From contig NZ_JAJAVG010000004.1 of the NCBI RefSeq assembly GCF_020531915.1, positions 682,001 through 746,000 of the forward strand: a stretch of 64,000 nt of DNA, in the 5' to 3' direction. The translations under genes and the position numbers were made by a program. Positions 1-64,000 of this stretch are shown one piece after another. Under the pieces are notes generated by a model. The model searched no databases. It had not been told where the DNA came from and saw nothing but the letters and a program-made list of their open reading frames with translations. This DNA comes from Methylovorus mays. Lineage in GTDB: Bacteria; Pseudomonadota; Gammaproteobacteria; Burkholderiales; Methylophilaceae. How positions within the stretch are numbered: position 1 is the stretch's first letter; each line of letters begins with the position of its first letter.

Positions 1-274
1 AATAGCGGACTTTGTGTCCAACGTAGCGCCGTATCCCCAGCAGCCGCACGGATTGCCCGAACACCATCAGCGACAGGATCAGCGAAACCCAATGCTCAAC
101 ATCGTCATAATGGAACACCACAAACAGCATGGAAAAACTGATGAAGAGATTTCCGGTGGCCCAATACTCCGGACCACGAATACCATGAAAACGCATGAAT
201 ATAAGTAGTGCCGACATGCAGAATGTCAGCAAGGTAGCCATGACAACCATGGTCTTGAAATCCAAGCCTAACAT
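1..274 (-). CDS. Membrane sensor N-terminus (partial), possibly a GGDEF protein
   Basis: Only the first 91 codons are present; the gene runs off the left edge. Translation from the ATG at 274 opens with MLGLDFKTMVVMATLLTF and gives three to four hydrophobic segments joined by short basic loops, including the phrase GIRGPEYWATGNL. This pattern (short segment, loop with a G-x-G-x-x-Y-W-A-x-G-N motif, further segments) is common in the N-terminal membrane part of diguanylate cyclases and related sensors, but no catalytic domain is visible, so that assignment is inference. An AAAGGA ribosome binding site lies about 11 bases ahead of the ATG. It is divergent from rep. Confidence 0.5.
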   Translation of the reverse strand, partial: MLGLDFKTMVVMATLLTFCMSALLIFMRFHGIRGPEYWATGNLFISFSMLFVVFHYDDVEHWVSLILSLMVFGQSVRLLGIRRYVGHKVRY

Positions 275-443
275 TACGGATTCAGTGTCCTTTAATAATT
301 TTTTTATATACATGACACTATGCCACAAGCAATGCTGGCTGGCATCAAAACCCGGTTAAAGCTAAACTTATGCATCTTTGGAAGTACGCGCGGCCTGTCA
401 TCAACGGCATCCTCATTCCTCCTGAACCGAATCCACCTGGTGC

Positions 444-2441
444 ATGTTAAGCAAACTCAATTCCCCGCAACGTGAAGCGGTCAAATATCTGGACGGCCCT
501 TTGCTGGTGCTCGCCGGTGCGGGCAGCGGCAAGACCCGCGTCATCACGCAGAAAATCGCCTATCTGATCGAGCAATGCGGCTATCAGCCACGCGAAATCG
601 CGGCCATCACGTTTACCAACAAAGCGGCACGTGAGATGCAGGAACGGGTGGGGCATCTGCTGGAAGGCAAGTCGGCCAAGGGCCTGACCATTGCCACCTT
701 CCACTCGCTGGGCTTGCAGATGCTGCGGCAGGAAGCTGCCCTGCTCGGCTACAAGCCGCAGTTTTCCATTCTGGACTCTTCCGACAGCTACAAGATACTG
801 GCCGACGTGCTGGCCACCACCGACAAGCAGCTGCTGCGCCGCACGCAATCGCAGATTTCACAGTGGAAGAATGCCTTCATCAACCCGGACCAGGCCAAGG
901 CCCAGGCCGACGAAGAACTGACGCACGCCGCCGCCAAGGTGTATCAGCTTTACCAGCAAACCCTCAAGGCCTACCAGGCGGTGGACTTTGATGACCTGAT
1001 CAAGCTGCCGGTGGAGCTGTTTGAACAGCACCGCGAGGCGCTGGAAAAATGGCAGCGCAAGCTCAAGTACCTGCTGATTGATGAATACCAGGATACCAAT
1101 GCCTGCCAGTACAAGCTGGTCAAGCTGCTGACAGGCGTCGAAGGCCGCTTTACCGCCGTGGGTGACGATGACCAGGCGATTTATGGCTGGCGTGGCGCCG
1201 ATGTGGAAAACCTGCGACAGCTGACCGAAGATTTCTCGCGGCTCAAGGTGATCAAGCTGGAGCAGAACTACCGCTCCACCGTGCGCATCCTGCGGGCGGC
1301 CAACCAGGTGATCGCCAACAACCCCAAGCTGTTTGACAAGAAACTGTGGAGTGAGCTGGGCACGGGTGACCTCATTCAGGTTAGCGCTGCGCGCGATGAA
1401 GACCACGAGGCAGAGTCCGTGGTCATGAAGCTGATGGCGCACAAATTCGAGCACCGTACGCAGTTTTCCGATTACGCGATTCTGTATCGCGGCAATCATC
1501 AGGCGCGCATTTTCGAGCAGCAATTGCGCAACCACAAGGTGCCTTACACCGTCTCTGGCGGCCAGTCGTTCTTCGACAAGGCCGAGATCAAGGATCTGGT
1601 GGCCTATCTGCGGTTGATCGCCAATGAAGACGATGATCCGGCGTTTATCCGCGCCGCCACCACCCCGAAAAAAGGCATAGGCAACACCACGCTGGAACGC
1701 CTGGGTGAATATGCCCGCGACCATCACCTTTCGCTATTTGCCGCCGCATTTGAGGGCGACTTTCAACGCGAGCTGGGCGCCCGCCAGCTGGAAGATTTGC
1801 TGACCTTCTGCCAGTACATCAACCGCGTGCAGGAGCGTGCCACGCGCGATCCGGCAGGCGAGATGCTGAACGACATGCTGAATGCCATCCAGTACGAAGC
1901 CTTTCTTTACGACAGTGAGGAGCCACGCGCCGCCGAAAGCAAATGGAAAAACGTGCTGGACTTTACCGGCTGGCTCACCAAAAAAGGCAATGAGGACGAG
2001 AAAAACCTGCTGGAACTGACGCAGATGATTTCACTCATGAGCATGCTGGAAGGCCGCGAAAACGGCGAGCCGGACGCGGTCAAACTATCGACGCTGCATG
2101 CAGCCAAGGGCCTGGAATTCGGCCATGTGTTCCTGATCGGCTGTGAGGAAGGCATATTGCCGCACCGCGAGAGCATAGACACCGACCGCATTGAGGAAGA
2201 GCGCCGCCTGATGTATGTGGGGATTACCCGCGCGCAGAAGTCGCTGAATATTTCCTGGTGCCGCAAGCGCAAGCGCGCCGGCGAAACCGAGAGCTGCGAA
2301 CCCAGCCGTTTCATTGCCGAGTTGCCGCACGATGACGTCAAGCATTTCGGCATGCCAGCCAGTGACCCGGCCGCTGCCAAGGAAAATGGCCGCGAACGCA
2401 TGGCACAAATCCGTGCCATGCTGGCCCAGGCCAAGGAATAG
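444..2441 (+). CDS. rep: ATP-dependent DNA helicase Rep (UvrD/Rep superfamily 1)
   Basis: A 3'-5' DNA translocase that helps replication forks past bound proteins. The protein has 665 residues, the usual Rep size. Visible SF1A motifs are the Q-motif region LNSPQREAV, Walker A AGAGSGKT (residues 24-31), ITFTNKAAREM (motif Ia), IDEYQDTN (motif II, about 213-220), GDDDQAIYGWRGAD (III), EQNYRS (IV), LSTLHAAKGLEF (V) and YVGITRAQ (VI). The C-terminus lacks the longer tail of UvrD/PcrA, which favours Rep. No clear Shine-Dalgarno sequence precedes the ATG at 444, but the Rep N-terminus begins exactly here. Cytoplasmic; probably monocistronic, with the MFS gene 130 bases downstream. Confidence 0.93.
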   Translation: MLSKLNSPQREAVKYLDGPLLVLAGAGSGKTRVITQKIAYLIEQCGYQPREIAAITFTNKAAREMQERVGHLLEGKSAKGLTIATFHSLGLQMLRQEAALLGYKPQFSILDSSDSYKILADVLATTDKQLLRRTQSQISQWKNAFINPDQAKAQADEELTHAAAKVYQLYQQTLKAYQAVDFDDLIKLPVELFEQHREALEKWQRKLKYLLIDEYQDTNACQYKLVKLLTGVEGRFTAVGDDDQAIYGWRGADVENLRQLTEDFSRLKVIKLEQNYRSTVRILRAANQVIANNPKLFDKKLWSELGTGDLIQVSAARDEDHEAESVVMKLMAHKFEHRTQFSDYAILYRGNHQARIFEQQLRNHKVPYTVSGGQSFFDKAEIKDLVAYLRLIANEDDDPAFIRAATTPKKGIGNTTLERLGEYARDHHLSLFAAAFEGDFQRELGARQLEDLLTFCQYINRVQERATRDPAGEMLNDMLNAIQYEAFLYDSEEPRAAESKWKNVLDFTGWLTKKGNEDEKNLLELTQMISLMSMLEGRENGEPDAVKLSTLHAAKGLEFGHVFLIGCEEGILPHRESIDTDRIEEERRLMYVGITRAQKSLNISWCRKRKRAGETESCEPSRFIAELPHDDVKHFGMPASDPAAAKENGRERMAQIRAMLAQAKE

Positions 2442-2570
2442 CCAAGCCCCGGGCAGAAATTCAGGCCTGGCAAAGGCTTGAACAGGTTGGAGAAAGCCCG
2501 GCCATTGCGGAGTTCAGCGTCCACAGACGACTGCTCTCTTAATCATGATTTAACTTCAGGAAACCACCCC

Positions 2571-3707
2571 ATGGGTCTTTGGATGCTGGCGCTGGCCGCC
2601 GGTGCATTTTGTATAGGCATGACCGAATTTCTGCCCATGGGGCTATTGCCGGATATCGCCCGCGATTTGCAGGTATCGATTCCGGCGGCCGGTAATCTGG
2701 TCACCGTGTATGCCATGGGCGTCGTCGTGGGCGGGCCGCTGGTGGTGGCGCTCACCATGCGCTGGCCGCGCAAGGCGACCTTGATCGGGCTGATGGGCAT
2801 ATTTACTCTGGGTAATGCGCTGTGTGCGCTGGCCCCGAACTATGAATTGCTGGCCTTCGCCCGGATTTTCAGCGCATTGAGTCATGGTTCATTTTTTGGC
2901 ATAGGCGCCGTGGTGGCCATTTACCTGGCGCCACCGGGGCAAAGCTCGCGCGCACTGGCGCTGATGTTCAGCGGCCTGACGCTGGCCAATGTGCTCGGCG
3001 TGCCCTTGGGCACCCTGCTGGGCCAGCTCACCAGCTGGCGCCTGCCGTTCTGGACCGTGGCCGCCTGCGGCCTGGTTGCCATGGCCGCCGTGTGGCGCTT
3101 TATCCCCGACATCACCGCCATGCCGCGCGCGAACATCCGCGATGAAATGAAAGCCTTGCTGCACCCACAAACCCTGCTGGCGATGGCGATTACCGCAGTG
3201 GGCTTTGCCGGCGTCTTTACCATTTTCACCTACATCACCCCCATTCTCGAAGACCAGTCCGGCCTGAGTCCGCACGCCGTCAGCCTGGTGCTGGTGTTGC
3301 TGGGTATCGCCGCCACGCTCGGGCTCAATATCGGCGGCAAGATGGCGGACCGCTGGCTGCTGCCGACCATTGCCGGCTCGCTGCTGGGCATGGCGCTGCT
3401 CAGCCTGCTGTTTGCCTGGAGCATGCAATTTACCTTGCTATCCGTCGCTACGGCGTTTATCTGGGGCATGATTGCCTTTGCCGTCGGGCCGGGCTTGCAG
3501 ACCAATGCCATGCGGCAAGCAGGCGAGGCGCCACTCATGGCTTCCACCGTCAACCAGAGTGCGTTTAACCTGGGCAATGCCGTCGGCGCATTTCTCGGTG
3601 GCGCCGTGATTCATTTCGGCCTGGGCCTGCAAGCGGTGCCTTTGGCCGCCGCCGTGGTCGCCATTGCCGGTTGCCTGCTTACGCTATTCAGCATGCGCCG
3701 CGGCTGA
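2571..3707 (+). CDS. MFS transporter, AraJ-like DHA1 exporter
   Basis: A 378-residue inner-membrane protein with about 12 hydrophobic segments, typical of drug:H+ antiporter-1 members of the major facilitator superfamily. The first helix contains GMTEFLPMGLLPDIA, a signature of the AraJ/YdhP/NepI branch. The region after helix 2 has MRWPRKATLIGLM, corresponding to the conserved MFS loop. I start at the ATG at 2571, which has AGGAAA about 8 bases upstream and begins directly with the first membrane helix. An in-frame ATG 93 bases earlier would add a hydrophilic leader with no family precedent. Substrate unknown; sugars, purines and drugs are possible in this branch. Confidence 0.85.
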   Translation: MGLWMLALAAGAFCIGMTEFLPMGLLPDIARDLQVSIPAAGNLVTVYAMGVVVGGPLVVALTMRWPRKATLIGLMGIFTLGNALCALAPNYELLAFARIFSALSHGSFFGIGAVVAIYLAPPGQSSRALALMFSGLTLANVLGVPLGTLLGQLTSWRLPFWTVAACGLVAMAAVWRFIPDITAMPRANIRDEMKALLHPQTLLAMAITAVGFAGVFTIFTYITPILEDQSGLSPHAVSLVLVLLGIAATLGLNIGGKMADRWLLPTIAGSLLGMALLSLLFAWSMQFTLLSVATAFIWGMIAFAVGPGLQTNAMRQAGEAPLMASTVNQSAFNLGNAVGAFLGGAVIHFGLGLQAVPLAAAVVAIAGCLLTLFSMRRG

Positions 3708-3732
3708 TCCCGCCTAGCACTCCGCTCTAAGC

Positions 3733-3788
3733 ACCGCCTGCGGGCGGTGACCGCAAACGCTCAGGCACTGGCGCCCTGCTGGTGCCTG
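3733..3788 (+). other. Two GC-rich hairpins after the MFS gene
   Basis: ACCGCC-TGCG-GGCGGT (3733-3748) is followed by a second stem of CAGGCAC (3762-3768) with GTGCCTG (3782-3788). A short T run begins only about nine bases after the second stem and coincides with the proposed KdpE site, so intrinsic termination is possible but weak. Confidence 0.3.
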
Positions 3789-3797
3789 AACGCTACG

Positions 3798-3820
3798 TTT
3801 TTACAGCATTTTTACACCCC
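3798..3820 (+). promoter_or_regulatory. Probable KdpE operator upstream of kdp operon
   Basis: TTTTTACA occurs twice, at 3798-3805 and 3809-3816, an 11-base step (one helical turn), and the second copy continues into CACCCC. From memory, the E. coli kdpFABC operator recognised by KdpE contains a closely similar T-rich TTTTACACCCC core. OmpR-type regulators normally bind such direct repeats on one DNA face. The site lies about 70 bases ahead of the first small ORF of the operon. Exact -35/-10 boxes are not clear. Confidence 0.65.
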
Positions 3821-3888
3821 TCTCCCGCTTCATTACGCCATCTTTACATCGGCCTCAGTAAGCTCACGCCATTCACTGGATCAGGCTG

Positions 3889-3990
3889 ATGACTCCGATG
3901 GACATTCTCAACACCTTGCTGATTCTGCTGTACCTGCTGACCAGTTATCTGGTGGCCGCGTACTGCATCTACCTGGGAGCGAAACCATGA
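3889..3990 (+). CDS. 33-residue membrane peptide preceding kdpF
   Basis: ATG at 3889 to TGA at 3990 encodes [20 protein letters not shown] followed by [13 protein letters not shown]: one hydrophobic helix with a short charged tail. Its stop overlaps the kdpF start (ATGA, 3987-3990), so the two are translationally coupled, which argues for a real gene. It has the size and layout of a KdpF-like subunit but is distinct from the true KdpF that follows. It might be a second stabilising peptide for the KdpABC complex or a leader peptide; I know of no named family. An alternative start is the ATG at 3898. Confidence 0.6.
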
Positions 3991-4076
3991 AATGGCTTTA
4001 TGTACTGAGCGGCGTACTTGCCCTGCTGCTGCTTGCTTATCTGTTATACGCCTTATGCAAACCGGAGAAATTCTGA
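3987..4076 (+). CDS. kdpF: K+-transporting ATPase subunit KdpF
   Basis: A 29-residue single-helix peptide ([20 protein letters not shown] then YALCKPEKF). KdpF peptides share this pattern: one transmembrane helix with a small A/Y-L-x-Y-A-L stretch and a short C-terminus ending near -E-x-F. It stabilises the KdpABC complex in the inner membrane. The start overlaps the upstream peptide by four bases, and the stop overlaps the kdpA start (TGATG), consistent with a coupled operon. Confidence 0.85.
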
Positions 4077-5884
4077 TGAGTACGAACGCCTTGCTACAAG
4101 TGGCGATCTATCTGGCAGCGCTGTTGCTGCTGACCAAACCCATGGGCCTGTATCTGCACCGCGCCATGGAAGGCCGCCTGCCGGTACTGGGAAAACTGCT
4201 GGGCCCGCTGGAGCGGCTGCTGTATCGCGTCTCCGGGGTAAACCCGCAACAGGAGATGGGCTGGAAATCCTATACCTTCGCCCTGCTGCTGTTCAATGCG
4301 ATTGGCGTGCTGGCAGTATTTTTGCTGCAACGCTGGCAAGGCAGCCTGCCGCTGAACCCGGCGGGCATGGGCGAGATCAGCCTGGACTCGGCCTTCAACA
4401 CCGCCGTGAGTTTTGTCACCAATACCAACTGGCAAGGCTATGCCGGTGAAAGCACCATGAGTTATCTCACCCAGATGCTGGCGCTGGCGGTGCAAAACTT
4501 CCTCTCCGCCGCCACCGGCATTGCCGTGGTGATCGCGCTGATTCGCGGCTTTGCCCGTCACTCGGTCGCCACCATTGGTAACTTCTGGGTGGATATGACA
4601 CGCAGCACGCTGTATGTCTTGCTGCCGTTGTCCGTCTTGCTCGCGGTGCTGCTGATGGGCCAGGGCGTGATCCAGAATTTCAACCCCTACCAGCAGGTAA
4701 ATACCCTGGAAAGCGTCACCTACAGCCAGCCCGCGCTGGATGCCCAGGGCCAGCCCACGCTGGATGGCGATGGCAAGCCAGCGCAGGAAACCATCACCAG
4801 CCACACCCAGACGCTGGCCATGGGCCCGGTCGCCTCGCAGGAAGCGATCAAGATGCTGGGCACCAATGGTGGTGGCTTTTTCAATGCCAATTCGGCGCAT
4901 CCGTTTGAGAACCCGACACCGTTCAGCAATTTCCTGGAAATGCTGGCGATTTTCCTGATACCAGCCGGGCTCTGCTACGCCTTTGGCCTGATGGTGGGCG
5001 ACCGTCGCCAGGGCTGGGCAATCTGGACGGCGATGGCACTGCTCTTTGTAACCATGACCGCCGTCAGCCTGTGGGCTGAACAGGATGGCAATCCTGTACT
5101 GGCAAGCCTGGGCGTAGACCAGACCAGCAGCGCGCTGCAATCCGGCGGCAATATGGAAGGCAAGGAAACCCGCTTTGGCATCACCACCTCGGCCCTGTTT
5201 GCCACTATCACCACTGCCGCCTCCTGTGGTGCGGTCAATACCATGCATGATTCGCTGACCCCCCTGGGCGGCCTGGTACCGCTGTGGCTGATGCAGCTCG
5301 GCGAGGTGGTATTTGGCGGCGTGGGCTCCGGGCTCTACACCATGCTGATCTATGCCGTGATTGCGGTGTTTGTGGCCGGGCTGATGATAGGCCGCACACC
5401 GGAATACCTGGGCAAGAAGATTGAAATCTTTGAAATGAAAATGTCGGCCGTCATCCTGCTGGTCACGCCCATTCTGGTGCTGGCAGGCACTGCGATCACC
5501 GTGATGCTGTCGGCCGGACTCGCCGGCATTGCCAACCCCGGCGCGCATGGTTTCACCGAGATCCTTTATGCCTTGTCGTCCGCAGCCAATAACAATGGCA
5601 GCGCATTTGCCGGCCTGTCTGCCAATACCCCGTTTTACAACCTGTTGCTGGCAGTGGCGATGGCGGTGGGACGCTTCGGCATCATCATCCCCATCCTGGC
5701 GATTGCCGGGGCGCTGGCAGCTAAAAAACGCATCACCCCCGGCCTCGGCACCCTGCCTACACATGGCCCGCTGTTCATTGCCCTGCTGATTGGCACGGTG
5801 GTGCTGGTCGGTGCCCTGACCTATGTACCCGCGCTGGCGCTGGGGCCGGTCATCGAACATCTGCAAATGGTGGCTGGCCACTAA
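4076..5884 (+). CDS. kdpA: K+-transporting ATPase subunit A (K+ channel-like subunit)
   Basis: KdpA is the K+-binding, channel-like subunit of the high-affinity Kdp pump (inner membrane). From the ATG at 4076, which shares one base with the kdpF stop, the protein has 602 residues, close to the family norm of about 560-600. Selectivity-filter-like segments are visible: [41 protein letters not shown] and [11 protein letters not shown], each ending one of the four pseudo-repeats. About ten membrane helices can be drawn. An earlier in-frame ATG lies inside kdpF and is unlikely to be used. Confidence 0.96.
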
Positions 5885-5922
5885 TCGTGGTGCCTTCCTA
5901 CCCTACTCAGGAGTCTTTCCGC

Positions 5923-7998
5923 ATGCATTCCCCCAAAGGCCTTTCCATGTTCGATACGCAGCTGATACTGCCTGCCATCGCACTTTCCTTCAAAAAACTG
6001 GCGCCGCAGGTGCAATGGCGCAACCCGGTCATGTTCGTCGTTTACCTGGGCAGCATGCTCACCACGCTCATGTTCATCCAGGCGCTGGTGCTTGAATCGC
6101 ATGGCAGCCATGGCGAAGCCCCGGCAGGCTTCATCCTGGCGATCAGCATCTGGCTGTGGTTTACCGTGCTGTTTGCCAACTTTTCCGAAGCCCTGGCAGA
6201 AGGCCGCAGCAAAGCCCAGGCAGCGGCTCTGCGCAGCGCCAAGCAGAATGTCCCCGCCAAAAAACTGGCCAGCGCCTCACGCCAGGCGGCCATCAGCATC
6301 ACCGATAGTCAAAGCCTGCGCAAAGGCGACATTGTGCTGGTAGAAGCCGGGGACATGATCCCGGCCGATGGCGAGGTGCTGGAAGGCATTGCCTCGGTGA
6401 ATGAAGCGGCCATCACGGGTGAATCGGCCCCGGTGATCCGCGAATCCGGCGGCGATTTCAGCGCTGTCACCGGTGGCACCCAGGTGTTGTCGGACTGGCT
6501 GGTGGTGCGCATCAGCGTCAATCCCGGCGAAGCTTTTCTGGATCGCATGATCGCCATGGTGGAAGGCGCCAAACGCCAGAAAACCCCCAATGAAATCGCG
6601 CTGACCATACTGCTGGTAGCGCTGACCATTGTCTTTCTGCTGGCAACCGTCACCCTGCTGCCTTTCTCCCTCTTTAGCGTGCATGCAGCCGGGGCAGGCG
6701 CCCCTGCCAGCATTACCGTGCTGGTCGCACTGGTGGTATGCCTGATTCCCACCACCATTGCCGGTTTGCTCTCGGCGATTGGCGTGGCGGGCATGAGCCG
6801 CATGATGCAGGCCAATGTCATTGCCACCTCGGGCCGCGCAGTGGAGGCCGCCGGTGATGTGGATGTGCTGCTGCTGGACAAGACCGGCACCATCACACTG
6901 GGCAACCGGCAGGCATCCATGTTTCTGCCTGCACCCGGCATCAGCGAGCAACAATTGGCCGATAGCGCGCAGCTGGCCTCGCTGGCCGACGAAACGCCAG
7001 AAGGCCGCAGCATCGTCGTGCTGGCGAAAAACCGTTTCGCCTTGCGCGAACGCGATCTGCAGGGCCTGCAAGCCGAGTTCGTGCCATTCTCGGCACAAAC
7101 CCGCATGAGCGGCGTCAACCTGGGCGCAAGACAGATTCGTAAAGGCGCTGCCTCGGCGATTCGTAGCTGGGTGGAATCGCAGGGCGGAAAATTTGCCCAT
7201 GAGGTCAACCAGATGGTGGACGATATCGCCCGCCGCGGCAGCACTCCGCTGGTGGTGGCCGACGACGGTCGCGTGATGGGGGTGGTTGAGCTGAAAGATG
7301 TGGTGAAAGGCGGCATCAAGGAACGCTTTGCCGAGCTGCGCAACATGGGCATCAAAACCGTGATGATCACCGGCGATAACCGCCTCACGGCCGCCGCCAT
7401 TGCCGCCGAAGCGGGTGTGGATGACTTTCTGGCCGAAGCCACGCCGGAAGCCAAGCTCAAGCTGATACGCGAGCATCAATCGGCGGGCAAGCTGGTGGCC
7501 ATGACTGGCGACGGCACCAATGATGCCCCCGCACTGGCGCAGGCCGATGTTGCGGTCGCCATGAACACCGGCACCCAGGCCGCCAAGGAAGCCGGCAATA
7601 TGGTGGATCTGGACTCCAACCCGACCAAGCTGATTGAGATCGTGGAGATCGGCAAGCAGATGCTGATGACACGCGGCTCGCTTACCACCTTCAGCATTGC
7701 CAACGATATCGCCAAGTATTTCGCCATCATCCCGGCCGCATTTGCCAGCACTTATCCGCAGCTCAATACGCTGAATGTCATGCACCTCGCCAGCCCGGAG
7801 TCGGCCATTCTATCGGCGGTGATTTTCAATGCACTGGTCATCATGTTTCTGATTCCGCTGGCGCTGAAAGGCGTGCCCTATCGCGCCGCCAGTGCTGCCA
7901 GCCTGCTGCGTGGCAATCTGCTGATCTACGGCGTGGGCGGGGTGGTGGTGCCTTTTGTCGGCATCAAGCTTATCGACCTGTTGCTGCAAATGCTCTAG
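5923..7998 (+). CDS. kdpB: K+-transporting P-type ATPase subunit B
   Basis: The catalytic P-type ATPase of the Kdp pump. Visible: the actuator motif [17 protein letters not shown] (TGES dephosphorylation loop), the phosphorylation motif LLLDKTGT with the aspartate near residue 319, MITGDN, and the hinge [16 protein letters not shown] chose the ATG at 5923 because CAGGAG sits nine bases upstream; this gives 691 residues, near the family size of 680-700. The stretch [13 protein letters not shown] before the actuator is also typical. It lies 38 bases after kdpA and 46 before kdpC. Confidence 0.96.
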
Positions 7999-8044
7999 CC
8001 CCTAGCTCCATGCCAGGCATTACATTTTTTGAGGAAACATCATC

Positions 8045-8632
8045 ATGAAACAGCATTTACGCCCTGCCCTGTTCCTGTTCGTCAGCCTGAGCCTGTTGAC
8101 CGGACTCGTTTATCCGCTGCTGGTCAGCGCCATCGGCCAGACGGCCTTTGCCAAGCAGGCCGGGGGCTCATTGCTCACACGCGATGGCGAGATTGTCGGC
8201 TCGCGCCTGATCGGCCAGCACTTCAGCAGCCCGGGCTATTTCTGGAGCCGCCCCTCGGCCACTGCACCCTATCCCAATAATGCCGCTGCTTCATCCGGCT
8301 CCAACCTGGGGCCGCTCAACCCGGCGCTGAGCGATGCCGTCAAACAGCGCGTGGCCGCCTTGCAGACCGGCGCCGCATCGCCTTCTGCGGTGCCGGTAGA
8401 CGTGGTAACCAATTCCGCCAGTGGGCTGGACCCGGATATCAGCCCGGCCGGCGCCTATTTTCAGGTGGCGCGCATCGCTCATGCCAGGCATCTGACGGCC
8501 GATCAGCTGAATGCGCTGGTGACGGCGCATATTGAAGGGCGCCAGTTCGGCGTGCTGGGCGAGCCGCGTGTCAATGTACTAGAACTCAATCTGGCGCTGG
8601 ACGCCCTGCAACCACAGCAGCGGGGTCAATAA
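8045..8632 (+). CDS. kdpC: K+-transporting ATPase subunit C
   Basis: KdpC is the accessory subunit that raises nucleotide affinity of KdpB and anchors in the membrane by one N-terminal helix. The 195-residue protein has the family N-terminus (LTGLVYPLLVSAIGQ), then SRLIGQHFSSPGYFWSRPSA, SGSNLGPLNPAL, VTNSASGLDPDISPAGAYFQ and GVLGEPRVNVLELNLAL, all classic KdpC blocks. A GAGGAA site sits nine bases ahead of the ATG. Last subunit gene before the sensor pair; a 100-base gap separates it from kdpD. Confidence 0.96.
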   Translation: MKQHLRPALFLFVSLSLLTGLVYPLLVSAIGQTAFAKQAGGSLLTRDGEIVGSRLIGQHFSSPGYFWSRPSATAPYPNNAAASSGSNLGPLNPALSDAVKQRVAALQTGAASPSAVPVDVVTNSASGLDPDISPAGAYFQVARIAHARHLTADQLNALVTAHIEGRQFGVLGEPRVNVLELNLALDALQPQQRGQ

Positions 8633-8719
8633 GATGGGAATGCGTGACATGAATATGCACATCCCCCCATGCCCGCGATGCCTTGCATGCTGCCCTGCGG
8701 ACGTCACCACGAAATCGCC

Positions 8720-8725
8720 TATACT
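8720..8725 (+). promoter_or_regulatory. Possible -10 box for a leaderless kdpD transcript
   Basis: TATACT (5 of 6 to consensus) ends six bases before the kdpD ATG at 8732, so transcription from it would begin at or next to the start codon. No Shine-Dalgarno sequence is visible before the ATG and no convincing -35 was found. kdpDE may therefore have their own leaderless message besides read-through from kdpC. Inference from spacing only. Confidence 0.35.
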
Positions 8726-8731
8726 GCGCAC

Positions 8732-11452
8732 ATGAGCCATACGCGCCCTGATCCCGATGCGCTGCTGGAAAAACTGCAGCAGGAAGATGCCCGCCAACAA
8801 CGCGGCAGGCTCAAGATTTTCTTCGGCAGCTGCGCCGGTGTAGGCAAGACCTTCGCCATGCTGACCGCCGCGCATGCCCGCATGCAGGAAGGCGAGGATG
8901 TGCTGGTCGGCGTGATCGAAACCCATGGCCGCCGCGACACCGAATCGCGTCTGCAAGGCTTGCCACAACTGCCTCTCAAAAGCCTGATCTACCGGGATAA
9001 AACTCTGCACGAGTTTGATCTGGATGCCGCGCTGGCACGCCGCCCCGGCCTGCTGCTGGTGGATGAGCTGGCGCATTCCAACGCCGAGGGCTCCCGCCAC
9101 CGCAAACGCTGGCAGGATGTGGAAGAACTCTGCTCGGCGGGCATCGACGTTTACACCACGCTCAACGTGCAGCACCTGGAAAGCCTGAATGATGTAGTCG
9201 GCCAGATTACCGGCATCCGGGTATCAGAAACGGTGCCGGACAAGGTGTTTGACCTCGCCGATGAGGTGACGCTGGTCGACCTGCCGCCGGAAGAGCTGCT
9301 GCAGCGCCTGCAGGAAGGCAAGGTCTACATGTCGCAGCAGGCGGAGCGCGCGCGCCGCCATTTTTTCCGCAAGGGCAACCTGATCGCCTTGCGCGAGATG
9401 GCGTTGCGCCGCACCGCAGATCGCGTGGATGCGCAGATGCGCGAGTATCGTACTGACCAGAGCATTCAGCACGTCTGGCAAACCCATGAGCGCATACTGG
9501 TGGGCCTGGGCCCAGGCCCGGAGGCCGAGCAACTGGTGAGAACCGCCGCCCGCCTCGCCATCAGCATGAAAGCTGAATGGCTGGCCGCCTATGTGGAAAC
9601 GCCCGCCCTGCAAAAGCTGGGGCACGCCGAGCGTCAGGCCATTCTTGACAACCTGCGGCTGGCGCAAACACTGGGCGCCACCACCACCGCCACCCTGAGC
9701 GGCGATGAGGTTAGCACTGTGCTGCTGGACTATGCCCGCAGCCGCAATGTCTCGCGCCTGGTGGTAGGCAAGCCGAGACGGCCTTTGCTGATGCGCCTCT
9801 TCGTCCCCAGCGTAACGGATCAACTGGCGAAGGAAGCCACCGATATTGACTTGCATGTGGTGGTGCGCCAGCCCAAGCCACGGCACAAGCCAGCACCACA
9901 GCACAGCCTGCAAATGGCGGCCAATGCCCATTTATCCGGCCTGAAAAAACGTGGCTACCTGTGGGCACTGGCCATCAGTGCGGCCACCTCGGTCATCGCG
10001 GGCATGCTGCTGCAATACTTCGAATTATCCAATGTCATCATGCTCTATCTGCTAGGCGTCATGCTGATTTCCATCCGTTACGGACGTGGCCCAGGCATTC
10101 TGGCGTCGATCCTCAGCGTATCGGCGTTTGATTTCTTTTTTGTGCCGCCCAAGCTGTCGTTTACCGTCTCCGATACGCAATACCTGCTGACCTTTGGCAT
10201 CATGCTGTCAGTGGCGCTCGTCATCAGCAACCTTACCTCCAGCCTGCGTTATCAGGCTGTGATCGCCAATTACCGCGAACGCCGCAGCCTGGCCCTGTAC
10301 GAAATCGGCAAGGAGCTGGCCTCCACCATGACCACGCAGCATATTGTTGAGGTCAGCGTGCACCATATCGCCAGCCTGTTCCAGAGCCGCGCTGCCATTT
10401 TGCTGCCGGATGCCGATGACAAGCTGCGGGCACCGGAAGCGGATGCCGGGCATGGGCATACCCTGGCCGATGTGGATCTCGGCATCGCGCAATGGACCTT
10501 TGATCATCAGGAACACGCTGGCCTGGGTACCAATACCCTGCCCTCCAGCCCGGTGCTGTATGTGCCCCTCAAGGCGCCCATGCGTACCCGCGGCGTGCTG
10601 GCCATTGTCCCGGAAAACCGGGCCGCCATCTTTTTGCCGGAACAACGCCAGCTGCTGGATACCTTTGCCGCGCAGATTGCCCTGGCGCTGGAGCGCAAAC
10701 ATTACGTTGAAGTGGCGCGCGATGCGCTGATTTCCATGGAGTCAGAGCGCTTGCGCAATTCGCTGCTGAGTGCGATTTCCCACGACCTGCGCACCCCGCT
10801 GACCTCGCTGCTCGGCATCGCCGACCAGCTGCGGCAAGCCCCGGGCATGCCCGCTGACCGGCATGCCCAGCTGGAAACCCTGTACGACCAGGCGTTTCGC
10901 ATGCAGCAACTAGTGGTAAATCTGCTGGACATGGCACGCCTGCAGGCCGGCAGCGTGCAACTCAACAGCCAGTGGCAGGTATTGGAGGAAGTGCTGGGCA
11001 GTGCCCTGCGCGCCATGCAACCGGTCAGCCAGCAGCACCATATTGAAGTCACGCTGCCGCCCGACTTGCCTCTGCTGCAGTTTGATGCGGTACTACTGGA
11101 ACGCGTGTTCTGCAACCTGCTGGATAACGCCTGCAAATACAGTCCGCCGAATACCACCATACGCATTTCTGCCCAGCAGCATCCAGGCGAGGTGTGGATC
11201 ACCGTGGCCGATGAAGGCTGGGGCCTGCCTGCCGGGATGGAAACCCAGATATTCCAGAAATTCACCCGGGGCCAAGTCGAATCTTCGCAACCTGGTGTCG
11301 GTCTGGGGCTTTCCATCTGCAAGGCCATCATTCAGGCGCATGGCGGCGCGCTATGGGCAGAAGCGCAACAGCCGCATGGCACCCGGTTCATTTTTTCCTT
11401 ACCATTGGGCGAACCACCCGCCCCCCCACTCGCCGAGGAAACTCCCGCATGA
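8732..11452 (+). CDS. kdpD: Osmosensitive K+ sensor histidine kinase KdpD
   Basis: Inner-membrane kinase/phosphatase that senses K+ limitation and phosphorylates KdpE. The 906-residue protein from the ATG at 8732 shows the full KdpD order: KdpD sensor domain with Walker A GSCAGVGKT (32-40) and Walker B LLLVDELAHSN; a Usp-like domain; four closely spaced membrane helices in the middle (DUF4118 type, including VSAFDFFFVPPKL); a GAF region; HisKA with the phospho-acceptor SHDLRTPLTS; and HATPase motifs NLLDNACKYSPP and GVGLGLSICKAII. The longer in-frame ATG at 8669 would add residues with no family match. The stop overlaps kdpE by four bases. Confidence 0.93.
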   Translation: MSHTRPDPDALLEKLQQEDARQQRGRLKIFFGSCAGVGKTFAMLTAAHARMQEGEDVLVGVIETHGRRDTESRLQGLPQLPLKSLIYRDKTLHEFDLDAALARRPGLLLVDELAHSNAEGSRHRKRWQDVEELCSAGIDVYTTLNVQHLESLNDVVGQITGIRVSETVPDKVFDLADEVTLVDLPPEELLQRLQEGKVYMSQQAERARRHFFRKGNLIALREMALRRTADRVDAQMREYRTDQSIQHVWQTHERILVGLGPGPEAEQLVRTAARLAISMKAEWLAAYVETPALQKLGHAERQAILDNLRLAQTLGATTTATLSGDEVSTVLLDYARSRNVSRLVVGKPRRPLLMRLFVPSVTDQLAKEATDIDLHVVVRQPKPRHKPAPQHSLQMAANAHLSGLKKRGYLWALAISAATSVIAGMLLQYFELSNVIMLYLLGVMLISIRYGRGPGILASILSVSAFDFFFVPPKLSFTVSDTQYLLTFGIMLSVALVISNLTSSLRYQAVIANYRERRSLALYEIGKELASTMTTQHIVEVSVHHIASLFQSRAAILLPDADDKLRAPEADAGHGHTLADVDLGIAQWTFDHQEHAGLGTNTLPSSPVLYVPLKAPMRTRGVLAIVPENRAAIFLPEQRQLLDTFAAQIALALERKHYVEVARDALISMESERLRNSLLSAISHDLRTPLTSLLGIADQLRQAPGMPADRHAQLETLYDQAFRMQQLVVNLLDMARLQAGSVQLNSQWQVLEEVLGSALRAMQPVSQQHHIEVTLPPDLPLLQFDAVLLERVFCNLLDNACKYSPPNTTIRISAQQHPGEVWITVADEGWGLPAGMETQIFQKFTRGQVESSQPGVGLGLSICKAIIQAHGGALWAEAQQPHGTRFIFSLPLGEPPAPPLAEETPA

Positions 11453-12150
11453 GCAGCACGGCCACCATCATCCTGATTGAAGATGAAGTCCAGATTCAGC
11501 GCTTTGTCCAGGCGGCGCTGGAAGATGCCGGGTTCACCGTACACAGCACGCCCAGCGGCAGGCAAGGGGTGATTGATACCGGTACACGCAAACCGGATGC
11601 CATCATTCTTGACCTCGGGCTGCCGGATATGGATGGCATTGACGTCATTCGCCAGATTCGCAGCTGGAGCAATGTGCCAATGATAGTGCTCTCGGCCCGC
11701 ACGCAGGAGGCGCAGAAAGTCAGCGCACTGGATGCCGGCGCCGATGATTACCTGACCAAACCGTTTGGCACTGCCGAGTTGCTGGCACGCATACGCGCGC
11801 AGTTGCGACGACACTCCCAGACGGGCAATCCGACACAGGAGAGCGTTTTTACCATGGGGGATATTCGGGTGGACCTGGTGAATCGCCAGGTGCATCGCGG
11901 CGATGCGCTGGTCAGTCTCACGCCCATCGAATTCAGGTTATTGGCAGCGCTGATCCGCTATGCCGGGCGCGTGGTCACGCAACGCCAGCTCTTGAAGGAG
12001 GTCTGGGGCCCCAGCCATATCGAGAGCGGGCATTATGTGCGCATCTATATGGGTCACTTGCGGCACAAGCTGGAGGCTGACCCGGCCCAACCGCGCTACC
12101 TGCTGACGGAGACCGGTGTGGGCTATCGCCTGCTGGCAGACGGAGACTGA
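11449..12150 (+). CDS. kdpE: Response regulator KdpE (OmpR family)
   Basis: DNA-binding partner of KdpD that activates kdpFABC. The 233-residue protein has a receiver domain with the acidic pair in LIEDE, the phospho-aspartate D55 in IILDLGLPDMDG, the switch SA in VLSARTQ and K104 in YLTKPFG, followed by a winged-helix domain (LTPIEFRLLAALIRYAGRVV, RIYMGHLRHKLE, TETGVGYRL). The start ATG overlaps the kdpD stop (ATGA), indicating translational coupling. It probably binds the TTTTTACA direct repeat at 3798-3820. Confidence 0.95.
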   Translation: MSSTATIILIEDEVQIQRFVQAALEDAGFTVHSTPSGRQGVIDTGTRKPDAIILDLGLPDMDGIDVIRQIRSWSNVPMIVLSARTQEAQKVSALDAGADDYLTKPFGTAELLARIRAQLRRHSQTGNPTQESVFTMGDIRVDLVNRQVHRGDALVSLTPIEFRLLAALIRYAGRVVTQRQLLKEVWGPSHIESGHYVRIYMGHLRHKLEADPAQPRYLLTETGVGYRLLADGD

Positions 12151-12357
12151 GGGCCATTCGGTCTGGCGCGGGCTAGCGGCTGGCAGATTGCGGCTGCGCC
12201 TCAATACTCACATTGGATTCACCTTGCTTCCATGGGCATTTGCGCCCAGACTCGCGCCTGCATTCCATCGCCAGAGCTCTCGCCTTGCAACACAGAGCGG
12301 TGAACTTGTCGGCGTTTATGCTTTCCATTTAAACATCAACCATTGAATAAGAACCGC

Positions 12358-14421
12358 ATGCCACCGCTATTTTCACGCCCGCTGTTTCGTACTTTCTGGA
12401 TAACGCTGCTTCTGCTGCTGATTGCACTGGGCGCATGCGAGCTGGCGGGCTGGCCGTTTCTGCGGGCGCCGGCACAGCAGTTTCTGAGTGAAAAGCTGGA
12501 GCGCAAGATCGTCATCACCGCGCCGTTTGAGCTGCATCTCCTCGGCGGGCTTTATCTGCGTGCTGGCGGGCTGAATGTTTCAGCGCCGGATGCCTTCAAG
12601 GTGCCGCATTTTGTCGATGTGAAAGAAGCCGAGTTGCGGTTGCGCTATCGCGATTTGCTCAAGCTCCAACCTGGCGATGCCTATCGCATCAAAAGCCTGC
12701 GCGTGGAGGAAATTGATGCCAGGGTATTGCGCAACCGGGATGGCATATCCACCTGGCAGTTCAAGCAGGATGACCAGGAACCGCCACGGCCCTTCCCCAT
12801 TTTTGAAAATCTGGTGATTCATAACGGCACTGCGGTGGTACGCGATGCACTCTCGGAAGCCGATCTGGATCTGCGCTTCAATACGCAGGAAGGCTCGGAG
12901 CAGACCCCCAGCAAGCCCGCCAGCGCCGCCATGCAATCCAATGTGGATATTGAGGGCAAACTGCGCAAACACGCACTGCGCGGGCATCTTTCCACCACCG
13001 GCTTTTTGCCGATAGCCAGCCTCAAGGAAAACAATGACACCGTGCGATCCAAAGGCTGGGTGGAGTATGGTGGCCTGCGTGCTGACTTTGATGGACAGGT
13101 GGCGGATGCGCTGGGTGAGCAATCCATCAAGGGCACCCTGACGGTAAAAGGCCCATCGCTCAGCCTGTTTGGCAATCTGGTCAGCACGGTATTGCCCACC
13201 ACGGCCCCGTTTACCTTGACCACCACCTTGCAAAAGGAAGGTGGCCTGTGGCTGGCGAATGTCACCTCGGCCCATATCGGCAGCAGTGACCTCACAGGCA
13301 AATTCAAATACGACTTGCGGCCGGCAACGCCGCTGCTCACCGGCGATATTCGCGGCAAGCGTTTCGTACTCGCTGACCTCGGGCCGGCCTTTGGTACCGC
13401 CACTGAAACAGAAGCCGATGACAATGCGCCCCGCACGCGCGCCATTCCAGATACACCCTTGAATCTGCCCGCGCTGAACAAGATGGATGCCCGCATCAGT
13501 CTCCTGATGGATTATGTGGACCTGGGCTCGGCGTTCCAGCGGCCGATTGCACCGCTCAAAGCCACCCTGCAACTGGAAAAAGGCAAGCTTGGCCTGGCCG
13601 ATATAGACGCCAGCACGGCAGATGGCAGCCTGTCCGGCATGATCTCGGTCGACGCCAGCAAACTGAATGGCCTGGAAGCCGATGTGAAAAAGCTGCCGCC
13701 CGACGCGATTCCGGTCTGGCGCGCAGAGCTAGCCTGGAAAAACATTGATCTCTACAAATGGCTGAAAATCTCGCAAACCCAGCGCGAAAACGCCAAAAAG
13801 GAAAACAAACCCGAACCGCAGCCTTACCTTACCGGCCGCTTAAACGGCAAAGCGAAACTGGATGGCAAAGGTCAAACCACCGCCGAACTGCTGGGCTCGC
13901 TGGACGGCAATGTCTTCATGACCGTGCGCGATGGCTCGGTCTCGCATCTTATCGTGGAGGCACTCGGGCTTGATATTGCCCAGGCGCTGGGCGTGATGAT
14001 CCAGGGCGATAGCCCGGTGCCCCTGCAATGCGCCGTGATCGACATGCAGGCAACAGACGGCATACTAAGCCCCCGCGTGGGCTTGATGGATACGCCGGTG
14101 ACGCGCGTGCTGACCGATGGCCATATCGACATGGGTAAAGAGCTGTTGGACCTGCGCCTGGTGGCCAAACCAAAGAATGTATCGCCGTTGACCGTGCGCT
14201 CCCCCATCCATGTGCAAGGCAGCTTTTTGCAGCCCGAGGTCTCTATCGAAAAAACGCCGATTGCCCTGCGCGTGATTGGTGGCATTGCCTTGGGGCTGAT
14301 CAATCCACTGGCAGCCATCCTGCCGTTTGTCGACCCTGGCAATGGCAAGCAGGCCAGTTGCGCCGAGGTCTTGCAGCAGCTCAAGCAGGAAGCCGCGCCA
14401 GGCAAAACATCGTCGCGATAG
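12358..14421 (+). CDS. AsmA family protein
   Basis: An inner-membrane-anchored periplasmic protein of about 687 residues. One N-terminal helix (TFWITLLLLLIALGACELAG) is followed by a long beta-rich body. The AsmA hallmarks are present: an N-terminal block with FELHLLGGLYLRAGGLNV and SLRVEEIDARVLRNRDG, and a C-terminal block DGSLSGMISV, LLGSLDGNVFMTVRDGSVSH, VHIDMGKELLDL-like repeats and PIHVQGSFLQPEVSIE. AsmA proteins are bridge-like lipid-transfer or outer-membrane biogenesis factors; the precise role here is unknown. The start could also be TTG at 12343; neither has a strong ribosome binding site. No paired gene nearby suggests a substrate. Confidence 0.85.
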   Translation: MPPLFSRPLFRTFWITLLLLLIALGACELAGWPFLRAPAQQFLSEKLERKIVITAPFELHLLGGLYLRAGGLNVSAPDAFKVPHFVDVKEAELRLRYRDLLKLQPGDAYRIKSLRVEEIDARVLRNRDGISTWQFKQDDQEPPRPFPIFENLVIHNGTAVVRDALSEADLDLRFNTQEGSEQTPSKPASAAMQSNVDIEGKLRKHALRGHLSTTGFLPIASLKENNDTVRSKGWVEYGGLRADFDGQVADALGEQSIKGTLTVKGPSLSLFGNLVSTVLPTTAPFTLTTTLQKEGGLWLANVTSAHIGSSDLTGKFKYDLRPATPLLTGDIRGKRFVLADLGPAFGTATETEADDNAPRTRAIPDTPLNLPALNKMDARISLLMDYVDLGSAFQRPIAPLKATLQLEKGKLGLADIDASTADGSLSGMISVDASKLNGLEADVKKLPPDAIPVWRAELAWKNIDLYKWLKISQTQRENAKKENKPEPQPYLTGRLNGKAKLDGKGQTTAELLGSLDGNVFMTVRDGSVSHLIVEALGLDIAQALGVMIQGDSPVPLQCAVIDMQATDGILSPRVGLMDTPVTRVLTDGHIDMGKELLDLRLVAKPKNVSPLTVRSPIHVQGSFLQPEVSIEKTPIALRVIGGIALGLINPLAAILPFVDPGNGKQASCAEVLQQLKQEAAPGKTSSR

Positions 14422-14440
14422 GCGCATGCGCGCTGCAACC

Positions 14441-14449
14441 TGTTAAAAT
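14441..14449 (+). promoter_or_regulatory. Extended -10 promoter element at uup, possibly leaderless
   Basis: TGTTAAAAT is an extended -10 (TGn-TAAAAT) ending five bases before the uup ATG at 14455. Transcription would start at about the start codon, and no Shine-Dalgarno sequence is visible. It resembles the arrangement at kdpD. No -35 match was found, which is usual for extended -10 promoters. Confidence 0.4.
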
Positions 14450-14454
14450 GCGGC

Positions 14455-16362
14455 ATGCCTTATATCACGCTCGACCAAGCCAGCCTGGCTTATGGACATT
14501 ACCCTCTTCTTGATCACGCCGATTTTCAGCTGGACCCCGGTGAACGTGTTGGCCTGATTGGCCGCAACGGGGCTGGCAAATCCAGCCTGCTGAAAGTCAT
14601 TGCTGGCGACAGCAAACTGGACGACGGCACCCTGTGGCGCGCCCCCAATGCGCGCGTGGCCTATGTGTCGCAGGAACCAGTACTGGAGCCGACCCACACC
14701 GTATTTGAAGCCGTGGCCGAAGGCCTGGGCGACCTGCAGAAAATCCTGCTGGAATACCACCAGGTATCGCACAGCATGGGCAACCCCGATGCTGACCTCG
14801 ATCAGTTGATGGCCCGCATGCAAGTCTTGCAGCACGAACTCGACGCCCGCCAGGGCTGGCAGTCGCAGAGCAAGGTAGATGCTGCGCTGAGCCGCCTGGA
14901 GTTAGACCCCGATGCCTTGATCTCCACCCTCTCCGGCGGCTGGCGCAAACGCGTGGCACTGGGTCGCGCCTTGGTCGCGGAGCCGGAAGTGCTGCTGCTG
15001 GATGAACCGACCAACCATCTGGATTTTGCTGCGATTGAATGGCTGGAAGAGCTGCTGCTCGGCTTTCAGGGCAGCGTCTTGTTCATTACCCACGATCGTC
15101 GCTTCCTGGATCGTCTGGCGACCCGCATTGTCGAGCTGGACCGCGGCCATCTCACTGATTTTATTGGCAACTACACCCAGTATCTGGTGAAAAAGGAAGA
15201 GCTGTTGGCGGTAGAAGCCACGCATGCAGCCAAATTCGACAAGGTACTGGCGCAGGAAGAAGCCTGGATACGCCAGGGCATCAAGGCACGCCGTACCCGC
15301 AATGAAGGTCGCGTGCGACGTCTGGAACAGTTGCGTCTGGAGCGGGCTGCGCGCCGCGAGCGCCAGGGCAACGTCAAGCTGACACTGGATAGTGGCGAAC
15401 GCTCGGGCAAACTGGTGGCCGAGCTGGAGCATGTGAACAAAGCCTATGGCGACAAGGTGCTGGTCAAGGATTTCAGCACGCGCATTCTGCGGGGCGACCG
15501 CATCGGCCTGCTGGGGCCGAATGGGGCGGGCAAATCCACCCTGCTCAAGATGATACTGGGCGAGCTGGAACCCGATAGCGGCACCATCCAACGCGGCACC
15601 AACCTCAACGTGGCGTATTTTGACCAGATGCGCGAGCAACTGGATGAAGAAGCCACGCTGGCCGACACCATCAGCCCTGGCTCCGAATTCGTGCAGATCG
15701 GTAATGAGCGCAAGCATGTCATCAGTTATCTTGAGGACTTTCTGTTCCCGCCGCAGCGTTCGCGCTCGCCGGTGAAATCGCTCTCCGGTGGCGAACGCAA
15801 CCGCCTGTTGCTGGCGCGCCTGTTTGCGCGCCCGGCCAATGTGCTGGTGCTGGATGAACCCACCAACGACTTGGATATCGACACGCTGGAGCTGCTGGAA
15901 AACCTGCTGCAGGAGTTTGAAGGCACGCTGTTCCTGGTCAGCCATGATAGAGCCTTCCTGGAAAACACCGTCACCCAGGTGATTGCGTTTGAAGGCCATG
16001 GCGTACTGGATGAGTTTGGCGGCGGTTATGACGACTGGTATCGCTACAAGCAACAGCAGGCGGCCAATCTGGCTGCCGAGAAAACCCGGGCCGCCAGCGC
16101 GCCTGCCGCAGCAAAACCGGCCGCGGCCAAACCGGCTGCCAATCGCCTCAGCTTCAAGGAAAACCGTGAACTGGAAGAGCTGCCCGGCCGCATTGAGCAG
16201 CTGGAAAAAGAACAGGCCGAGATCAATGTTTCGCTCGCCAGCCCGGATCTTTACCGCGAAAATCCCGAGCAGGTCAAAACCCTGCAAGCGCGGCTGGATG
16301 AGCTGAGCTCAGCCATTGATGCCGCCATGCAGCGCTGGGAAGCGCTGGAAAGCAAGCGTTAA
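14455..16362 (+). CDS. uup: ABC-F ATPase Uup
   Basis: A cytoplasmic ABC-F protein of 635 residues with two ATPase domains and no membrane segments. Domain 1 has GRNGAGKSS, LSGGWRKRVALGRAL and LLLDEPTNHLD; domain 2 has GPNGAGKST, LSGGERNRLLLARL and LVLDEPTNDLD. The second-domain motif TNDLDIDTLELLE and the C-terminal extension (an A/P/K-rich linker near 545-570 and a coiled-coil tail, NRELEELPGRIEQLEKEQ) identify Uup rather than EttA or YheS. Uup acts on ribosomes and binds branched DNA, affecting precise transposon excision. A strong terminator follows. Confidence 0.92.
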   Translation: MPYITLDQASLAYGHYPLLDHADFQLDPGERVGLIGRNGAGKSSLLKVIAGDSKLDDGTLWRAPNARVAYVSQEPVLEPTHTVFEAVAEGLGDLQKILLEYHQVSHSMGNPDADLDQLMARMQVLQHELDARQGWQSQSKVDAALSRLELDPDALISTLSGGWRKRVALGRALVAEPEVLLLDEPTNHLDFAAIEWLEELLLGFQGSVLFITHDRRFLDRLATRIVELDRGHLTDFIGNYTQYLVKKEELLAVEATHAAKFDKVLAQEEAWIRQGIKARRTRNEGRVRRLEQLRLERAARRERQGNVKLTLDSGERSGKLVAELEHVNKAYGDKVLVKDFSTRILRGDRIGLLGPNGAGKSTLLKMILGELEPDSGTIQRGTNLNVAYFDQMREQLDEEATLADTISPGSEFVQIGNERKHVISYLEDFLFPPQRSRSPVKSLSGGERNRLLLARLFARPANVLVLDEPTNDLDIDTLELLENLLQEFEGTLFLVSHDRAFLENTVTQVIAFEGHGVLDEFGGGYDDWYRYKQQQAANLAAEKTRAASAPAAAKPAAAKPAANRLSFKENRELEELPGRIEQLEKEQAEINVSLASPDLYRENPEQVKTLQARLDELSSAIDAAMQRWEALESKR

Positions 16363-16384
16363 ACTCAGTGCAGTGTGAAGGCAA

Positions 16385-16420
16385 CAAAAAAGCACACGTT
16401 GCAAAGCGTGTGCTTTTTTT
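16385..16420. terminator. Bidirectional rho-independent terminator
   Basis: A run of A, stem AAAGCACACG with CGTGTGCTTT around a short loop, then a run of seven T. Lies between convergent uup and the TonB receptor gene and can serve both. Confidence 0.9.
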
Positions 16421-16459
16421 ATTGGCAGGCCATTACGCCTGCCAGAAGGGAACACCCGA

Positions 16460-18562
16460 TCAGAAATTGTAGATCAGAGTGGCGCGCGCCGCCGTGGGTG
16501 AACCCGGCGTGATGTTGTTATTGTTGTGGGCGTAGAGGTAATACTCCTTGTTCAGGATATTCTCGATATTGACCTGCAGGCGCAGGTTTTTATCGAGCCT
16601 GGCGTAAACCGCGCCGTCAAACCGTGTGTAGCCTGGCAGCAGCACGGTGTTGTCAAACGAGGTGTACATCTCGCTACGGCTGATCGCGCCCAGCGCGACA
16701 CCCCAGGTATCATTGATGTCGTAGCGGTTCCATAGCGAGAACGTATTGCGTGGCGTATTGGGGGCGCTGGCACCATCGGCGCCGACGCTGGTCGTGTCCA
16801 CCAGCTCGGCTTTTTGCAGGGTGTAGGCGCCAATCACATTCCACTTGTCGGTAATCCGGCCCAGGGCACTCAGCTCAAAGCCTTTGGTGTCCTGCCCATC
16901 GACCAGCGCTGATGTCGTGGCACTGGTCGAAACCGCGACATTGGTACGCTCCAGCTTGAACAAGGCGGCATTGATCTCCAGACCGCGTTTTACCTCCCAC
17001 TTGGCACCAACTTCAGTGTTCTTGAATTTTTCCGGATCAAAGGTGCTGGTCACCATGTTCAGCGAGGTCAGTTGATCACCAGCGCGTGGCACATACGACT
17101 GGCTGTAACTGGCATATAGCGACACAGGCTCTACCGGCTTGTAGATCAGGCCCGCGCGTGGCGAGAAAAGGTCATCGTCTGTTTTGATTTTCAGGCCGGA
17201 TATCTGATTCTTGAAATCCACATCAAATTTATCCAGACGCGCCCCTACGATCACCTGCCACTGTGGGTTCAGAATAATCTGGTCTTGCAGGTAAAACGCG
17301 GCAACATCCACCTGACTGCGATTACGGGTTTGCAGGTTGGTAAAGCTGATCGGGCCAGTAAATACAGGATTCTGCGCCGACTGAGTGTTGGTCAGTGTGC
17401 CGCTGGAGTTAGGCCTGTAGCGCACGTTATCGGTGTCCTGCCGACCAAGCTCCATGCCGACCAGCAGCTTGTGGCTGACTGCGCCCTGCTTGAGGGTATA
17501 GAGCAGGTCGGTCTGGTTGAACAGGTTTTCGCGCTGGGTATCATCGCGATAGGCGGAGACAGTGTAATTGCCGCTGGCATCCACAGCGCTGCCGGCAAAG
17601 ACGTTCTGGTAATACTTGTCAAAGTCGGAGTAGCGCGTGCGGTTCCTCAGCAGCACACCATTGTCAAAGCTGTGCTCGATCAGCGCACTGTAGTTCTGGG
17701 CTTCAATTTCAGTGGGGCTCTTGGCAGCATTGCCGAAGAAAGTGGATTCATTGGTGGCAAAAGGCCGGCCATTTTGCGAAGGAATACCCCGGTCAGCCGT
17801 GCGGTGGTCGGTGAAATACTCCGCGCTCAGCACGACTTTGGTTTTCTCTGTCGGGAACAAGGTCACGGTCGGATTGATGCCATAGCGGCGCAATGACACA
17901 CCATCGCGATAACTATCCGCATTTTCCACCATCGCATTCAGGCGGAATGCGGCTGCTTCATTGATGGCCTGACCAATATCAATGCTGCCGCGACGCTGGC
18001 CATACGAACCCGCTTGCAGCGAAATCTCACGCACAGGATCCCAGCCAGCCTCCTTGCTGACGCGATTGACCACGCCACCGGCGCCGCCACGACCGAAGAT
18101 CATGCCATTGGCGCCGCGCAATACCTCCACGCTTTCAATGTTGTAGAAATCCCGGTAGTACTGCACATCATCCCTGACGCCATCGAGGAAAAAGTCGCCC
18201 GTGCTGGCATTGCCACGGAATACGACGGTATCGCGATTGCCCTCGCCCTGCGCCATGCCAACCCCTGGCGTATATCGTATGGCATCTTCCATGCTACGTA
18301 CCGCCTGATCCTTGATTTGCGACTGGCTGACCACGGACACGGACTGCGGCACATCTTTCAGTGGGGTATCGGTTTTAGTAGCCGTGGTGCTGGACTTGGT
18401 GACATAGCCATCGGTCTTGGCAGGTTCGGTGACCTTGCTGGAGGTCACCTCAACCTGCGGCAGTGTGGTGGTTACCTCTTCAGCATGCGCCATGGCAGGC
18501 AGTGCAGCCAGCATCAGGCAAATGGTTTTAACGGGGAATGAAGGAATAGCGTAAGAATGCAT
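16460..18562 (-). CDS. TonB-dependent siderophore receptor
   Basis: An outer-membrane ferric-siderophore receptor of about 700 residues. After a signal peptide (ICLMLAALPAMAHAEE) comes a plug domain with DTPLKDVPQSVSVVSQ, SMEDAIRYTPGV, FFLDGVRDD and VEVLRGANGMIFGRGGAGG, typical of the Fiu/FhuE/PiuA class. The long beta-barrel ends in ATLIYNF with a terminal Phe, as outer-membrane proteins do. I chose the ATG at 18562; an ATG 45 bases upstream is also possible. The region just upstream carries a Fur-box-like match and a perfect palindrome. Last gene of the iron cluster, read towards the uup terminator. Ligand not known. Confidence 0.9.
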   Translation of the reverse strand: MHSYAIPSFPVKTICLMLAALPAMAHAEEVTTTLPQVEVTSSKVTEPAKTDGYVTKSSTTATKTDTPLKDVPQSVSVVSQSQIKDQAVRSMEDAIRYTPGVGMAQGEGNRDTVVFRGNASTGDFFLDGVRDDVQYYRDFYNIESVEVLRGANGMIFGRGGAGGVVNRVSKEAGWDPVREISLQAGSYGQRRGSIDIGQAINEAAAFRLNAMVENADSYRDGVSLRRYGINPTVTLFPTEKTKVVLSAEYFTDHRTADRGIPSQNGRPFATNESTFFGNAAKSPTEIEAQNYSALIEHSFDNGVLLRNRTRYSDFDKYYQNVFAGSAVDASGNYTVSAYRDDTQRENLFNQTDLLYTLKQGAVSHKLLVGMELGRQDTDNVRYRPNSSGTLTNTQSAQNPVFTGPISFTNLQTRNRSQVDVAAFYLQDQIILNPQWQVIVGARLDKFDVDFKNQISGLKIKTDDDLFSPRAGLIYKPVEPVSLYASYSQSYVPRAGDQLTSLNMVTSTFDPEKFKNTEVGAKWEVKRGLEINAALFKLERTNVAVSTSATTSALVDGQDTKGFELSALGRITDKWNVIGAYTLQKAELVDTTSVGADGASAPNTPRNTFSLWNRYDINDTWGVALGAISRSEMYTSFDNTVLLPGYTRFDGAVYARLDKNLRLQVNIENILNKEYYLYAHNNNNITPGSPTAARATLIYNF

Positions 18563-18620
18563 GCGTGAAATCTTTTTATGTTTTCGCTCCAGTCCTGCGA
18601 GTTTCATCAGGCCTGAATTG

Positions 18621-18651
18621 ATAGTGAGAATAATTTACAATTGTAAATTAT
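18621..18651 (-). promoter_or_regulatory. Fur-box-like site plus 22-base perfect palindrome
   Basis: GATAGTGAGAATAATTTAC (18620-18638) matches about 14 of 19 positions of the Fur consensus. It overlaps an uninterrupted 22-base palindrome at 18630-18651 built on TTTACAATTGTAAA. The site lies 60-90 bases ahead of the receptor start, where an iron-responsive repressor would act. The palindrome is better than the Fur match, so a second regulator is possible. Confidence 0.55.
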
Positions 18652-18726
18652 AGTAAAGATTTTACCTTTGGCAATTCTGTTATCCCTTGCATCGCTATGC
18701 CTGAACAAGTCCTTCAGCTTGCGGCC

Positions 18727-18760
18727 AAAAAAAAGCACATATCTGCGATCGATATGTGCT
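18727..18760 (-). terminator. Rho-independent terminator after PepSY gene
   Basis: On the minus strand AGCACATAT and its complement form a nine-pair stem around an eight-base loop, followed by a run of T (the A run at 18727-18733). It closes the transcript from the PepSY/cytochrome genes and separates it from the receptor gene at 18562. Confidence 0.85.
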
Positions 18761-18787
18761 CTGCGTTTGCCTGGATCAGCTTGCGAA

Positions 18788-19480
18788 TTACAGCATGCCG
18801 AGCGCAGCCCAGATAGTCAGCACAATAGAAGTAGCGATCAGGCCTGTCATGACCAGGCGTGATTGACGCATTTTGGTCCACAGCAACACACCCGTTATTG
18901 ACAGTACAATCATGGCCCCGGCGATGGTATCGGCCAGCAATACCCAGGCGGTATTGGCCCCCACACCTTTGTGCATGTTCATGATGTAAGCCCAGGCATT
19001 CGCATCTTCGCGATGTATGGTCGCAAACTGGTTGCCCGCCGTATATTCCGCACGAATTCTTACCTGCGGCATGCGAAATTCCACCTCCCACTTGGCTGGC
19101 TGAATCATTTCACGGCCCATGAAATGCGCATCGTGCTCGCCCGTCTCCTTCATCACCGGGGCCTGCACCGCTTTTTCTTTGGCGCCTTTGCGCGGTTTGC
19201 GCTCAAGAGGATCATGGCGGATATCCAGCGCCTGCTGCACGAAGGCCGCAAATGCCTTGGCGTCTTGCGGATAAGGTTGCGGCATACTCAGCTGGATTTC
19301 ACTCTCCTCCATCTGGGCAGCCGGGATCTTCATGACGGCACGATGGTTCAGCAAAAACCCAGTCACACCGAACAACAATCCCAACACGGCACCCCACAGT
19401 CCCAGCCAGCCATGAATTTTTCTTAATAGACGCAGCGTACGGCCACGTTGAGCATTTTGTTGCGCAGGTGTTTTTTGCAT
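18788..19480 (-). CDS. PepSY-associated membrane protein
   Basis: A 230-residue inner-membrane protein. An N-terminal basic stretch leads into LRKIHGWLGLWGAVLGLLFG, the characteristic first helix of PepSY_TM proteins, whose His is often a haem-ligand candidate. A periplasmic domain of about 120 residues follows, then two C-terminal helices (TIAGAMIVLSITGVLLWTKM and TGLIATSIVLTIWAALGM). Such proteins accompany TonB siderophore receptors and are thought to act in reduction or release of iron from siderophores; that function is inferred. The ATG at 19480 is chosen; a TTG nine bases upstream is also in frame. It follows the cytochrome b561 gene by about 90 bases on the same strand. Confidence 0.8.
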   Translation of the reverse strand: MQKTPAQQNAQRGRTLRLLRKIHGWLGLWGAVLGLLFGVTGFLLNHRAVMKIPAAQMEESEIQLSMPQPYPQDAKAFAAFVQQALDIRHDPLERKPRKGAKEKAVQAPVMKETGEHDAHFMGREMIQPAKWEVEFRMPQVRIRAEYTAGNQFATIHREDANAWAYIMNMHKGVGANTAWVLLADTIAGAMIVLSITGVLLWTKMRQSRLVMTGLIATSIVLTIWAALGML

Positions 19481-19570
19481 ATTGAACAAATCAGTAAAGG
19501 AAAAGATGCTTATGCGGCAGTCTTACAGACCATCAGCGACAGTACTTTGAGGCATATCATAGTTTTACAA

Positions 19571-20101
19571 TTATTTTCGCAAAATCATGCTTCTGATCAG
19601 ATTCTTGCCCTGAATTCTGGACATGACCATCACCCCAGCCAGGTGAATAAGCACCAGCGCTTGCAGCAAAGACGACAGGCTCGTATGCAGAAACACCGGC
19701 CAATCCTCCCCCCAATAAGCATCTGTTCGACTTAGCCAGCCGGTAAAAGCGAGCAATATCACCAGCAGCCACATCAGGTATACCGCCAACTGCCCCAGAG
19801 GATTATGGCCGACATGATACTCGGGTTGGCCGTGCAAAACGGATTTCAGATGTGCCACCAATTGACGAGGCTGTGGCCAGTAGAACTGCACAGCAGGGAG
19901 GGTGGACATCATGCCATAGACGACCCTGATCGCCACAACCCCTGCTCCCATATACCCCAGCATCCGGTGCCAGTCACCTGTGTCGTTAATCCAGTTAACC
20001 ATGATAATGGTGGCCAACCACCAATGAGTGAGTCTTACCAACCAGGGCCACATGACCGACGCCTGCAGACTATCGCTCAACTTCCGCTTTGATAATGGCA
20101 A
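19571..20101 (-). CDS. Cytochrome b561 / b-type cytochrome membrane protein
   Basis: A 176-residue protein with four hydrophobic segments and histidines placed as in bacterial cytochrome b561 and hydrogenase b-subunits: WLVRLTHWWLATIIMVNW, WHRMLGYMGAGVVAIRVVYG, HVGHNPLGQLAVYLMWLLVI and VFLHTSLSSLLQALVLIHLAGV. These would hold two b-type haems in the inner membrane and pass electrons across it. Its start lies inside the end of the PepSY peptide gene (32-base overlap), and the PepSY_TM gene follows, so electron delivery to periplasmic iron or siderophore is a reasonable inference. Confidence 0.82.
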   Translation of the reverse strand: MPLSKRKLSDSLQASVMWPWLVRLTHWWLATIIMVNWINDTGDWHRMLGYMGAGVVAIRVVYGMMSTLPAVQFYWPQPRQLVAHLKSVLHGQPEYHVGHNPLGQLAVYLMWLLVILLAFTGWLSRTDAYWGEDWPVFLHTSLSSLLQALVLIHLAGVMVMSRIQGKNLIRSMILRK

Positions 20102-20342
20102 AGGTCTTCATGTCGAAATAGATTTCAACTTTTTTACCCTGCTTGTTCCAGCCATAGATTTCGTAGCAATTACCATCCACCTTGAATTTCTTGATTTTAT
20201 AGCCTTCCTGAGCCAAGGCTTCCTTCAAGGTGTCTTCCGATGCCCACTCTTCTTTGGGATAAGCAGGACAATCGGCCCCGGCATAAGCATTAAAGGACGA
20301 GACAAACAACAGGGCACCCAAGCTGTATGCGTGTAGTTTCAT
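20070..20342 (-). CDS. Small exported PepSY-domain protein
   Basis: A 90-residue protein with a clear signal peptide (MKLHAYSLGALLFVSSFNAYA) and a single PepSY-like domain: CPAYPKEEWASEDTLKEAL, then GYKIKKFKVDGNCYEIYGW and GKKVEIYFDMKTFAIIKAE. The W-x-x-x-x-x-L-K-x-x-L and E-I-Y-x-W pattern is typical of PepSY_2 proteins encoded with cytochrome b561 genes. Two cysteines in the mature part could form a disulfide. It overlaps the downstream cytochrome gene and follows the hydroxylase gene by 12 bases, so all three look co-transcribed. Confidence 0.8.
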   Translation of the reverse strand: MKLHAYSLGALLFVSSFNAYAGADCPAYPKEEWASEDTLKEALAQEGYKIKKFKVDGNCYEIYGWNKQGKKVEIYFDMKTFAIIKAEVER

Positions 20343-20354
20343 ATTCTTTTACTC

Positions 20355-21035
20355 CTAAGTATCCGCCCACATCCGGATCAGATTGTGGTAATTGCCAGTT
20401 AATCGTATGACCGCGGCATTATCGCCCACTTGCTCGCGCAAGGTCGCAATCGCAGCATCCATGTCAAACAGCAGCGTCCGCTGGGCATCCTCGCGGATCA
20501 TGCTTTGTATCCAGAAAAAACTCGCCAGGCGCGCGCCCTGCGTGACAGGCCGGACATGATGCAGGCTGGTACCCGGGTAGAGCACCATATCGCCCGCTGG
20601 CAGTTTTACCATCTGATGCCCATAGGTATCTTCCACGACCAGCTCGCCACCTTCATAACTGTCCGGGTCAGCCAGAAACAGCGTGCATGAGATATCGGTA
20701 CGCACATGCATGCCAGACATGGCATGCGTTCTCACAGAGTTATCAATATGTGCGCCAAAATCCATGCCTTCACGGTATTGGTTAAATAATGGAGGGTAGA
20801 TTTTCTTGGGCAAGGCCGCCGAGAAAAACAGGGCATTGCGACTTAATGCCCGGAGAACAATCTGCCTGGCCTGCTCGGCTTCGGCAGAGGTTTCCGGCAG
20901 TTGGATATTGCGCTTGACCTGCTCAGACTGTGTGCCTGCGGTCACTTTGCCGTCCGCCCAATTGGCAGAGGCCAGCAGCTTGCGCAACTCAATCAGCTCA
21001 GCAGAATTCAGCACTTGAGGGATATGTAATAGCAT
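20355..21035 (-). CDS. piuC: PKHD-type Fe(II)/2OG hydroxylase, PiuC/YbiX family
   Basis: A cytoplasmic dioxygenase of 226 residues, the family size. Visible Fe(II) ligands are H96 and D98 in GAHIDN and H159 or H160 in GTSLHHVRPV; R169 in GARLASFFW would bind 2-oxoglutarate. The N-terminus (MLLHIPQVLNSAELIELRKLL) and DADPDSYEGGELVVED-like block match PiuC. Genes of this family usually sit beside PiuA/Fiu-type receptors and are induced by iron starvation; the substrate is unknown. It lies 70 bases after the receptor gene, but a terminator-like hairpin intervenes. Confidence 0.9.
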   Translation of the reverse strand: MLLHIPQVLNSAELIELRKLLASANWADGKVTAGTQSEQVKRNIQLPETSAEAEQARQIVLRALSRNALFFSAALPKKIYPPLFNQYREGMDFGAHIDNSVRTHAMSGMHVRTDISCTLFLADPDSYEGGELVVEDTYGHQMVKLPAGDMVLYPGTSLHHVRPVTQGARLASFFWIQSMIREDAQRTLLFDMDAAIATLREQVGDNAAVIRLTGNYHNLIRMWADT

Positions 21036-21053
21036 GATTTCCGCTTAATAAAC

Positions 21054-21087
21054 AAAAGGCCAGGCCATGATACCCATGACCTGGCCC
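21054..21087 (-). terminator. Attenuating terminator between receptor and piuC
   Basis: On the minus strand GGCCAGG pairs with CCTGGCC (with extra inner pairs through CATG), followed by TTTTGTTT. It probably reduces read-through from the receptor gene into piuC. Confidence 0.7.
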
Positions 21088-21105
21088 ACATTCAAACCAC
21101 AACGC

Positions 21106-23409
21106 CTAGAACTTGATTTCCGTGGTCAGGATCGCGATACGACGATTGCCGGGAACCACCAAGCCACCGTTGTCATACAAGGCATCGTAGTACTCCTTGT
21201 TGAACAGGTTCTTGACATTGAGACGCACCGCCCAACGCTTCTCTTCATAGCTCACCATTGCATCCCAGCGAGTGTAGCCGGGGATGGTATTCGGGCGGAA
21301 TTCGCCATCGACAAATGGTCCAGTGGCAGAGGAAGGCACATAGCCATAGCGCTCGCCCTTGGCTTCAAAACCACCGCCAAGACGCCAGTTACCGAACAAT
21401 CTGTATGTCGTCCAGAAATTAGCCGTCATTGGAGGTGTATTGCGCGAACGCTGCCCCTCAAAGCGCGGGTCACCTTCTGTCACAACACCGCTAATCGCAT
21501 TCGTGTTTTCCGCCACCTTGAGGATGCGGGAATCCATGAAGGCCACGCCACCGAACACCTCCCAGTTATCTGTTACCCGGCCGGCCAATTCGAATTCTAG
21601 ACCGTCCGTACGACGCTTGCGCGTCAGGATAGAGGCCGTTGACTCAAGATCGGTGTTGCGTTCCCAATTTTTATCAGAGCGGTATAGCGCCGTGCGGAAT
21701 GCAAGGTCACCATCAAAAAACAACCACTTAGCACCCAACTCCGTTGTACGGCTCTTCTCGGCTGGGGCAGGGGCCACCGTAAGCTGATACAAATCAGCCG
21801 TTGGGCTGAATGCATCGCTGTAGCTCAGATAATAGTGCTGTGTCGGGCTAGGTTGCCAGGACAAGCCAGACCGGTAGCTGTTTTCGCTATAGGTCATATG
21901 CGATTTCAGATCTTCATATTCTGCCGGATTGGTTGTATTTACCCGTGTGTTGCGAAGGTAATCTGCACTCATGTGGTCACGACGGATACCCAGCAAAAGC
22001 TTCCAGTTGGGAATGAATTCAATGGTGTCCTGTGCAAAAAACGCATAACTGTCACTCTTGAATTCGTTCAGACCCGTATTCCCAGTCTCCACCACAGCAC
22101 TTGATGTGTAATCAGGATTGGTGGTAGTTCCGAGATTGCGCAAGCTTTGACGATAAGAATTTTCGTGCAGATACTCCACGCCAGTGACGATCTGGTGAGT
22201 AGTCTTGCCAATGGTAACCTCGGACGACAAATCCGATTGCAGTGTCACTGTCTGATAATCCAGTTTACGAGCGATATTGCCACCAGTGCCTGCAGATGCC
22301 GTTGGCAGTGCGGGGTCTTCACCAGTGGGGGGCGTTTTCACCCAATAGGCGCGCTCATAAGAACCATGTCGCAATTGTGTACGCCATTGGGTTTTATCAT
22401 TGAACTTGTGAGTAAAGATGGCAGTGGAAACTCGCGTATCGCTATCATCAAAGTTGGACTTGTTGCCCCAGTATGTGCCATAGAACTTGTCAACAGGCTT
22501 GGTATTGAAAAAACGAATACCATAATCAGGTGTATCACGTGTTTGGGTATACACATGATTCAAGAAAAGTTCGTTATCGGTACCGATACCCAGGCCGAGG
22601 CTCAATGCGATACCTTTGCGATCCAGCTCAGGGCGGTCGTCCGCTGCCTTGTTCTTGCGAGTTGCCTCCTCGGAGCGATCCATGACATTGATACGTAATG
22701 CCACCGTTTCGCCCAGTGTCTTGTTGATATCAGCCGTGGTCTGGTTATAACCGTAATCACCCAGGCTAGCTGTCAGCTTGTTTTCATCTTCCAGTTTGGC
22801 CATTTTGCTGACCTGGTTAATCACCCCACCAGCCTGGCCACGACCAAACAACATGGCCGCGGATCCGCGCAGCACATCAACCTGCTCAAGATTGAATGTC
22901 TCGCGATTGTATTGAGCAGTATCACGGATGCCATCAAGATAAATGTCGCCAAAAGTATAGAAACCTCTGAGCATCATGTTATCGCCAGCGCGACCACCCT
23001 CGCCCGCATTAAAGGTCAGGCCAGAAACATTGCGCAATGCTTCACGCAGGGATCCAACCTGCTGGTCCGTCATCAGGCTGCGAGTAACTGTCGTTACCGC
23101 TTGTGGGACATCCTGGGGATCCTGCAACACTTTGCCAACACGGGTCTTGGTAGCCTGATAGCCATCTTCTTTGGCTTTTTCCCTGGAGGCGCTGACAGCA
23201 ACCTCCGGCAATACTTGCTGCTCTTCAGCAGCCTTCTCTTTTGTTACCGATGTATCAGAAGAGGCAGCGTCAGCTGCATAAGCACCAGAACTAAGAAACA
23301 AGGCAGCAACGATGGCGCCCACAGGAAAAATCTGGGATGCGGCACACGGCGGGACAGCCATTTTTGTTCCGGCCAAATGCGACACAATCGGCTCTTTTAA
23401 TGAAAGCAT
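21106..23409 (-). CDS. TonB-dependent catecholate siderophore receptor, PiuA/Fiu-like
   Basis: A 767-residue outer-membrane receptor. The signal region is long, ending near FLSSGAYAADA. The plug carries DPQDVPQAVTTVTRSL, LREALRNVSGLTFNAGEGGR, GDNMMLRGF, IYLDGIRDTAQYNRETFNLE and VDVLRGSAAMLFGRGQAGG; the barrel ends NRRIAILTTEIKF with a terminal Phe. The plug sequence and adjacency to a PiuC-type hydroxylase suggest the Fiu/PiuA group that takes up catecholate-iron complexes. A good Fur-box match lies about 80 bases upstream. AGGA stands nine to ten bases before the ATG at 23409. Confidence 0.92.
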   Translation of the reverse strand: MLSLKEPIVSHLAGTKMAVPPCAASQIFPVGAIVAALFLSSGAYAADAASSDTSVTKEKAAEEQQVLPEVAVSASREKAKEDGYQATKTRVGKVLQDPQDVPQAVTTVTRSLMTDQQVGSLREALRNVSGLTFNAGEGGRAGDNMMLRGFYTFGDIYLDGIRDTAQYNRETFNLEQVDVLRGSAAMLFGRGQAGGVINQVSKMAKLEDENKLTASLGDYGYNQTTADINKTLGETVALRINVMDRSEEATRKNKAADDRPELDRKGIALSLGLGIGTDNELFLNHVYTQTRDTPDYGIRFFNTKPVDKFYGTYWGNKSNFDDSDTRVSTAIFTHKFNDKTQWRTQLRHGSYERAYWVKTPPTGEDPALPTASAGTGGNIARKLDYQTVTLQSDLSSEVTIGKTTHQIVTGVEYLHENSYRQSLRNLGTTTNPDYTSSAVVETGNTGLNEFKSDSYAFFAQDTIEFIPNWKLLLGIRRDHMSADYLRNTRVNTTNPAEYEDLKSHMTYSENSYRSGLSWQPSPTQHYYLSYSDAFSPTADLYQLTVAPAPAEKSRTTELGAKWLFFDGDLAFRTALYRSDKNWERNTDLESTASILTRKRRTDGLEFELAGRVTDNWEVFGGVAFMDSRILKVAENTNAISGVVTEGDPRFEGQRSRNTPPMTANFWTTYRLFGNWRLGGGFEAKGERYGYVPSSATGPFVDGEFRPNTIPGYTRWDAMVSYEEKRWAVRLNVKNLFNKEYYDALYDNGGLVVPGNRRIAILTTEIKF

Positions 23410-23486
23410 AGAGTCAAATCCTAAATATAGTAATTTTTATGGAGGTGATCGCTGGCTTGAATTGTCATCATGGCTTGCAATTTGAC

Positions 23487-23505
23487 GCTAATGATAACGA
23501 TTAGC
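23487..23505 (-). promoter_or_regulatory. Fur box upstream of siderophore receptor
   Basis: GCTAATGATAACGATTAGC is a near-perfect 9-1-9 inverted repeat resembling the Fur consensus GATAATGATAATCATTATC. It lies 78-96 bases ahead of the receptor ATG, consistent with iron repression of the receptor and perhaps the downstream piuC/PepSY/cytochrome genes. Confidence 0.75.
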
Positions 23506-23741
23506 ATTTGTTAAATAAAGTAAAGATTTTTGCGATGTTGCGCAGATGCAACAAAAAAGAAAACTGCGGAAGGTGCGTCACGACGTGTATGTTCGGGGAT
23601 GCCAAGGCCGTCGTTGCCTAAATACCACACTTTCAAATGTCCTTTTCTGTCCTACATGGACATAGGATAGAAGCCTATAGGCGCAACCCTGGCTTGCGCC
23701 TATGATGACTGACACCAATACATAGAAAAAAGGGGAAATAA

Positions 23742-23918
23742 ATGAGCAGCATCATCGGATTACTGATTTTGATCGCCGACATTTTTGCCATCATCAAAAT
23801 TGCGCAAAGCTCGGCTGATACGGTCGCTAAAATATTATGGATACTGGGAGTGCTGGTATTCCCGGTATTGGGCCTGATCGTCTGGTACCTGGCTGGTCCT
23901 GGTGGCAAAAAAGTTTAA
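23742..23918 (+). CDS. 58-residue PLDc_N-like membrane protein
   Basis: A short gene with an AGGGGA ribosome binding site ahead of the ATG at 23742. The product begins MSSIIGLLILIADIFAIIKI, continues AQSSADTVAKILWILGVLVF and ends PVLGLIVWYLAGPGGKKV: two membrane helices joined by a short polar loop. The D-x-x-A-x-x-x-I, K-x-L-W-x-x-x-V-x-x-x-P-x-x-G-x-x-x-W-Y-x-x-G-P pattern matches the phospholipase D N-terminal (PLDc_N) family of stand-alone small membrane proteins. Function unknown. It has its own terminator, so it is a complete single gene. Confidence 0.85.
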   Translation: MSSIIGLLILIADIFAIIKIAQSSADTVAKILWILGVLVFPVLGLIVWYLAGPGGKKV

Positions 23919-23937
23919 TCCTCAGCGCCATGCGCCA

Positions 23938-23970
23938 TAAAAAAACCTGAGACACATCTCAGGTTTTTTT
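23938..23970. terminator. Bidirectional rho-independent terminator
   Basis: A run of A, stem ACCTGAGA with TCTCAGGT around a CACA loop, then seven T. It separates the 58-residue gene from the convergent TPR-oxygenase gene. Confidence 0.93.
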
Positions 23971-24003
23971 ATGAGCACAACGATTATGGGTGGCAGCGAT
24001 GAC

Positions 24004-25704
24004 TTATACCGCGTACCTGAGTGAAACCACCCCAATTTCAAGGATGTCAGCCAAGGTCATTGCCATCCAGGCTACGGTCATGGTGACCGCAGCGCCGACC
24101 TTGGCCACGCGGGGTTTAATATCAAATGCCACGCAAATGCGCTCTTCATTGGAGTTGAATGGAATGGTGCGATGAAAGAGTGACGACGGGAACAGCACGA
24201 TGTCGCCCACCTGTGGCGCAATCACTTTCACTGGGAAATCATCATGTTGCCGCGGGTATTCGTCACCATCGGTACTGAACTCAATGCTGCCGTCATGCTC
24301 GCCCTGCTTGTCTTTGGGAATCGCCAGGTAAACACAGCCGCTTAGCCAGCCGATCTCGTGTATATGCGAAGTCAGATGACCGCCTTTTTGCATTTTCACG
24401 TACCAGGAGCTGGTGAACTCAATGTCGTCGGGGAATCCTTCGATCAGTTCGCAATCCTGTCCGGCGTAGTGCTCGCGAAATGCCTGCACCTGCTGCTTGA
24501 TTAGCTGCGCAAGCGTTTTGAAAGATGCCTCGGAGCGTTTGAACAGATTGCCCGCAGACTGTATGCCATGATGCAGCCGGCCCTGCTTACGCTCGGCAAT
24601 TTCGGTGAGGGTAATGTCTTTCAGCAGCGCATGCAGCAAAGTGCTGTCTTGCTCGGCCAAAGGTGCAATGCGGCTATGAAATACATAATCCATGGGTTGC
24701 GGGCAAAATCGATAGGAATCAGGCACACCAAAGTTGGTTGAATAATGCGTAGATAAGGTCGCCAGGAATGGCGACGCATGGGTATCGCCCATGGCGTGAG
24801 GCAAGCGGGCCTTGAAGGCATCAAACTGCCCGGATTTATAAAGACAGTACAGAATACGCTCTTGCCAATCGCCCAATTGAGAACGCTCAAAATACGGAAT
24901 CGCCTGCGCGTATTCAGCCGCAAGATAAAGGAATTCGGCCAGATTGTAGTTGGCGGCAGGATGTGCGACAGCAAGTTGCAAGGCTTGTTGATAGGCTTTG
25001 ACCGCCTCATCCATATTGCCCTGATCCCGCAATGCCTCACCCAGGTTGTTCCATGCATCTGCATAGTCCGGCTGCATGCGTAGCGCAGCACGATATGCGG
25101 TCACCGCATCCTCCAGCTGTCCATGGTCGCGCAATGCGGTCGCCAGGTTAAAATAACCGCGCGCATCGGCATGGATGTCGAGCGCTTTGCGGTAGCTGGC
25201 GATGGCGTCTTCCGTCTTGCCTTGCTTCTGCAATACGGTGCCAAGGTTGCCATGCGCTTCGTAAAACGTAGGCTGCATGGCTGCCGCTTTGCGATAGCTG
25301 GGAATGGCCTCTTCATAACGGCCCAGGGTTTGCAAGGCAAATCCAAGGTTGAAATACGCCACCGCGAGGTCAGGTTTGAGCGAGATGGCTTTGCGATAAG
25401 AGGCGATGGCTTCTTCCATACGGCCAAGATGCCCCAGCACCACGCCCAGGTTGAAGTGTATTTCAGCGATTTTGGGCTCAAGCGCAATCGCGTTTCGATA
25501 GCTTACCGCCGCATCAGCATACTTTTGTTGCGACTCTAATGCGATGCCCAGTACATTGTGCAACATGAGCGTCTGCGGATACTGCCGTAGCATGGCTCTT
25601 GCTGTCGCCTCCGCCTGCGGCATGTGTCCCGCATTTAAAAGCCCGATTAATGCATGCATCTCACTCTGGCCAGGCTGTCTCGCCTGTTGAAATCCGGTTT
25701 TCAT
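24004..25704 (-). CDS. TPR protein fused to a 2OG-Fe(II) oxygenase
   Basis: A 566-residue cytoplasmic protein. Residues about 20-290 are seven to eight tetratricopeptide repeats with the recurring E-A-I-A-S-Y-R-K-A and L-G-x-x-L-x-x-x-G pattern. The C-terminal part (about 390-550) is a putative 2OG-Fe(II) oxygenase: GGHLTSHIHEIGWLSGCVYL supplies the first His, GDIVLFPSSLFHRTIPF the distal His, and ERICVAFDIKP the Arg for 2-oxoglutarate. This TPR-plus-oxygenase layout occurs in proteobacterial proteins of unknown substrate. TPRs usually recruit a protein target, so protein hydroxylation is plausible but unproven. A terminator is shared with the convergent small gene. Confidence 0.85.
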   Translation of the reverse strand: MKTGFQQARQPGQSEMHALIGLLNAGHMPQAEATARAMLRQYPQTLMLHNVLGIALESQQKYADAAVSYRNAIALEPKIAEIHFNLGVVLGHLGRMEEAIASYRKAISLKPDLAVAYFNLGFALQTLGRYEEAIPSYRKAAAMQPTFYEAHGNLGTVLQKQGKTEDAIASYRKALDIHADARGYFNLATALRDHGQLEDAVTAYRAALRMQPDYADAWNNLGEALRDQGNMDEAVKAYQQALQLAVAHPAANYNLAEFLYLAAEYAQAIPYFERSQLGDWQERILYCLYKSGQFDAFKARLPHAMGDTHASPFLATLSTHYSTNFGVPDSYRFCPQPMDYVFHSRIAPLAEQDSTLLHALLKDITLTEIAERKQGRLHHGIQSAGNLFKRSEASFKTLAQLIKQQVQAFREHYAGQDCELIEGFPDDIEFTSSWYVKMQKGGHLTSHIHEIGWLSGCVYLAIPKDKQGEHDGSIEFSTDGDEYPRQHDDFPVKVIAPQVGDIVLFPSSLFHRTIPFNSNEERICVAFDIKPRVAKVGAAVTMTVAWMAMTLADILEIGVVSLRYAV

Positions 25705-25775
25705 ATCTCATTCCCTTGTACTTGCCACGTCAGGCACTGGGTAAACCGTCCAAAGATTAGCGCAATGCTGTCATT

Positions 25776-25797
25776 TAGTCTAGACAGTATAGTCTAG
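25776..25797. repeat. Direct repeat TAGTCTAG, 14-base step
   Basis: TAGTCTAG occurs at 25776-25783 and 25790-25797, about 75-95 bases upstream of the TPR-oxygenase start on the minus strand. It could be an operator; nothing identifies the regulator. The 200-base gap 25705-25906 otherwise shows no gene. Confidence 0.35.
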
Positions 25798-25906
25798 TCG
25801 CTATACGTCGTTATAAAGGGAATCGAGCTACGGCAGACAGCTTATAAAAGCTTACGTGAAGACATGCATTTTCCAGATCAACCACGAGTGAAAAAGCCAC
25901 CCAAAG

Positions 25907-26209
25907 CTAACGCCACATCACATTGCTGTTGTTCTGTTGCGCCGATTCGAATAGCGCAATCAAAGGCAATGCACGCATCTTCAGACTAACTCCGGCGCTT
26001 TCGCCACTGTCATCGCCATCATCGTCCCCTGCAATCACTTCGGTATCGGACTCACTGGCCTGCTTCAGCCGTTGCAAAGCTGCTGGCACATCTTCCGCCA
26101 ATATGGCGCCGGGTACCGAGCCACTATGCCCAATCATGCTTAACAGTTGTTGGGCCACATCGTTAAACATGCTGATATCACTATAACGATCTGTCGAAAA
26201 AGTTATCAT
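25907..26209 (-). CDS. DUF1840 domain protein
   Basis: A 100-residue cytoplasmic protein matching the DUF1840 pattern: it opens MITFSTDRYSDISMFNDVAQ, then LLSMIGHSGSVPGAILAEDV and PAALQRLKQA, an acidic stretch rich in D/E/G (about 58-70), and a final VSLKMRALPLIALFESAQQN helix. Members are small, common in betaproteobacteria and of unknown function. It stands alone between the TPR-oxygenase gene and an unrelated hypothetical gene on the same strand. Confidence 0.85.
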   Translation of the reverse strand: MITFSTDRYSDISMFNDVAQQLLSMIGHSGSVPGAILAEDVPAALQRLKQASESDTEVIAGDDDGDDSGESAGVSLKMRALPLIALFESAQQNNSNVMWR

Positions 26210-26308
26210 TCGGCTTCACCTTTTTAACTATTTTTTGTTTATGCCTACCATGAACCAGCACCCCATGTGGCGAGTAGCATTATTTTTCTGGGAAACTGGC
26301 CCGAATGC

Positions 26309-26710
26309 TTAAAGCGATACGGAAGCCACAGTAGCACGCTTACGCTGCTTTAATGGCTTCATTAGGTTCGATCGGGTATTCAATATCATGGTACCCGCCA
26401 CTGTCACCTCAACAGCCACCCTGGATGCCAGGGCGCGCGAACTCCATTGCCCGAGAACCTCCATGACGTACGCGCAAGGTGCCACGTCCAGATCGATCAA
26501 TATGCATTTCTGCTTGGCGGCAGCTTCGGGATAAATTCGCAACAACCGTGGATCTGTTGCCACGCGCAGATAATGTGCCATCTTCCTTTGCATGGCGAAT
26601 GCATCGAGCTCATCAAGTCTTTTTTTCTCGTAAATCCCCAGCCGAAAAACATGTTCGCAACTCATTACAAAATCAATGACATCCTCGCGCGAAACTCCGG
26701 ACTTTGACAT
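26309..26710 (-). CDS. Hypothetical protein, possible antitoxin- or regulator-sized
   Basis: A 133-residue basic protein beginning MSKSGVSREDVIDFVMSCEH, with TTAGGGGT placed about five bases ahead of the ATG at 26710. An upstream in-frame ATG exists but has no binding site. No family is recognised. The middle contains KMAHYLRVATDPRLLRIYPE and CILIDLDVAPCAYVMEVLGQ, alpha/beta in character; the C-terminus is rich in K and R (NLMKPLKQRKRATVASVSL). No signal peptide or membrane helix. It is divergent from the small exported protein at 26987. Confidence 0.6.
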   Translation of the reverse strand: MSKSGVSREDVIDFVMSCEHVFRLGIYEKKRLDELDAFAMQRKMAHYLRVATDPRLLRIYPEAAAKQKCILIDLDVAPCAYVMEVLGQWSSRALASRVAVEVTVAGTMILNTRSNLMKPLKQRKRATVASVSL

Positions 26711-26986
26711 GCTAACCCCTAATAAATGTGGATGAATCAGCAGACAGCTGGCGCGAGCCATTATCTGGACTGGTTGCACAGATTATTACTTATGCAAGCG
26801 ATGGGGCTGATCGGTTAAGTCCTGATTCTGATGTCAGAAAGCACTGACAAAAAAGCGCCTGGACAATAATTCCTACATGGAATTAAGCCATTACCGGATG
26901 CGGACATTCGCGTTGATGTCTTAACGTGAAGATGCACCAAGCAATAATTACAAATATCCAATTACAAACAATCGAAGGAGATCGTC

Positions 26987-27265
26987 ATGAAACTTATTGT
27001 GAGCACGCTATGCAGCCTGATGCTGCTACTCGGCAGCCCATTTTCATTCGCAGAAACCAGTTCCGGCAATTCCGCCACCACAACACCGCCGGAGCAAATG
27101 GAAAAGCCACATGCCACGCACCAGAACTCCAAACAACATTCCCCGGATGGCGCAACAACGGGCAGCGAAAATGATATTCAAAAGCTGAAAAAGAAATCCG
27201 AAACGGAAAGCAAAGCCAACAAGTCACGTGACATGCAAAAGGAAAGTAGCGGTGGCAGCTATTAA
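26987..27265 (+). CDS. Small exported hydrophilic protein
   Basis: A 92-residue protein with an excellent GAAGGAGAT binding site. It has a signal peptide (MKLIVSTLCSLMLLLGSPFS then FAETS, cleavage after FAE or nearby). The mature part is low-complexity, rich in S, T, K, E, Q and N, without cysteines or hydrophobic core, so probably disordered in the periplasm or outside the cell. No family is recognised. A bidirectional terminator follows. Confidence 0.65.
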   Translation: MKLIVSTLCSLMLLLGSPFSFAETSSGNSATTTPPEQMEKPHATHQNSKQHSPDGATTGSENDIQKLKKKSETESKANKSRDMQKESSGGSY

Positions 27266-27328
27266 GGCAGGCTGAAAAACGGAAGGCCACCACCGCCAGC
27301 TCTCATCACAATGGGAGGGTGGCAAAAC

Positions 27329-27359
27329 AAAAAAGGCTCCTGCAAGGAGCCTTTTTTAT
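27329..27359. terminator. Bidirectional rho-independent terminator
   Basis: AAAAAAGGCTCC, a TGCAA loop, then GGAGCCTTTTTT. It lies between the convergent small exported gene and the PEP-CTERM gene. Confidence 0.93.
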
Positions 27360-27375
27360 TGATGCATGATGCCGA

Positions 27376-28158
27376 TCAAGCTTGCTTTTTAGCCTTGCGA
27401 CGAGCACTGAAGCCAACAGCGGCAATGCCTGCCATCATCATGGCGTAGGTCGATGGCTCGGGTACTGCCGAAATGCAATGCAGCACGTAGTCGGATTGGT
27501 TGTTGCAGCTACCGCTACCACAAAGACCCGTCACAGCGGTGAACGACAATCCACTCACTTGCTTGTTGCCGAAAGGATTGGCAATCGCCCACAACGCGCC
27601 TTCGCCGTAGCTGGCTTCGCTGATGTTGCTCACGGTGCCAGGACCAGACCAGGTAGCCGTCGTCAGACCAGTAGCCGTCAGGAAGTAATCGGCTGTTGAA
27701 CCATCCATGAAGGTGGCCGTGATCTTGGCGGTTTCGTTTACATCGCCGTACTCAGGACCATCAAACAGCAGACCCAGCGTGATGTTGGTGATGATGATGT
27801 CATTGGTGAAGGAAACATCAATTCTTTCGCCGATATCAATTTCACCAGACGTCTTGCCGGAAATACCTACCCCGGTATAGCCATCTTGAGTCTTTTTCTG
27901 GAATGTACCGCCGACAGCCGTGAAAGTCGCATCAGTATCCGGAATGAAGTTCTTGAAGGTTTGTGTAGTTTTGCCATCCTTGAAATCCGAACCGAAAATA
28001 CTGTTGTCAGGATCGCAAACAGAACAACCATCATGCGAAGTGCTGTACTTGCCGTCGCGGTCATGGTTGTCGCCCTTGCCATACTTGAAGCTGGTAGCAG
28101 AGGCGTTCAGGCTGAATACAGCCAGAGCGACCATCACGCCGATTTTGAATTTATTCAT
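27376..28158 (-). CDS. PEP-CTERM sorting domain protein
   Basis: An exported protein of 260 residues from the ATG at 28158, preceded by GGGGAAC. The signal peptide is MNKFKIGVMVALAVFSLNAS-A. The body is beta-rich with paired cysteines (DGCSVCDPD; LCGSGSCNNQ) and a late Cys. The C-terminus is a full PEP-CTERM signal: VPEPSTYAMMMAGIAAVGF, then SARRKAKK. Exosortase would cleave at this signal and release or anchor the protein in exopolysaccharide-producing bacteria; no exosortase gene is in the window. Tandem palindromes upstream suggest dedicated regulation. Confidence 0.88.
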   Translation of the reverse strand: MNKFKIGVMVALAVFSLNASATSFKYGKGDNHDRDGKYSTSHDGCSVCDPDNSIFGSDFKDGKTTQTFKNFIPDTDATFTAVGGTFQKKTQDGYTGVGISGKTSGEIDIGERIDVSFTNDIIITNITLGLLFDGPEYGDVNETAKITATFMDGSTADYFLTATGLTTATWSGPGTVSNISEASYGEGALWAIANPFGNKQVSGLSFTAVTGLCGSGSCNNQSDYVLHCISAVPEPSTYAMMMAGIAAVGFSARRKAKKQA

Positions 28159-28228
28159 GATTTTCGTTCCCCGTGTTGTTGAATGATTGTTGGAAGCCAT
28201 TCTAGGGAACGAGCGATAAGGCGACCAT

Positions 28229-28258
28229 TGTACCGTGGTACACCTGTACTTCAGTACA
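28229..28258 (-). promoter_or_regulatory. Tandem TGTAC-GTACA palindromes, probable operator
   Basis: TGTACCGTGGTACA (28229-28242) and TGTACTTCAGTACA (28245-28258) are both 6-2-6 inverted repeats, their centres 16 bases apart. They lie 70-100 bases ahead of the PEP-CTERM gene. The second, with flanks ACCTGTACTTCAGTACAAT, loosely resembles a lux-type box; other dimeric regulators are equally possible. Confidence 0.55.
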
Positions 28259-28309
28259 ATACGACACCTGGCGAATTATTTACTGCCACGCGCCAAGGCG
28301 CAGTGCAGC

Positions 28310-28837
28310 TTAGTTAGCACCTTCAATTTTCAAGAGACGATCCTTTACTACCTGAGCCAGATTGGCCGCTGTGCGTATGGTCGTGTTGCGATCCGTCCAG
28401 GAGCTTTCCAGTTGCGAGGATTTGGACATGAGCACCTGATGGGTTTTGATATCCACCAGCAGCACCCGCGGGTAAACAAAGAGATAAGTAGGCTTCAACG
28501 CCACGCCAATCAGCAGATAGTCTGCTCCGCTCCCCTCCGCCAGCCGCGCTGCATTCTCGACATTGTTGTAAAGATAGGTGGCGGACTGGCTCGCCATGGC
28601 CGCCGTGATCGCTGCATTTGGCGGGACAAGGTCAATACCCTTCTCGGCAAGCTTCTCATGAAATGCCGACGATAAAAGCGCAATGCGCTCCAGTTCTTCC
28701 GGAGCATTCGGAATATCCGTCATATCATTCAGCTGAAAATCCAGCGCCATGACCTTGGGGCGAGGCTCTGCCTGGGCGCTGCTAACGGAAAGGCTGATAC
28801 AACAGCACAAGCCGAGGACAGTCAAAAAACGCTTCAT
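28310..28837 (-). CDS. Exported DUF2380 domain protein
   Basis: A 175-residue periplasmic protein. A signal peptide (VLGLCCCISLSVSSAQA) precedes a compact alpha/beta domain with VMALDFQLNDMTD, LEKGIDLVPPNAAI-like, GADYLLIGVALKPTYLFVYP and RVLLVDIKTHQVLMSKSSQLE. The end (NTTIRTAANLAQVVKDRLL) is typical of DUF2380, a family seen near periplasmic redox or transport genes whose role is not established. Nearest co-directional neighbour upstream is chrA, 127 bases away. Confidence 0.8.
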   Translation of the reverse strand: MKRFLTVLGLCCCISLSVSSAQAEPRPKVMALDFQLNDMTDIPNAPEELERIALLSSAFHEKLAEKGIDLVPPNAAITAAMASQSATYLYNNVENAARLAEGSGADYLLIGVALKPTYLFVYPRVLLVDIKTHQVLMSKSSQLESSWTDRNTTIRTAANLAQVVKDRLLKIEGAN

Positions 28838-28964
28838 GTGGGAATACCTTAAGAAGTAACTGCGATGGAAAAACGAGGAGACAGGTGCTTACCTTGCTAG
28901 GACTGCGCTGAAGGATATAGGTTGCGCCTCACCGCAACAAACCCCGCTGACAGTCCCCAGCGGA

Positions 28965-30326
28965 TCAGGACGACGCGAGCTTCAGGCACATGCCCAGCAG
29001 GCCTGATGTCAGGATGACCGGTATGACGCCGACCTTGAAACGAAAAATGGCGATAACAGCTGCCAGTGCCAGCATCACGGCAATCCAGTCTACCGTTGCA
29101 TCCAGCCCTTGTGGCCACATCACGTGATACGCAAAGAACACCGCCAGATTGACAATCACGCCGACCACCGCTGCCGTAATTGCCGAGAGCGGCGCGGTAA
29201 ATTTCAGCTTGCCATGGGTAGTCTCGATAAACGGCCCACCCAGCAGAATGAACACAAAGCTGGGCAGAAAGGTAAAAAAGGTCACTATGCCTGCCGCCAC
29301 AAACGCAGAAGCCACGGTGGCGCCAGCCCCGAACACCTCGCTTACCCATCCCCCCACAAAGCCGACAAAGGTCACCACCATGATGAGCGGCCCTGGCGTG
29401 GTCTCGCCCAATGCCAGGCCATCCATCATCTGCGGGACGGTAAGCCAGTGATAATGCTCCACTGCCCCCTGATAGACATAAGGCAAGGCCGCATACGCAC
29501 CACCAAAGGTCAGCAGTGCAGCTTTGGTAAAGAACCACCCCATCTGCGTATACGCCCCATGCCAGCCATACGCGGCAATGAGCCCACCCATGGCAAGCAG
29601 CCAGATGGCCAAACCAGTCAGCGCCACCTTCCAGAATCTGGCCCAGCTGAATATCGCATGTGTGGGGGCAGGCGTATGGTCATCAATCAGTGCGGGCCCC
29701 AAATTTCCCCCGCCAGAGCCATGGCTGCCCCCCACCTTAAAATATGTCGGAAAATAGTTGCCGCCCAGATAGCCGATCAGCCCGGCAGAAACAATAATCC
29801 AGGGGAACGACAGTTTGAGCACAAATATCGCCAGAAACGCCAGCACAGCAATGCTCCATAGCACCCGGTTTTTAAGGGTGCGCAGCCCTATGCGATATGC
29901 CGCAAACATCACAATCGCCACCACCGCAGGCTTGATCCCGTACAACACCCCCGCCACAGCAGGAACAGACCCATACGCCATGTAAATCCAGGCCAGACCC
30001 GTCAAAATGAAAAACGATGGCAGCACAAACAAACCACCGGCGACAATTCCGCCCCAGCTACGATGCATCAGCCAGCCGAGATAGGTCGCCAGCTGCTGCG
30101 CCTCCGGGCCGGGCAGCACCATGCAGTAATTCAAGGCATGCAAAAAACGCTGATCAGAAATCCAGCGTTTTTTCTCCACCAGATCGTGATGCATGATGGC
30201 AATCTGACCTGCGGGCCCGCCAAAACTGATAAACCCCAACTTGAGCCAATACCAGAACGCCTGCGCCAGAGAGACCGGCTGAGGCGCGGGAGTTGTGGGG
30301 TATACCGGAGTGGTTTTAGTGCTCAT
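28965..30326 (-). CDS. chrA: Chromate efflux transporter ChrA (two-domain type)
   Basis: A 453-residue inner-membrane protein with two homologous CHR halves. The first has FWYWLKLGFISFGGPAGQIA and LPGPEAQQLATYLGWLMH; the second has FFTKAALLTFGGAYAALPYV and LGETTPGPLIMVVTFVGFVGG. The FGGPxGQI and PGPEAQQ motifs are diagnostic. Family members export chromate, using the proton gradient. A region between the halves (GGSHGSGGGNLGPALIDDH) is a hydrophilic linker. No chromate regulator (ChrB) is adjacent, so expression control is unclear. Confidence 0.92.
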   Translation of the reverse strand: MSTKTTPVYPTTPAPQPVSLAQAFWYWLKLGFISFGGPAGQIAIMHHDLVEKKRWISDQRFLHALNYCMVLPGPEAQQLATYLGWLMHRSWGGIVAGGLFVLPSFFILTGLAWIYMAYGSVPAVAGVLYGIKPAVVAIVMFAAYRIGLRTLKNRVLWSIAVLAFLAIFVLKLSFPWIIVSAGLIGYLGGNYFPTYFKVGGSHGSGGGNLGPALIDDHTPAPTHAIFSWARFWKVALTGLAIWLLAMGGLIAAYGWHGAYTQMGWFFTKAALLTFGGAYAALPYVYQGAVEHYHWLTVPQMMDGLALGETTPGPLIMVVTFVGFVGGWVSEVFGAGATVASAFVAAGIVTFFTFLPSFVFILLGGPFIETTHGKLKFTAPLSAITAAVVGVIVNLAVFFAYHVMWPQGLDATVDWIAVMLALAAVIAIFRFKVGVIPVILTSGLLGMCLKLASS

Positions 30327-30418
30327 GCCACCTCAAGCCAGAGTCGAGCGTGTTTGAATGCAAGCCCACATGCGGGAGCCATTTCGTGCCTGGTCAGTGA
30401 GAAATCTGGCGACAACCA

Positions 30419-30787
30419 TCAATCCACATTCTGCCCAATACGCCAGAGAACACCCGCGGGGTCAGTCAGGCAAAAATCCCGCATGCCCCATGATTGCGTC
30501 TCCATCGGCCAGATCTTGACCGCGTATTTTTCCACGACACCGCTATCCTCAATATGGCGCCACCAGGCCTCCACATCCTCCACCAGAATATGCATCATGA
30601 AATTTTCAGCAAATCCTTCCGCACAATAATCCTGCAGCAGAAAGCTCACCCCTTCAAAATGAAAGTAGGCAACACCACCACCCTCGGAGGCCATGGTGAA
30701 CCCCATATCGGTATAAAACTGCTTCGACAAGGCAAAGTCTTTGGAAGGAACGAAGGCTTTGATTTCGGTAATGTGCAGATTGGACAT
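30419..30787 (-). CDS. VOC/glyoxalase superfamily protein
   Basis: A 122-residue cytoplasmic protein with the paired beta-alpha-beta-beta-beta pattern of the vicinal oxygen chelate fold: ITEIKAFVPSKDFALSKQFY then DMGFTMASEGGG, FEGVSFLLQDY, MMHILVEDVEAWWRHIEDSG and FCLTDPAGVLWRIGQ. The last element (DPaGvLW.i) is the usual C-terminal metal-ligand region, but here the ligand Glu/His is not obvious, so catalysis is uncertain. It may be a bleomycin-resistance-like binding protein. It ends 93 bases before chrA in the opposite reading sense of numbering, and follows tag on the same strand by 24 bases. Confidence 0.78.
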   Translation of the reverse strand: MSNLHITEIKAFVPSKDFALSKQFYTDMGFTMASEGGGVAYFHFEGVSFLLQDYCAEGFAENFMMHILVEDVEAWWRHIEDSGVVEKYAVKIWPMETQSWGMRDFCLTDPAGVLWRIGQNVD

Positions 30788-30811
30788 GATAAAAAATGAA
30801 TGTCTACAGGA

Positions 30812-31384
30812 TTAAGAAAGGTCTGATTTGCGGCAAAAGCACGTCGCCGCGTGATCGTTGACGATCCCCACGGCCTGCATCCAGGCATACACAATGGTTG
30901 GGCCCACGAACTTGAAGCCTTTTTTCTTCAACTCTTTTGAGATTCTTTCGGAGAGCGGCGAACTCGCGATCCAGCTTTGGCCATCGCCCTCTATCACCTT
31001 GCCGTCAGTAAACGACCAGCAAAACTCACTGAAACTTTCCCCACGGCTTTCCATTTCGCAGTAAATCTGCGCGCCTCGAATCGTCGCCTCGATCTTGGCC
31101 CTGGCGCGGATGATTCCGGCGTCTGCCATCAACCGCAAAATATCACTTTCCCCGTAGTGCGCGACCTTCGCCGGATCAAAGTGATCAAACGCCTTGCGGA
31201 AGGCCTCACGCTTGCGGAGCACAATGATCCAGGCCAAGCCTGCCTGAAAACCCTCGAGCATCAGCGTTTCCCACAACAGGCGCGAGTCCCGGATCGGGAT
31301 AGCCCACTCTGTATCGTGGTAGGTTTGCATCAGAGGGTCGCCTTCAGCCCACGAGCATCTGGTAATTAGTCCACTATCGGTCAT
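30812..31384 (-). CDS. tag: DNA-3-methyladenine glycosylase I
   Basis: A base-excision repair enzyme removing 3-methyladenine. The 190-residue protein has the family N-terminus (RCSWAEGDPLMQTYHDTEW), then LWETLMLEGFQAGLAWIIVLRKREAF in two overlapping helices, and the C-terminal YAWMQAVGIVNDHAATCFCR. The Cys and His in the first block and His and Cys in the last correspond to the Zn ligands of E. coli Tag. The usual EWG-x-P is EWAIP here. The ATG at 31384 starts closest to the family; one 39 bases upstream is also possible. The VOC gene follows by 24 bases. Confidence 0.92.
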   Translation of the reverse strand: MTDSGLITRCSWAEGDPLMQTYHDTEWAIPIRDSRLLWETLMLEGFQAGLAWIIVLRKREAFRKAFDHFDPAKVAHYGESDILRLMADAGIIRARAKIEATIRGAQIYCEMESRGESFSEFCWSFTDGKVIEGDGQSWIASSPLSERISKELKKKGFKFVGPTIVYAWMQAVGIVNDHAATCFCRKSDLS

Positions 31385-31651
31385 ATTTGCAGCATCCAGT
31401 TTGCTATCCTTTTGCCAGATCATGTTTCATTTGAAAATATTAAAAAGACATTAGCATTTCAAAGAAGCATATCCAAAATTTAAGGAGATGATTCGAAGAG
31501 GATAGTCCTTAGAGCATCGTCTTCAACATGGCCGCGATCCTTTGCTTGCATGTCAATCAAGATAATTGGACTACATGAGACATCAACATCAGTAACTTAT
31601 TATTTTTTATTGGTGTTACTGGACCATATTGGATGTCAGGAGATGATCAGA

Positions 31652-31727
31652 TGGTGCCCTCGACAGGAGTTGAACCTGTGACCCTTCGCTTAGGAGGCGA
31701 ATGCTCTATCCACTGAGCTACGAGGGC
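31652..31727 (-). tRNA. tRNA-Arg (anticodon CCT)
   Basis: The minus strand folds as a full 76-base cloverleaf with encoded CCA. The acceptor stem is GCCCTCG/CGAGGGC, the D arm GCTCAGTGGATAGAGC, the anticodon stem TTCGC/GCGAA with loop CTCCTAA, and the T arm ACAGG-TTCAACT-CCTGT. Anticodon CCT reads AGG. It lies between tag and the peroxiredoxin gene with no sign of integration. Confidence 0.96.
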
Positions 31728-31792
31728 AAGGGCGTTATTTTCGCACAAAAAACGTTGCAGGAAATTTGCAAATACAAAATCCCGGTCAGGCT

Positions 31793-31801
31793 TGTTATGA
31801 T
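31793..31801 (+). promoter_or_regulatory. Extended -10 promoter for peroxiredoxin gene
   Basis: TGTTATGAT fits an extended -10 (TGn-TATGAT). Transcription would start near 31808, ahead of the ATG at 31830 but after the alternative ATGs at 31797 and 31800, so it supports the later start. Confidence 0.4.
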
Positions 31802-31829
31802 GAAGATCTTTGTTTCGCGGGCTTTACCA

Positions 31830-32363
31830 ATGAAAATCCTTCTTGCGTCTGCTTTTGTGTTTTTCGGCTTTTTGCTTTACCGCTCGTTTGCCATGGCGAG
31901 CCCTTTGCCACAGGTGGGTCAGGCCGCGCCGCCTTTTTCGCTGACGGGCATCAAGGGCGATGCGCATCGCTTGCAGGATTATCAGGGGAGCTGGCTGGTG
32001 CTGTACTTCTACCCCAAGGATGACACACCGGGCTGCACCAAGGAGGCTTGCAGCTTTCGCGATGACATGGTGCAGCTGGAAAAGCTGGGGGCGAAGATTG
32101 TGGGGATCAGCGTGGACGACACCGAGTCGCACGCCAAGTTTGCAAAAAAGTACAACCTGCCGTTTCCACTGCTGTCAGATACTGATGGCAAAGTCGCCGC
32201 GAGTTATGGCGCGCTGACCAATCTGGGCATCATCAAAATCGCCAAGCGTTATACCTTCTTGATTAACCCTGAGGGCCAGATTGCCAAGGTCTATCAAAGC
32301 GTGGATACTTCGCGCCACTCGCAGGAAATTATCGATGACTTGCGCCAACTCAGCGCGCGGTAA
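31830..32363 (+). CDS. Exported peroxiredoxin, BCP/PrxQ type
   Basis: A 177-residue thiol peroxidase of the bacterioferritin-comigratory protein branch. An N-terminal hydrophobic segment (MKILLASAFVFFGFLLYRSF, AMA cleavage site) suggests export, unlike cytoplasmic Bcp. The core has PFSLTGIKGDAHRLQDYQG, FYPKDDTPGCTKEACSF with the peroxidatic Cys in PGCTKE and a resolving Cys five residues later, GISVDDTESHAKF and LLSDTDGKVAASYGA. It would detoxify peroxides in the periplasm. Starts at 31797 or 31800 would add a short leader; an extended -10 overlapping them favours 31830. Confidence 0.9.
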   Translation: MKILLASAFVFFGFLLYRSFAMASPLPQVGQAAPPFSLTGIKGDAHRLQDYQGSWLVLYFYPKDDTPGCTKEACSFRDDMVQLEKLGAKIVGISVDDTESHAKFAKKYNLPFPLLSDTDGKVAASYGALTNLGIIKIAKRYTFLINPEGQIAKVYQSVDTSRHSQEIIDDLRQLSAR

Positions 32364-32398
32364 CAGATTTGCCCACTCAAGCTAAAAGGAACCACTTC

Positions 32399-32626
32399 AT
32401 GAAAAAATTACTATTAGTCGCCATGCTGGCATCGCTTTCGGCATGCAGCACACCGAACGCGAAACCCAGCCGCGAATGGATCAGTGTGAACTGCAACGGC
32501 TTCTCGTCCTGGGACAAATGCAATGAAAAAGCCAAAGCTTATTGCCCCAACGGCTTTGATATTGGCAGCAAGGAAGAAAGCCTGATCGAGCAGAAACGCA
32601 TCATGCAGTTTGCCTGCAAGCCTTAA
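32399..32626 (+). CDS. Small lipoprotein
   Basis: A 75-residue protein with AAAAGGA about seven bases ahead of the ATG. The signal peptide MKKLLLVAMLASLSAC has a lipobox (LSAC), so the mature N-terminus is a lipid-anchored Cys. The mature part has four further cysteines in NCNGFSSWDKC, AYCPNGFDIG and MQFACKP, likely two disulfides. The pattern W-x-x-C-x-x-K-A-x-x-x-C-P-x-G-F recurs in small proteobacterial lipoproteins of unknown function. Its own terminator follows; possibly co-transcribed with the peroxiredoxin 35 bases upstream. Confidence 0.75.
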   Translation: MKKLLLVAMLASLSACSTPNAKPSREWISVNCNGFSSWDKCNEKAKAYCPNGFDIGSKEESLIEQKRIMQFACKP

Positions 32627-32644
32627 CGGGCCGGCCTGAAACGC

Positions 32645-32674
32645 AAAAGAGCCATCGATGATGGCTCTTTTTTT
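32645..32674. terminator. Bidirectional rho-independent terminator
   Basis: AAAAGAGCCATC and GATGGCTCTTTTTTT form a nine-pair stem with a three-base loop between the convergent lipoprotein genes. Confidence 0.92.
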
Positions 32675-32692
32675 ATGCCTTGCGCTGTCGTT

Positions 32693-33052
32693 TTACTTTT
32701 TGACGGGTGCCGGTACGCTGCAAGCGCTATAGGTATTTTCCGGCGTCACCATCAAGCTTGCCTCCTGCCCTTGAATGGTCAGGGTGGAAACGCCGTTGGT
32801 GAACGTGCTGCCTGATTTTGCCAGGGCAAATTCGCGCTCAGGCAAGATCACCCAGGCCGTGGCGCCGTTATCCAGCATGCGCACAAAGAATTTCTTGTTC
32901 TTTTCGCAGAAATAGGCCGTTGAGTTGGCGGGCGCGCCGGGCACGCTGGCCACTTCATCGGCACCAAATGGCCAGACCTTCATGCCGCCACATCCGTTCA
33001 GCATCAAAACAACCGCAGCAACCGCTAAAGACTTGTAATTCAGATTATTCAT
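32693..33052 (-). CDS. Lipoprotein with MliC-like domain
   Basis: A 119-residue lipoprotein: the signal MNNLNYKSLAVAAVVLMLNGC has a lipobox (LNGC). The mature domain reads AYFCEKNKKFFVRMLDNGAT, then AWVILPEREFALAKSGS and TFTNGVSTLTIQGQEASL, with Cys pairs at the ends (YFCEK and YSACSV). This matches the all-beta layout of MliC/PliC, inhibitors of C-type lysozyme, though the match is by pattern only. It would sit in the periplasm, attached to the outer membrane. Convergent with the small lipoprotein gene. Confidence 0.65.
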   Translation of the reverse strand: MNNLNYKSLAVAAVVLMLNGCGGMKVWPFGADEVASVPGAPANSTAYFCEKNKKFFVRMLDNGATAWVILPEREFALAKSGSTFTNGVSTLTIQGQEASLMVTPENTYSACSVPAPVKK

Positions 33053-33391
33053 AACCCCACCAGCACGTTAAAACCAAAGTCTGCCATATTGCCAGTTGCA
33101 CCCCGGGCTTACAAGCCAACAAAATGGCACGCGAACGGGGATTGGAGGATGAAAAGCATGGAAACAACGAGATTGCGGCCAGCAACAAACTGTCTGCCGG
33201 CCGCCGCTTTTGTGAGAAAGCTGACTCATCATAGGGACGAAAAACACGCCGAACAATCAAGGGTGACAAGAATTGTCGGCTGGGCATGCGCCCGCTGAGA
33301 CCGGCCCTCCCCATCGCTTTGTTCCTGTTGGTTGCCAAATTTGCTGCCTCCATGTCATCAAGCTTTCATGCCAGGTTTGTATGCTGGTGCC
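33053..33391. other. Gap without a recognisable gene
   Basis: About 340 bases between the divergent MliC-like and transglycosylase genes. It presumably holds their promoters. I see no RNA gene or clear hairpin in it. The transglycosylase start could extend to 33332 or 33368, which would shorten the gap slightly. Confidence 0.5.
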
Positions 33392-34015
33392 ATGGTCCAC
33401 GTCCCCACTTGCATTTGCCTGCTCTGGTTGTTGATACCTGCCTATGCGCAGGCCGATATCTACATGCAAAAAAATGACACTGAGGAAATTCACCTCACCA
33501 ATCTGGAAGCGCAAGCATCAGACCCCGCGAACACGTATGTGGTACTGGTCGCCGATGCAGAGTCCGGCCAGGCAAAGAACACGGCAAGCCCTGCAGCAAC
33601 TGCGCCGACAGCAAACCTGCCCTTTGCCGCGAGCGTCAGCCATGCCGCAAGGCTTACCTCGCTGGAGCCTGCCCTGCTGCATGCGGTCATGCATGTGGAA
33701 TCAAACGGCAACCGCCTCGCGGTATCGCCCAAAGGCGCCAGAGGCTTGATGCAGCTGATGCCTGCGACCGCCAGACGTTACGGCGTCACCAACAGTCTGG
33801 ACCCGGCGCAGAATGTGCTGGCAGCCGCCCAATACCTGCAATGGCTTAAGCAGCAATTTCATGGCGATACCTCTCTGATGCTGGCCGCCTACAATGCGGG
33901 GCCGCAAGCCGTCATCCGCCATGGCTACCGCGTGCCGCCTTATGCCGAAACCCAGCGCTATGTTCCCAGGGTATTGCGCAAATATCGCCAGTTGCAGGAT
34001 AGCCTGGGCAATTGA
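33392..34015 (+). CDS. Lytic transglycosylase (SLT domain)
   Basis: A 207-residue exported protein. The ATG at 33392 places a signal peptide (VHVPTCICLLWLLIPAYAQA) at the N-terminus. The C-terminal half is a goose-type SLT domain: LEPALLHAVMHVESNGN carries the catalytic Glu, then AVSPKGARGLMQLMPATARR, NVLAAAQYLQWLKQQF and MLAAYNAGPQAV, and a final YPRVL-like stretch. It would cleave peptidoglycan in the periplasm. It is convergent with the type II secretion operon, and dedicated transglycosylases often open the wall for such envelope-spanning machines, so a link is plausible. Earlier starts at 33332 and 33368 are possible. Confidence 0.88.
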   Translation: MVHVPTCICLLWLLIPAYAQADIYMQKNDTEEIHLTNLEAQASDPANTYVVLVADAESGQAKNTASPAATAPTANLPFAASVSHAARLTSLEPALLHAVMHVESNGNRLAVSPKGARGLMQLMPATARRYGVTNSLDPAQNVLAAAQYLQWLKQQFHGDTSLMLAAYNAGPQAVIRHGYRVPPYAETQRYVPRVLRKYRQLQDSLGN

Positions 34016-34067
34016 ACATCGCACACTGCGCTGCCAGGAGACATTCACCCGCGCCATGATCGCGGGA

Positions 34068-34562
34068 TTACGGCTTGGAAAATCCGATTTGCGGCGTCTC
34101 CGGTTCCAGCAGCTCCTGACCGAATACCCACTTGCGATAGCTGCTGGCGCCTTTGAACCCACGATCATCCGGCGCAAACCCGGCCTGCTTGACAGGTTTA
34201 TCGCGCGACAGGCTGTAAATGCCGATAATGCGGCCCTGCTGCCGGATCAGCCCCCACTCCGCACTGCCCGTGATGGGATCATCGTACCGCTTGCGCAAAT
34301 GACGCTTGATGTTGGGGTAGCGTTTATCCAGCAAAAGATCATCCAGACTGGCCGGATAGACTGGCGGGCCAGTCGGATTGGCCGCCTGGTAGCTGGCAAT
34401 CGCCGCGCGGTACTGATGCCCGACAAACAACAGCTGTTTTTCTTTTTCTGCGCGTAGCTGCTGATGCCAGCGCATGCCGACTGCCGCCAGGCCCACCCCC
34501 GCAATCGCGATCATGAGCAGCAAGCCGATATAGCTGAATCCGCGCTGATCAACCATCCCCAT
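34068..34562 (-). CDS. Pseudopilin-like protein, last gene of T2SS operon
   Basis: A 164-residue type II secretion pseudopilin-like protein. From the ATG at 34562 (AGAGG six bases upstream) it begins MGMVDQRGFSYIGLLLMIAI, a short basic leader and hydrophobic helix with GFSYIGLL replacing the usual GFTLIEL: the +5 Glu is missing. It also has SLDDLLLDKRYPNIKRHLRK and DPITGSAEWGLI. The lack of Glu5 suggests a tip or minor pseudopilin. It begins four bases after the stop of the preceding pseudopilin gene. Confidence 0.75.
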   Translation of the reverse strand: MGMVDQRGFSYIGLLLMIAIAGVGLAAVGMRWHQQLRAEKEKQLLFVGHQYRAAIASYQAANPTGPPVYPASLDDLLLDKRYPNIKRHLRKRYDDPITGSAEWGLIRQQGRIIGIYSLSRDKPVKQAGFAPDDRGFKGASSYRKWVFGQELLEPETPQIGFSKP

Positions 34563-34566
34563 GCCT

Positions 34567-34986
34567 CTACCAGTCGGCATAGGCCGTTCCGTCGCGCGCG
34601 GTGCCCGGCGCGCCACTCCTGATGTCATACACGGCGCTGTCACTGTTCGCCTCCACGCCATTCACATTCAGCTCGGGCGCGATCAGCACCCAGGTCTCGC
34701 GGGAACCGGTGATCGGATCTGGTGGCACGGCGCGAATGTAATGCTTGCTGACCAGCTCTTCCAGCGAACGAGGATACCGCTCGTGGTCTCCGTAAAACTT
34801 GTCGATCGCCTCGCGCATGATGTTGAGGTCCTGTCGCAGCGTGGATTCCCGGGCCTTGTCCACACTATGAAAATAGCGCGGTACGGCAATCGCGATCAGC
34901 AAGGCGACGATGGTCATCACCACCATCAGTTCGATCAGGGTAAAACCCTTGCCAGGCTTGCGGCCACCAAGGCATTTACCAGTCAC
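34567..34986 (-). CDS. GspG-like pseudopilin
   Basis: A 139-residue pseudopilin. I choose the GTG at 34986, overlapping the previous gene by 11 bases; it gives a short leader before the prepilin peptidase site GKGFTLIELMVVMTIVALL. The body has LRQDLNIMREAIDKFYGDHE, YPRSLEELVSKHYIRAVPPD and PITGSRETWVLI, the calcium-loop-bearing layout of GspG. The P-x-D-P-I-T-G phrase is shared with the next gene, suggesting duplication. Longer ATG starts run far into the preceding gene and are unlikely. Confidence 0.82.
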   Translation of the reverse strand: MTGKCLGGRKPGKGFTLIELMVVMTIVALLIAIAVPRYFHSVDKARESTLRQDLNIMREAIDKFYGDHERYPRSLEELVSKHYIRAVPPDPITGSRETWVLIAPELNVNGVEANSDSAVYDIRSGAPGTARDGTAYADW

Positions 34987-35449
34987 GGTACCAGCTTCCG
35001 TTGATGGCCTGCTCCGGGCTTTTGGAATAGACATCGTAGACATCCTCGCCTTCGCTGGGCGCATCGGCCTCGCTCTGGTAGCTGCGCTTGCCCCAGGTCT
35101 CGGCCGGGGCAAGCGTCAGATCATGATTAAGCGGATCGCGTGGAATCTTGCGTATGAAGCGAATGATCTTCTTGTCTGGCCGGGTCTGGTCCTGCACGCC
35201 GCGCTCCAGCACGTCCAGGCTGGGCGGATAGCCGGACTGATCAAGCCCGGGCTTGATCTTGCCTTCGTCATAGGCTTGCTTGTAGGCATCAAGAGCCTCG
35301 CGAATCTGGCGCAGGCAGGTGCGCAACTCGGCTTCCTTGTTACGCTTGAGCGTCAGCTGCATCACCGGCATGGCCGCCGCGGCGAGGATGGACACAATCA
35401 CCACCGTGACCACCATTTCGATCAGTGTGAATCCGGCGCGAGACTTCAT
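34976..35449 (-). CDS. GspG-like pseudopilin
   Basis: A 157-residue pseudopilin with leader MKSRAG and cleavage site GFTLIEMVVTVVIVSILAAA. The body continues ELRTCLRQIREALDAYKQAY, then GYPPSLDVLERGVQDQ and IPRDPLNHD, ending in SINGSWYRDW-like sequence. Similar to the two genes that follow, it is a paralogue of the major pseudopilin GspG. Its ATG overlaps the secretin stop by four bases, so translation is coupled. Confidence 0.85.
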   Translation of the reverse strand: MKSRAGFTLIEMVVTVVIVSILAAAAMPVMQLTLKRNKEAELRTCLRQIREALDAYKQAYDEGKIKPGLDQSGYPPSLDVLERGVQDQTRPDKKIIRFIRKIPRDPLNHDLTLAPAETWGKRSYQSEADAPSEGEDVYDVYSKSPEQAINGSWYRDW

Positions 35450-37473
35450 CGCGACAGGTCCACACCTTCCACTGCCGGTTGTGGCGCAGGCGCCGGGGCA
35501 GCATTGACTGGAGCCGCAGGCACCGTCTGGCTGGCATTGGCTGCTGCGGGATCAGGCTGGGCAATCATGGCATCTTCAGAAGAGACAGCACTAGCATCCG
35601 CTGCGGCAGCTCCAGAAGTGGATTCTACGGCAGGGCCACTGGTAGACGAGCTGCCACTCCCGGCGGGGGCCGCCAGCTGTGGCTTGTCCGAAATGCCATT
35701 CTCGGTGCCTGACCAGTATTCAGATATTTCCGCGTCGGGGCGCCGGATGTTACCCAGGATGTGTGGCGTGATCGCCAGTACGATCTCGGTCTTGTTCTTG
35801 CGGTCTTCCTGATTGGAAAACAGCCGCCCGAGGATGGGAATATCGCCGAGCGCAGGCAGTTTGCTGGCATTCTTGCGCTCTTCATCCTGTATCAGCCCGG
35901 CCAGTATCTGCATCTCGCCATCCTTGAGCCGCAACAGGGTGCTGGCATTGCGCGTACCTATGGTATACACCGTGGCGCCATTGCGCGTGGTGGTGCGGTC
36001 ACCCAGCGAGCTCACCTCCAGGCCGATCTTGATGTTGACGAAGTCATCCAGCGTGATGCGCGGCTCCACATCCAGCTTGAGGCCGACATCGATATAGGTC
36101 ACGTTTTCCGAAATGCCGACATTGGCGGTGGAGGTGGTGGTGATAATCGGCACCTTGTCGCCCACCAGTATCTTGGCCTTCTCGTTATTGCGCACGCGTA
36201 TGCGCGGGTTGGAAATGAGATTGACGTCGCCCGTGGTTTTGCGGAAGTTGACTGAGGGATTGGGCGAGACATCAAAGCGGCTGGAATTGAGATTGAGCAA
36301 GCCTTCCAGCGTCAGTGGCGAATCAGTGGCGACCGTTGAGCTGACGGCAATCCCCGAGCCCGTCGTGGAAGTCGTCACCGGAATGCGACTGTTCACCGAA
36401 ATCTGGTTGGGGTAAGCAATGCCCAGTTCCTGCAAGCGGCTGCGGCTGATTTCCAGCACCTCGATTTCCAGCATGACTTCGGGGTCCGCCAGGTCATTGG
36501 CCGCCACCAGTTTCTCGGCAATATGGATCACCTCCGGCGTATCGCGCATGACGAGCATGTTAAGCCGCTCGTCCACCACCACATCCTTGGTCTTGAGCAC
36601 GGTTTTCAGGGTGGACGCCACCTGCTTGGCCGAGGCATTGGTCAGGTAAAAGCTGCGTATCATCAGCTCCTTGTAGTCTTTTACCTTCTGCGGCGTGTTG
36701 GGGAAAATCAACGCGCTGGTTTCGGTGAGCGCTTTCTTCTGCAAGCCATTGGTCGCCAGCACCATCTCAATGGCATCCTCAATCGAGGCCTTGCGGATAT
36801 ACACCGTGGCCTTGGCATCGGCGCGAATATCCTTGTCCAGGATGAAGTTGATGCCGGTCGCACGCGACAGCGCCTCGAAAACCATTTTGATATTGGCATC
36901 GCGAAACTCCAGACTCACCGGCTTCTGAAATGGCGGCTTGAGGCGCGGCGGCTCCGCCTGCGCCACATCGCGGCTGGCGCGTATGCTGGCCTGCAACTGC
37001 TGCGCTTCCTTGTTATCGGGGTTTTCCATCAGGATAGTGCGCAATATCGACCAGGCACCATCGCTATTCTGGTTATCGAGCATCGCCCGCGCCTGATCCA
37101 GCCGTTTGCTGTGGGCATATTCGCGGGTGATGCTGGCCTTGCCAGCAATGGCCCTTACATTGTTGGGTGCCAGTGTGATCACGCGGTCATACAGCGCATT
37201 GGCTTCGACAAAATGCCCGGCACTGCGCTGCTTTTCCGCCTCAGTCAGCAACTCCTGCACCGCCTGCTCCTGGGTGATCAATATATCCTTGCGTGGTACG
37301 GCGGCTTCGGGTTTGGCCTGCAGGTTTTCCTCTGCGCTGTGTACCCGCGTTTCGGGAGTATCCCCCTTGACCTCGGACTTGGGCCAGGGCGCAAAGGCGC
37401 AGGCATTGAGCATCGTCAGCATTAACAGGCTGCAGAGCGTTGAAAGGCGAATAGGCTTCATTGTGGGTTTCAT
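35446..37473 (-). CDS. gspD: Secretin GspD/MshL-like, predicted lipoprotein
   Basis: Outer-membrane secretin of the type II system, about 675 residues. The N-terminus has a lipobox (LTMLNACAF), so it may pilot itself to the outer membrane. A TPR-like region (about 90-170) follows, then secretin N-domains: VSLEFRDANIKMVFEALSRA, then TGINFILDKDI. The C-terminal secretin core carries VPIITTTSTANVG, GLKLDVEPRI, LLRLKDGEMQILAGLIQDEE and LPALGDIPILGRLFSN. A tail of about 90 residues rich in A, S, P and Q follows the core. The start at 37473 gives a signal peptide; 37461 and 37527 are alternatives. Confidence 0.9.
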   Translation of the reverse strand: MKPTMKPIRLSTLCSLLMLTMLNACAFAPWPKSEVKGDTPETRVHSAEENLQAKPEAAVPRKDILITQEQAVQELLTEAEKQRSAGHFVEANALYDRVITLAPNNVRAIAGKASITREYAHSKRLDQARAMLDNQNSDGAWSILRTILMENPDNKEAQQLQASIRASRDVAQAEPPRLKPPFQKPVSLEFRDANIKMVFEALSRATGINFILDKDIRADAKATVYIRKASIEDAIEMVLATNGLQKKALTETSALIFPNTPQKVKDYKELMIRSFYLTNASAKQVASTLKTVLKTKDVVVDERLNMLVMRDTPEVIHIAEKLVAANDLADPEVMLEIEVLEISRSRLQELGIAYPNQISVNSRIPVTTSTTGSGIAVSSTVATDSPLTLEGLLNLNSSRFDVSPNPSVNFRKTTGDVNLISNPRIRVRNNEKAKILVGDKVPIITTTSTANVGISENVTYIDVGLKLDVEPRITLDDFVNIKIGLEVSSLGDRTTTRNGATVYTIGTRNASTLLRLKDGEMQILAGLIQDEERKNASKLPALGDIPILGRLFSNQEDRKNKTEIVLAITPHILGNIRRPDAEISEYWSGTENGISDKPQLAAPAGSGSSSTSGPAVESTSGAAAADASAVSSEDAMIAQPDPAAANASQTVPAAPVNAAPAPAPQPAVEGVDLSR

Positions 37474-37489
37474 GGATGGGATCGCGTGG

Positions 37490-38107
37490 CTAGCGGTCGG
37501 TCGGTTGATCGTCAGGCGATGGGGCAAGTGCCACCACCGGTTTGGCTGTCTTGCTCAGCACCACGGTGCTGTTCAGTGGCAGATAGGTCAGGTACAAGGC
37601 CCGCTGGTCCACATTATCCAGCCGCCATACTTGCTCTATGGTCTGACCGGGGCTGACGCTGAATACCCGGTTGCGCGATGTCAGAAACACCAGATTGCCG
37701 CCGGGTGCATCATCCATTTGTCCCATGTACTGATAAGGCAAGGGCGGCACCACCGGCAGCGCGGGTTCTGTTGACTCGGCACCGCTGGCAACATTGGAAG
37801 ACGGGGCGACAGGCTCAAGCCTGGCCTGCCATAAATCGACGCCCACACCATGGGCATCCCCCTGGTTGGCAAAGGCGATTTGCCGGGCGCGACTGCGCGC
37901 CAGATCTGGCAAGGCGTCGTCCCCGGCCAGTGCAGCTTGTGCCGTATCCGGCCTGACAGACGGCAAACGCAAGCTGGCTTTGCGTGGGGTGGCGCGTGGC
38001 ATGGTCAGGTCTTCATCGCCATCAGGCGTATCCACCAGATACATCGCCGCCAGCGTCAGCAGCAAGGCGCCACCGAGCAACAGCCTGCGCGGTTGCATCC
38101 CGTTCAT
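37490..38107 (-). CDS. PilP/GspC-like inner-membrane protein
   Basis: A 205-residue protein with one N-terminal membrane helix (LLLGGALLLTLAAMYLVD), a proline- and alanine-rich linker, and a C-terminal small beta domain: PYQYMGQMDDAPGGNLVFLT, then VFSVSPGQTIEQVWRLDN and LTYLPLN. The F/Y-x-G-x-x and L-x-x-G-x-x-I pattern resembles the HR domain of GspC/PilP, which contacts the secretin. The gene lies directly upstream of the secretin and overlaps the preceding gene by four bases. Sequence similarity is modest. Confidence 0.68.
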   Translation of the reverse strand: MNGMQPRRLLLGGALLLTLAAMYLVDTPDGDEDLTMPRATPRKASLRLPSVRPDTAQAALAGDDALPDLARSRARQIAFANQGDAHGVGVDLWQARLEPVAPSSNVASGAESTEPALPVVPPLPYQYMGQMDDAPGGNLVFLTSRNRVFSVSPGQTIEQVWRLDNVDQRALYLTYLPLNSTVVLSKTAKPVVALAPSPDDQPTDR

Positions 38108-38655
38108 GCGCCCTCCCCCTTCAGCAGCCAGACATACATCAGCCTGACCTCGGCCTCACCTTCATTCACGGCATCGCGCTTGATGCTGATCTCGCCCAAG
38201 CCCAGCGTGGGAAAACGCAAGGCTGCCTGATCAAGAAAGCGGCGTAACTCCCTATAGCGTGCCCTGACCGGCAAGATGATCTCGTAGCGCTGCAAGGCTA
38301 AGGCATTGCGCTCATGCGACAGCTTGTATTCGCCCAGCACCAGCTCCACTCCGCACTCCTGCGCCAGCTGGTGCAAGGCCCGCAGCAATTCGGATAGCTC
38401 CATCTGTGATGGAAACTGCGCATAAAACTGTTGCAACTGCTGGGCCTCGGCCAATACTGGCGCTGGCTTGGCTGCCGCTTTGGGCTGCGCTTGCAGCCAC
38501 GCCAATTGATCGCGCTGGGCGTACAGGCGGTGTTGCTCAGGCAGAATGATCGCCAGGCTGAACAGCGCAATCGCCAGCATCAGCAATACACCCGCCTGAC
38601 CGGCCATGCCCAGCCAGTGGCGTGCCATTTCCAGCACTCGCAACAGGCGCATCAT
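38104..38655 (-). CDS. PilO/GspM-like protein
   Basis: A 183-residue bitopic protein: one helix near residues 20-38 (AGVLLMLAIALFSLAII), a coiled-coil-like segment (LPEQHRLYAQRDQLAWLQAQ and AEAQQLQQFYAQFPSQ) and a ferredoxin-like domain with LRALHQLAQECGVELVLGEY, RYEIILPVRARYRELRRFLD and VRLMYVW. This is the architecture of PilO and GspM, which brace the assembly platform in the inner membrane. Four-base overlaps join it to both neighbours. Confidence 0.7.
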   Translation of the reverse strand: MMRLLRVLEMARHWLGMAGQAGVLLMLAIALFSLAIILPEQHRLYAQRDQLAWLQAQPKAAAKPAPVLAEAQQLQQFYAQFPSQMELSELLRALHQLAQECGVELVLGEYKLSHERNALALQRYEIILPVRARYRELRRFLDQAALRFPTLGLGEISIKRDAVNEGEAEVRLMYVWLLKGEGA

Positions 38656-39197
38656 GGAGTCGACTCCGGCAAAGGCTCTTGCCAGGTCGCGGTGAGCACC
38701 ACGCGCCAGGGCTGCTCAGGGGCATCCTGCTGTTTTTCGTGTTTGAGCAGCACGACTTGGCTGATCTGGGGCGTGGCTTCGAGGCGTTGCATGTAATCAA
38801 ACACGGCATCGCGACTGCTGGCTTCCGCGGTGAGCTTGAGTTGGCGTTTGCGTGCATCCGGCTCTATGTCCAGCAGGGCAAGTCCGGGGCCGGTAGCGGC
38901 TTCCAGCGCGGCGAATAGCGAGCTCCATGGAATCTGCAGAAACGCAGCCGTGCTGCGTGCATGTTGCATGGCCTCCTGCGTCGCCGGGCTTGCAAGCACG
39001 CGTGCTTGCCGCGGCTGATCCAGCCCGGCCTGCTTTCTGGCCTCCTGCAGTTGCGCTTGCACGGCTTGCGTCTGCGCTTGCATGGCGGACTGCCACTGCC
39101 ATGCCACCATCGTCAGCACCATGGCGCCCGCCAATAGCAGACGGCCAGGCCAGGCAGGCTGGTTGGCGGCAATAAAATCGACCCGGAGCATAGGCAT
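38652..39197 (-). CDS. PilN/GspL-C-like protein
   Basis: A 181-residue bitopic inner-membrane protein. The start MPMLRVDFIAANQPAWPGRL leads into a helix (LLLAGAMVLTMVAWQWQ) and coiled coil (AQTQAVQAQLQEARKQAGLD), then a small alpha/beta domain with IPWSSLFAALEAATGPGLAL, then LDIEPDARKRQLKLTAEA and FDYMQRLEATPQISQVVLL. This is the typical layout of PilN, whose N-terminal tail binds PilM. It overlaps the PilO-like gene by four bases. Confidence 0.72.
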   Translation of the reverse strand: MPMLRVDFIAANQPAWPGRLLLAGAMVLTMVAWQWQSAMQAQTQAVQAQLQEARKQAGLDQPRQARVLASPATQEAMQHARSTAAFLQIPWSSLFAALEAATGPGLALLDIEPDARKRQLKLTAEASSRDAVFDYMQRLEATPQISQVVLLKHEKQQDAPEQPWRVVLTATWQEPLPESTP

Positions 39198-39200
39198 GAC

Positions 39201-40118
39201 TCAGCGACTCCAGGCAGGAGTGGTAAGCGATGTTGCCGCAGATGACGCTGGCGCATGGGTGAAGATGGGTACCGCCTGCCAGCCCATCTCGGCCAGTGTG
39301 CCCTGCAACGCAGGCCAGGCAGAGGATAAGGAAATGGGCGAGGCTGCATGCAGGAACAGGCTGCCGGGCAGCTGGGGCGCATCGCCTAAACGCAAGGTTT
39401 CGCGCTGCAGCAATGCCACGAGATGGCGCGGCCAATCCTGCGCGTGACTGGCGCAGGCACTGAGCGCCAGCCAGTGTCCATCGCGCAGCACGGCCAGATG
39501 AATGCGGCCGGGCTCGACCTGTACCAGACAGCTCAAGCCGCGCTGCTGACGATAGATCAGGTTATACGCCTGCATCATGGCAGGCTGTACCGATACCAGT
39601 CGGCAACCCGACTGCTCCGCCATGGAGGCAATCGCCTCCAGCAAGGCCTGATCCATGGCGCAGGCAAACTGGCTATCGCCCCTTGGCAGCGGTTCAAGCT
39701 GAATACGCCAGGTTCCGGCGGCATCGCCATAGGTTTCCATGAACATTTCTCGGGCAATCGCCAGGCTGGCCGCCTGCGACTGCATGGGTGGCATGGCGGG
39801 CAGCAGTTTGTATCGCAGCCATTGATTGCTGACCACCACGCTGAGATTGCTGCCTGCCGGCAGCTCGGCCAGCAAAGGCTGGCAGACTGGCATGACCGCC
39901 TGCCAGGAATGTCCATGGGCACGCTCGGCGCCCTCCGCCATGTCCCCCTGCTCCACCTCGCGCATCGTCAGGCACTGAGCCGGGCCAACGAGAGTGGATG
40001 TGGAAGGCGCAAACCGCCGCTTCCAGCGTGCCAAGGCCCATGCAGAATGCGGCTGGCAGAGCGTAACGCTGGCCGGAAACAGGCTCAGGCTGTAACTAGG
40101 CCGTGACGAAGGTAACAC
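39201..40118 (-). CDS. PilM/GspL-N-like cytoplasmic protein
   Basis: A 305-residue protein without membrane segments. Recognisable stretches are LSVVVSNQWLRYKLLP, CAMDQALLEAIASMAEQSGC and LVSVQPAMMQAYNLIYRQQR, followed by a possible actin-fold beta core. Position between the GspE ATPase and the PilN-like protein fits a cytoplasmic actin-like adaptor (PilM, or the cytoplasmic domain of GspL). Sequence identity is weak, so this rests partly on context. The gene overlaps gspE by 23 bases. The start is uncertain; later in-frame starts exist. Confidence 0.6.
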   Translation of the reverse strand: MLPSSRPSYSLSLFPASVTLCQPHSAWALARWKRRFAPSTSTLVGPAQCLTMREVEQGDMAEGAERAHGHSWQAVMPVCQPLLAELPAGSNLSVVVSNQWLRYKLLPAMPPMQSQAASLAIAREMFMETYGDAAGTWRIQLEPLPRGDSQFACAMDQALLEAIASMAEQSGCRLVSVQPAMMQAYNLIYRQQRGLSCLVQVEPGRIHLAVLRDGHWLALSACASHAQDWPRHLVALLQRETLRLGDAPQLPGSLFLHAASPISLSSAWPALQGTLAEMGWQAVPIFTHAPASSAATSLTTPAWSR

Positions 40119-41793
40119 GATTGATTTCTTCCAGTGTGGTTTTGCCCTGCGCCACCGCTTCGACGGCGGCCTGGCGCAAGAGGCGCAGGCCCTTGCGACG
40201 CGCGGTGTCCTTGAGCTGACGTATGGGCTGGCGCGAGACGATCATCTCGCGGATTTCATCGTCCAGGATCAAGAGCTCCGCCACTGCCATGCGGCCCTTG
40301 TAACCGCTGCCACGGCAATGGCCGCAGCCCTGCCCTTTGCGAAACTGCATGCTGGCGGCCTCGGTCTCGCTGATCATGGAAGCCTGCAGCAGCTCGGCAT
40401 CGGGCTGGTCATCGACCAGGCAATGCGTGCAATTCAGGCGCACCAGCCGCTGCGCCAGAATGCCATTCAGCGCAGAGACAAAACTGTAGGTATCGACGTC
40501 CATATTGATAAAGCGGCCGATGACATCAAACACGTTATTGGCATGCACGGTGGTGAATACCAGATGGCCGGTCAAGGCGGACTGCACGGCAATCTGCGCG
40601 GTTTCCGAATCGCGGATTTCGCCCACCATGATCTTGTCCGGGTCGTGCCGCAGGATGGAGCGCAGGCCACGGGCAAAGGTCAGGCCCTTTTTTTCATTGA
40701 CCGGTATCTGCAGCACACCGGGCAGGTTGTACTCCACCGGGTCTTCGATGGTGATGATCTTGTCGCGGCCGGTATTCACTTCGGAAATGGCCGCATATAG
40801 CGTGGTGGTCTTGCCGCTACCAGTAGGCCCGGTGACCAGCACCATGCCGTAGGGCTCACGGGCCAGGGCACGAAATTGCTGGCGCGTCAGCGCATCGAGG
40901 CCGACATTTTCCAGCGTGAGACCACGCGACTGCTCGGTAAGCGATTTGCGATCCAATATGCGCAGCACCGCATCTTCGCCATAGACGCTGGGCATGATGG
41001 ACACGCGGATATCCACCTCGCGCTGCTGGATATGCACCTTGAAACGGCCATCCTGCGGGATACGGCGCTCGGCAATATCCAGCTCGGCCATGACCTTGAT
41101 GCGCGACACGATCTGCTCCGCCATGTCCACGCCCTGAATCTGGCCCACCGCATCCAGCACGCCATCAATGCGGTATTTGAGTGCCAGCCCGTTCAGCGTG
41201 GTTTCCAGATGAATATCGCTGGCGCCTATCTTCATGGCGTCATACAGCGTGGAATTCACCAGGCGGATCACAGGGCTGCTGTCTTCCGAAATACGGCTGA
41301 GCGAAAGCTGTTCTATTCCATTTCCAGATCCACTCCCGGGCACATGCTCATCATGCGCTTCGGCGGATGAGTGGCTGCCCAGCACCCTGTCCATGGCTTT
41401 AAGCGTTTCTTCATGACGCGAGAGAAAAGCACTGACATCGGCATAATGCGCGAGATACAGCTCAAACGGCTCCGGCATCACTTCCAGCAACCACGCCTGC
41501 ACATCGGCCGCAAACGGATCGGCAATGACGATCAGCAGCTGACCATCGTCTCGGCGTAGCGGAATGCATTCACGACGGTAAGCCTGGGCAAACGGCATCA
41601 CCTCAAAATCGGGGATGAGCTCGTGCATGGCGCGGTTATCCATCACCGGGAAATGACATGCACGGGACAGCTCGGCCACAAACGCCTCATGCGGCATGGC
41701 GCTCTGGTCTTGCAGCACCTCAATCAGGCGGCGGCTGGACTGCGCCGCCAGTTGCCGGGCACTGCTGATGCGCTGGGCGTTGATCAGGCTCAT
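40096..41793 (-). CDS. gspE: Type II secretion ATPase GspE
   Basis: A 565-residue cytoplasmic secretion ATPase. An N-terminal N1E-type domain (LSRACHFPVMDNRAMHELIP) is followed by ASDIHLETTLNGLALKYRID, Walker A GPTGSGKTTT near residue 320, the Asp box TIEDPVEYNLPGVLQIPVNE, Walker B ILRHDPDKIMVGEIRDSETA and the His box TGHLVFTTVHAN. The tetracysteine zinc domain (LNCTHC, then CGHCRGSGYKGR) is intact. It powers pseudopilus assembly. The gene overlaps the gspF stop by four bases. Confidence 0.95.
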   Translation of the reverse strand: MSLINAQRISSARQLAAQSSRRLIEVLQDQSAMPHEAFVAELSRACHFPVMDNRAMHELIPDFEVMPFAQAYRRECIPLRRDDGQLLIVIADPFAADVQAWLLEVMPEPFELYLAHYADVSAFLSRHEETLKAMDRVLGSHSSAEAHDEHVPGSGSGNGIEQLSLSRISEDSSPVIRLVNSTLYDAMKIGASDIHLETTLNGLALKYRIDGVLDAVGQIQGVDMAEQIVSRIKVMAELDIAERRIPQDGRFKVHIQQREVDIRVSIMPSVYGEDAVLRILDRKSLTEQSRGLTLENVGLDALTRQQFRALAREPYGMVLVTGPTGSGKTTTLYAAISEVNTGRDKIITIEDPVEYNLPGVLQIPVNEKKGLTFARGLRSILRHDPDKIMVGEIRDSETAQIAVQSALTGHLVFTTVHANNVFDVIGRFINMDVDTYSFVSALNGILAQRLVRLNCTHCLVDDQPDAELLQASMISETEAASMQFRKGQGCGHCRGSGYKGRMAVAELLILDDEIREMIVSRQPIRQLKDTARRKGLRLLRQAAVEAVAQGKTTLEEINRVTFVTA

Positions 41794-42977
41794 TGGATGC
41801 TGCCTGCCAGATCAAAAATCGGCATGTACAACATCAGTACCACAAAGCCGATGACAAAGCCGATGACCAGCATGAGCAAAGGCTCAAACAGTTTGGTGAA
41901 CCAGTCGACCCAGCGCGCGGTTTCCTCGTCGTAAAAAGCGGCAATGCGGCCCATCATCTCGCCCATCATGCCGCTGCGCTCACCCACGCGCAGCATGCGC
42001 AACGCCACCGGTGTCGACAGTTCGTTAGCTTCCATGGCGGTCGAGATGGCCTGCCCCTGGCGTATCTGCTCGCTAGCCAGCTGCATGCGCGAACGCAAGG
42101 CTGGGGCCAGCAGCCCCGACACCATGGACAGCGCGTTCAGAATGGGAATACCGGCAATCAGCAACATGCCCAGCGAACGATAAAAACGCGATAGCTGGTA
42201 AATGCGCATGCGTTCGCCTATGGTCGGCAGGCGCCACAGCCACTGCATCATCGCCGCCCGCACCCGGCGCAGGCTGAACAGATAGCCCAGCGCGGCCGTG
42301 AGGCCGAGGCTCGCCAGTAGCAAGTGCGCGCCATGGGTTTCGATAAAGCCGCCCAGCGCCAGTAACAGTTGCGACATCAAGGGCATGTCGCCATTCATGT
42401 CTTCATAAATGTGCGCAAACTTGGGCACTACAAACCCCATCAGGAACATCACCACCAGTCCGCCGACGATGATCAGCATGGCCGGGTAAATCGAGGCTGA
42501 GATGACCTTTTTTTTGACTTCTTCCACCTGGGATTGGTAGTCGATATAGCGCCGTAACGCCTCCGGCATGCCGCCGGTTTTTTCGCTGGCGCGCAGGGCC
42601 GCCACATACAGCGGCGGGAACGCCCGAGGATAAGCTTCCATGGCCAGCGAGAGTGGCTGGCCTTCATTGAGCAGACGCAAGGTTCCTTTGAGGGTTTCGC
42701 GCACCGGCGGGCGCTGCTCTTTTTCGGAAAGCGCCTCAATGGCTTCGATCAGGTTAAGCCCTGCCTCCAGCAGCGCCAGCATCTCCTGACTGAACAGCAT
42801 CAGCGGAAATCGCTCACCTCGCGTCCATTGCAGCTGCCAGTCACGGGCGGCTGTCGCCACCGAAAACACGGTGTAGCCCTGGGCCTTGGCGGCTAACGCT
42901 GCCGCCTTTTCATTGGCCGCTTCCAGGCGCAATGAGCTGTATTGTTTGTCGCGCAGTACGCTGAGTTTATAAAGCAT
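41790..42977 (-). CDS. gspF: Type II secretion inner-membrane protein GspF
   Basis: A 395-residue polytopic protein with two GspF domains. Visible: FSQEMLALLEAGLNLIEAIE, FPPLYVAALRASEKTGGMPE and a first membrane helix (PAMLIIVGGLVVMFLMGFVV), then the second copy SRFYRSLGMLLIAGIPILNA and MLRVGERSGMMGEMMGRIAA, and a last helix LLMLVIGFVIGFVVLMLYMP. It forms the assembly platform with GspE. The stop overlaps gspE by four bases, and gspG ends two bases upstream. Confidence 0.95.
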   Translation of the reverse strand: MLYKLSVLRDKQYSSLRLEAANEKAAALAAKAQGYTVFSVATAARDWQLQWTRGERFPLMLFSQEMLALLEAGLNLIEAIEALSEKEQRPPVRETLKGTLRLLNEGQPLSLAMEAYPRAFPPLYVAALRASEKTGGMPEALRRYIDYQSQVEEVKKKVISASIYPAMLIIVGGLVVMFLMGFVVPKFAHIYEDMNGDMPLMSQLLLALGGFIETHGAHLLLASLGLTAALGYLFSLRRVRAAMMQWLWRLPTIGERMRIYQLSRFYRSLGMLLIAGIPILNALSMVSGLLAPALRSRMQLASEQIRQGQAISTAMEANELSTPVALRMLRVGERSGMMGEMMGRIAAFYDEETARWVDWFTKLFEPLLMLVIGFVIGFVVLMLYMPIFDLAGSIQ

Positions 42978-42979
42978 GC

Positions 42980-43465
42980 CTACCAGCTGACGATGTCAGC
43001 CATCTCGTTGCTACCACCTGGCTGGCCATCTTTCCCGAGCGAATAAAGATCATATTCCCCGTGTTCGCCGGGCGCTTTGTATTGATAAGGATGGCCCCAC
43101 GGATCGTCAGGCACGTTCTTCTTGAGATAGGGCCCATCCCAGCGGGCATCGTTGTCCGGCTTGACGGTCAGCGCGGCCAGGCCTTGTTCGGTAGAGGGAT
43201 AGTGCCCAGTGTCCAGGCGATATTGATCCAGCGCTTTTTCCAGGGAGTCGAGCTGGGCGCGGGTGGCCTTGATCTCGGATTTGCCAATCTGGGCAAAATA
43301 CTTGGGACCGACATAGCCTGCGAGCAGACCGATGATGACCATGACCACCAGCAGCTCCAGCAAGGTAAAGCCGGAATGACGGACTCGCCTCCTGCCAGAA
43401 TGATGAATCGAGGCCGGACGCGGGATATAAGAGGCATAAGAGGATGTATTCACAGCCCAGATCAT
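42980..43465 (-). CDS. gspG: Major pseudopilin GspG
   Basis: The 161-residue major pseudopilin that builds the secretion pseudopilus. The cleavage site is GFTLLELLVVMVIIGLLAGY, preceded by an unusually long leader (about 31 residues), so a later start is possible, for example GTG at 43453. The family core is complete: DSLEKALDQYRLDTGHYPST, EQGLAALTVKPD, WDGPYLKKNVPDDPWGHPYQ and GEYDLYSLGKDGQPGG, with the calcium-binding loop. First gene of the operon; the divergent gene at 43654 lies about 190 bases away. Confidence 0.93.
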   Translation of the reverse strand: MIWAVNTSSYASYIPRPASIHHSGRRRVRHSGFTLLELLVVMVIIGLLAGYVGPKYFAQIGKSEIKATRAQLDSLEKALDQYRLDTGHYPSTEQGLAALTVKPDNDARWDGPYLKKNVPDDPWGHPYQYKAPGEHGEYDLYSLGKDGQPGGSNEMADIVSW

Positions 43466-43653
43466 AGGCGCTGTTTTTTACAGTAATGTTGCATTCTCAA
43501 GACACACCATACTTTTGTGACAACGACACTTGCATGTCCGGCGCGGGTTTCATCATTCCGCCGCATTAACATCTTTTAACGTTCATCAATCTGAAATTTT
43601 TGCTCCCTATAGTGCACGCACTTGCTGCAATCCCGACAAAGAGGAAGACAAAA

Positions 43654-44241
43654 ATGCACTACTCCCGCGCCATCATCACCAGTCTTTTATTGGCCCAACT
43701 GGCCTTGCCACAACTGGTACAGACAGCCTCTGCCCACGAAGCCGGGCACGAACATGCCCAGCCCCCCATGAGTTCCGCCCTGCAGGTCAATGGGCCACTG
43801 CCCGCTCTGCCCGCAGGCGTTACCGAGCTCAAGTTCAGCGAAATCTACAAGCTGCCTGTTGGCCCGCGCGGCATGGAGCCGTCAGCCAAACTCCTGAGCC
43901 TGAATGGCAAGCAGGTGCGACTGGTGGGCTATATGGCAAAGCAGGACGAAGCCACGCCAGGGGTTTTCATCCTCTCGCCATTGCCGGTCCTGATGGGGCA
44001 TGAAGATGAGAGCTTTGCCGACGACATGCCAGCGAACTCCGTGTTCGTGCATTTGCATGATGCCCAGCAGATCAATGGCTACGTGCCGGGCCTGATCAAT
44101 CTCAGCGGTGTACTGAGTGTGGGCGAGTGGCACGAGGTCGATGGCCGCATTTCTTATGTGCGCCTGCAACTGGATGCCGTGCAAAGCGCCCAGCTGGTGC
44201 GGCCGGAGACGACCGCCGCCCTGCATTCAACAATCAAGTAG
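43654..44241 (+). CDS. Exported OB-like protein (DUF3299-like)
   Basis: A 195-residue periplasmic protein with AAGAGGAAGAC ahead of the ATG at 43654. The signal peptide ends near QTASAHEAGH. The domain reads LKFSEIYKLPVGPRGMEPSA, then LNGKQVRLVGYMAKQDEATP and GVFILSPLPVLMGHEDESFA, then VHLHDAQQINGYVPGLINLS, ending VRLQLDAVQ. The L-x-G-K-x-V-R-L-x-G-Y-M-x-x pattern suggests DUF3299, OB-folded exported proteins of unknown role. Here the usual cysteine ligands are absent. It is divergent from the secretion operon and precedes a phosphatase. Confidence 0.6.
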   Translation: MHYSRAIITSLLLAQLALPQLVQTASAHEAGHEHAQPPMSSALQVNGPLPALPAGVTELKFSEIYKLPVGPRGMEPSAKLLSLNGKQVRLVGYMAKQDEATPGVFILSPLPVLMGHEDESFADDMPANSVFVHLHDAQQINGYVPGLINLSGVLSVGEWHEVDGRISYVRLQLDAVQSAQLVRPETTAALHSTIK

Positions 44242-44337
44242 TTCATGTTTTTGCGTCACCCGTAATCGCTGTACCTGTCATTTTCTGTTTTTGATGATAG
44301 CCAACCCTTTGTATTGATTAATTAGGAGCTTTTTCAA

Positions 44338-46332
44338 ATGAAGTCACCCCGTTTTGCACTTAACTGTGTACGCGCTGTTGTGGCAGCGACGCTGGGCGTC
44401 GTTGCCAGCGTCAGTGTTGCCGCCCCTACCGTTACACGCCTGACACCACCGAGCGAACGTTTCGCTACCGGCGTGAATGACCCAAGCGCCCCCATGATCG
44501 CCCGCTTCCTGCCAGGTCAGCGCTTTGACCTGCAAGCGACTATCCGTCCTGATGCTGGCGCCACCATCACTGGCTTCCAGTTTGCCGTGGATGGCGTGAC
44601 TGTGCCTGTTACCGCCAGCACTTCCGGCATCGTCACCACTGGCCTGAATGCCGGCCTGCCAGCAAATACCGCCGTGGTTTCCAAGCGCGCTTACTCCAAC
44701 AATGTACCTGGCGTCCACACCCTGACAGTGAAAGCCACGCAAAGCGATGGCCAGACCGTGACCGCCACTGGCAGCTTTGAAGTGGTTGGCATTACCAACC
44801 AGGGCCGCCCTGCCAAGAACATCATCATCATGCTGGGCGATGGCATGGGTGCCGCGCACCGCACTGCGGCCCGCATCATGGCCAAAGGCTATGCCCAGGG
44901 CAAGGCCAAGGGTCATCTCGCCATGGATACATTCCCCTATACCGGCATGGTGATGACATCCTCACTGGATACCATCGTCACTGACTCCGCGCCTGGCATG
45001 GCCAACTATGTGAACGGCAACAAGCAGGCTTCCGGTCAGGAAGGCGTATGGCCAGATGACACCAGCGACGCATTCGACAATCCACGCATGGAATACCTGT
45101 CGGAATACTTGCACCGCACCAAGGGCAAATCGCTGGGTATCGTCACCACCGCCGATGTATTTGACGCCACACCTGCTGCCAACGCCGTGCACACCTCCAA
45201 CCGTGGCAACGGTACCGGCATTGCCGACCAATACCTGGATGACCGCAAGCTGACCGGCCTGACCGTGCTGATGGGTGGCGGCCGCAAGTGGTTCCTGCCC
45301 AATGCATCCAATAGCGTCAGCCCGCAACCGGCCAATGGTTCGCAACGTCGCGCTGCCAATGATTACGTGCTGAGCAGCGACATCGTCAGCGGCTGGGGTG
45401 CTGCCGTCGGTGCCAAGGATCCAGCGCGTGACCTGATCAGCGACTTCAGCGCTGCCGGTTACACCTATGTTTCTGACAAATCTGCCCTGCAAAGTGCAGG
45501 TGTGCCAGACAAGCTGCTGGGCCTGTTTGCCTACTCCAACATGAACGTAGCGTTTGACAAGATCAACGGCCGTCGTGGTGTTTCCAGTGTGGTGAATGAC
45601 TACGGCTTCCCTGACCAGCCCATGCTGGAAGAGATGACCGACAAGGCCATCAAGGTGCTCGCCAAGAACCCGGCTGGCTTTGTGCTGACCGTGGAAGGTG
45701 CTTCCATCGACAAGCAGGCCCACTTGATGGATAGCGATCGCTGGATTGAAGAAGTCATCGAGTTTGACCGTGCTGTGCAAGTCGCCAAAAATTTCGCCAC
45801 GGCCAATCCGGACACGCTGGTGATTGTGACGGCCGACCATGAAACCGGCGGTGCTTCCATCCTGGGTGCTTCCAAGGTGACCAATGCCGAGTTGCAAGGC
45901 AAGGCCAACACTGTGGCCAGCATGCGTAATGAAGTGGTGGGTACTTATCAGGATGCGAAATTCCCCAAGTACACCATTGCCGCTGATGGCTACCCTGCGA
46001 CTACCGATATCGACAACAAGATGCTGATCGGTTACGGCGCCAATGCTGACCGCTACGAAGCCTGGATTGCCAATGCGCAACCTACGCAGGATAGCCAGCA
46101 GCCATTCGCGGGCACTGCCCCACTCAACACATATCCAGCCAACCCAGGCGTGCGCAATGCCAGCACCGGTTACCTCGTGACTGGTCAGGTATCCGGCGAT
46201 CAGGCTGTGCACACCGCGACTGATATTCCATTGTCCGCCTTCGGCCGTGGCGCTGCCCTGTTCACTGGCGTGATGGATAACACCGATGTGTTCTTCAAGT
46301 TTGGTCAGGCTGCCATCGGCGGCGTGAAGTAA
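44338..46332 (+). CDS. Secreted alkaline phosphatase with N-terminal Ig-like domain
   Basis: A 664-residue exported phosphomonoesterase of the PhoA superfamily. After a signal peptide (ATLGVVASVSVAA) comes a beta-sandwich-like domain (about 30-155), then the catalytic domain: NIIIMLGDGMGAAHRTA with metal-binding D168, TIVTDSAPGMANY with the nucleophile S217, VEGASIDKQAHLMD, and VIVTADHETGGAS with further metal ligands. The extra domain and an insert of about 90 residues make it longer than E. coli PhoA. A good GGAG site precedes the ATG. Position beside a type II secretion operon suggests it is a substrate, by analogy with phosphatases secreted by such systems. Confidence 0.9.
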   Translation: MKSPRFALNCVRAVVAATLGVVASVSVAAPTVTRLTPPSERFATGVNDPSAPMIARFLPGQRFDLQATIRPDAGATITGFQFAVDGVTVPVTASTSGIVTTGLNAGLPANTAVVSKRAYSNNVPGVHTLTVKATQSDGQTVTATGSFEVVGITNQGRPAKNIIIMLGDGMGAAHRTAARIMAKGYAQGKAKGHLAMDTFPYTGMVMTSSLDTIVTDSAPGMANYVNGNKQASGQEGVWPDDTSDAFDNPRMEYLSEYLHRTKGKSLGIVTTADVFDATPAANAVHTSNRGNGTGIADQYLDDRKLTGLTVLMGGGRKWFLPNASNSVSPQPANGSQRRAANDYVLSSDIVSGWGAAVGAKDPARDLISDFSAAGYTYVSDKSALQSAGVPDKLLGLFAYSNMNVAFDKINGRRGVSSVVNDYGFPDQPMLEEMTDKAIKVLAKNPAGFVLTVEGASIDKQAHLMDSDRWIEEVIEFDRAVQVAKNFATANPDTLVIVTADHETGGASILGASKVTNAELQGKANTVASMRNEVVGTYQDAKFPKYTIAADGYPATTDIDNKMLIGYGANADRYEAWIANAQPTQDSQQPFAGTAPLNTYPANPGVRNASTGYLVTGQVSGDQAVHTATDIPLSAFGRGAALFTGVMDNTDVFFKFGQAAIGGVK

Positions 46333-46401
46333 AGATAGCCCACAACACCGGCGCTGCGGCAGCTGCCGTGGCGCCCGGTTTGATGACGAAAGCGAGATAC
46401 C

Positions 46402-47082
46402 ATGAACACCGTAAAACTTCTGATGAATGCCGCCGTGATTGGCCTGGCAAGCTTTGCTGCCAATGCCCACGCCGGCTACAACTTCAACTTTGACAACGCC
46501 GCCAGCGGCACCTCTGCCAATGATGCCGCCGTCAACCCTTACAGCAATGTGCAGTTCCTGAGCGGCTTTGTCACCGCCGATCTGGATGCCGATGGCTTTG
46601 AAATTCTTGATCCCAACGGCCAGACCATCCCCGGCTATACCCACTGGGAAGCCTACTCAGATAGCGATATCCGCGTGCGCGACCCACAAGAGTATGGTCA
46701 TGGCGATGCTCCATCCGTCTCCAATGCACTGGACGCCATGTTTGACCAGGTGCTGATCAGCTTCAGCAGCGCCCAAAACCTGTCGTCGTTCTCGGTGCAG
46801 CTGGATAACAGCATGTTTGGCGACTTCAATTCCTCCATCCTGTTCCTGGATGCGGCTGGCAAAACCATCTCTACCCTGTCGTTCGACCAATACGCCAACC
46901 CCGGTGCCATCATCACGGGCGGCGCGGTCTCGGGTGTATACGGCATCGTGCTGAATGCAGGCAAGCTGTATGACAACCTCAGTATCACCACGGTCAGCGC
47001 CGTTCCTGAAGCCGAAACCTACGCCATGATGCTGGCGGGCCTGGGCATGATGGGCTTTGTTGCCTCGCGTCGCCGTCGCTAA
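46402..47082 (+). CDS. PEP-CTERM sorting domain protein
   Basis: A 226-residue exported protein. A signal peptide ends at ANAHAG. The body is beta-rich with FDQVLISFSSAQNLSSFSVQ and GDFNSSILFLDAAG. The C-terminus is a PEP-CTERM signal with a variant motif: VPEAETYAMMLAGLGMMGFV, then ASRRRR. The Pro-Glu-Ala replaces the usual PEP, which exosortase families tolerate. It follows the phosphatase by 70 bases and ends at a terminator, so the two may be co-transcribed. Confidence 0.85.
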   Translation: MNTVKLLMNAAVIGLASFAANAHAGYNFNFDNAASGTSANDAAVNPYSNVQFLSGFVTADLDADGFEILDPNGQTIPGYTHWEAYSDSDIRVRDPQEYGHGDAPSVSNALDAMFDQVLISFSSAQNLSSFSVQLDNSMFGDFNSSILFLDAAGKTISTLSFDQYANPGAIITGGAVSGVYGIVLNAGKLYDNLSITTVSAVPEAETYAMMLAGLGMMGFVASRRRR

Positions 47083-47133
47083 TCTACTCCTCGCTTCATA
47101 CTTGCGGGCACGCCCGCCGCAAGTGTCTCCCAC

Positions 47134-47163
47134 AAAAAAAGCACATCTTCATGTGCTTTTTTT
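47134..47163. terminator. Rho-independent terminator
   Basis: AAAAAAAGCACAT, a CTTC loop, then ATGTGCTTTTTTT. It ends the phosphatase/PEP-CTERM transcript and could also serve the convergent KGG gene. Confidence 0.93.
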
Positions 47164-47260
47164 GCGTCTTCAACAAGCCATCGAAACAGCTTGCCAAAAA
47201 ACCCGGGCAAAACCCACACGGCTATCGCCTTATGGTTAGGGGGCCCTGGGTTTCAAGGCA

Positions 47261-47482
47261 TTAGCTCTTTTTGTGACTTTGGCTACCCGCTTTCACATGC
47301 TGCTCATGCGAGCCACCACGGGTGCCGCCTTGCTGGCTCTTGTTAGGACTGCCAGCCTGCTCCTGTTGCTTGTTGGCGCCGCTTTGCGCCCCGCCCTGCT
47401 GCTGATGCTTGTGACTTTGCGAACCAGCCTGAGCGTGTTGCTGAGAGGTACCACCACGCGTGCTTCCTTGTTGTGTAGCCAT
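47261..47482 (-). CDS. KGG-repeat stress protein (ConG/YciG-like)
   Basis: A 73-residue hydrophilic protein. AAGGAG stands six bases before the ATG at 47482 (another ATG lies directly before it). Two copies of a short motif (RGGTSQQHAQAGSQSHK and RGGSHEQHVKAGSQSHK) surround a Q/S/N-rich middle; these are the KGG or acidophilic stress repeats of small stationary-phase or osmotic-stress proteins. No membrane segment. Its exact role is unknown. Confidence 0.8.
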   Translation of the reverse strand: MATQQGSTRGGTSQQHAQAGSQSHKHQQQGGAQSGANKQQEQAGSPNKSQQGGTRGGSHEQHVKAGSQSHKKS

Positions 47483-47636
47483 CATAATCTCCTTGTATGG
47501 ATTGAATGTTAGCGTTACGCAAGGTAACGGCTTCATTGTGCAAGCCATAGGCAGGTCTCGCGAGCCGGCGGGGTCTGAAAAATATGTAGGAGATTGTGTT
47601 AGACGCCAGGCTGGCGATGGCTGATGAAGCGCACTT

Positions 47637-47900
47637 CTAATCGGCAAAGAAAGCCAGTTTGTCTGCCTTTGCCAGCCTCTTGAGCCTGGCTTCGGCGATG
47701 GAGGCCGCTGACCGGTCAGCGTATGGCTTGCTGGCCAGTATTCTCAGCGGCGGGTTTGCCCGGGTATAGCGCGCGCCCTTGCCTTCGACATGCGCTTTAT
47801 AGCGTGCTTCAAGATTGTTGGTGATGCCGGCGTAATAGCTGCCGCCTTTGCACTCCAGCAAATAGAGATGCCAATGCGATGTCCCGTTTTCTTCGCTCAC
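47637..47900 (-). CDS. GIY-YIG nuclease-like protein (UPF0213)
   Basis: An 87-residue protein with the GIY-YIG core: [20 protein letters not shown] holds the L-Y and Y-x-G-I halves, followed by [20 protein letters not shown], the conserved Arg, then [20 protein letters not shown] with the catalytic Glu and [14 protein letters not shown]. Such one-domain proteins (YhbQ/UPF0213 type) are probably structure-specific DNA endonucleases. It is a complete gene with no neighbour on the same strand immediately upstream; 107 bases separate it from the photolyase gene. Confidence 0.87.
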
Positions 47901-48006
47901 TGATGATCCTTAACCCTTTGCGTTGCCCATGATGGTCGTCATTTTTAATGTGGGGGCAAGCCGTGAATTCAAGCCCGCATGGTATAGGAAACCCGCAGTG
48001 AATGCT

Positions 48007-49578
48007 TTACAGGGACGCGATTTGTGCAAGCGTTTGTTCCGCCTGCTGGCGCAAGGCCTGCTGGGCCTCGGCAGACATCTTGTCCCAATTGCGATACACC
48101 ATGCTCAGGCGATGGTTGCCACGCAAACGGGTCTCGTGCCTGGCAAAAAAATCCCAGTAAAGCGCATTGAATGGGCAGGCACGCTCGCCTGTTTTGGTGG
48201 ACTTGCTGTAGTGGCAACCCTTGCAATGGTCGCCCATGCGATCAATGTAAGCGGCACTGGAGACATAGGGCTTGGTGGCAAGCAGGCCGCCATCGGCAAA
48301 CTGGCTCATGCCCAGGGTGTTGGGTGCCTCCACCCATTCAAAGGCATCGATATAGATGCCCAGGTACCAGCGATGCAGAGCTTGCGGATCAAGCCCTGCC
48401 AGCAAGGCAAAGTTGCCGATGACCATGAGCCGCTGGATATGGTGGGCGTAGGCATGCTGCAATGATTGCGTTATGGCGCTTGCCACACATGCCATGCGGG
48501 TCTTTCCGGTCCAGAACCATTCCGGCAGCGGCCTGCTGTGCCCAAGGGCGTTGGCCTCGGTGTACCCGGGCATTTGCGCCCAATACACGCCCCGCACATA
48601 TTCACGCCAGCCCAGTATCTGCCGGATAAAGCCTTCAGCAGCGGCCAGCGGCACGTTTCCCTGGCACCAGGCGGCTTCTGCGGCGGCCACCACTTCACGC
48701 GGGTTGAGCATTTTCACATTGAGCGCAAACGACAGCAGGGAGTGAAACAGGCGCCAGCCACGCGTGGATAAGGCATCCTGATAATCCCCAAACAAAGGCA
48801 AGCCCTGGCTGATAAAGACCTCGAGCTGCGTCAGGGCCTCCTCGCGGGAGAGCGGCCAACGCAAAGCCTCGGCCTGTGGATCGCCAAAATGCGCCGCGCC
48901 ACTGGCGACGATGGTTTGCCACAGGGTCTGATGATCATGTTGTGGACGCATATCGGCCGGCAATGGCTGCGCAGCAGGCAGCGCCTTGCGATTGTCGTGA
49001 TCAAAATTCCACTGGCCGCCCTCGGGCTGATCGTCTGCTGTCATCAATACCCGGTGCTGACGGCGCTGGGCCCGGTAAAAATGCTCCATCAGCCATTGCT
49101 TGCGGCCTTTGAATTGCGCAGCGACGGTTTGGCGCGTGGTGTAGAAATGCTCGCTATCCACCATGTTCACTGGCACCGGGCTGGCCTCGGCCCAAGTGGC
49201 GAGCTGATCATCCAGCCGCCATTCATCCGGCGCCTGATACTGCATCGCACTTGCCTGATAATGGGCGATCAGCGCATCGAGATTGGTCGTGAGCTGTTGG
49301 CGATTGGAGGCGTCATCAATGGCGATGTAGCGCACGCGATGTCCAGCGCTTTTGAGTTGCTGGGCAAAATGGCGCATGGCGGCAAATATCGCCAGCATCT
49401 TTTGCGCATGGTGCAGCACATAATCCGTCTCCTGGCGGATCTCCATCATGACGTACACCACATCGGGGCTGACATGGGCAAACCAGGAATGCTGGGGATT
49501 GAGCTGATCGCCCAGAATCAGGCGCAAGGTCACCTTTGAATTGGCCTGCCCCGGCAAGGTTGATGCCGCGGAGCTCAT
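48007..49578 (-). CDS. FeS-BCP photolyase (prokaryotic (6-4) photolyase, PhrB/CryB type)
   Basis: A 523-residue DNA repair or photoreceptor protein of the iron-sulfur class. The N-terminus (LRLILGDQLNPQHSWF) replaces the usual cryptochrome antenna. Four Cys for a [4Fe-4S] cluster are present in KTRMACVAS, DHCKGCHYS and ERACPFNALYW. The FAD-binding core includes FGDYQDALSTRGWRLFHSLL, GWREYVRGVYWAQMPGY and NTLGMSQFADGGLLATKPYV. The ATG at 49578 has GAGGG five bases upstream and overlaps the stop of the cry-DASH gene by four bases, so the two are co-translated. Confidence 0.9.
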   Translation of the reverse strand: MSSAASTLPGQANSKVTLRLILGDQLNPQHSWFAHVSPDVVYVMMEIRQETDYVLHHAQKMLAIFAAMRHFAQQLKSAGHRVRYIAIDDASNRQQLTTNLDALIAHYQASAMQYQAPDEWRLDDQLATWAEASPVPVNMVDSEHFYTTRQTVAAQFKGRKQWLMEHFYRAQRRQHRVLMTADDQPEGGQWNFDHDNRKALPAAQPLPADMRPQHDHQTLWQTIVASGAAHFGDPQAEALRWPLSREEALTQLEVFISQGLPLFGDYQDALSTRGWRLFHSLLSFALNVKMLNPREVVAAAEAAWCQGNVPLAAAEGFIRQILGWREYVRGVYWAQMPGYTEANALGHSRPLPEWFWTGKTRMACVASAITQSLQHAYAHHIQRLMVIGNFALLAGLDPQALHRWYLGIYIDAFEWVEAPNTLGMSQFADGGLLATKPYVSSAAYIDRMGDHCKGCHYSKSTKTGERACPFNALYWDFFARHETRLRGNHRLSMVYRNWDKMSAEAQQALRQQAEQTLAQIASL

Positions 49579-50924
49579 GTTGCCCTCGCCCATAATGCGC
49601 GGTAGCTGCCATCCGCATCGTAATCCTGCGCCTGCTTGTCCGGATTAAAGCGCCTGCCCTGCCGCGGATCGGTGCCGCGCCCACTCAGATAGAGCCAGTT
49701 GCCCTGATTGCTGTACACATCGTAATCCAGCAGCTGTGATTCAAACCAGGCCGCGCCGGCACGCCAGTCGCAGCCCAGGTCATGTATCAGATAACTCGCG
49801 ACATTCTGCCGCATGCGATTGGAAAGATACCCGGTCGCCGCCAGCTCGCGCATGCCGGCATCAATAAACGGCTGCCCGGTTTCGCCACGGCACCAGCGGG
49901 CAAAATGGTCTGGATCATGCGATGGCACAGGCGCCTCGCCCAGGCCCCGAGCGCGATACAGCTTTTTGCCGTGTTTGAAATGCAGCCAGCGAAAGTGATC
50001 GCGCCACAGCAATTCAAACCACAGCCAATAGGTGCTCTCATTGGCACCGTGCTCCGCTTCAAATGCCTGAATCGCCGCCCATGCCTGCCGTGCCGACAAG
50101 GCACCCGTCGCCAGCCAGGGCGACCATTTGCTGGAGTAATCGACCCCGATGAGCCCATTGCGGGTGGACTTGTAACTATCTGGCAATCGCCGTTGGCAAT
50201 ACTGCTGCAGATGCTGCAGGGCACCCTGCTCACCGCCATCAAACCCCGAAGAGCCAAGCGGAAAAGCAGACCGGGCGTCATCCGGCCATGGCTCGCTGGC
50301 TAGGACATGATCAGCGCCCCCCCTCTCCTCGTGACCAACCGTTATCGCATTCAGCAAGGCATGAGATGGCAACGGCGCCAGCCGCTTGATGGGAGGCAAA
50401 GGCCGCGTCGCCTGCACATGCTCACGCTCCAGCGCATGGCGAAATGTCGTAAAGGTATCTGGCACCGCCTGAGGATCAAATGGAAGCTCCTCCAACGCCA
50501 CCAGACTCGATTGCCAGATGGTCTGCACGTTCACCCCCGACGCCAGTAGTGCAGCCACCACTGCCTGCTCCTCAGGCGCCGCAATCTCCTCGCACACCAG
50601 CCATGGGTGGCCAAGGGTGCGCACCAACTGCACCAAGGTATCGACGCTATTCCCGCGCAATTGCACCAGGTCACTGCCAAGCACGCGCAATTGTGCCGCC
50701 AGCGCATCCACCGCGCTCGTCAGCCATGTACGCCGGTGCGGCGCCATTCTGGTAAAGCCCCAGCGCGTCGGGGCTGATTCGGCACGATCATGAATGAATA
50801 CTGGCAGCAACCAGCGCCCCTGCTGCTCTGCACGCTGAGCCGCCGCTACCAAGGCGACTTGATCATGCAGTCGCAGATCGCGGCGAAACCAGAAAATAAT
50901 CCCGGTCGCTGCCGTTACATGCAT
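49575..50924 (-). CDS. Cryptochrome DASH / photolyase
   Basis: A 449-residue flavoprotein of the photolyase/cryptochrome family. The antenna domain (IIFWFRRDLRLHDQVALVAA) is followed by a linker and the FAD domain with SSKWSPWLATGALSARQAWA, WFELLWRDHFRWLHFKHGKK and AGMRELAATGYLSNRMRQNV. The C-terminal QGNWLYLSGRGTDPRQGRRF motif is the hallmark of cry-DASH, which repairs cyclobutane dimers in single-stranded DNA and may signal light. The ATG at 50924 has GGAGAG upstream; an earlier ATG at 50954 is possible. It precedes and overlaps the FeS-BCP gene. Confidence 0.9.
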   Translation of the reverse strand: MHVTAATGIIFWFRRDLRLHDQVALVAAAQRAEQQGRWLLPVFIHDRAESAPTRWGFTRMAPHRRTWLTSAVDALAAQLRVLGSDLVQLRGNSVDTLVQLVRTLGHPWLVCEEIAAPEEQAVVAALLASGVNVQTIWQSSLVALEELPFDPQAVPDTFTTFRHALEREHVQATRPLPPIKRLAPLPSHALLNAITVGHEERGGADHVLASEPWPDDARSAFPLGSSGFDGGEQGALQHLQQYCQRRLPDSYKSTRNGLIGVDYSSKWSPWLATGALSARQAWAAIQAFEAEHGANESTYWLWFELLWRDHFRWLHFKHGKKLYRARGLGEAPVPSHDPDHFARWCRGETGQPFIDAGMRELAATGYLSNRMRQNVASYLIHDLGCDWRAGAAWFESQLLDYDVYSNQGNWLYLSGRGTDPRQGRRFNPDKQAQDYDADGSYRALWARAT

Positions 50925-51226
50925 CACATCTCTCCTACGCTGACCATGCCACAAGGCATGCCATGAAGGTTGCCGCTAAAGGAGAAGTGAAAGATAAATG
51001 GGCTTGGGCAATGAAGAATAGCGGACTTTGGCATAGGTTAACTTTGGTTCAAGCGCGTATCTTAAAAAAATGCCCGCATTTTCTCCATGACTGCAGGCAT
51101 TTCCGCAGCATGCATAGTTAATGTGTGCACACCATCACTCGCGCCGTTCCTAACGCCAAGCAGATCAGGGCTTGGGTTATACTTTTGCCGTGCCAAAGAG
51201 CACATCAAAATACTTAGGGAGTAACA

Positions 51227-51760
51227 ATGAAAAAAATAGCATTACTTAGCTTAAGCCTGCTGCTGTCCGCATGCTCTACGATGACGCCCGCACGGTACTC
51301 CATGTCCGTGGACAACAATCAGGCACTGAAGCAATTCCAAGGAAGCAAAGTCAAATTGATCGCATTGAATGCGCCAGTGAATTTTGACGCCAATTGCAGA
51401 TTGATGGGGCCTATTCAGGCATCGGATGGCATGACGATTCCGCAGTTCGTTGAAAAGGCGTTCAATGATGAACTCAAGTTTGCCGGTTTATATTCTGACG
51501 AGGGCATCAAACTCAGCGGTGCACTTAATCGTATTGAATTCTCCTCCACCTCAGGACTGACGAATGGGTACTGGCTTATAGGAATGGAACTCAAATCCAG
51601 TAACGGAAAAAGCTTGATTGTCGACAATCGTTATGACTTCAAGAGTGGGTTCGATGCCATAACCGCCTGCAATCAAACAGCTCAGGCACTGGGACCTGCT
51701 GTACAAGACCTGATCAAAAAAGCGGTCACAAATCCTGAATTTGTTGCATTGATTCACTAA
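51227..51760 (+). CDS. Lipoprotein of unknown function
   Basis: A 177-residue lipoprotein with AGGGAG seven bases before the ATG. The signal MKKIALLSLSLLLSACSTMT has a lipobox (LSAC). The mature part is alpha/beta: VDNNQALKQFQGSKVKLIAL, then CRLMGPIQASDGMTIPQFVE, LKFAGLYSDEGIKLSGALNR and WLIGMELKSSNGKSLIVDNR, ending AVQDLIKKAVTNPEF. Single cysteines at NCRLMG and TACNQT may pair. This arrangement is seen in hypothetical outer-membrane lipoproteins. Last host gene before the island; the hairpin that follows is its probable terminator. Confidence 0.72.
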   Translation: MKKIALLSLSLLLSACSTMTPARYSMSVDNNQALKQFQGSKVKLIALNAPVNFDANCRLMGPIQASDGMTIPQFVEKAFNDELKFAGLYSDEGIKLSGALNRIEFSSTSGLTNGYWLIGMELKSSNGKSLIVDNRYDFKSGFDAITACNQTAQALGPAVQDLIKKAVTNPEFVALIH

Positions 51761-51770
51761 CCGTCGTCTC

Positions 51771-51805
51771 CATCATTCCTCAAATTTTATTTTTGAGGAA
51801 TGATG
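51771..51805 (+). terminator. Long hairpin, probable terminator
   Basis: CATCATTCCTCAAA pairs with TTTGAGGAATGATG (14 pairs) around a T-rich seven-base loop. There is no T run after the stem, so termination efficiency is uncertain. Confidence 0.6.
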
Positions 51806-51900
51806 GACATGTCCAAGACATGGAAGACAAATGACGGACTGAGACATAAGAAGAGTTCTAAAGGGAGCTGTTTAGATCAGGAAATACTTGATTAGAATCA

Positions 51901-51963
51901 TGGTGCCCGGAGCCGGGGTCGAACCGGCACACCATTACTGGCGAGAGATTTTAAGTCTCTTGT
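51901..51963 (-). other. 3' fragment of tRNA-Leu(TAA): island left attachment site
   Basis: The minus strand carries the 3' part of a tRNA-Leu: the anticodon arm GAGACTTAAAATCTC (anticodon TAA), a variable arm, the T arm TGCCGGTTCGACCCCGGC and acceptor end CTCCGGGCACCA. The sequence then departs from a tRNA before the D arm, so the 5' half is missing. This is how an integration at a tRNA 3' end looks on the side opposite the restored gene. The integrase starts 71 bases further on. The intact tRNA-Leu should lie at the island's right end, beyond the window. Confidence 0.88.
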
Positions 51964-52033
51964 TAAACCCAGTAATAGCAATATTTACATCAATATATTA
52001 ATATATATCCCACACTTACACCACACCACACTC

Positions 52034-53083
52034 ATGGCCACGATCCGAAAACGTGTTAATGAAAATTTTGTTAGCTACGAAGTCCAAGTAAGAAAAAGAG
52101 GCCAACCAAGGCAAACAAAGACATTCAGAAATCGTGCCGATGCTGAGAAATGGGGGCGGATGATTGAAGCTGAAATGGATCGAGGCGTGTTTGTTGACCG
52201 TAGCGAGGCAGAAAGCACTACCTTAGCTGATGCATTAAATCGCTATCTTCGAGAAGTTACTCCATCCAAGAAGAGTGCCACAAGAGAAGCGTCCAGGATC
52301 AAAAAATGGCTGCAGGATCCACTCGCGAAAAGGATGCTTTCCACAATTAAAGGTAAAGATATTGCTGAGTTTCGTGACAGCCAAAGACAAAAACTTCTAG
52401 CTGAAAATACAATTCGCCTTGATATTGCCTTGCTTTCAGTAGTCTTTGAAACCGCTCGAAAAGAATGGGGTATCGAAAGTCTAATCAACCCATGTCAACT
52501 TATAAAACTTCCTAGCAGCTCAAATACGCGTGAGCGTCGTCTAGAACCCAAAGAAGAAATATATCTGCTAAAAGGTCTCGATGCTCATTGCAGAAACAAA
52601 CAAATAAAATCTGTCGTTAGATTTGCGTTGGAAACGGCGATGCGTCAATCAGAAATTTTAAGACTTGAGTGGAGTGATATTAATATCCAAAAAAGCACGG
52701 CGAGGGCTCGAGATACGAAGAATGGGGATGATCGCTTTATACCTCTGTCTTCAAAAGCTATTGCACTCTTAGCAGAGCAGCCAAGAAGCATATATGGAGG
52801 GAAGATATTCAACGTCAGCCAAGACGCCTTAATAAGGGCGTTTCAACGAGGCTGTGAAAAAGGAGCACATCTTTATATTCAAGATCATCCAAACCTCCCC
52901 ACAAATGAATTTTTAAAGAATCTTCGCTTTCATGATCTTAGGCACGAAGCGACTAGTCGACTATTCGAGCTTGGAACACTAGATGTAATGGAAGTAGCAT
53001 CGATTACAGGCCATAAAGCACTGCAGATGCTTAAAAGGTATACTCATCTAAAAGCAGAGAATATTGCCAAGAAATTAGCCTAA
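52034..53083 (+). CDS. int: Tyrosine-type site-specific integrase
   Basis: A 349-residue phage/island integrase. An N-terminal arm-binding-like domain (VSYEVQVRKRGQPRQTKTFR) and a core-binding domain precede the catalytic domain: the first Arg in ALETAMRQSEILRLEW, a Lys region around DTKNGDDRFIPLS, H-x-x-R in FHDLRHEATSRLFELG, a His in ITGHKALQM and the nucleophile Tyr in LKRYTHLK. All catalytic residues are present. It is codon-AT-rich and points away from the tRNA-Leu fragment, which is its probable attachment site. Confidence 0.95.
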   Translation: MATIRKRVNENFVSYEVQVRKRGQPRQTKTFRNRADAEKWGRMIEAEMDRGVFVDRSEAESTTLADALNRYLREVTPSKKSATREASRIKKWLQDPLAKRMLSTIKGKDIAEFRDSQRQKLLAENTIRLDIALLSVVFETARKEWGIESLINPCQLIKLPSSSNTRERRLEPKEEIYLLKGLDAHCRNKQIKSVVRFALETAMRQSEILRLEWSDINIQKSTARARDTKNGDDRFIPLSSKAIALLAEQPRSIYGGKIFNVSQDALIRAFQRGCEKGAHLYIQDHPNLPTNEFLKNLRFHDLRHEATSRLFELGTLDVMEVASITGHKALQMLKRYTHLKAENIAKKLA

Positions 53084-53157
53084 AACTCTTATCGTATGCA
53101 AGCTGTATATAAATATATCGATCAACTTTACAGAAGATTGATTGAATACGTTAAATT

Positions 53158-54105
53158 TTATAATTCAATTGTATATGTCCACAGCCTTTTTATTCCTTCA
53201 CTCGTTTCACGCGTATAACCTGTACACTCAGGCAATATTAAGCTCACAGCGCCACGTTGCTTTCCCTCTAAAAACCAATATAGAGCGAAACCCATTGCTT
53301 GCACTTTTGTTGATAAAGGTGATATGTAAATATTCGCATTAGAAAATTTACGATCGATTTCGGATACAACACTCTTCAACGCTTGAGCAGTGGAAAAAGG
53401 ATCGTTGGCTGGCGCAAATTTTCGATTAGTGATCCATTCACCCGAGATAGCAGCGTCCCCACCTAAAGATGCAGCGATTGCACTTTGCTGATACATATCA
53501 GGGCTCAATGAGGGAAAAGCAAATAAAGGATAGACAACCGAATTATCTTTATGAGTAGTAACCTCATTTATCAACTTGCTATCGTACCCAACGCCGATAA
53601 TCAAAAAGTCGCGGCTTTGAGAATGATTACTTCCGGCCATACCTCTCACTGGACGCACATTACCAGAAGTTGAGTTAGTGAATGTTGTATTTTCTTGCTT
53701 CTTATAAAATAAAGGTTCTGAATAGAGTGCAGTAAACTCCTTCAACCCAGCGTATGCCAACATTGGTATCATGAAACATAAGGTATGTCGCATGAATCCA
53801 GTAATATCAATGTAAACTTTTTTATTATGCAACATCCCAACCTCGTCTAATAGAGCTCTAAGCTGAAGCGCCTCATCGAGTTCATTAGGAGCGACAATGG
53901 GATATCCAGTAGGATACTCCAACGGTTTGTATGCATATTCTGGTTGTATAAACCAGAACTTCTGTTTTGCTTGAACTTCCTCAAATATCTTCTGCACCCG
54001 ATCACTTGAGTTAAACGCTGAAATAAAAATATCGCATTCCTCAAGCTCTTTATTAATCCTATCTGTATTGATAGGGCGCCGATAATAAATTGAATAGTCA
54101 ATCAT
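53158..54105 (-). CDS. Unknown Rossmann-like protein, fourth gene of island operon
   Basis: A 315-residue protein with no recognised family. It is soluble and alternates short hydrophobic strands and helices. Stretches that look conserved in kind are CDIFISAFNSSDRVQKIFEE (25-44), FWFIQPEYAY (50-59), KVYIDITGFMRHTLCFMIPM (96-115), FTALYSEPLFY (124-134), FLIIGVGYDSKLI (167-179), and IYISPLSTKVQAMGFALYWF (239-258). The D-x-T-G-x-x-R after a strand and the G-V-G-Y-D-S motif could be ligand loops of a Rossmannoid sensor or enzyme. Its ATG overlaps the ATPase stop by four bases, so it acts with the ATPase. Function unknown. Confidence 0.7.
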   Translation of the reverse strand: MIDYSIYYRRPINTDRINKELEECDIFISAFNSSDRVQKIFEEVQAKQKFWFIQPEYAYKPLEYPTGYPIVAPNELDEALQLRALLDEVGMLHNKKVYIDITGFMRHTLCFMIPMLAYAGLKEFTALYSEPLFYKKQENTTFTNSTSGNVRPVRGMAGSNHSQSRDFLIIGVGYDSKLINEVTTHKDNSVVYPLFAFPSLSPDMYQQSAIAASLGGDAAISGEWITNRKFAPANDPFSTAQALKSVVSEIDRKFSNANIYISPLSTKVQAMGFALYWFLEGKQRGAVSLILPECTGYTRETSEGIKRLWTYTIEL

Positions 54106-56102
54106 AGATCAAACAGCTCATCCTGATGCTCAACTTGGCCGAATTTTTTCCTAAACGGGTTATTCCATTTCGAATGAAGTTGCTTAAGCGAATGGTCGAA
54201 TGCCTCTTTCTCATTAGGATCAAAAATGGCATTCACCAATATTGAACTTAAACCTAAGTCACCTCTACGACTTATCGGAAGCCTCCATCTAGGAGAAAGC
54301 ATAGGATTAAGTTGAAATTTACGATTAACTTGTTGGCTGTTTCTATCTGGCCTTCCACCGTGAATCTCAAACAATAGTGAATAATTTAAACAAATCTTAA
54401 GTGTAGTTCGAGAAACTGGAGATAGATCATTTTCAGAGAATGAAACAGCTAAAGGAGAAACCTCTGGAATATTTAGTGCATATCGGGCAGTTCTTAATAA
54501 GCTTGCCAAGCGATCTATTGCAATCCTTGCCATATCAGAGTCAATACCTAAATTGGTATCAATTTCAAACATAAACTTTGCCGCCTCGAAAGCCGCCTCA
54601 GTCTGAAGCTCTATTGACAATTTTGGTCCGCGCAGAAAATCGATGTCCCTGAATGAGGCTATAGAATATGCCTTACCAAGAATTAATAATAAATTTCTTG
54701 GATTCCCAGATGACATTTTTATATATGTATCTAAGCCAGCATATGGGCAATTAATTTCTTTAGGAGACTCTCTGCAAAGCTGCGCATAAAGATCAGATGA
54801 GTAATGGTTATATGCGGTACTATAACTACTCACATCCTCACCTTTTATAAAATCTAAAGAAGATTTATTGATTTCATTTGCCAGATCAATAGATGAGTTT
54901 TTTTTCTTGTATTTTTTGCAAAAAATCAAAATATTTAATTTTTGGATAAGCAATGAAAAACCTGATGTTAATTTTCCATATATAAAATCAACGTCTTCCT
55001 GCGCCTCCACAGATCTTAACGAGTCTTTAAAGTATTTAAATGTTGTAGGAATCTTATCTTCAAATCTTAAATCTGTTATAGCATTGACATAATTATTAGT
55101 ATTATCGATTTCCTCAAAAAATAAACTCGGATTAGCTAGCTTTCTCTCGAACTCAGAGTCAACGATTCCAATTGAGTGCAACCTCTTCCGTATAAAATTT
55201 TTAGCAAACTCAGGAAATTTATCAAGATTTCTTAGAATATCGTCTAGAACAATAGTTTTGTACTCCGACCCCTCTCTGTTTTCTTCCCCGGCGCCCATAG
55301 TTTTTGTCGTCTTTAAACCATAGAGCCGCCCTGTAACACGAAAAGTGGCATTACTCTCTCCATACCTTATCAGTGTATTAAGAACCTCTTGCTGTTGTTC
55401 ATTAAGATTTTCTATTTCGTCAATTAAATATATAAGTGGCACATCTTTAAAAATTGGGTGCCATGCATGAAGAGCTCTACTGACTGGAATACATATTGAT
55501 CCGATTGAGAATGGTATATGGACATCAACCTTTCCCGAAAACGCTGCATTATTAACCGCCTCATCAATTTTTTTTCTTTCATTCAAAACCCAGTCGTGAA
55601 ATCCCTCTACCGAAACTACATCATTAAATGACTGATCAGTTATCGATTCATTAATTACTCTGATGAAGGCCAAATCATCAAAACCAACTGAAGAACTAGT
55701 ACGCTTAATATCGCACAGGCTATGTAATAATGCTTCTATGAGTTTTAATTCAAAGTAAATCCCAAACAACTGCTGACTTCCCTTCAAGAAATCACCCGCC
55801 ATTACAAATCGGGATGCATCTACACCAGTTGCTCGCAGAAATACTGCTAGGAATTTTTCCTCACTTAATATACTAAGTCCTGTTGAATTTGGCTTTCTTA
55901 ACCTTATCACTGGATAGGAAAAATAACGTAAAAGATGCGTCTTTCCAGTTCCTTTCCCGCCCAATATAAACTTTGATGACTTGGCCTGTGGCTCAATTAT
56001 TGCGTTTATAGTTGATAAGCCTATCTCAACCCAGAGCGAATTAATCTGCTCATCCGTGTAGTCGGAAGCTTTAACTAGAGCAAATGGGTTTGTATATTCC
56101 AT
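54102..56102 (-). CDS. ORC/CDC6-like AAA+ ATPase
   Basis: A 666-residue cytoplasmic ATPase. It opens NPFALVKASDYTDEQINSLW, then Walker A GGKGTGKTH (48-56), Walker B PLIYLIDEIENL (222-233) followed by a conserved Leu/Asn/Gln helix, and sensor-1-like NATFRVTGRLYG (251-262). The region after about 300 is long and mostly helical, with a region like a winged helix near 560-660. I recall such proteins as the ORC-CDC6 family in predicted conflict systems, but a profile search should confirm. It would sense or load onto DNA, or control the partner effectors. The start lies four bases after the PRTase-like stop. Confidence 0.78.
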   Translation of the reverse strand: MEYTNPFALVKASDYTDEQINSLWVEIGLSTINAIIEPQAKSSKFILGGKGTGKTHLLRYFSYPVIRLRKPNSTGLSILSEEKFLAVFLRATGVDASRFVMAGDFLKGSQQLFGIYFELKLIEALLHSLCDIKRTSSSVGFDDLAFIRVINESITDQSFNDVVSVEGFHDWVLNERKKIDEAVNNAAFSGKVDVHIPFSIGSICIPVSRALHAWHPIFKDVPLIYLIDEIENLNEQQQEVLNTLIRYGESNATFRVTGRLYGLKTTKTMGAGEENREGSEYKTIVLDDILRNLDKFPEFAKNFIRKRLHSIGIVDSEFERKLANPSLFFEEIDNTNNYVNAITDLRFEDKIPTTFKYFKDSLRSVEAQEDVDFIYGKLTSGFSLLIQKLNILIFCKKYKKKNSSIDLANEINKSSLDFIKGEDVSSYSTAYNHYSSDLYAQLCRESPKEINCPYAGLDTYIKMSSGNPRNLLLILGKAYSIASFRDIDFLRGPKLSIELQTEAAFEAAKFMFEIDTNLGIDSDMARIAIDRLASLLRTARYALNIPEVSPLAVSFSENDLSPVSRTTLKICLNYSLLFEIHGGRPDRNSQQVNRKFQLNPMLSPRWRLPISRRGDLGLSSILVNAIFDPNEKEAFDHSLKQLHSKWNNPFRKKFGQVEHQDELFDL

Positions 56103-56106
56103 ATTA

Positions 56107-57060
56107 TCAATATTTCTTTTCGAATCTGACGCATACTGGGTTCCAAGGAGTCACATGCCCCTCTGCCCATAGAACTGGAAGAGTATTATCCGGAGTATTG
56201 TGAGAGAACCCTAATAACAATTGATTACTTCTATGCCCAAGGGGTGATCTTGGATAAATTTTCCTTCCATAGGAAGAACATATTTGTTCAAGTTCATTTT
56301 GGTTGAACCAGGATGGCGAGTGTTTAAAATACCTTGAGTCATTCCCAAAAGCTTTATATGTTGAGTCTAATTCAAAAAGGCAAGAGACTCTTTCTCCAAA
56401 CATATCGGTATCCGAAAGTTTGCTAAACCCTTTACTAGTAGAGAATAATGACATAAATCTTAATTCTAATTTTTTATTCGATTTACGAATTTGTGCGAGT
56501 GTCGTTTTTAGGTAAAGTTCAACCTGATCTCCTGAACCTACTAGGTCATCAAAAAAAACATACCGCGTTATGCTTTGATCCCTTGCCACCATTTCTATTT
56601 CGTTACTAATCGGATTAAGAACAGGAGTAAATGCTGCGCCAATATCTACAAACAAACTCTTTGATAAATAATTTACTTGTCGAAAAAAATAGAGAAGATG
56701 GGCTCCACTTTCTGCGGGGTTACCCACTCCAACAAATCTTGTTGTTGCCAATTCTTTTTCAAATAATCCATTTAGTAGTTGAATATCTTTTGTATCTTTG
56801 TTATTTCTTCGAATCCGCTGAATCAAAGGGGAGCGAAAGTGGTCTTCATATAAAACGCGTAACATTTCTCTAATAAGGCGTTTACTGAAGTACATAAATC
56901 GAGTCAGCATAAATAAGGCATACAGCTGCTCCTCATCCTGTGCAAAAACATCGCCAGTGAAATTGTTAGCCCAAGCATTCATATCATGCCACCGGATCTC
57001 CTCATCCCATGCATGGGTTGCTAAGACCAGTAGTTTATTTTCTATATCACTTCTATTCAT
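56107..57060 (-). CDS. Phosphoribosyltransferase-like protein (PRTase-CE type)
   Basis: A 317-residue soluble protein. The motif YVFFDDLVGSGDQ (167-179) matches the PRPP loop of type I phosphoribosyltransferases (two hydrophobics, two acidics, then V-x-S/T-G). Upstream is a VGVGNPAESGAHLLYFFRQV loop (110-129), and the C-terminal LLLGFSHNTPDNTLPVLWAE (281-300) is a conserved-looking element. The family as I recall it, PRTase-CE, is associated with ORC/CDC6-like ATPases in predicted defence operons. Enzyme activity is unproven; it might modify a nucleotide or a base. Its ATG overlaps the methyltransferase stop by four bases. Confidence 0.75.
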   Translation of the reverse strand: MNRSDIENKLLVLATHAWDEEIRWHDMNAWANNFTGDVFAQDEEQLYALFMLTRFMYFSKRLIREMLRVLYEDHFRSPLIQRIRRNNKDTKDIQLLNGLFEKELATTRFVGVGNPAESGAHLLYFFRQVNYLSKSLFVDIGAAFTPVLNPISNEIEMVARDQSITRYVFFDDLVGSGDQVELYLKTTLAQIRKSNKKLELRFMSLFSTSKGFSKLSDTDMFGERVSCLFELDSTYKAFGNDSRYFKHSPSWFNQNELEQICSSYGRKIYPRSPLGHRSNQLLLGFSHNTPDNTLPVLWAEGHVTPWNPVCVRFEKKY

Positions 57061-58472
57061 CTTGTTTCTACTTTAGAGAATACAAGAATAGTTTCCTTGG
57101 AAATTATTGACGCAGTCTTATTCCTTTTTGTCATGAGGCCTCTCGAATGGATTCCGTCAACAAGTGAAAGCTCCAACCTAAACCCAATTTCATTTAACAC
57201 ATCAATAACAAAATGATCATTTCTTACGACTCGCCCACTCACACTATTATTTCCTAGAACTAGCACAATATGACCACCAGGTGCGGTCACTCTTGCTATT
57301 TCATAAAGTGCATCACTCATCTCACAAAAGTAAGTTTTTGTAATAGCGGCTCTCTCTGAATTCACTTCAGATATTTCTTCTACTAATCTTTGATATTTCA
57401 CCGGAATTATTCGGTTAATTTCATTCCATTTAGTATAAATATGCTCTCTTCCTATCGACTTTCTATCTAGAATAGCCAGATCACTGACTGACGCCAGACC
57501 TAACCAATTTAGAGATAGACTAGTAGAACGAATGTATTTTTGAGCACTCCCATATGGCGGGGATGTAATAGTTAAAAAGATCGAATTATCCGCAAGAGAT
57601 GTATTCTCAATTTCCTTCCCAAATCCTTTCAAATTCCTCGCGTCCTCTCCAACATTCCTCACTTCAACTCTGTCGGGAAACAAATGATTAGTAATTTCTA
57701 CTCTATATATATTTTGCTCACATATTTTATAAAACTCATCCGTCACATTTGCTATTTCTATCCATTTAATCCGTTCTTTTATTTTATTGTTTACATCTAC
57801 AGAAAATGCGCTCTTTTCCTTCAACCTTACCGGGACTGAGATTGCAGGATCCGCATTACTAAATTTTCTAGCTAAAATTGAGAAGCATACATTGAAGAAA
57901 TCCTTATCCTCAATCGAATCCAACTCCTGAATAGCTCTAAATATTAACTCCAGCCGCTTCTTTCTTTGCGGGGAGTACCATAATTCAGAATTAACAATAT
58001 CTATTTTAGGAGCAACCCTATATCTTTTTGCCTTATTAATAATCTTTATAGTTACGGCACGCAAATGAGTAGGATCATATGGATATGTTTTGACCTTAGT
58101 AATTAATCGTGCAAGAGGATTTGCGTCAGCCACGCATGGAATTTTTCCAGCCAACGAAGCCTCAAGAGCAACCGTACCGGATCCGCAAAAAGGATCGAGA
58201 ATGATCTCTCCTGGCTTAGACAAACATGACGCATTCGCGAAAAAATGTACTATATGGGGTAAAAGTTTGGCAGGGTAAGGATGTATCTGATGCGTTAACT
58301 GATCACCTGGCTTAACCCAGCTTGCCAGAGCTCTAAAACTAACGTTGAGCTCCTGGCCGGTCTTTGCATACTCCCTCTTCAATTCCTCATACAGTAATGA
58401 GGTGTCAACTCTCCCGCTATTATGTCCGCCCAAAGGACTGCCACTAGCTGATACTATTTTTAATTTTTTCAT
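57057..58472 (-). CDS. DNA methyltransferase, SPPY-type
   Basis: A 471-residue S-adenosylmethionine-dependent DNA methyltransferase. Motif X-like HQIHPYPAKLLPHIV (61-75) precedes motif I EIILDPFCGSGT (89-100), and the catalytic motif IV is FLTITSPPYGSAQKY (299-313). SPPY is typical of N4-cytosine enzymes, though some N6-adenine ones have it. A long segment of about 200 residues lies between motifs I and IV, large enough for target recognition. A late IVLVLGN strand completes the fold. First gene of the operon; it would mark host DNA as self. AT-rich, unlike the host genes upstream of the island. Confidence 0.88.
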   Translation of the reverse strand: MKKLKIVSASGSPLGGHNSGRVDTSLLYEELKREYAKTGQELNVSFRALASWVKPGDQLTHQIHPYPAKLLPHIVHFFANASCLSKPGEIILDPFCGSGTVALEASLAGKIPCVADANPLARLITKVKTYPYDPTHLRAVTIKIINKAKRYRVAPKIDIVNSELWYSPQRKKRLELIFRAIQELDSIEDKDFFNVCFSILARKFSNADPAISVPVRLKEKSAFSVDVNNKIKERIKWIEIANVTDEFYKICEQNIYRVEITNHLFPDRVEVRNVGEDARNLKGFGKEIENTSLADNSIFLTITSPPYGSAQKYIRSTSLSLNWLGLASVSDLAILDRKSIGREHIYTKWNEINRIIPVKYQRLVEEISEVNSERAAITKTYFCEMSDALYEIARVTAPGGHIVLVLGNNSVSGRVVRNDHFVIDVLNEIGFRLELSLVDGIHSRGLMTKRNKTASIISKETILVFSKVETR

Positions 58473-58618
58473 TACAGTTTTTTAATAATATTTAGTAATT
58501 ATTCTACGCCCAATAAATCGATTTTTTTCACCCCTGTATTATAAATACCGGCGAGAGCCTATCCTGCACTAGGAAGGAATATTTTAAATGCGTTGATAAT
58601 ATCAACACCTCTGAGGTC

Positions 58619-58639
58619 CTGCGCCAGCCTCTGGCGCAG
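58619..58639. other. Perfect hairpin with three-base loop
   Basis: CTGCGCCAG-CCT-CTGGCGCAG, nine pairs, with no T run on either side. A second hairpin with the same loop, CATTGC-CCT-GCAATG, lies at 58667-58681. May be part of an RNA or a binding site. Confidence 0.5.
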
Positions 58640-58653
58640 ATATTTGTAAGCAG

Positions 58654-58681
58654 CAAAAAAAACCTGCATTGCCCTGCAATG
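58654..58681 (-). terminator. Weak terminator-like hairpin
   Basis: On the minus strand CATTGC-AGG-GCAATG is followed, after CAGG, by eight T. It would end transcription from the truncated gene before the methyltransferase operon promoter. Confidence 0.45.
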
Positions 58682-58852
58682 AAATTGGTGAGTAAAGCAT
58701 TTGGCGGGGAGGATGAGCACAGGAGATGCTAAGCATGCAGATTCACCATCGCTGCTATATCGTTGCTGATGCAGCCCAGCACCTTCACCTTGAGCACGAC
58801 AAGTGCGTAGAAATTTTGGTCTTACGTGTGAAGATCTACGTGGTTCTAGTAA

Positions 58853-59413
58853 TCATACTGCCTTGGATTGCCTAAATCGCTCCAGGGCTTGCGCTACGGC
58901 CTCCTCCGGAGCCTGTGGAAGGATGTTCACGGGAATAACTACTTCACAGTTAACCGGCTCAACACCGTCGATAACAAGCTCTACAGTGCGATTGCCTATG
59001 ACACTATGGAAATAACGCGTGAAGTCTTCAACGTCCTCCTCGGTAATATCTAAGTCGGCTCGCATACCACTTTCATCGAGCTGAGTATGCATACGTCCTG
59101 CCGCGACATCCATGGCGAATCCCAACACAATCGTTTCTCTCTCGTTTACTGCAAACAGTTTCACTACTCCATTACCGCCTCCCACAGGTAGCAATTTCAT
59201 ATTTTTGAATTGCTTAGGTGACTGATCCGGCCATAGACGAACAGAAACGTTGGCGCCATTTAGGGCACCCAAACTATCAACATCCTCGACAACCCGCCCG
59301 CTTTTGAGTGTGGCTAACGCTTCTGCTGTTATTAATGCATGCCAAGGTTCCGTCCGATCCCGTATTTTGTAGAGATCACGTTCATCAGGAACGCCCGCAA
59401 CGACTTTTAGATA
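58853..59413 (-). pseudogene. 5'-truncated island gene, cut by Tn3-family insertion
   Basis: An open frame of 186 residues runs without a start from the transposon edge at 59413 to the stop at 58853. Translation begins YLKVVAGVPDERDLYKIRDR then TEPWHALITAEALATLKSG, and continues through VSVRLWPDQSPKQFKNMKLL to a C-terminal LPQAPEEAVAQALERFRQ. The missing front lies beyond the transposon. A TTG near 59272 could only act as an accidental internal start. No family is recognised; the middle looks like a beta-rich domain. It is in the same direction as the defence operon. Confidence 0.75.
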
Positions 59414-59451
59414 GGGGTCGTCTCAGAAAACGGAAAATAAAGCACGCTAAG
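59414..59451. repeat. Terminal inverted repeat of the Tn3-family transposon
   Basis: 38 bases starting GGGGTCGTCTCAGAAAACGG and ending with the ACGCTAAG motif shared by Tn21-subgroup ends. It includes the tnpA stop codon. Confidence 0.9.
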
Positions 59452-62413
59452 CCGGATGCAGTGGTCGCAGCGGCCGGAACTTGCCTGCGCCGATCTTGGC
59501 GCTGCTGCGCCAGAGGTAATCGCCGGTCAGGTTGATGTGCTCCCAGCCGAGCGGCGACAGGTATTTCAACAGGCCGTCATCGACCGCTTGACCGTGGCCG
59601 CGTAGTGCGTTCGCTGCCCGTTCCAGATAGACCGTGTTCCACAGCACGATGGCGGCCGTCACCAGGTTGAGGCCGCTGGCTCGGTAGCGCTGCTGCTCGA
59701 AGCTGCGGTCGCGGATTTCACCCAGGCGGTTGAAGAACACGGCGCGGGCCAGCGCGTTGCGGGCCTCGCCCTTGTTCAGCCCGGCATGCACACGGCGGCG
59801 CAGCTCGACGCTTTGCAGCCAGTCCAGGATGAACAGCGTGCGCTCGATACGCCCCAGCTCGCGCAGGGCCACGGCCAGGCCGTTCTGTCGCGGGTAGCTG
59901 CCGAGTTTGCGCAGCATCAGCGAGGCCGTAACCGTGCCTTGCTTGATCGAGGTGGCCAGCCGCAGAATCTCGTCCCAATGGGCGCGGACGTGCTTGATGT
60001 TGAGCGTGCCGCCGATCATCGGTTTGAGCGCGTCATAGGCGGCATTGCCCTTCGGGATGTAGAGCTTGGTGTCGCCCAGGTCGCGGATGCGCGGCGCGAA
60101 GCGGAAGCCCAAGAGGTGCATCAGTGCGAAGACGTGATCGGTGAAGCCCGCCGTGTCGGTGTAGTGTTCCTCGATCCGCAGGTCGGATTCGTGGTACAGC
60201 AACCCGTCGAGCACGTAGGTCGAATCGCGCACGCCGACGTTGACCACCTTGGTGTGGAACGGCGCGTACTGGTCGGAGATGTGGGTGTAGAACGTCCGCC
60301 CTGGGCTGCTGCCGTATTTCGGGTTGATGTGGCCGGTGCTTTCGGCCTTGCTGCCGGTTCGGAAGTTCTGGCCGTCCGACGATGACGTGGTGCCGTCGCC
60401 CCAGTGCTCGGCGAAGGGATGCCGGAACTGGGCGTTGACCAGTTCGGCCAGCGCCGTCGAATAGGTTTCGTCGCGGGTATGCCAGGCTTGCAGCCAAGCG
60501 AGTTTGGCGTAGGTCGTTCCGGGGCAGGACTCGGCCATCTTGGTCAGGCCGAGGTTGATCGCGTCGGCCAGGATCGTGGTCAGCAACAGATTCTTGTCCT
60601 TGGCCAGATCGGCCGATTTCAAGTGTGTGAAGTGGCGGGTGAAGCCCGTCCACTCATCGACTTCGAGCAGCAGTTCGGTGATCTTGACGTGCGGCAGGAT
60701 CATGGCCGTTTGGTCGATCAACGCCTGCGCGGTGTCGGGCACCGCTGCATCCAGCGGCGTGATCTTCAAGCCCGACTCCGTGATGATGGCGTCGGGCAGC
60801 TCGTTGGCCGTCGCCATGCGGTTGACGGTGGCGAGCTGCGTTTCCAGCAGCATCAGCCGGTCATGCAGGTACCGGTCGCAGTCGGTGGCCACGGCCAGCG
60901 GCAATTCGCTGGCCTGCTTGAGGCTGGCGAATTTCGCGGTCGGCATCAGGTAGTCCTCGAAGTCCTTGAACTGGCGCGAGCCTTGCACCCAGATGTCACC
61001 GGAGCGCAGCGCATTCTTCATCTCCGACAGCGCGCACAGCTCGTAGTAGCGCCGGTCGATGCCGGCGTCGGTCATCACCAGCTTCTGCCAACGTGGCTTG
61101 ATGAAGTCGGTCGGCGCGTCGGCAGGCACCTTGCGGGCGTTGTCGCTGTTCATGTTGCGCAGCACCTCGATGGCATCGAGCACGTTCTTGGCGGCAGGCG
61201 CGGCCCGTAGCTTGAGTACAGCGAGGAATTCCGGCGCGTAACGGTGCAGCGTGGCGTAGCTTTCGCCGATGCGGTGCAGGAAATCGAAGTCCTCAGGTTG
61301 CGCGAGCTTCTGGGCTTCGGTGACGCTCTCGGCGAAGGCATCCCAGGACATGACGGCCTCAATGGCGGCGAACGGATCGCGCCCCGCCTGCTTGGCCTCG
61401 ATCAGCACCTGGCCGATGCGCCCGAACAGGCGCACCTTGGCGTTGATCGCCTTGCCGGACGCCTGGAATTGCTGCTGATGCTTGTTCTTCGCGGCGTTGA
61501 ACAACTTGCCCAGGATGCGGTCGTGCAGGTCGATGATTTCGTCGGTGACGGTGGCCATGCCTTCGATGGCCAGCGCCACCAGGGTGGCATAGCGTCGCTG
61601 GGCCTCGAACTTGGCCAGGTCGGCGGGCGTCATCTGGCCGCCCTCGCGGGCGATCTTGAGCAGCCGGTTCTGGTGTACCGACCGCTCGATGCCGGAAGGC
61701 AGGTCGAGCGCCTGCCACGCCTTGAGGCGTTCGATGTGTTCCAGCATGTGCCGCGAGTTCGGTTTGACGGGCGACTGGCGCAGCCAGGCCAGCCAAGTCG
61801 TCTTGCCGTTGTCGCGGCGCTTAAGCAAATCGTCGAGGCGATGCCGGTGCACGTTCGACAACGGCCCGGACATGGCTTCGTAAATGCGTCGGTTGGCGCG
61901 GGTGATCGCCTCGGCACAGACCCGCTCGATGGCGTTGAGCGCGGGCAGAATGATCGACAGCCGCCGCAGATGCTCGATCAAGGCGCTTGCGAGCACAATG
62001 CCCTTGTCGGTCTGCATGGCCAGCTCGGTCAGCGTGTGGACGGCCTGCCGGTAGTGGCTCATGGTGAAGGGCTGGAAGCTGAACACCGTTTGCAGTTCGA
62101 CCAGGTGCTCGCGCCGGGTCTGCTCCCGCTGTCCGTACTCGCCCCAACTTTCGATATTGACCTTGATTTGGTCGGCGACCAGCTTCAACAAGGGCGGAAA
62201 CGGTGGCTCATCGACGCCAAGGATGACACCAGGAAAACGCAGGTAGCAGAGCTGCACGGCGAAGCCCAGCCGGTTGGCCGGGCCGCGCCGCTGCCGGATG
62301 ATGGACAGGTCGCTTTCGCTGAACGCGTAGTGACGGATCAAGTCATCCTTGGTATCCGGCAACGCCAACAGGCTTTCCCGCTCGGCGGCGGACAGGATGG
62401 AACGACGCGGCAT
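59447..62413 (-). CDS. tnpA: Tn3-family transposase TnpA (Tn21 subgroup)
   Basis: The full-length 988-residue DDE transposase that joins transposon ends to target in replicative transposition. The N-terminus ([20 protein letters not shown]) and the blocks [63 protein letters not shown] and [16 protein letters not shown] are very close to TnpA of Tn21 and Tn501 as I remember them. The DDE region is within the C-terminal 300 residues ([40 protein letters not shown]). It begins two bases after the tnpR stop, and its own stop lies inside the terminal repeat. Confidence 0.97.
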
Positions 62414-62415
62414 CT

Positions 62416-62976
62416 CTATTGATCCAATCTCAAGTACTGATACAGGGTCTCCCGGCTGACACCAAACTCGCGGGCCAACTTCGCTTTTTGTTCGCCGCCG
62501 GCGACACGCTGCCGCAGATCGGCTACCTGTTCGGGCGACAGCGCTTTCTTGCGGCCCCGATAGGCTCCACGCTGCTTGGCGAGCGCGATGCCTTCCCTCT
62601 GACGCTCGCGGATCAAAGCCCGCTCGAACTCGGCGAACGCGCCCATGACGGACAGCATCAGGTTCGCCATCGGCGAATCCTCGCCAGTGAAGGCCAGGCT
62701 CTCCTTGACGAACTCAATGCGCACGCCGCGCTTGGTCAGCTTTTGCACCAGGCGGCGCAAGTCATCGAGGTTGCGCGCCAAGCGATCCATGCTGTGAACC
62801 ACCACGGTGTCGCCTTCGCGCACGAAGGCGAGCAGTCTTTCCAGCTCCGGACGCTGGGTGTCCTTGCCCGACGCCTTGTCGGAAAACACCTTGCCGACTT
62901 CGACGTGTTCGAGTTGCCTTTCCGGGTTCTGGTCAAAGCTGCTGACCCGGACATAGCCAATGCGTTGACCTTGCAA
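62416..62976 (-). CDS. tnpR: Tn3-family serine resolvase TnpR
   Basis: A 186-residue site-specific recombinase that resolves cointegrates. I choose the TTG at 62976: a GGGAGG site lies four bases before it, and the product ([20 protein letters not shown]) then aligns residue for residue with Tn21 TnpR. Catalytic Ser12 is in YVRVSSFDQ; also visible are [18 protein letters not shown] and the C-terminal helix-turn-helix [19 protein letters not shown] more distal ATG at 63048 would add 24 residues that overlap res. Non-ATG initiation here is worth noting. Confidence 0.94.
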
Positions 62977-62984
62977 GATGCCTC

Positions 62985-63112
62985 CCAAGACGAGAATGTC
63001 AGGAAGAAATCTATGACCTTTTGCGGCATGTGTCAATAAATAACACACTGGACTCTATACTGACGTTTCAAGGCGGGCCGCCCTGACATCAGGTTAGGGT
63101 ATAGATCAGGTT
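62985..63112. other. res recombination site and tnpA/tnpR promoter region
   Basis: About 130 bases upstream of tnpR. It contains TGTCA-bearing repeats (in TGTCAATAAATAACACA and CTGACATCAGGTTAGGGTAT) in the positions of the three resolvase sub-sites of Tn21-type elements; the outer one matches the known CCTAACCTGATGTCAG part as I recall it. Sub-site limits are approximate. Confidence 0.7.
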
Positions 63113-63232
63113 GACGCCCCAACTCTGGGTTTCGGCTCCCGGCCAGAAGCTGTCGTCCGGTAGGTAGCTGTGAAAGGCAGGTCTAGGTTGATCACAGTCA
63201 ATCAAGCACTGTGAAATTTGCGACAGATGTCG

Positions 63233-64000
63233 TTAGCCATCACTGTTGACGGTGCTTAACTTGCGCACAGGCGTCGTCTGCAAGCACCCCATACCTTCCA
63301 AGGCGGCCTCCACCGCCTCATCCAGCGGCGTATGCGGCTCATGCCCAAGCGTCGAGACCAGCTTGGCGTTGCTCATCTTTACCCGCGTGCTCCACAAATA
63401 GCGCATCTGACATAGCTCTCGCAGGGTCGGTACAAAGGGCGCAGCAAGCACGGTAAGCCACCAGGGGAAGGCTCTCACTTTGGGCTTGACTCCTCCGCGC
63501 TTGACTACCACGCGGCAGATCGCTTCCGCCAACTGGGTGCCGTCTGCGTCCCAATGACCGGCCGTGTGGAAGGCGGCAAAGGGATCCAACGTGCTACGCA
63601 GCTGCAACAGCTCCACCATAGTGCGGGCTACGTCGGGTAGGTAAGACCACTGGTGGCCCATGCCGGGTGCGTTGGGCACACTAATAGACTTAACCGGCTG
63701 ACCGGGCTTTAGCATGCCCTGCGAGAACCAGCTACTGCCCAGCTTGGGTCCGAAGAAGTCCCCCGCACGCACCAGGAGCACTCTGCAGTTCTGGCTGCTG
63801 GCCTGCTTCAGACGCTGCTCCATCTCCACACGTATGCTTCCCTTCCGGGTGATGGGCTGCTGCGGTGAATCCTCATGTAACGTGGGAAAGGAGCTGGGAC
63901 CGTAGTTGTAGACTGTGCCAGGCAGCACGATAGTAGCTCCGTTAGCATGCGCGGCGGCGATGGTGTTGTCCAGCATGGGCAGTACCAGCTCACCCCAACG
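63233..64000 (-). CDS. NAD(P)-dependent SDR/epimerase-like protein (partial)
   Basis: The C-terminal 255 residues of an extended-type short-chain dehydrogenase; the N-terminal NAD-binding part lies beyond the right edge. Visible: IVLPGTVYNYGPSSFPTLHE, then RKGSIRVEMEQRLKQA in the active-site helix, LLVRAGDFFGPKLGSSW, GHQWSYLPDVARTMVELLQL and FHTAGHWDADGTQLAEAICR. The usual Y-x-x-x-K is not plain, which suggests an atypical SDR. It follows res of the transposon by about 120 bases and points towards it, so it is probably passenger cargo; substrate unknown. Confidence 0.8.
   Translation of the reverse strand, partial: RWGELVLPMLDNTIAAAHANGATIVLPGTVYNYGPSSFPTLHEDSPQQPITRKGSIRVEMEQRLKQASSQNCRVLLVRAGDFFGPKLGSSWFSQGMLKPGQPVKSISVPNAPGMGHQWSYLPDVARTMVELLQLRSTLDPFAAFHTAGHWDADGTQLAEAICRVVVKRGGVKPKVRAFPWWLTVLAAPFVPTLRELCQMRYLWSTRVKMSNAKLVSTLGHEPHTPLDEAVEAALEGMGCLQTTPVRKLSTVNSDG

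What the first reader, a model, noticed from the sequence alone, without database searches (positions are those of the whole stretch)
56107..57060. PRPP-loop protein as possible effector
YVFFDDLVGSGDQ resembles the PRPP-binding motif of phosphoribosyltransferases, but the protein lacks a nucleobase-specific signature I can name. Translational coupling with the methyltransferase is unusual for a metabolic enzyme.
Basis: partly seen in the sequence, partly recalled or inferred. Interest (0 to 1): 0.6.

Follow-up and report, generated by a model that had tools for sequence, protein, structure and literature searches.

The report
PRTase effector in four-gene defence operon
The gene encodes a phosphoribosyltransferase-fold enzyme that nearly always travels with a DNA methyltransferase, an ORC/CDC6-like ATPase and a nucleotide-sensor (CARF) protein in what looks like a mobile anti-phage system, and relatives of the operon repeatedly pick up a spare thymidylate-making gene, a new clue to what this little-understood class of immune enzyme acts on.

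Summary
ORF 56107-57060(-) has YVFFDDLVGSGDQ, D171/D172, and a 4-nt ATGA overlap with the upstream methyltransferase. It belongs to a named family, Pfam PRTase-CE (E 2.7e-59), homologous to retron III-A PRTases. The AlphaFold model (pLDDT 94) matches type I PRTases in PDB, and both Asp are invariant in 77/77 homologues. No salvage-enzyme family matches.

It is gene 2 of a coupled four-gene operon: N4/N6 DNA methyltransferase, PRTase-CE, ORC-CDC6-like AAA+ ATPase, stand-alone tandem-CARF (CARF6) protein. 72 of 77 related loci keep this order, across several phyla. Here it is cargo of a ~22.6-kb tRNA-Leu island.

Possibly new: relatives repeatedly carry an adjacent thymidylate enzyme (ThyX, ThyA or dUTPase), usually an extra one. 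ThyX is present in 9/9 operon-bearing Rhizobiales genomes versus 3/198 in the order. No cyclase accompanies the CARF protein.

Best reading: an anti-phage system in which PRTase-CE is a portable, catalytically competent effector acting on nucleotides, controlled by ATPase and CARF sensor, with methylation marking self. Fold, operon and thymidylate link are shown by computation; defence role, substrate and wiring are inferred. The families are catalogued; I found no experiment on this system in the library searched.

The parts
57057..58472 (-). Gene 1: N6_N4-type DNA methyltransferase, 471 aa, motifs DPFCGSG (93-99) and SPPY (304-307)
   Evidence: Pfam N6_N4_Mtase 1.1e-11; S304 P305 P306 Y307 invariant in 73 sequences
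56107..57060 (-). Gene 2: PRTase-CE, 317 aa, the finding
   Evidence: Pfam PF24390 2.7e-59; AlphaFold model pLDDT 94.3; PDB matches are PRTases
56524..56565 (-). PRPP-loop codons, residues 166-179 with D171/D172
   Evidence: D171/D172 in 77/77 homologues; end of strand 166-174 before helix 178-194 in the model
56698..56730 (-). Second invariant loop, residues 111-121 (GVGNPAESGAH); probable pyrophosphate loop (inference)
   Evidence: G113, P115, S118, G119, H121 in 77/77; follows strand 107-111
57057..57060 (-). ATGA overlap of MTase stop and PRTase start
   Evidence: sequence
54102..56102 (-). Gene 3: ORC-CDC6-like AAA+ ATPase, 666 aa
   Evidence: Pfam PF24389 6.7e-123; Walker A and B conserved in 71 sequences
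53158..54105 (-). Gene 4: stand-alone tandem-CARF protein (CARF6), 315 aa; starts 4 nt inside the ATPase stop
   Evidence: PADLOC CARF6 8.5e-131; model pLDDT 94.6; VIA-align Z 13.4 to Csm6, Z 12.6 to Can1 over residues 23-298
52034..53083 (+). Tyrosine integrase of the island that carries the operon
   Evidence: Pfam Phage_integrase 6.1e-24
51900..51963 (.). One end of the island: 64-bp exact copy of the 3' part of tRNA-Leu(TAA); the other copy lies beyond the window at L084:10508-10571

Best explanation
The operon is a mobile anti-phage (anti-mobile-element) system. Gene 1 methylates host DNA as a self mark. Gene 3, an ORC/CDC6-like AAA+ ATPase, binds DNA and switches with ATP when it meets unmarked or replicating invader DNA. 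Gene 4, a tandem-CARF nucleotide sensor without an output domain, gates the complex by reading a nucleotide. Gene 2, PRTase-CE, is the catalytic output: with PRPP or a related ribose diphosphate it makes or breaks an N-glycosidic bond on a base or nucleotide and so disturbs nucleotide metabolism, stopping phage replication. The recurrent extra ThyX, ThyA or dUTPase genes suggest that the pool under strain is dUMP/dTMP, the spare enzyme keeping host dTTP up or dUTP down. Shown by computation: the PRTase fold and intact PRPP loop, the conserved four-gene unit, the CARF fold, conserved catalytic motifs, the mobile island, the thymidylate link. Inferred: defence function, effector role, order of events, substrate.
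For: PRTase family, fold and invariant PRPP loop. MTase-PRTase-ATPase-CARF in this order in 72 of 77 loci across phyla; three of the other five are cut by a contig end. Catalytic motifs of MTase and ATPase conserved; distances of PRTase, ATPase and CARF correlate at 0.83-0.86. CARF fold confirmed. PRTase-CE recurs beside retron RTs, beside a DUF1156 MTase plus NADAR, and in other CARF6/ORC operons, as a portable effector would. PRTases are reported as probable effectors in retrons and in a DprA-PRTase pair shown to protect against phage (PMC9122126; PMC12548924). The operon lies in a tRNA island here; integrases, HipA, GmrSD and restriction genes occur among neighbours elsewhere (no control set). 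Thymidylate link: ThyX beside the operon in all 15 Rhizobiales loci; in the nine of these genomes searched whole it is the only ThyX and all nine have ThyA as well; 3/198 in the order otherwise; extra ThyA in three Bacteroidota and dUTPase in four loci, an extra copy in three; about ten label changes on the tree.
Against: No experiment on this unit was found. The window's own operon has no thymidylate gene (ThyA is elsewhere in the genome, no ThyX), so the link rests on relatives, 50 of 69 of which also lack one. A spare dTMP enzyme would help the phage too. No source of a CARF ligand was identified. The structural superposition on known PRTases is partial (TM about 0.25 by query length).
Confidence: 0.5

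Rival explanations
1. PRTase-CE is the signal maker, not the killer: it builds a modified nucleotide that the tandem-CARF protein senses, and the ATPase delivers the output.
For: A CARF sensor with no cyclase in the operon; Csm1-type Cas10 over cut-off in 0/35 operon genomes and SMODS in 2/35. CARF6 and PRTase-CE occur together in all CARF6 loci seen here.
Against: PRTase-CE works without a CARF partner in retron III-A loci. No nuclease or other output domain was recognised in the ATPase.
Confidence: 0.2
2. The methyltransferase and the ATPase do the work (a restriction-like or replication-blocking system), and the PRTase domain is a catalytically idle ligand-binding or regulatory subunit, as in PyrR-like PRTase-fold regulators.
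For: PRTase-fold regulators exist: PyrR is among the structural matches. The residue after the PRPP-loop G is variable.
Against: D171/D172 and the second loop are invariant in 77/77; PRTase-CE recurs in systems with unrelated sensors.
Confidence: 0.2
3. The accessory thymidylate genes point to the trigger rather than the target: the system senses dUTP or uracil-containing (or otherwise modified) DNA, and the extra ThyX, ThyA or dUTPase lowers false alarms in the host.
For: dUTPase, ThyA and ThyX share one net effect, less dUTP and more dTMP (enzyme knowledge; gene evidence).
Against: No uracil-recognition domain was recognised in the four proteins.
Confidence: 0.15
4. An ordinary nucleobase-salvage PRTase that sits by chance next to a methyltransferase.
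For: Fold and PRPP loop only.
Against: No match to a salvage family in Pfam or NCBIfam; own curated family; four-gene linkage in 72 of 77 loci.
Confidence: 0.03

Closest known systems
Pfam PRTase-CE (PF24390) with ORC-CDC6-like (PF24389) and PADLOC CARF6
   Same: The three profiles match genes 2, 3 and 4 strongly; the neighbouring Pfam accessions suggest that the two families were described together (inference)
   Different: I could not read a paper that describes the combined unit; the likely sources are not held. PADLOC-DB 2023 matched only single proteins
Type III-A retron PRTase (PADLOC PRTase_III-A)
   Same: Homologous PRTase over most of its length (3.2e-31); probable effector
   Different: Retrons use an RT and ncRNA as sensor; here the partners are MTase, ORC-like ATPase and CARF, with no RT in the unit
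DprA-PRTase anti-phage pair (PMC9122126)
   Same: A DNA-binding partner proposed to control a PRTase effector
   Different: Two genes, DprA in place of ATPase, CARF and MTase; relation of its PRTase to PRTase-CE not tested
CARF-based type III CRISPR and SAVED-based CBASS receptors
   Same: Tandem CARF fold like Can1 and SAVED receptors such as Cap5
   Different: No fused effector; no Cas10 or CD-NTase in the operon
BREX and DUF499/DUF1156 BREX-related systems (PMC12839542)
   Same: MTase plus ORC-Cdc6-like AAA+ ATPase logic; PRTase-CE occurs beside a DUF1156 MTase in L106 and L107
   Different: No BrxC/DUF499 ATPase, helicase or PglZ in the four-gene unit

Membership tests
PRTase-CE (Pfam PF24390) | Profile match over the curated cut-off along the whole domain | tested here: met
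   201.5 bits against 27, profile positions 2-253 of 253
Type I phosphoribosyltransferase superfamily | PRTase fold | tested here: met
   Model pLDDT 94.3; listed matches are PRTase-superfamily chains, best Z 9.4
Type I phosphoribosyltransferase superfamily | PRPP loop with an acidic pair | tested here: met
   D171/D172 in 77/77 homologues
Type I phosphoribosyltransferase superfamily | PRPP-dependent transfer activity | not testable with these tools
   needs enzymology
Nucleobase-salvage PRTases | Match to a salvage family profile | tested here: not met
   Pfam finds only PRTase-CE, NCBIfam only a weak anti-phage PRTase match
Type III-A retron | PRTase homologous to PRTase_III-A | tested here: met
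   3.2e-31
Type III-A retron | Retron reverse transcriptase in the unit | tested here: not met
   No RT among the four genes; the conserved unit in 72 loci has none
CARF6 / CARF superfamily (gene 4) | Profile match and CARF fold | tested here: met
   PADLOC CARF6 8.5e-131; Z 13.4 to Csm6, Z 12.6 to Can1
CARF6 / CARF superfamily (gene 4) | Binding of a cyclic oligonucleotide | not testable with these tools
   needs ligand assay
CRISPR type III / CBASS signalling | Cyclase (Cas10 or CD-NTase) in the operon | tested here: not met
   None among the four genes; Csm1 over cut-off in 0/35 and SMODS in 2/35 genomes
Anti-phage defence system | Mobile or defence-gene setting | tested here: met
   tRNA-Leu island with integrase; integrase, HipA, GmrSD and restriction genes among neighbours elsewhere, without a control set
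Anti-phage defence system | Reduces phage infection | not testable with these tools
   needs phage challenge

The most novel reading that the evidence does not exclude
PRTase-CE is the core of a nucleotide-pool immune system centred on thymidylate: the enzyme attacks or diverts pyrimidine deoxynucleotides (or makes a ribosylated nucleotide that the stand-alone tandem-CARF protein reads), and independently recruited ThyX, ThyA and dUTPase copies are built-in self-protection.
Probability: 0.2. Interest if true: 0.8.

Novelty: new variant of a known kind. Interest (0 to 1): 0.55.

Why it matters
The papers I could read describe PRTase effectors in retrons and with DprA as of unknown action. This analysis ties the same enzyme family to a conserved four-gene unit with a CARF sensor but no cyclase, and to thymidylate metabolism through three non-homologous accessory enzymes. 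That gives a short list of candidate substrates (PRPP, dUMP/dTMP/dUTP pools) that one metabolomics experiment could test.

Tried and rejected
Salvage enzyme: rejected. A CRISPR III-A link suggested by the name PRTase_III-A: rejected; the name refers to retron type III-A. Cyclic oligonucleotides from Cas10 or a CD-NTase as the CARF ligand: not supported by co-occurrence; PF22335 proved uninformative because weak matches, probably GGDEF proteins, swamp it. Foldseek's first matches for the CARF protein were KaiC chains with TM near 0.2 and rmsd near 20 A; discarded in favour of VIA-align. Thymidylate genes as mere insertion-site neighbours: unlikely for ThyX, for ThyA in L055/L056/L060 and for dUTPase in L040/L050/L069, where another enzyme or copy exists; kept open for L025 (sole dUTPase); ThyA in L017 and L030 not counted (3.1 and 2.4 kb away). 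Sequence search of PDB gave no relative for PRTase or CARF and only weak hits for the ATPase. Paper searches for PRTase-CE, PF24390 and CARF6 found no paper on them; two papers I expected to describe the unit are not held.

Full report
Observation. The ORF at 56107-57060 (-) encodes 317 aa with YVFFDDLVGSGDQ and D171/D172 as stated. The methyltransferase stop and the PRTase start overlap as ATGA at 57057-57060. The unit goes on: the ATPase gene 54102-56102 starts 4 nt after the PRTase stop, and the fourth gene 53158-54105 overlaps the ATPase stop by 4 nt.

Identity of the proteins. PRTase: Pfam PRTase-CE, 201.5 bits against a cut-off of 27; PADLOC PRTase_III-A, the retron type III-A PRTase, 3.2e-31. 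Third gene: Pfam ORC-CDC6-like, 6.7e-123. Fourth gene: PADLOC CARF6, 8.5e-131. First gene: N6_N4 DNA methylase.

Fold. An AlphaFold2 model from 64 sequences has mean pLDDT 94.3 and pTM 0.88. Foldseek finds 51 PDB chains at E <= 0.001; those listed are purine, uracil and orotate PRTases, PyrR and similar entries. VIA-align gives a best Z of 9.4, and the rows are PRTase-superfamily chains. The superposition is partial (TM about 0.25 by query length); the protein has an N-terminal helical part that known PRTases cover poorly. D171 and D172 lie near the end of strand 166-174, just before helix 178-194, where the PRPP loop of type I PRTases sits (established knowledge of the fold). A second invariant loop, GNPxESGxH (113-121), follows strand 107-111; I read it as the pyrophosphate loop (inference). 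The residue after GSG is T, S, D, Q or E and the next is Q or T, so the window's D178 is within family variation.

The four-gene unit. From a genome scan, a viral-contig scan and plasmids I assembled 77 loci. In 72 of them MTase, PRTase, ATPase and CARF lie in this order on one strand. Of the other five, L027, L050 and L068 run into the end of their contig, L061 lacks a recognisable MTase and L079 is a fragment. The loci come from Pseudomonadota, Bacteroidota, Actinomycetota, Nitrospirota, Acidobacteriota, Bacillota and several candidate-phylum MAGs, one of them labelled Heimdallarchaeota. Pairwise distances of PRTase, ATPase and CARF correlate at 0.83-0.86, those with MTase at 0.63-0.65, which suggests a PRTase-ATPase-CARF core and a more exchangeable MTase. 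Catalytic motifs are kept throughout: MTase DPF and SPPY, ATPase Walker A and B, PRTase D171/D172.

The CARF protein. Its model (pLDDT 94.6) holds two CARF-like halves. VIA-align gives Csm6 Z 13.4 for the C-terminal half and Can1 (6sce) Z 12.6 over residues 23-298; SAVED receptors such as Cap5 follow. No output domain is recognised. No cyclase lies in the operon; Csm1-type Cas10 is not found over its cut-off in 35 operon genomes, and SMODS appears in two. The ligand is therefore open.

Thymidylate link. In all 15 Rhizobiales loci a ThyX gene lies beside the operon, mostly overlapping or abutting the MTase start, sometimes downstream on the other strand. In the nine such genomes that were searched whole it is the only ThyX, and all nine also have ThyA. 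In an even sample of the order only 3 of 198 other genomes have ThyX; Fisher p 1.4e-13, not corrected for shared ancestry. Three Bacteroidota loci have ThyA immediately upstream in genomes with two ThyA genes, while the other operon genomes of that kind searched have one or none. Four loci have an adjacent dUTPase; in three of these genomes there is at least one more. On the PRTase tree the accessory labels need about ten changes, so recruitment or loss happened repeatedly. dUTPase, ThyA and ThyX share one net effect, less dUTP and more dTMP. The window's own operon has no such gene.

Other homes of PRTase-CE. A Pfam-profile search of 398 genomes of one phylum (that of L011, Pseudomonadota) found it in 18. 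One is L011's own genome, a member of the present type. Of the other 17, nine sit beside a gene that looks like a retron RT (one, L111, confirmed as RT_III-A; the rest judged from their sequence), two beside a NADAR protein and a DUF1156-type methyltransferase, four in ORC/CARF-like operons with SIS/HAD and PfkB-like proteins (NADAR confirmed in two), one (L109) in an ORC-CARF6 trio without MTase but next to a dUTPase and an HD phosphohydrolase, and one (L108) near an OLD-like ATPase gene. NADAR domains are ribosyl N-glycosidases (PMC9503650), so a PRTase with a NADAR partner again points to ribosylation of a base. A module that keeps its catalytic residues while changing sensors is best read as an effector (inference).

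Setting in this genome. The operon is cargo of a ~22.6-kb island bounded by exact 64-bp repeats of tRNA-Leu(TAA), with the integrase beside one end, which also holds a Tn3 transposase and resolvase and genes that look like mobilisation genes.

Verdict. The family is known and named. I found no experiment on this four-gene unit in the papers I could search, but papers likely to describe it are not held. What seems new is the repeated recruitment of thymidylate enzymes and the absence of a cyclase for the CARF sensor. Effector function, substrate and trigger remain inferences.

Noticed in passing
window 51900-51963 and L084:10508-10571: Exact 64-bp direct repeats of the 3' part of tRNA-Leu(TAA) bound a ~22.6-kb island; the intact tRNA is at L084:10509-10595 and the integrase at 52034-53083.
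   Followed up: yes
window 59447-63048: Tn3-family transposase and resolvase inside the same island, next to the operon.
   Followed up: partly
L114, L118, L119, L120: A second PRTase-CE operon type: SIS/HAD protein, PRTase, ORC-like ATPase, CARF6-like protein and a PfkB kinase, with NADAR in L114 and L120.
   Followed up: partly
L106, L107: PRTase-CE followed by a NADAR protein and a DUF1156 methyltransferase, as in BREX-related systems.
   Followed up: partly
L109:3945-9615: PRTase-ATPase-CARF6 trio without a methyltransferase, next to a dUTPase and an HD phosphohydrolase.
   Followed up: partly
L007:10295-10588, and L062 and L063 downstream of the CARF gene: A small conserved gene of about 100 aa on the opposite strand, between the CARF and ThyX genes.
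   Followed up: no
G000:C6:794826-795104: Weak SMODS (CD-NTase) match about 49 kb beyond the window's end; not known to relate to the CARF protein.
   Followed up: no
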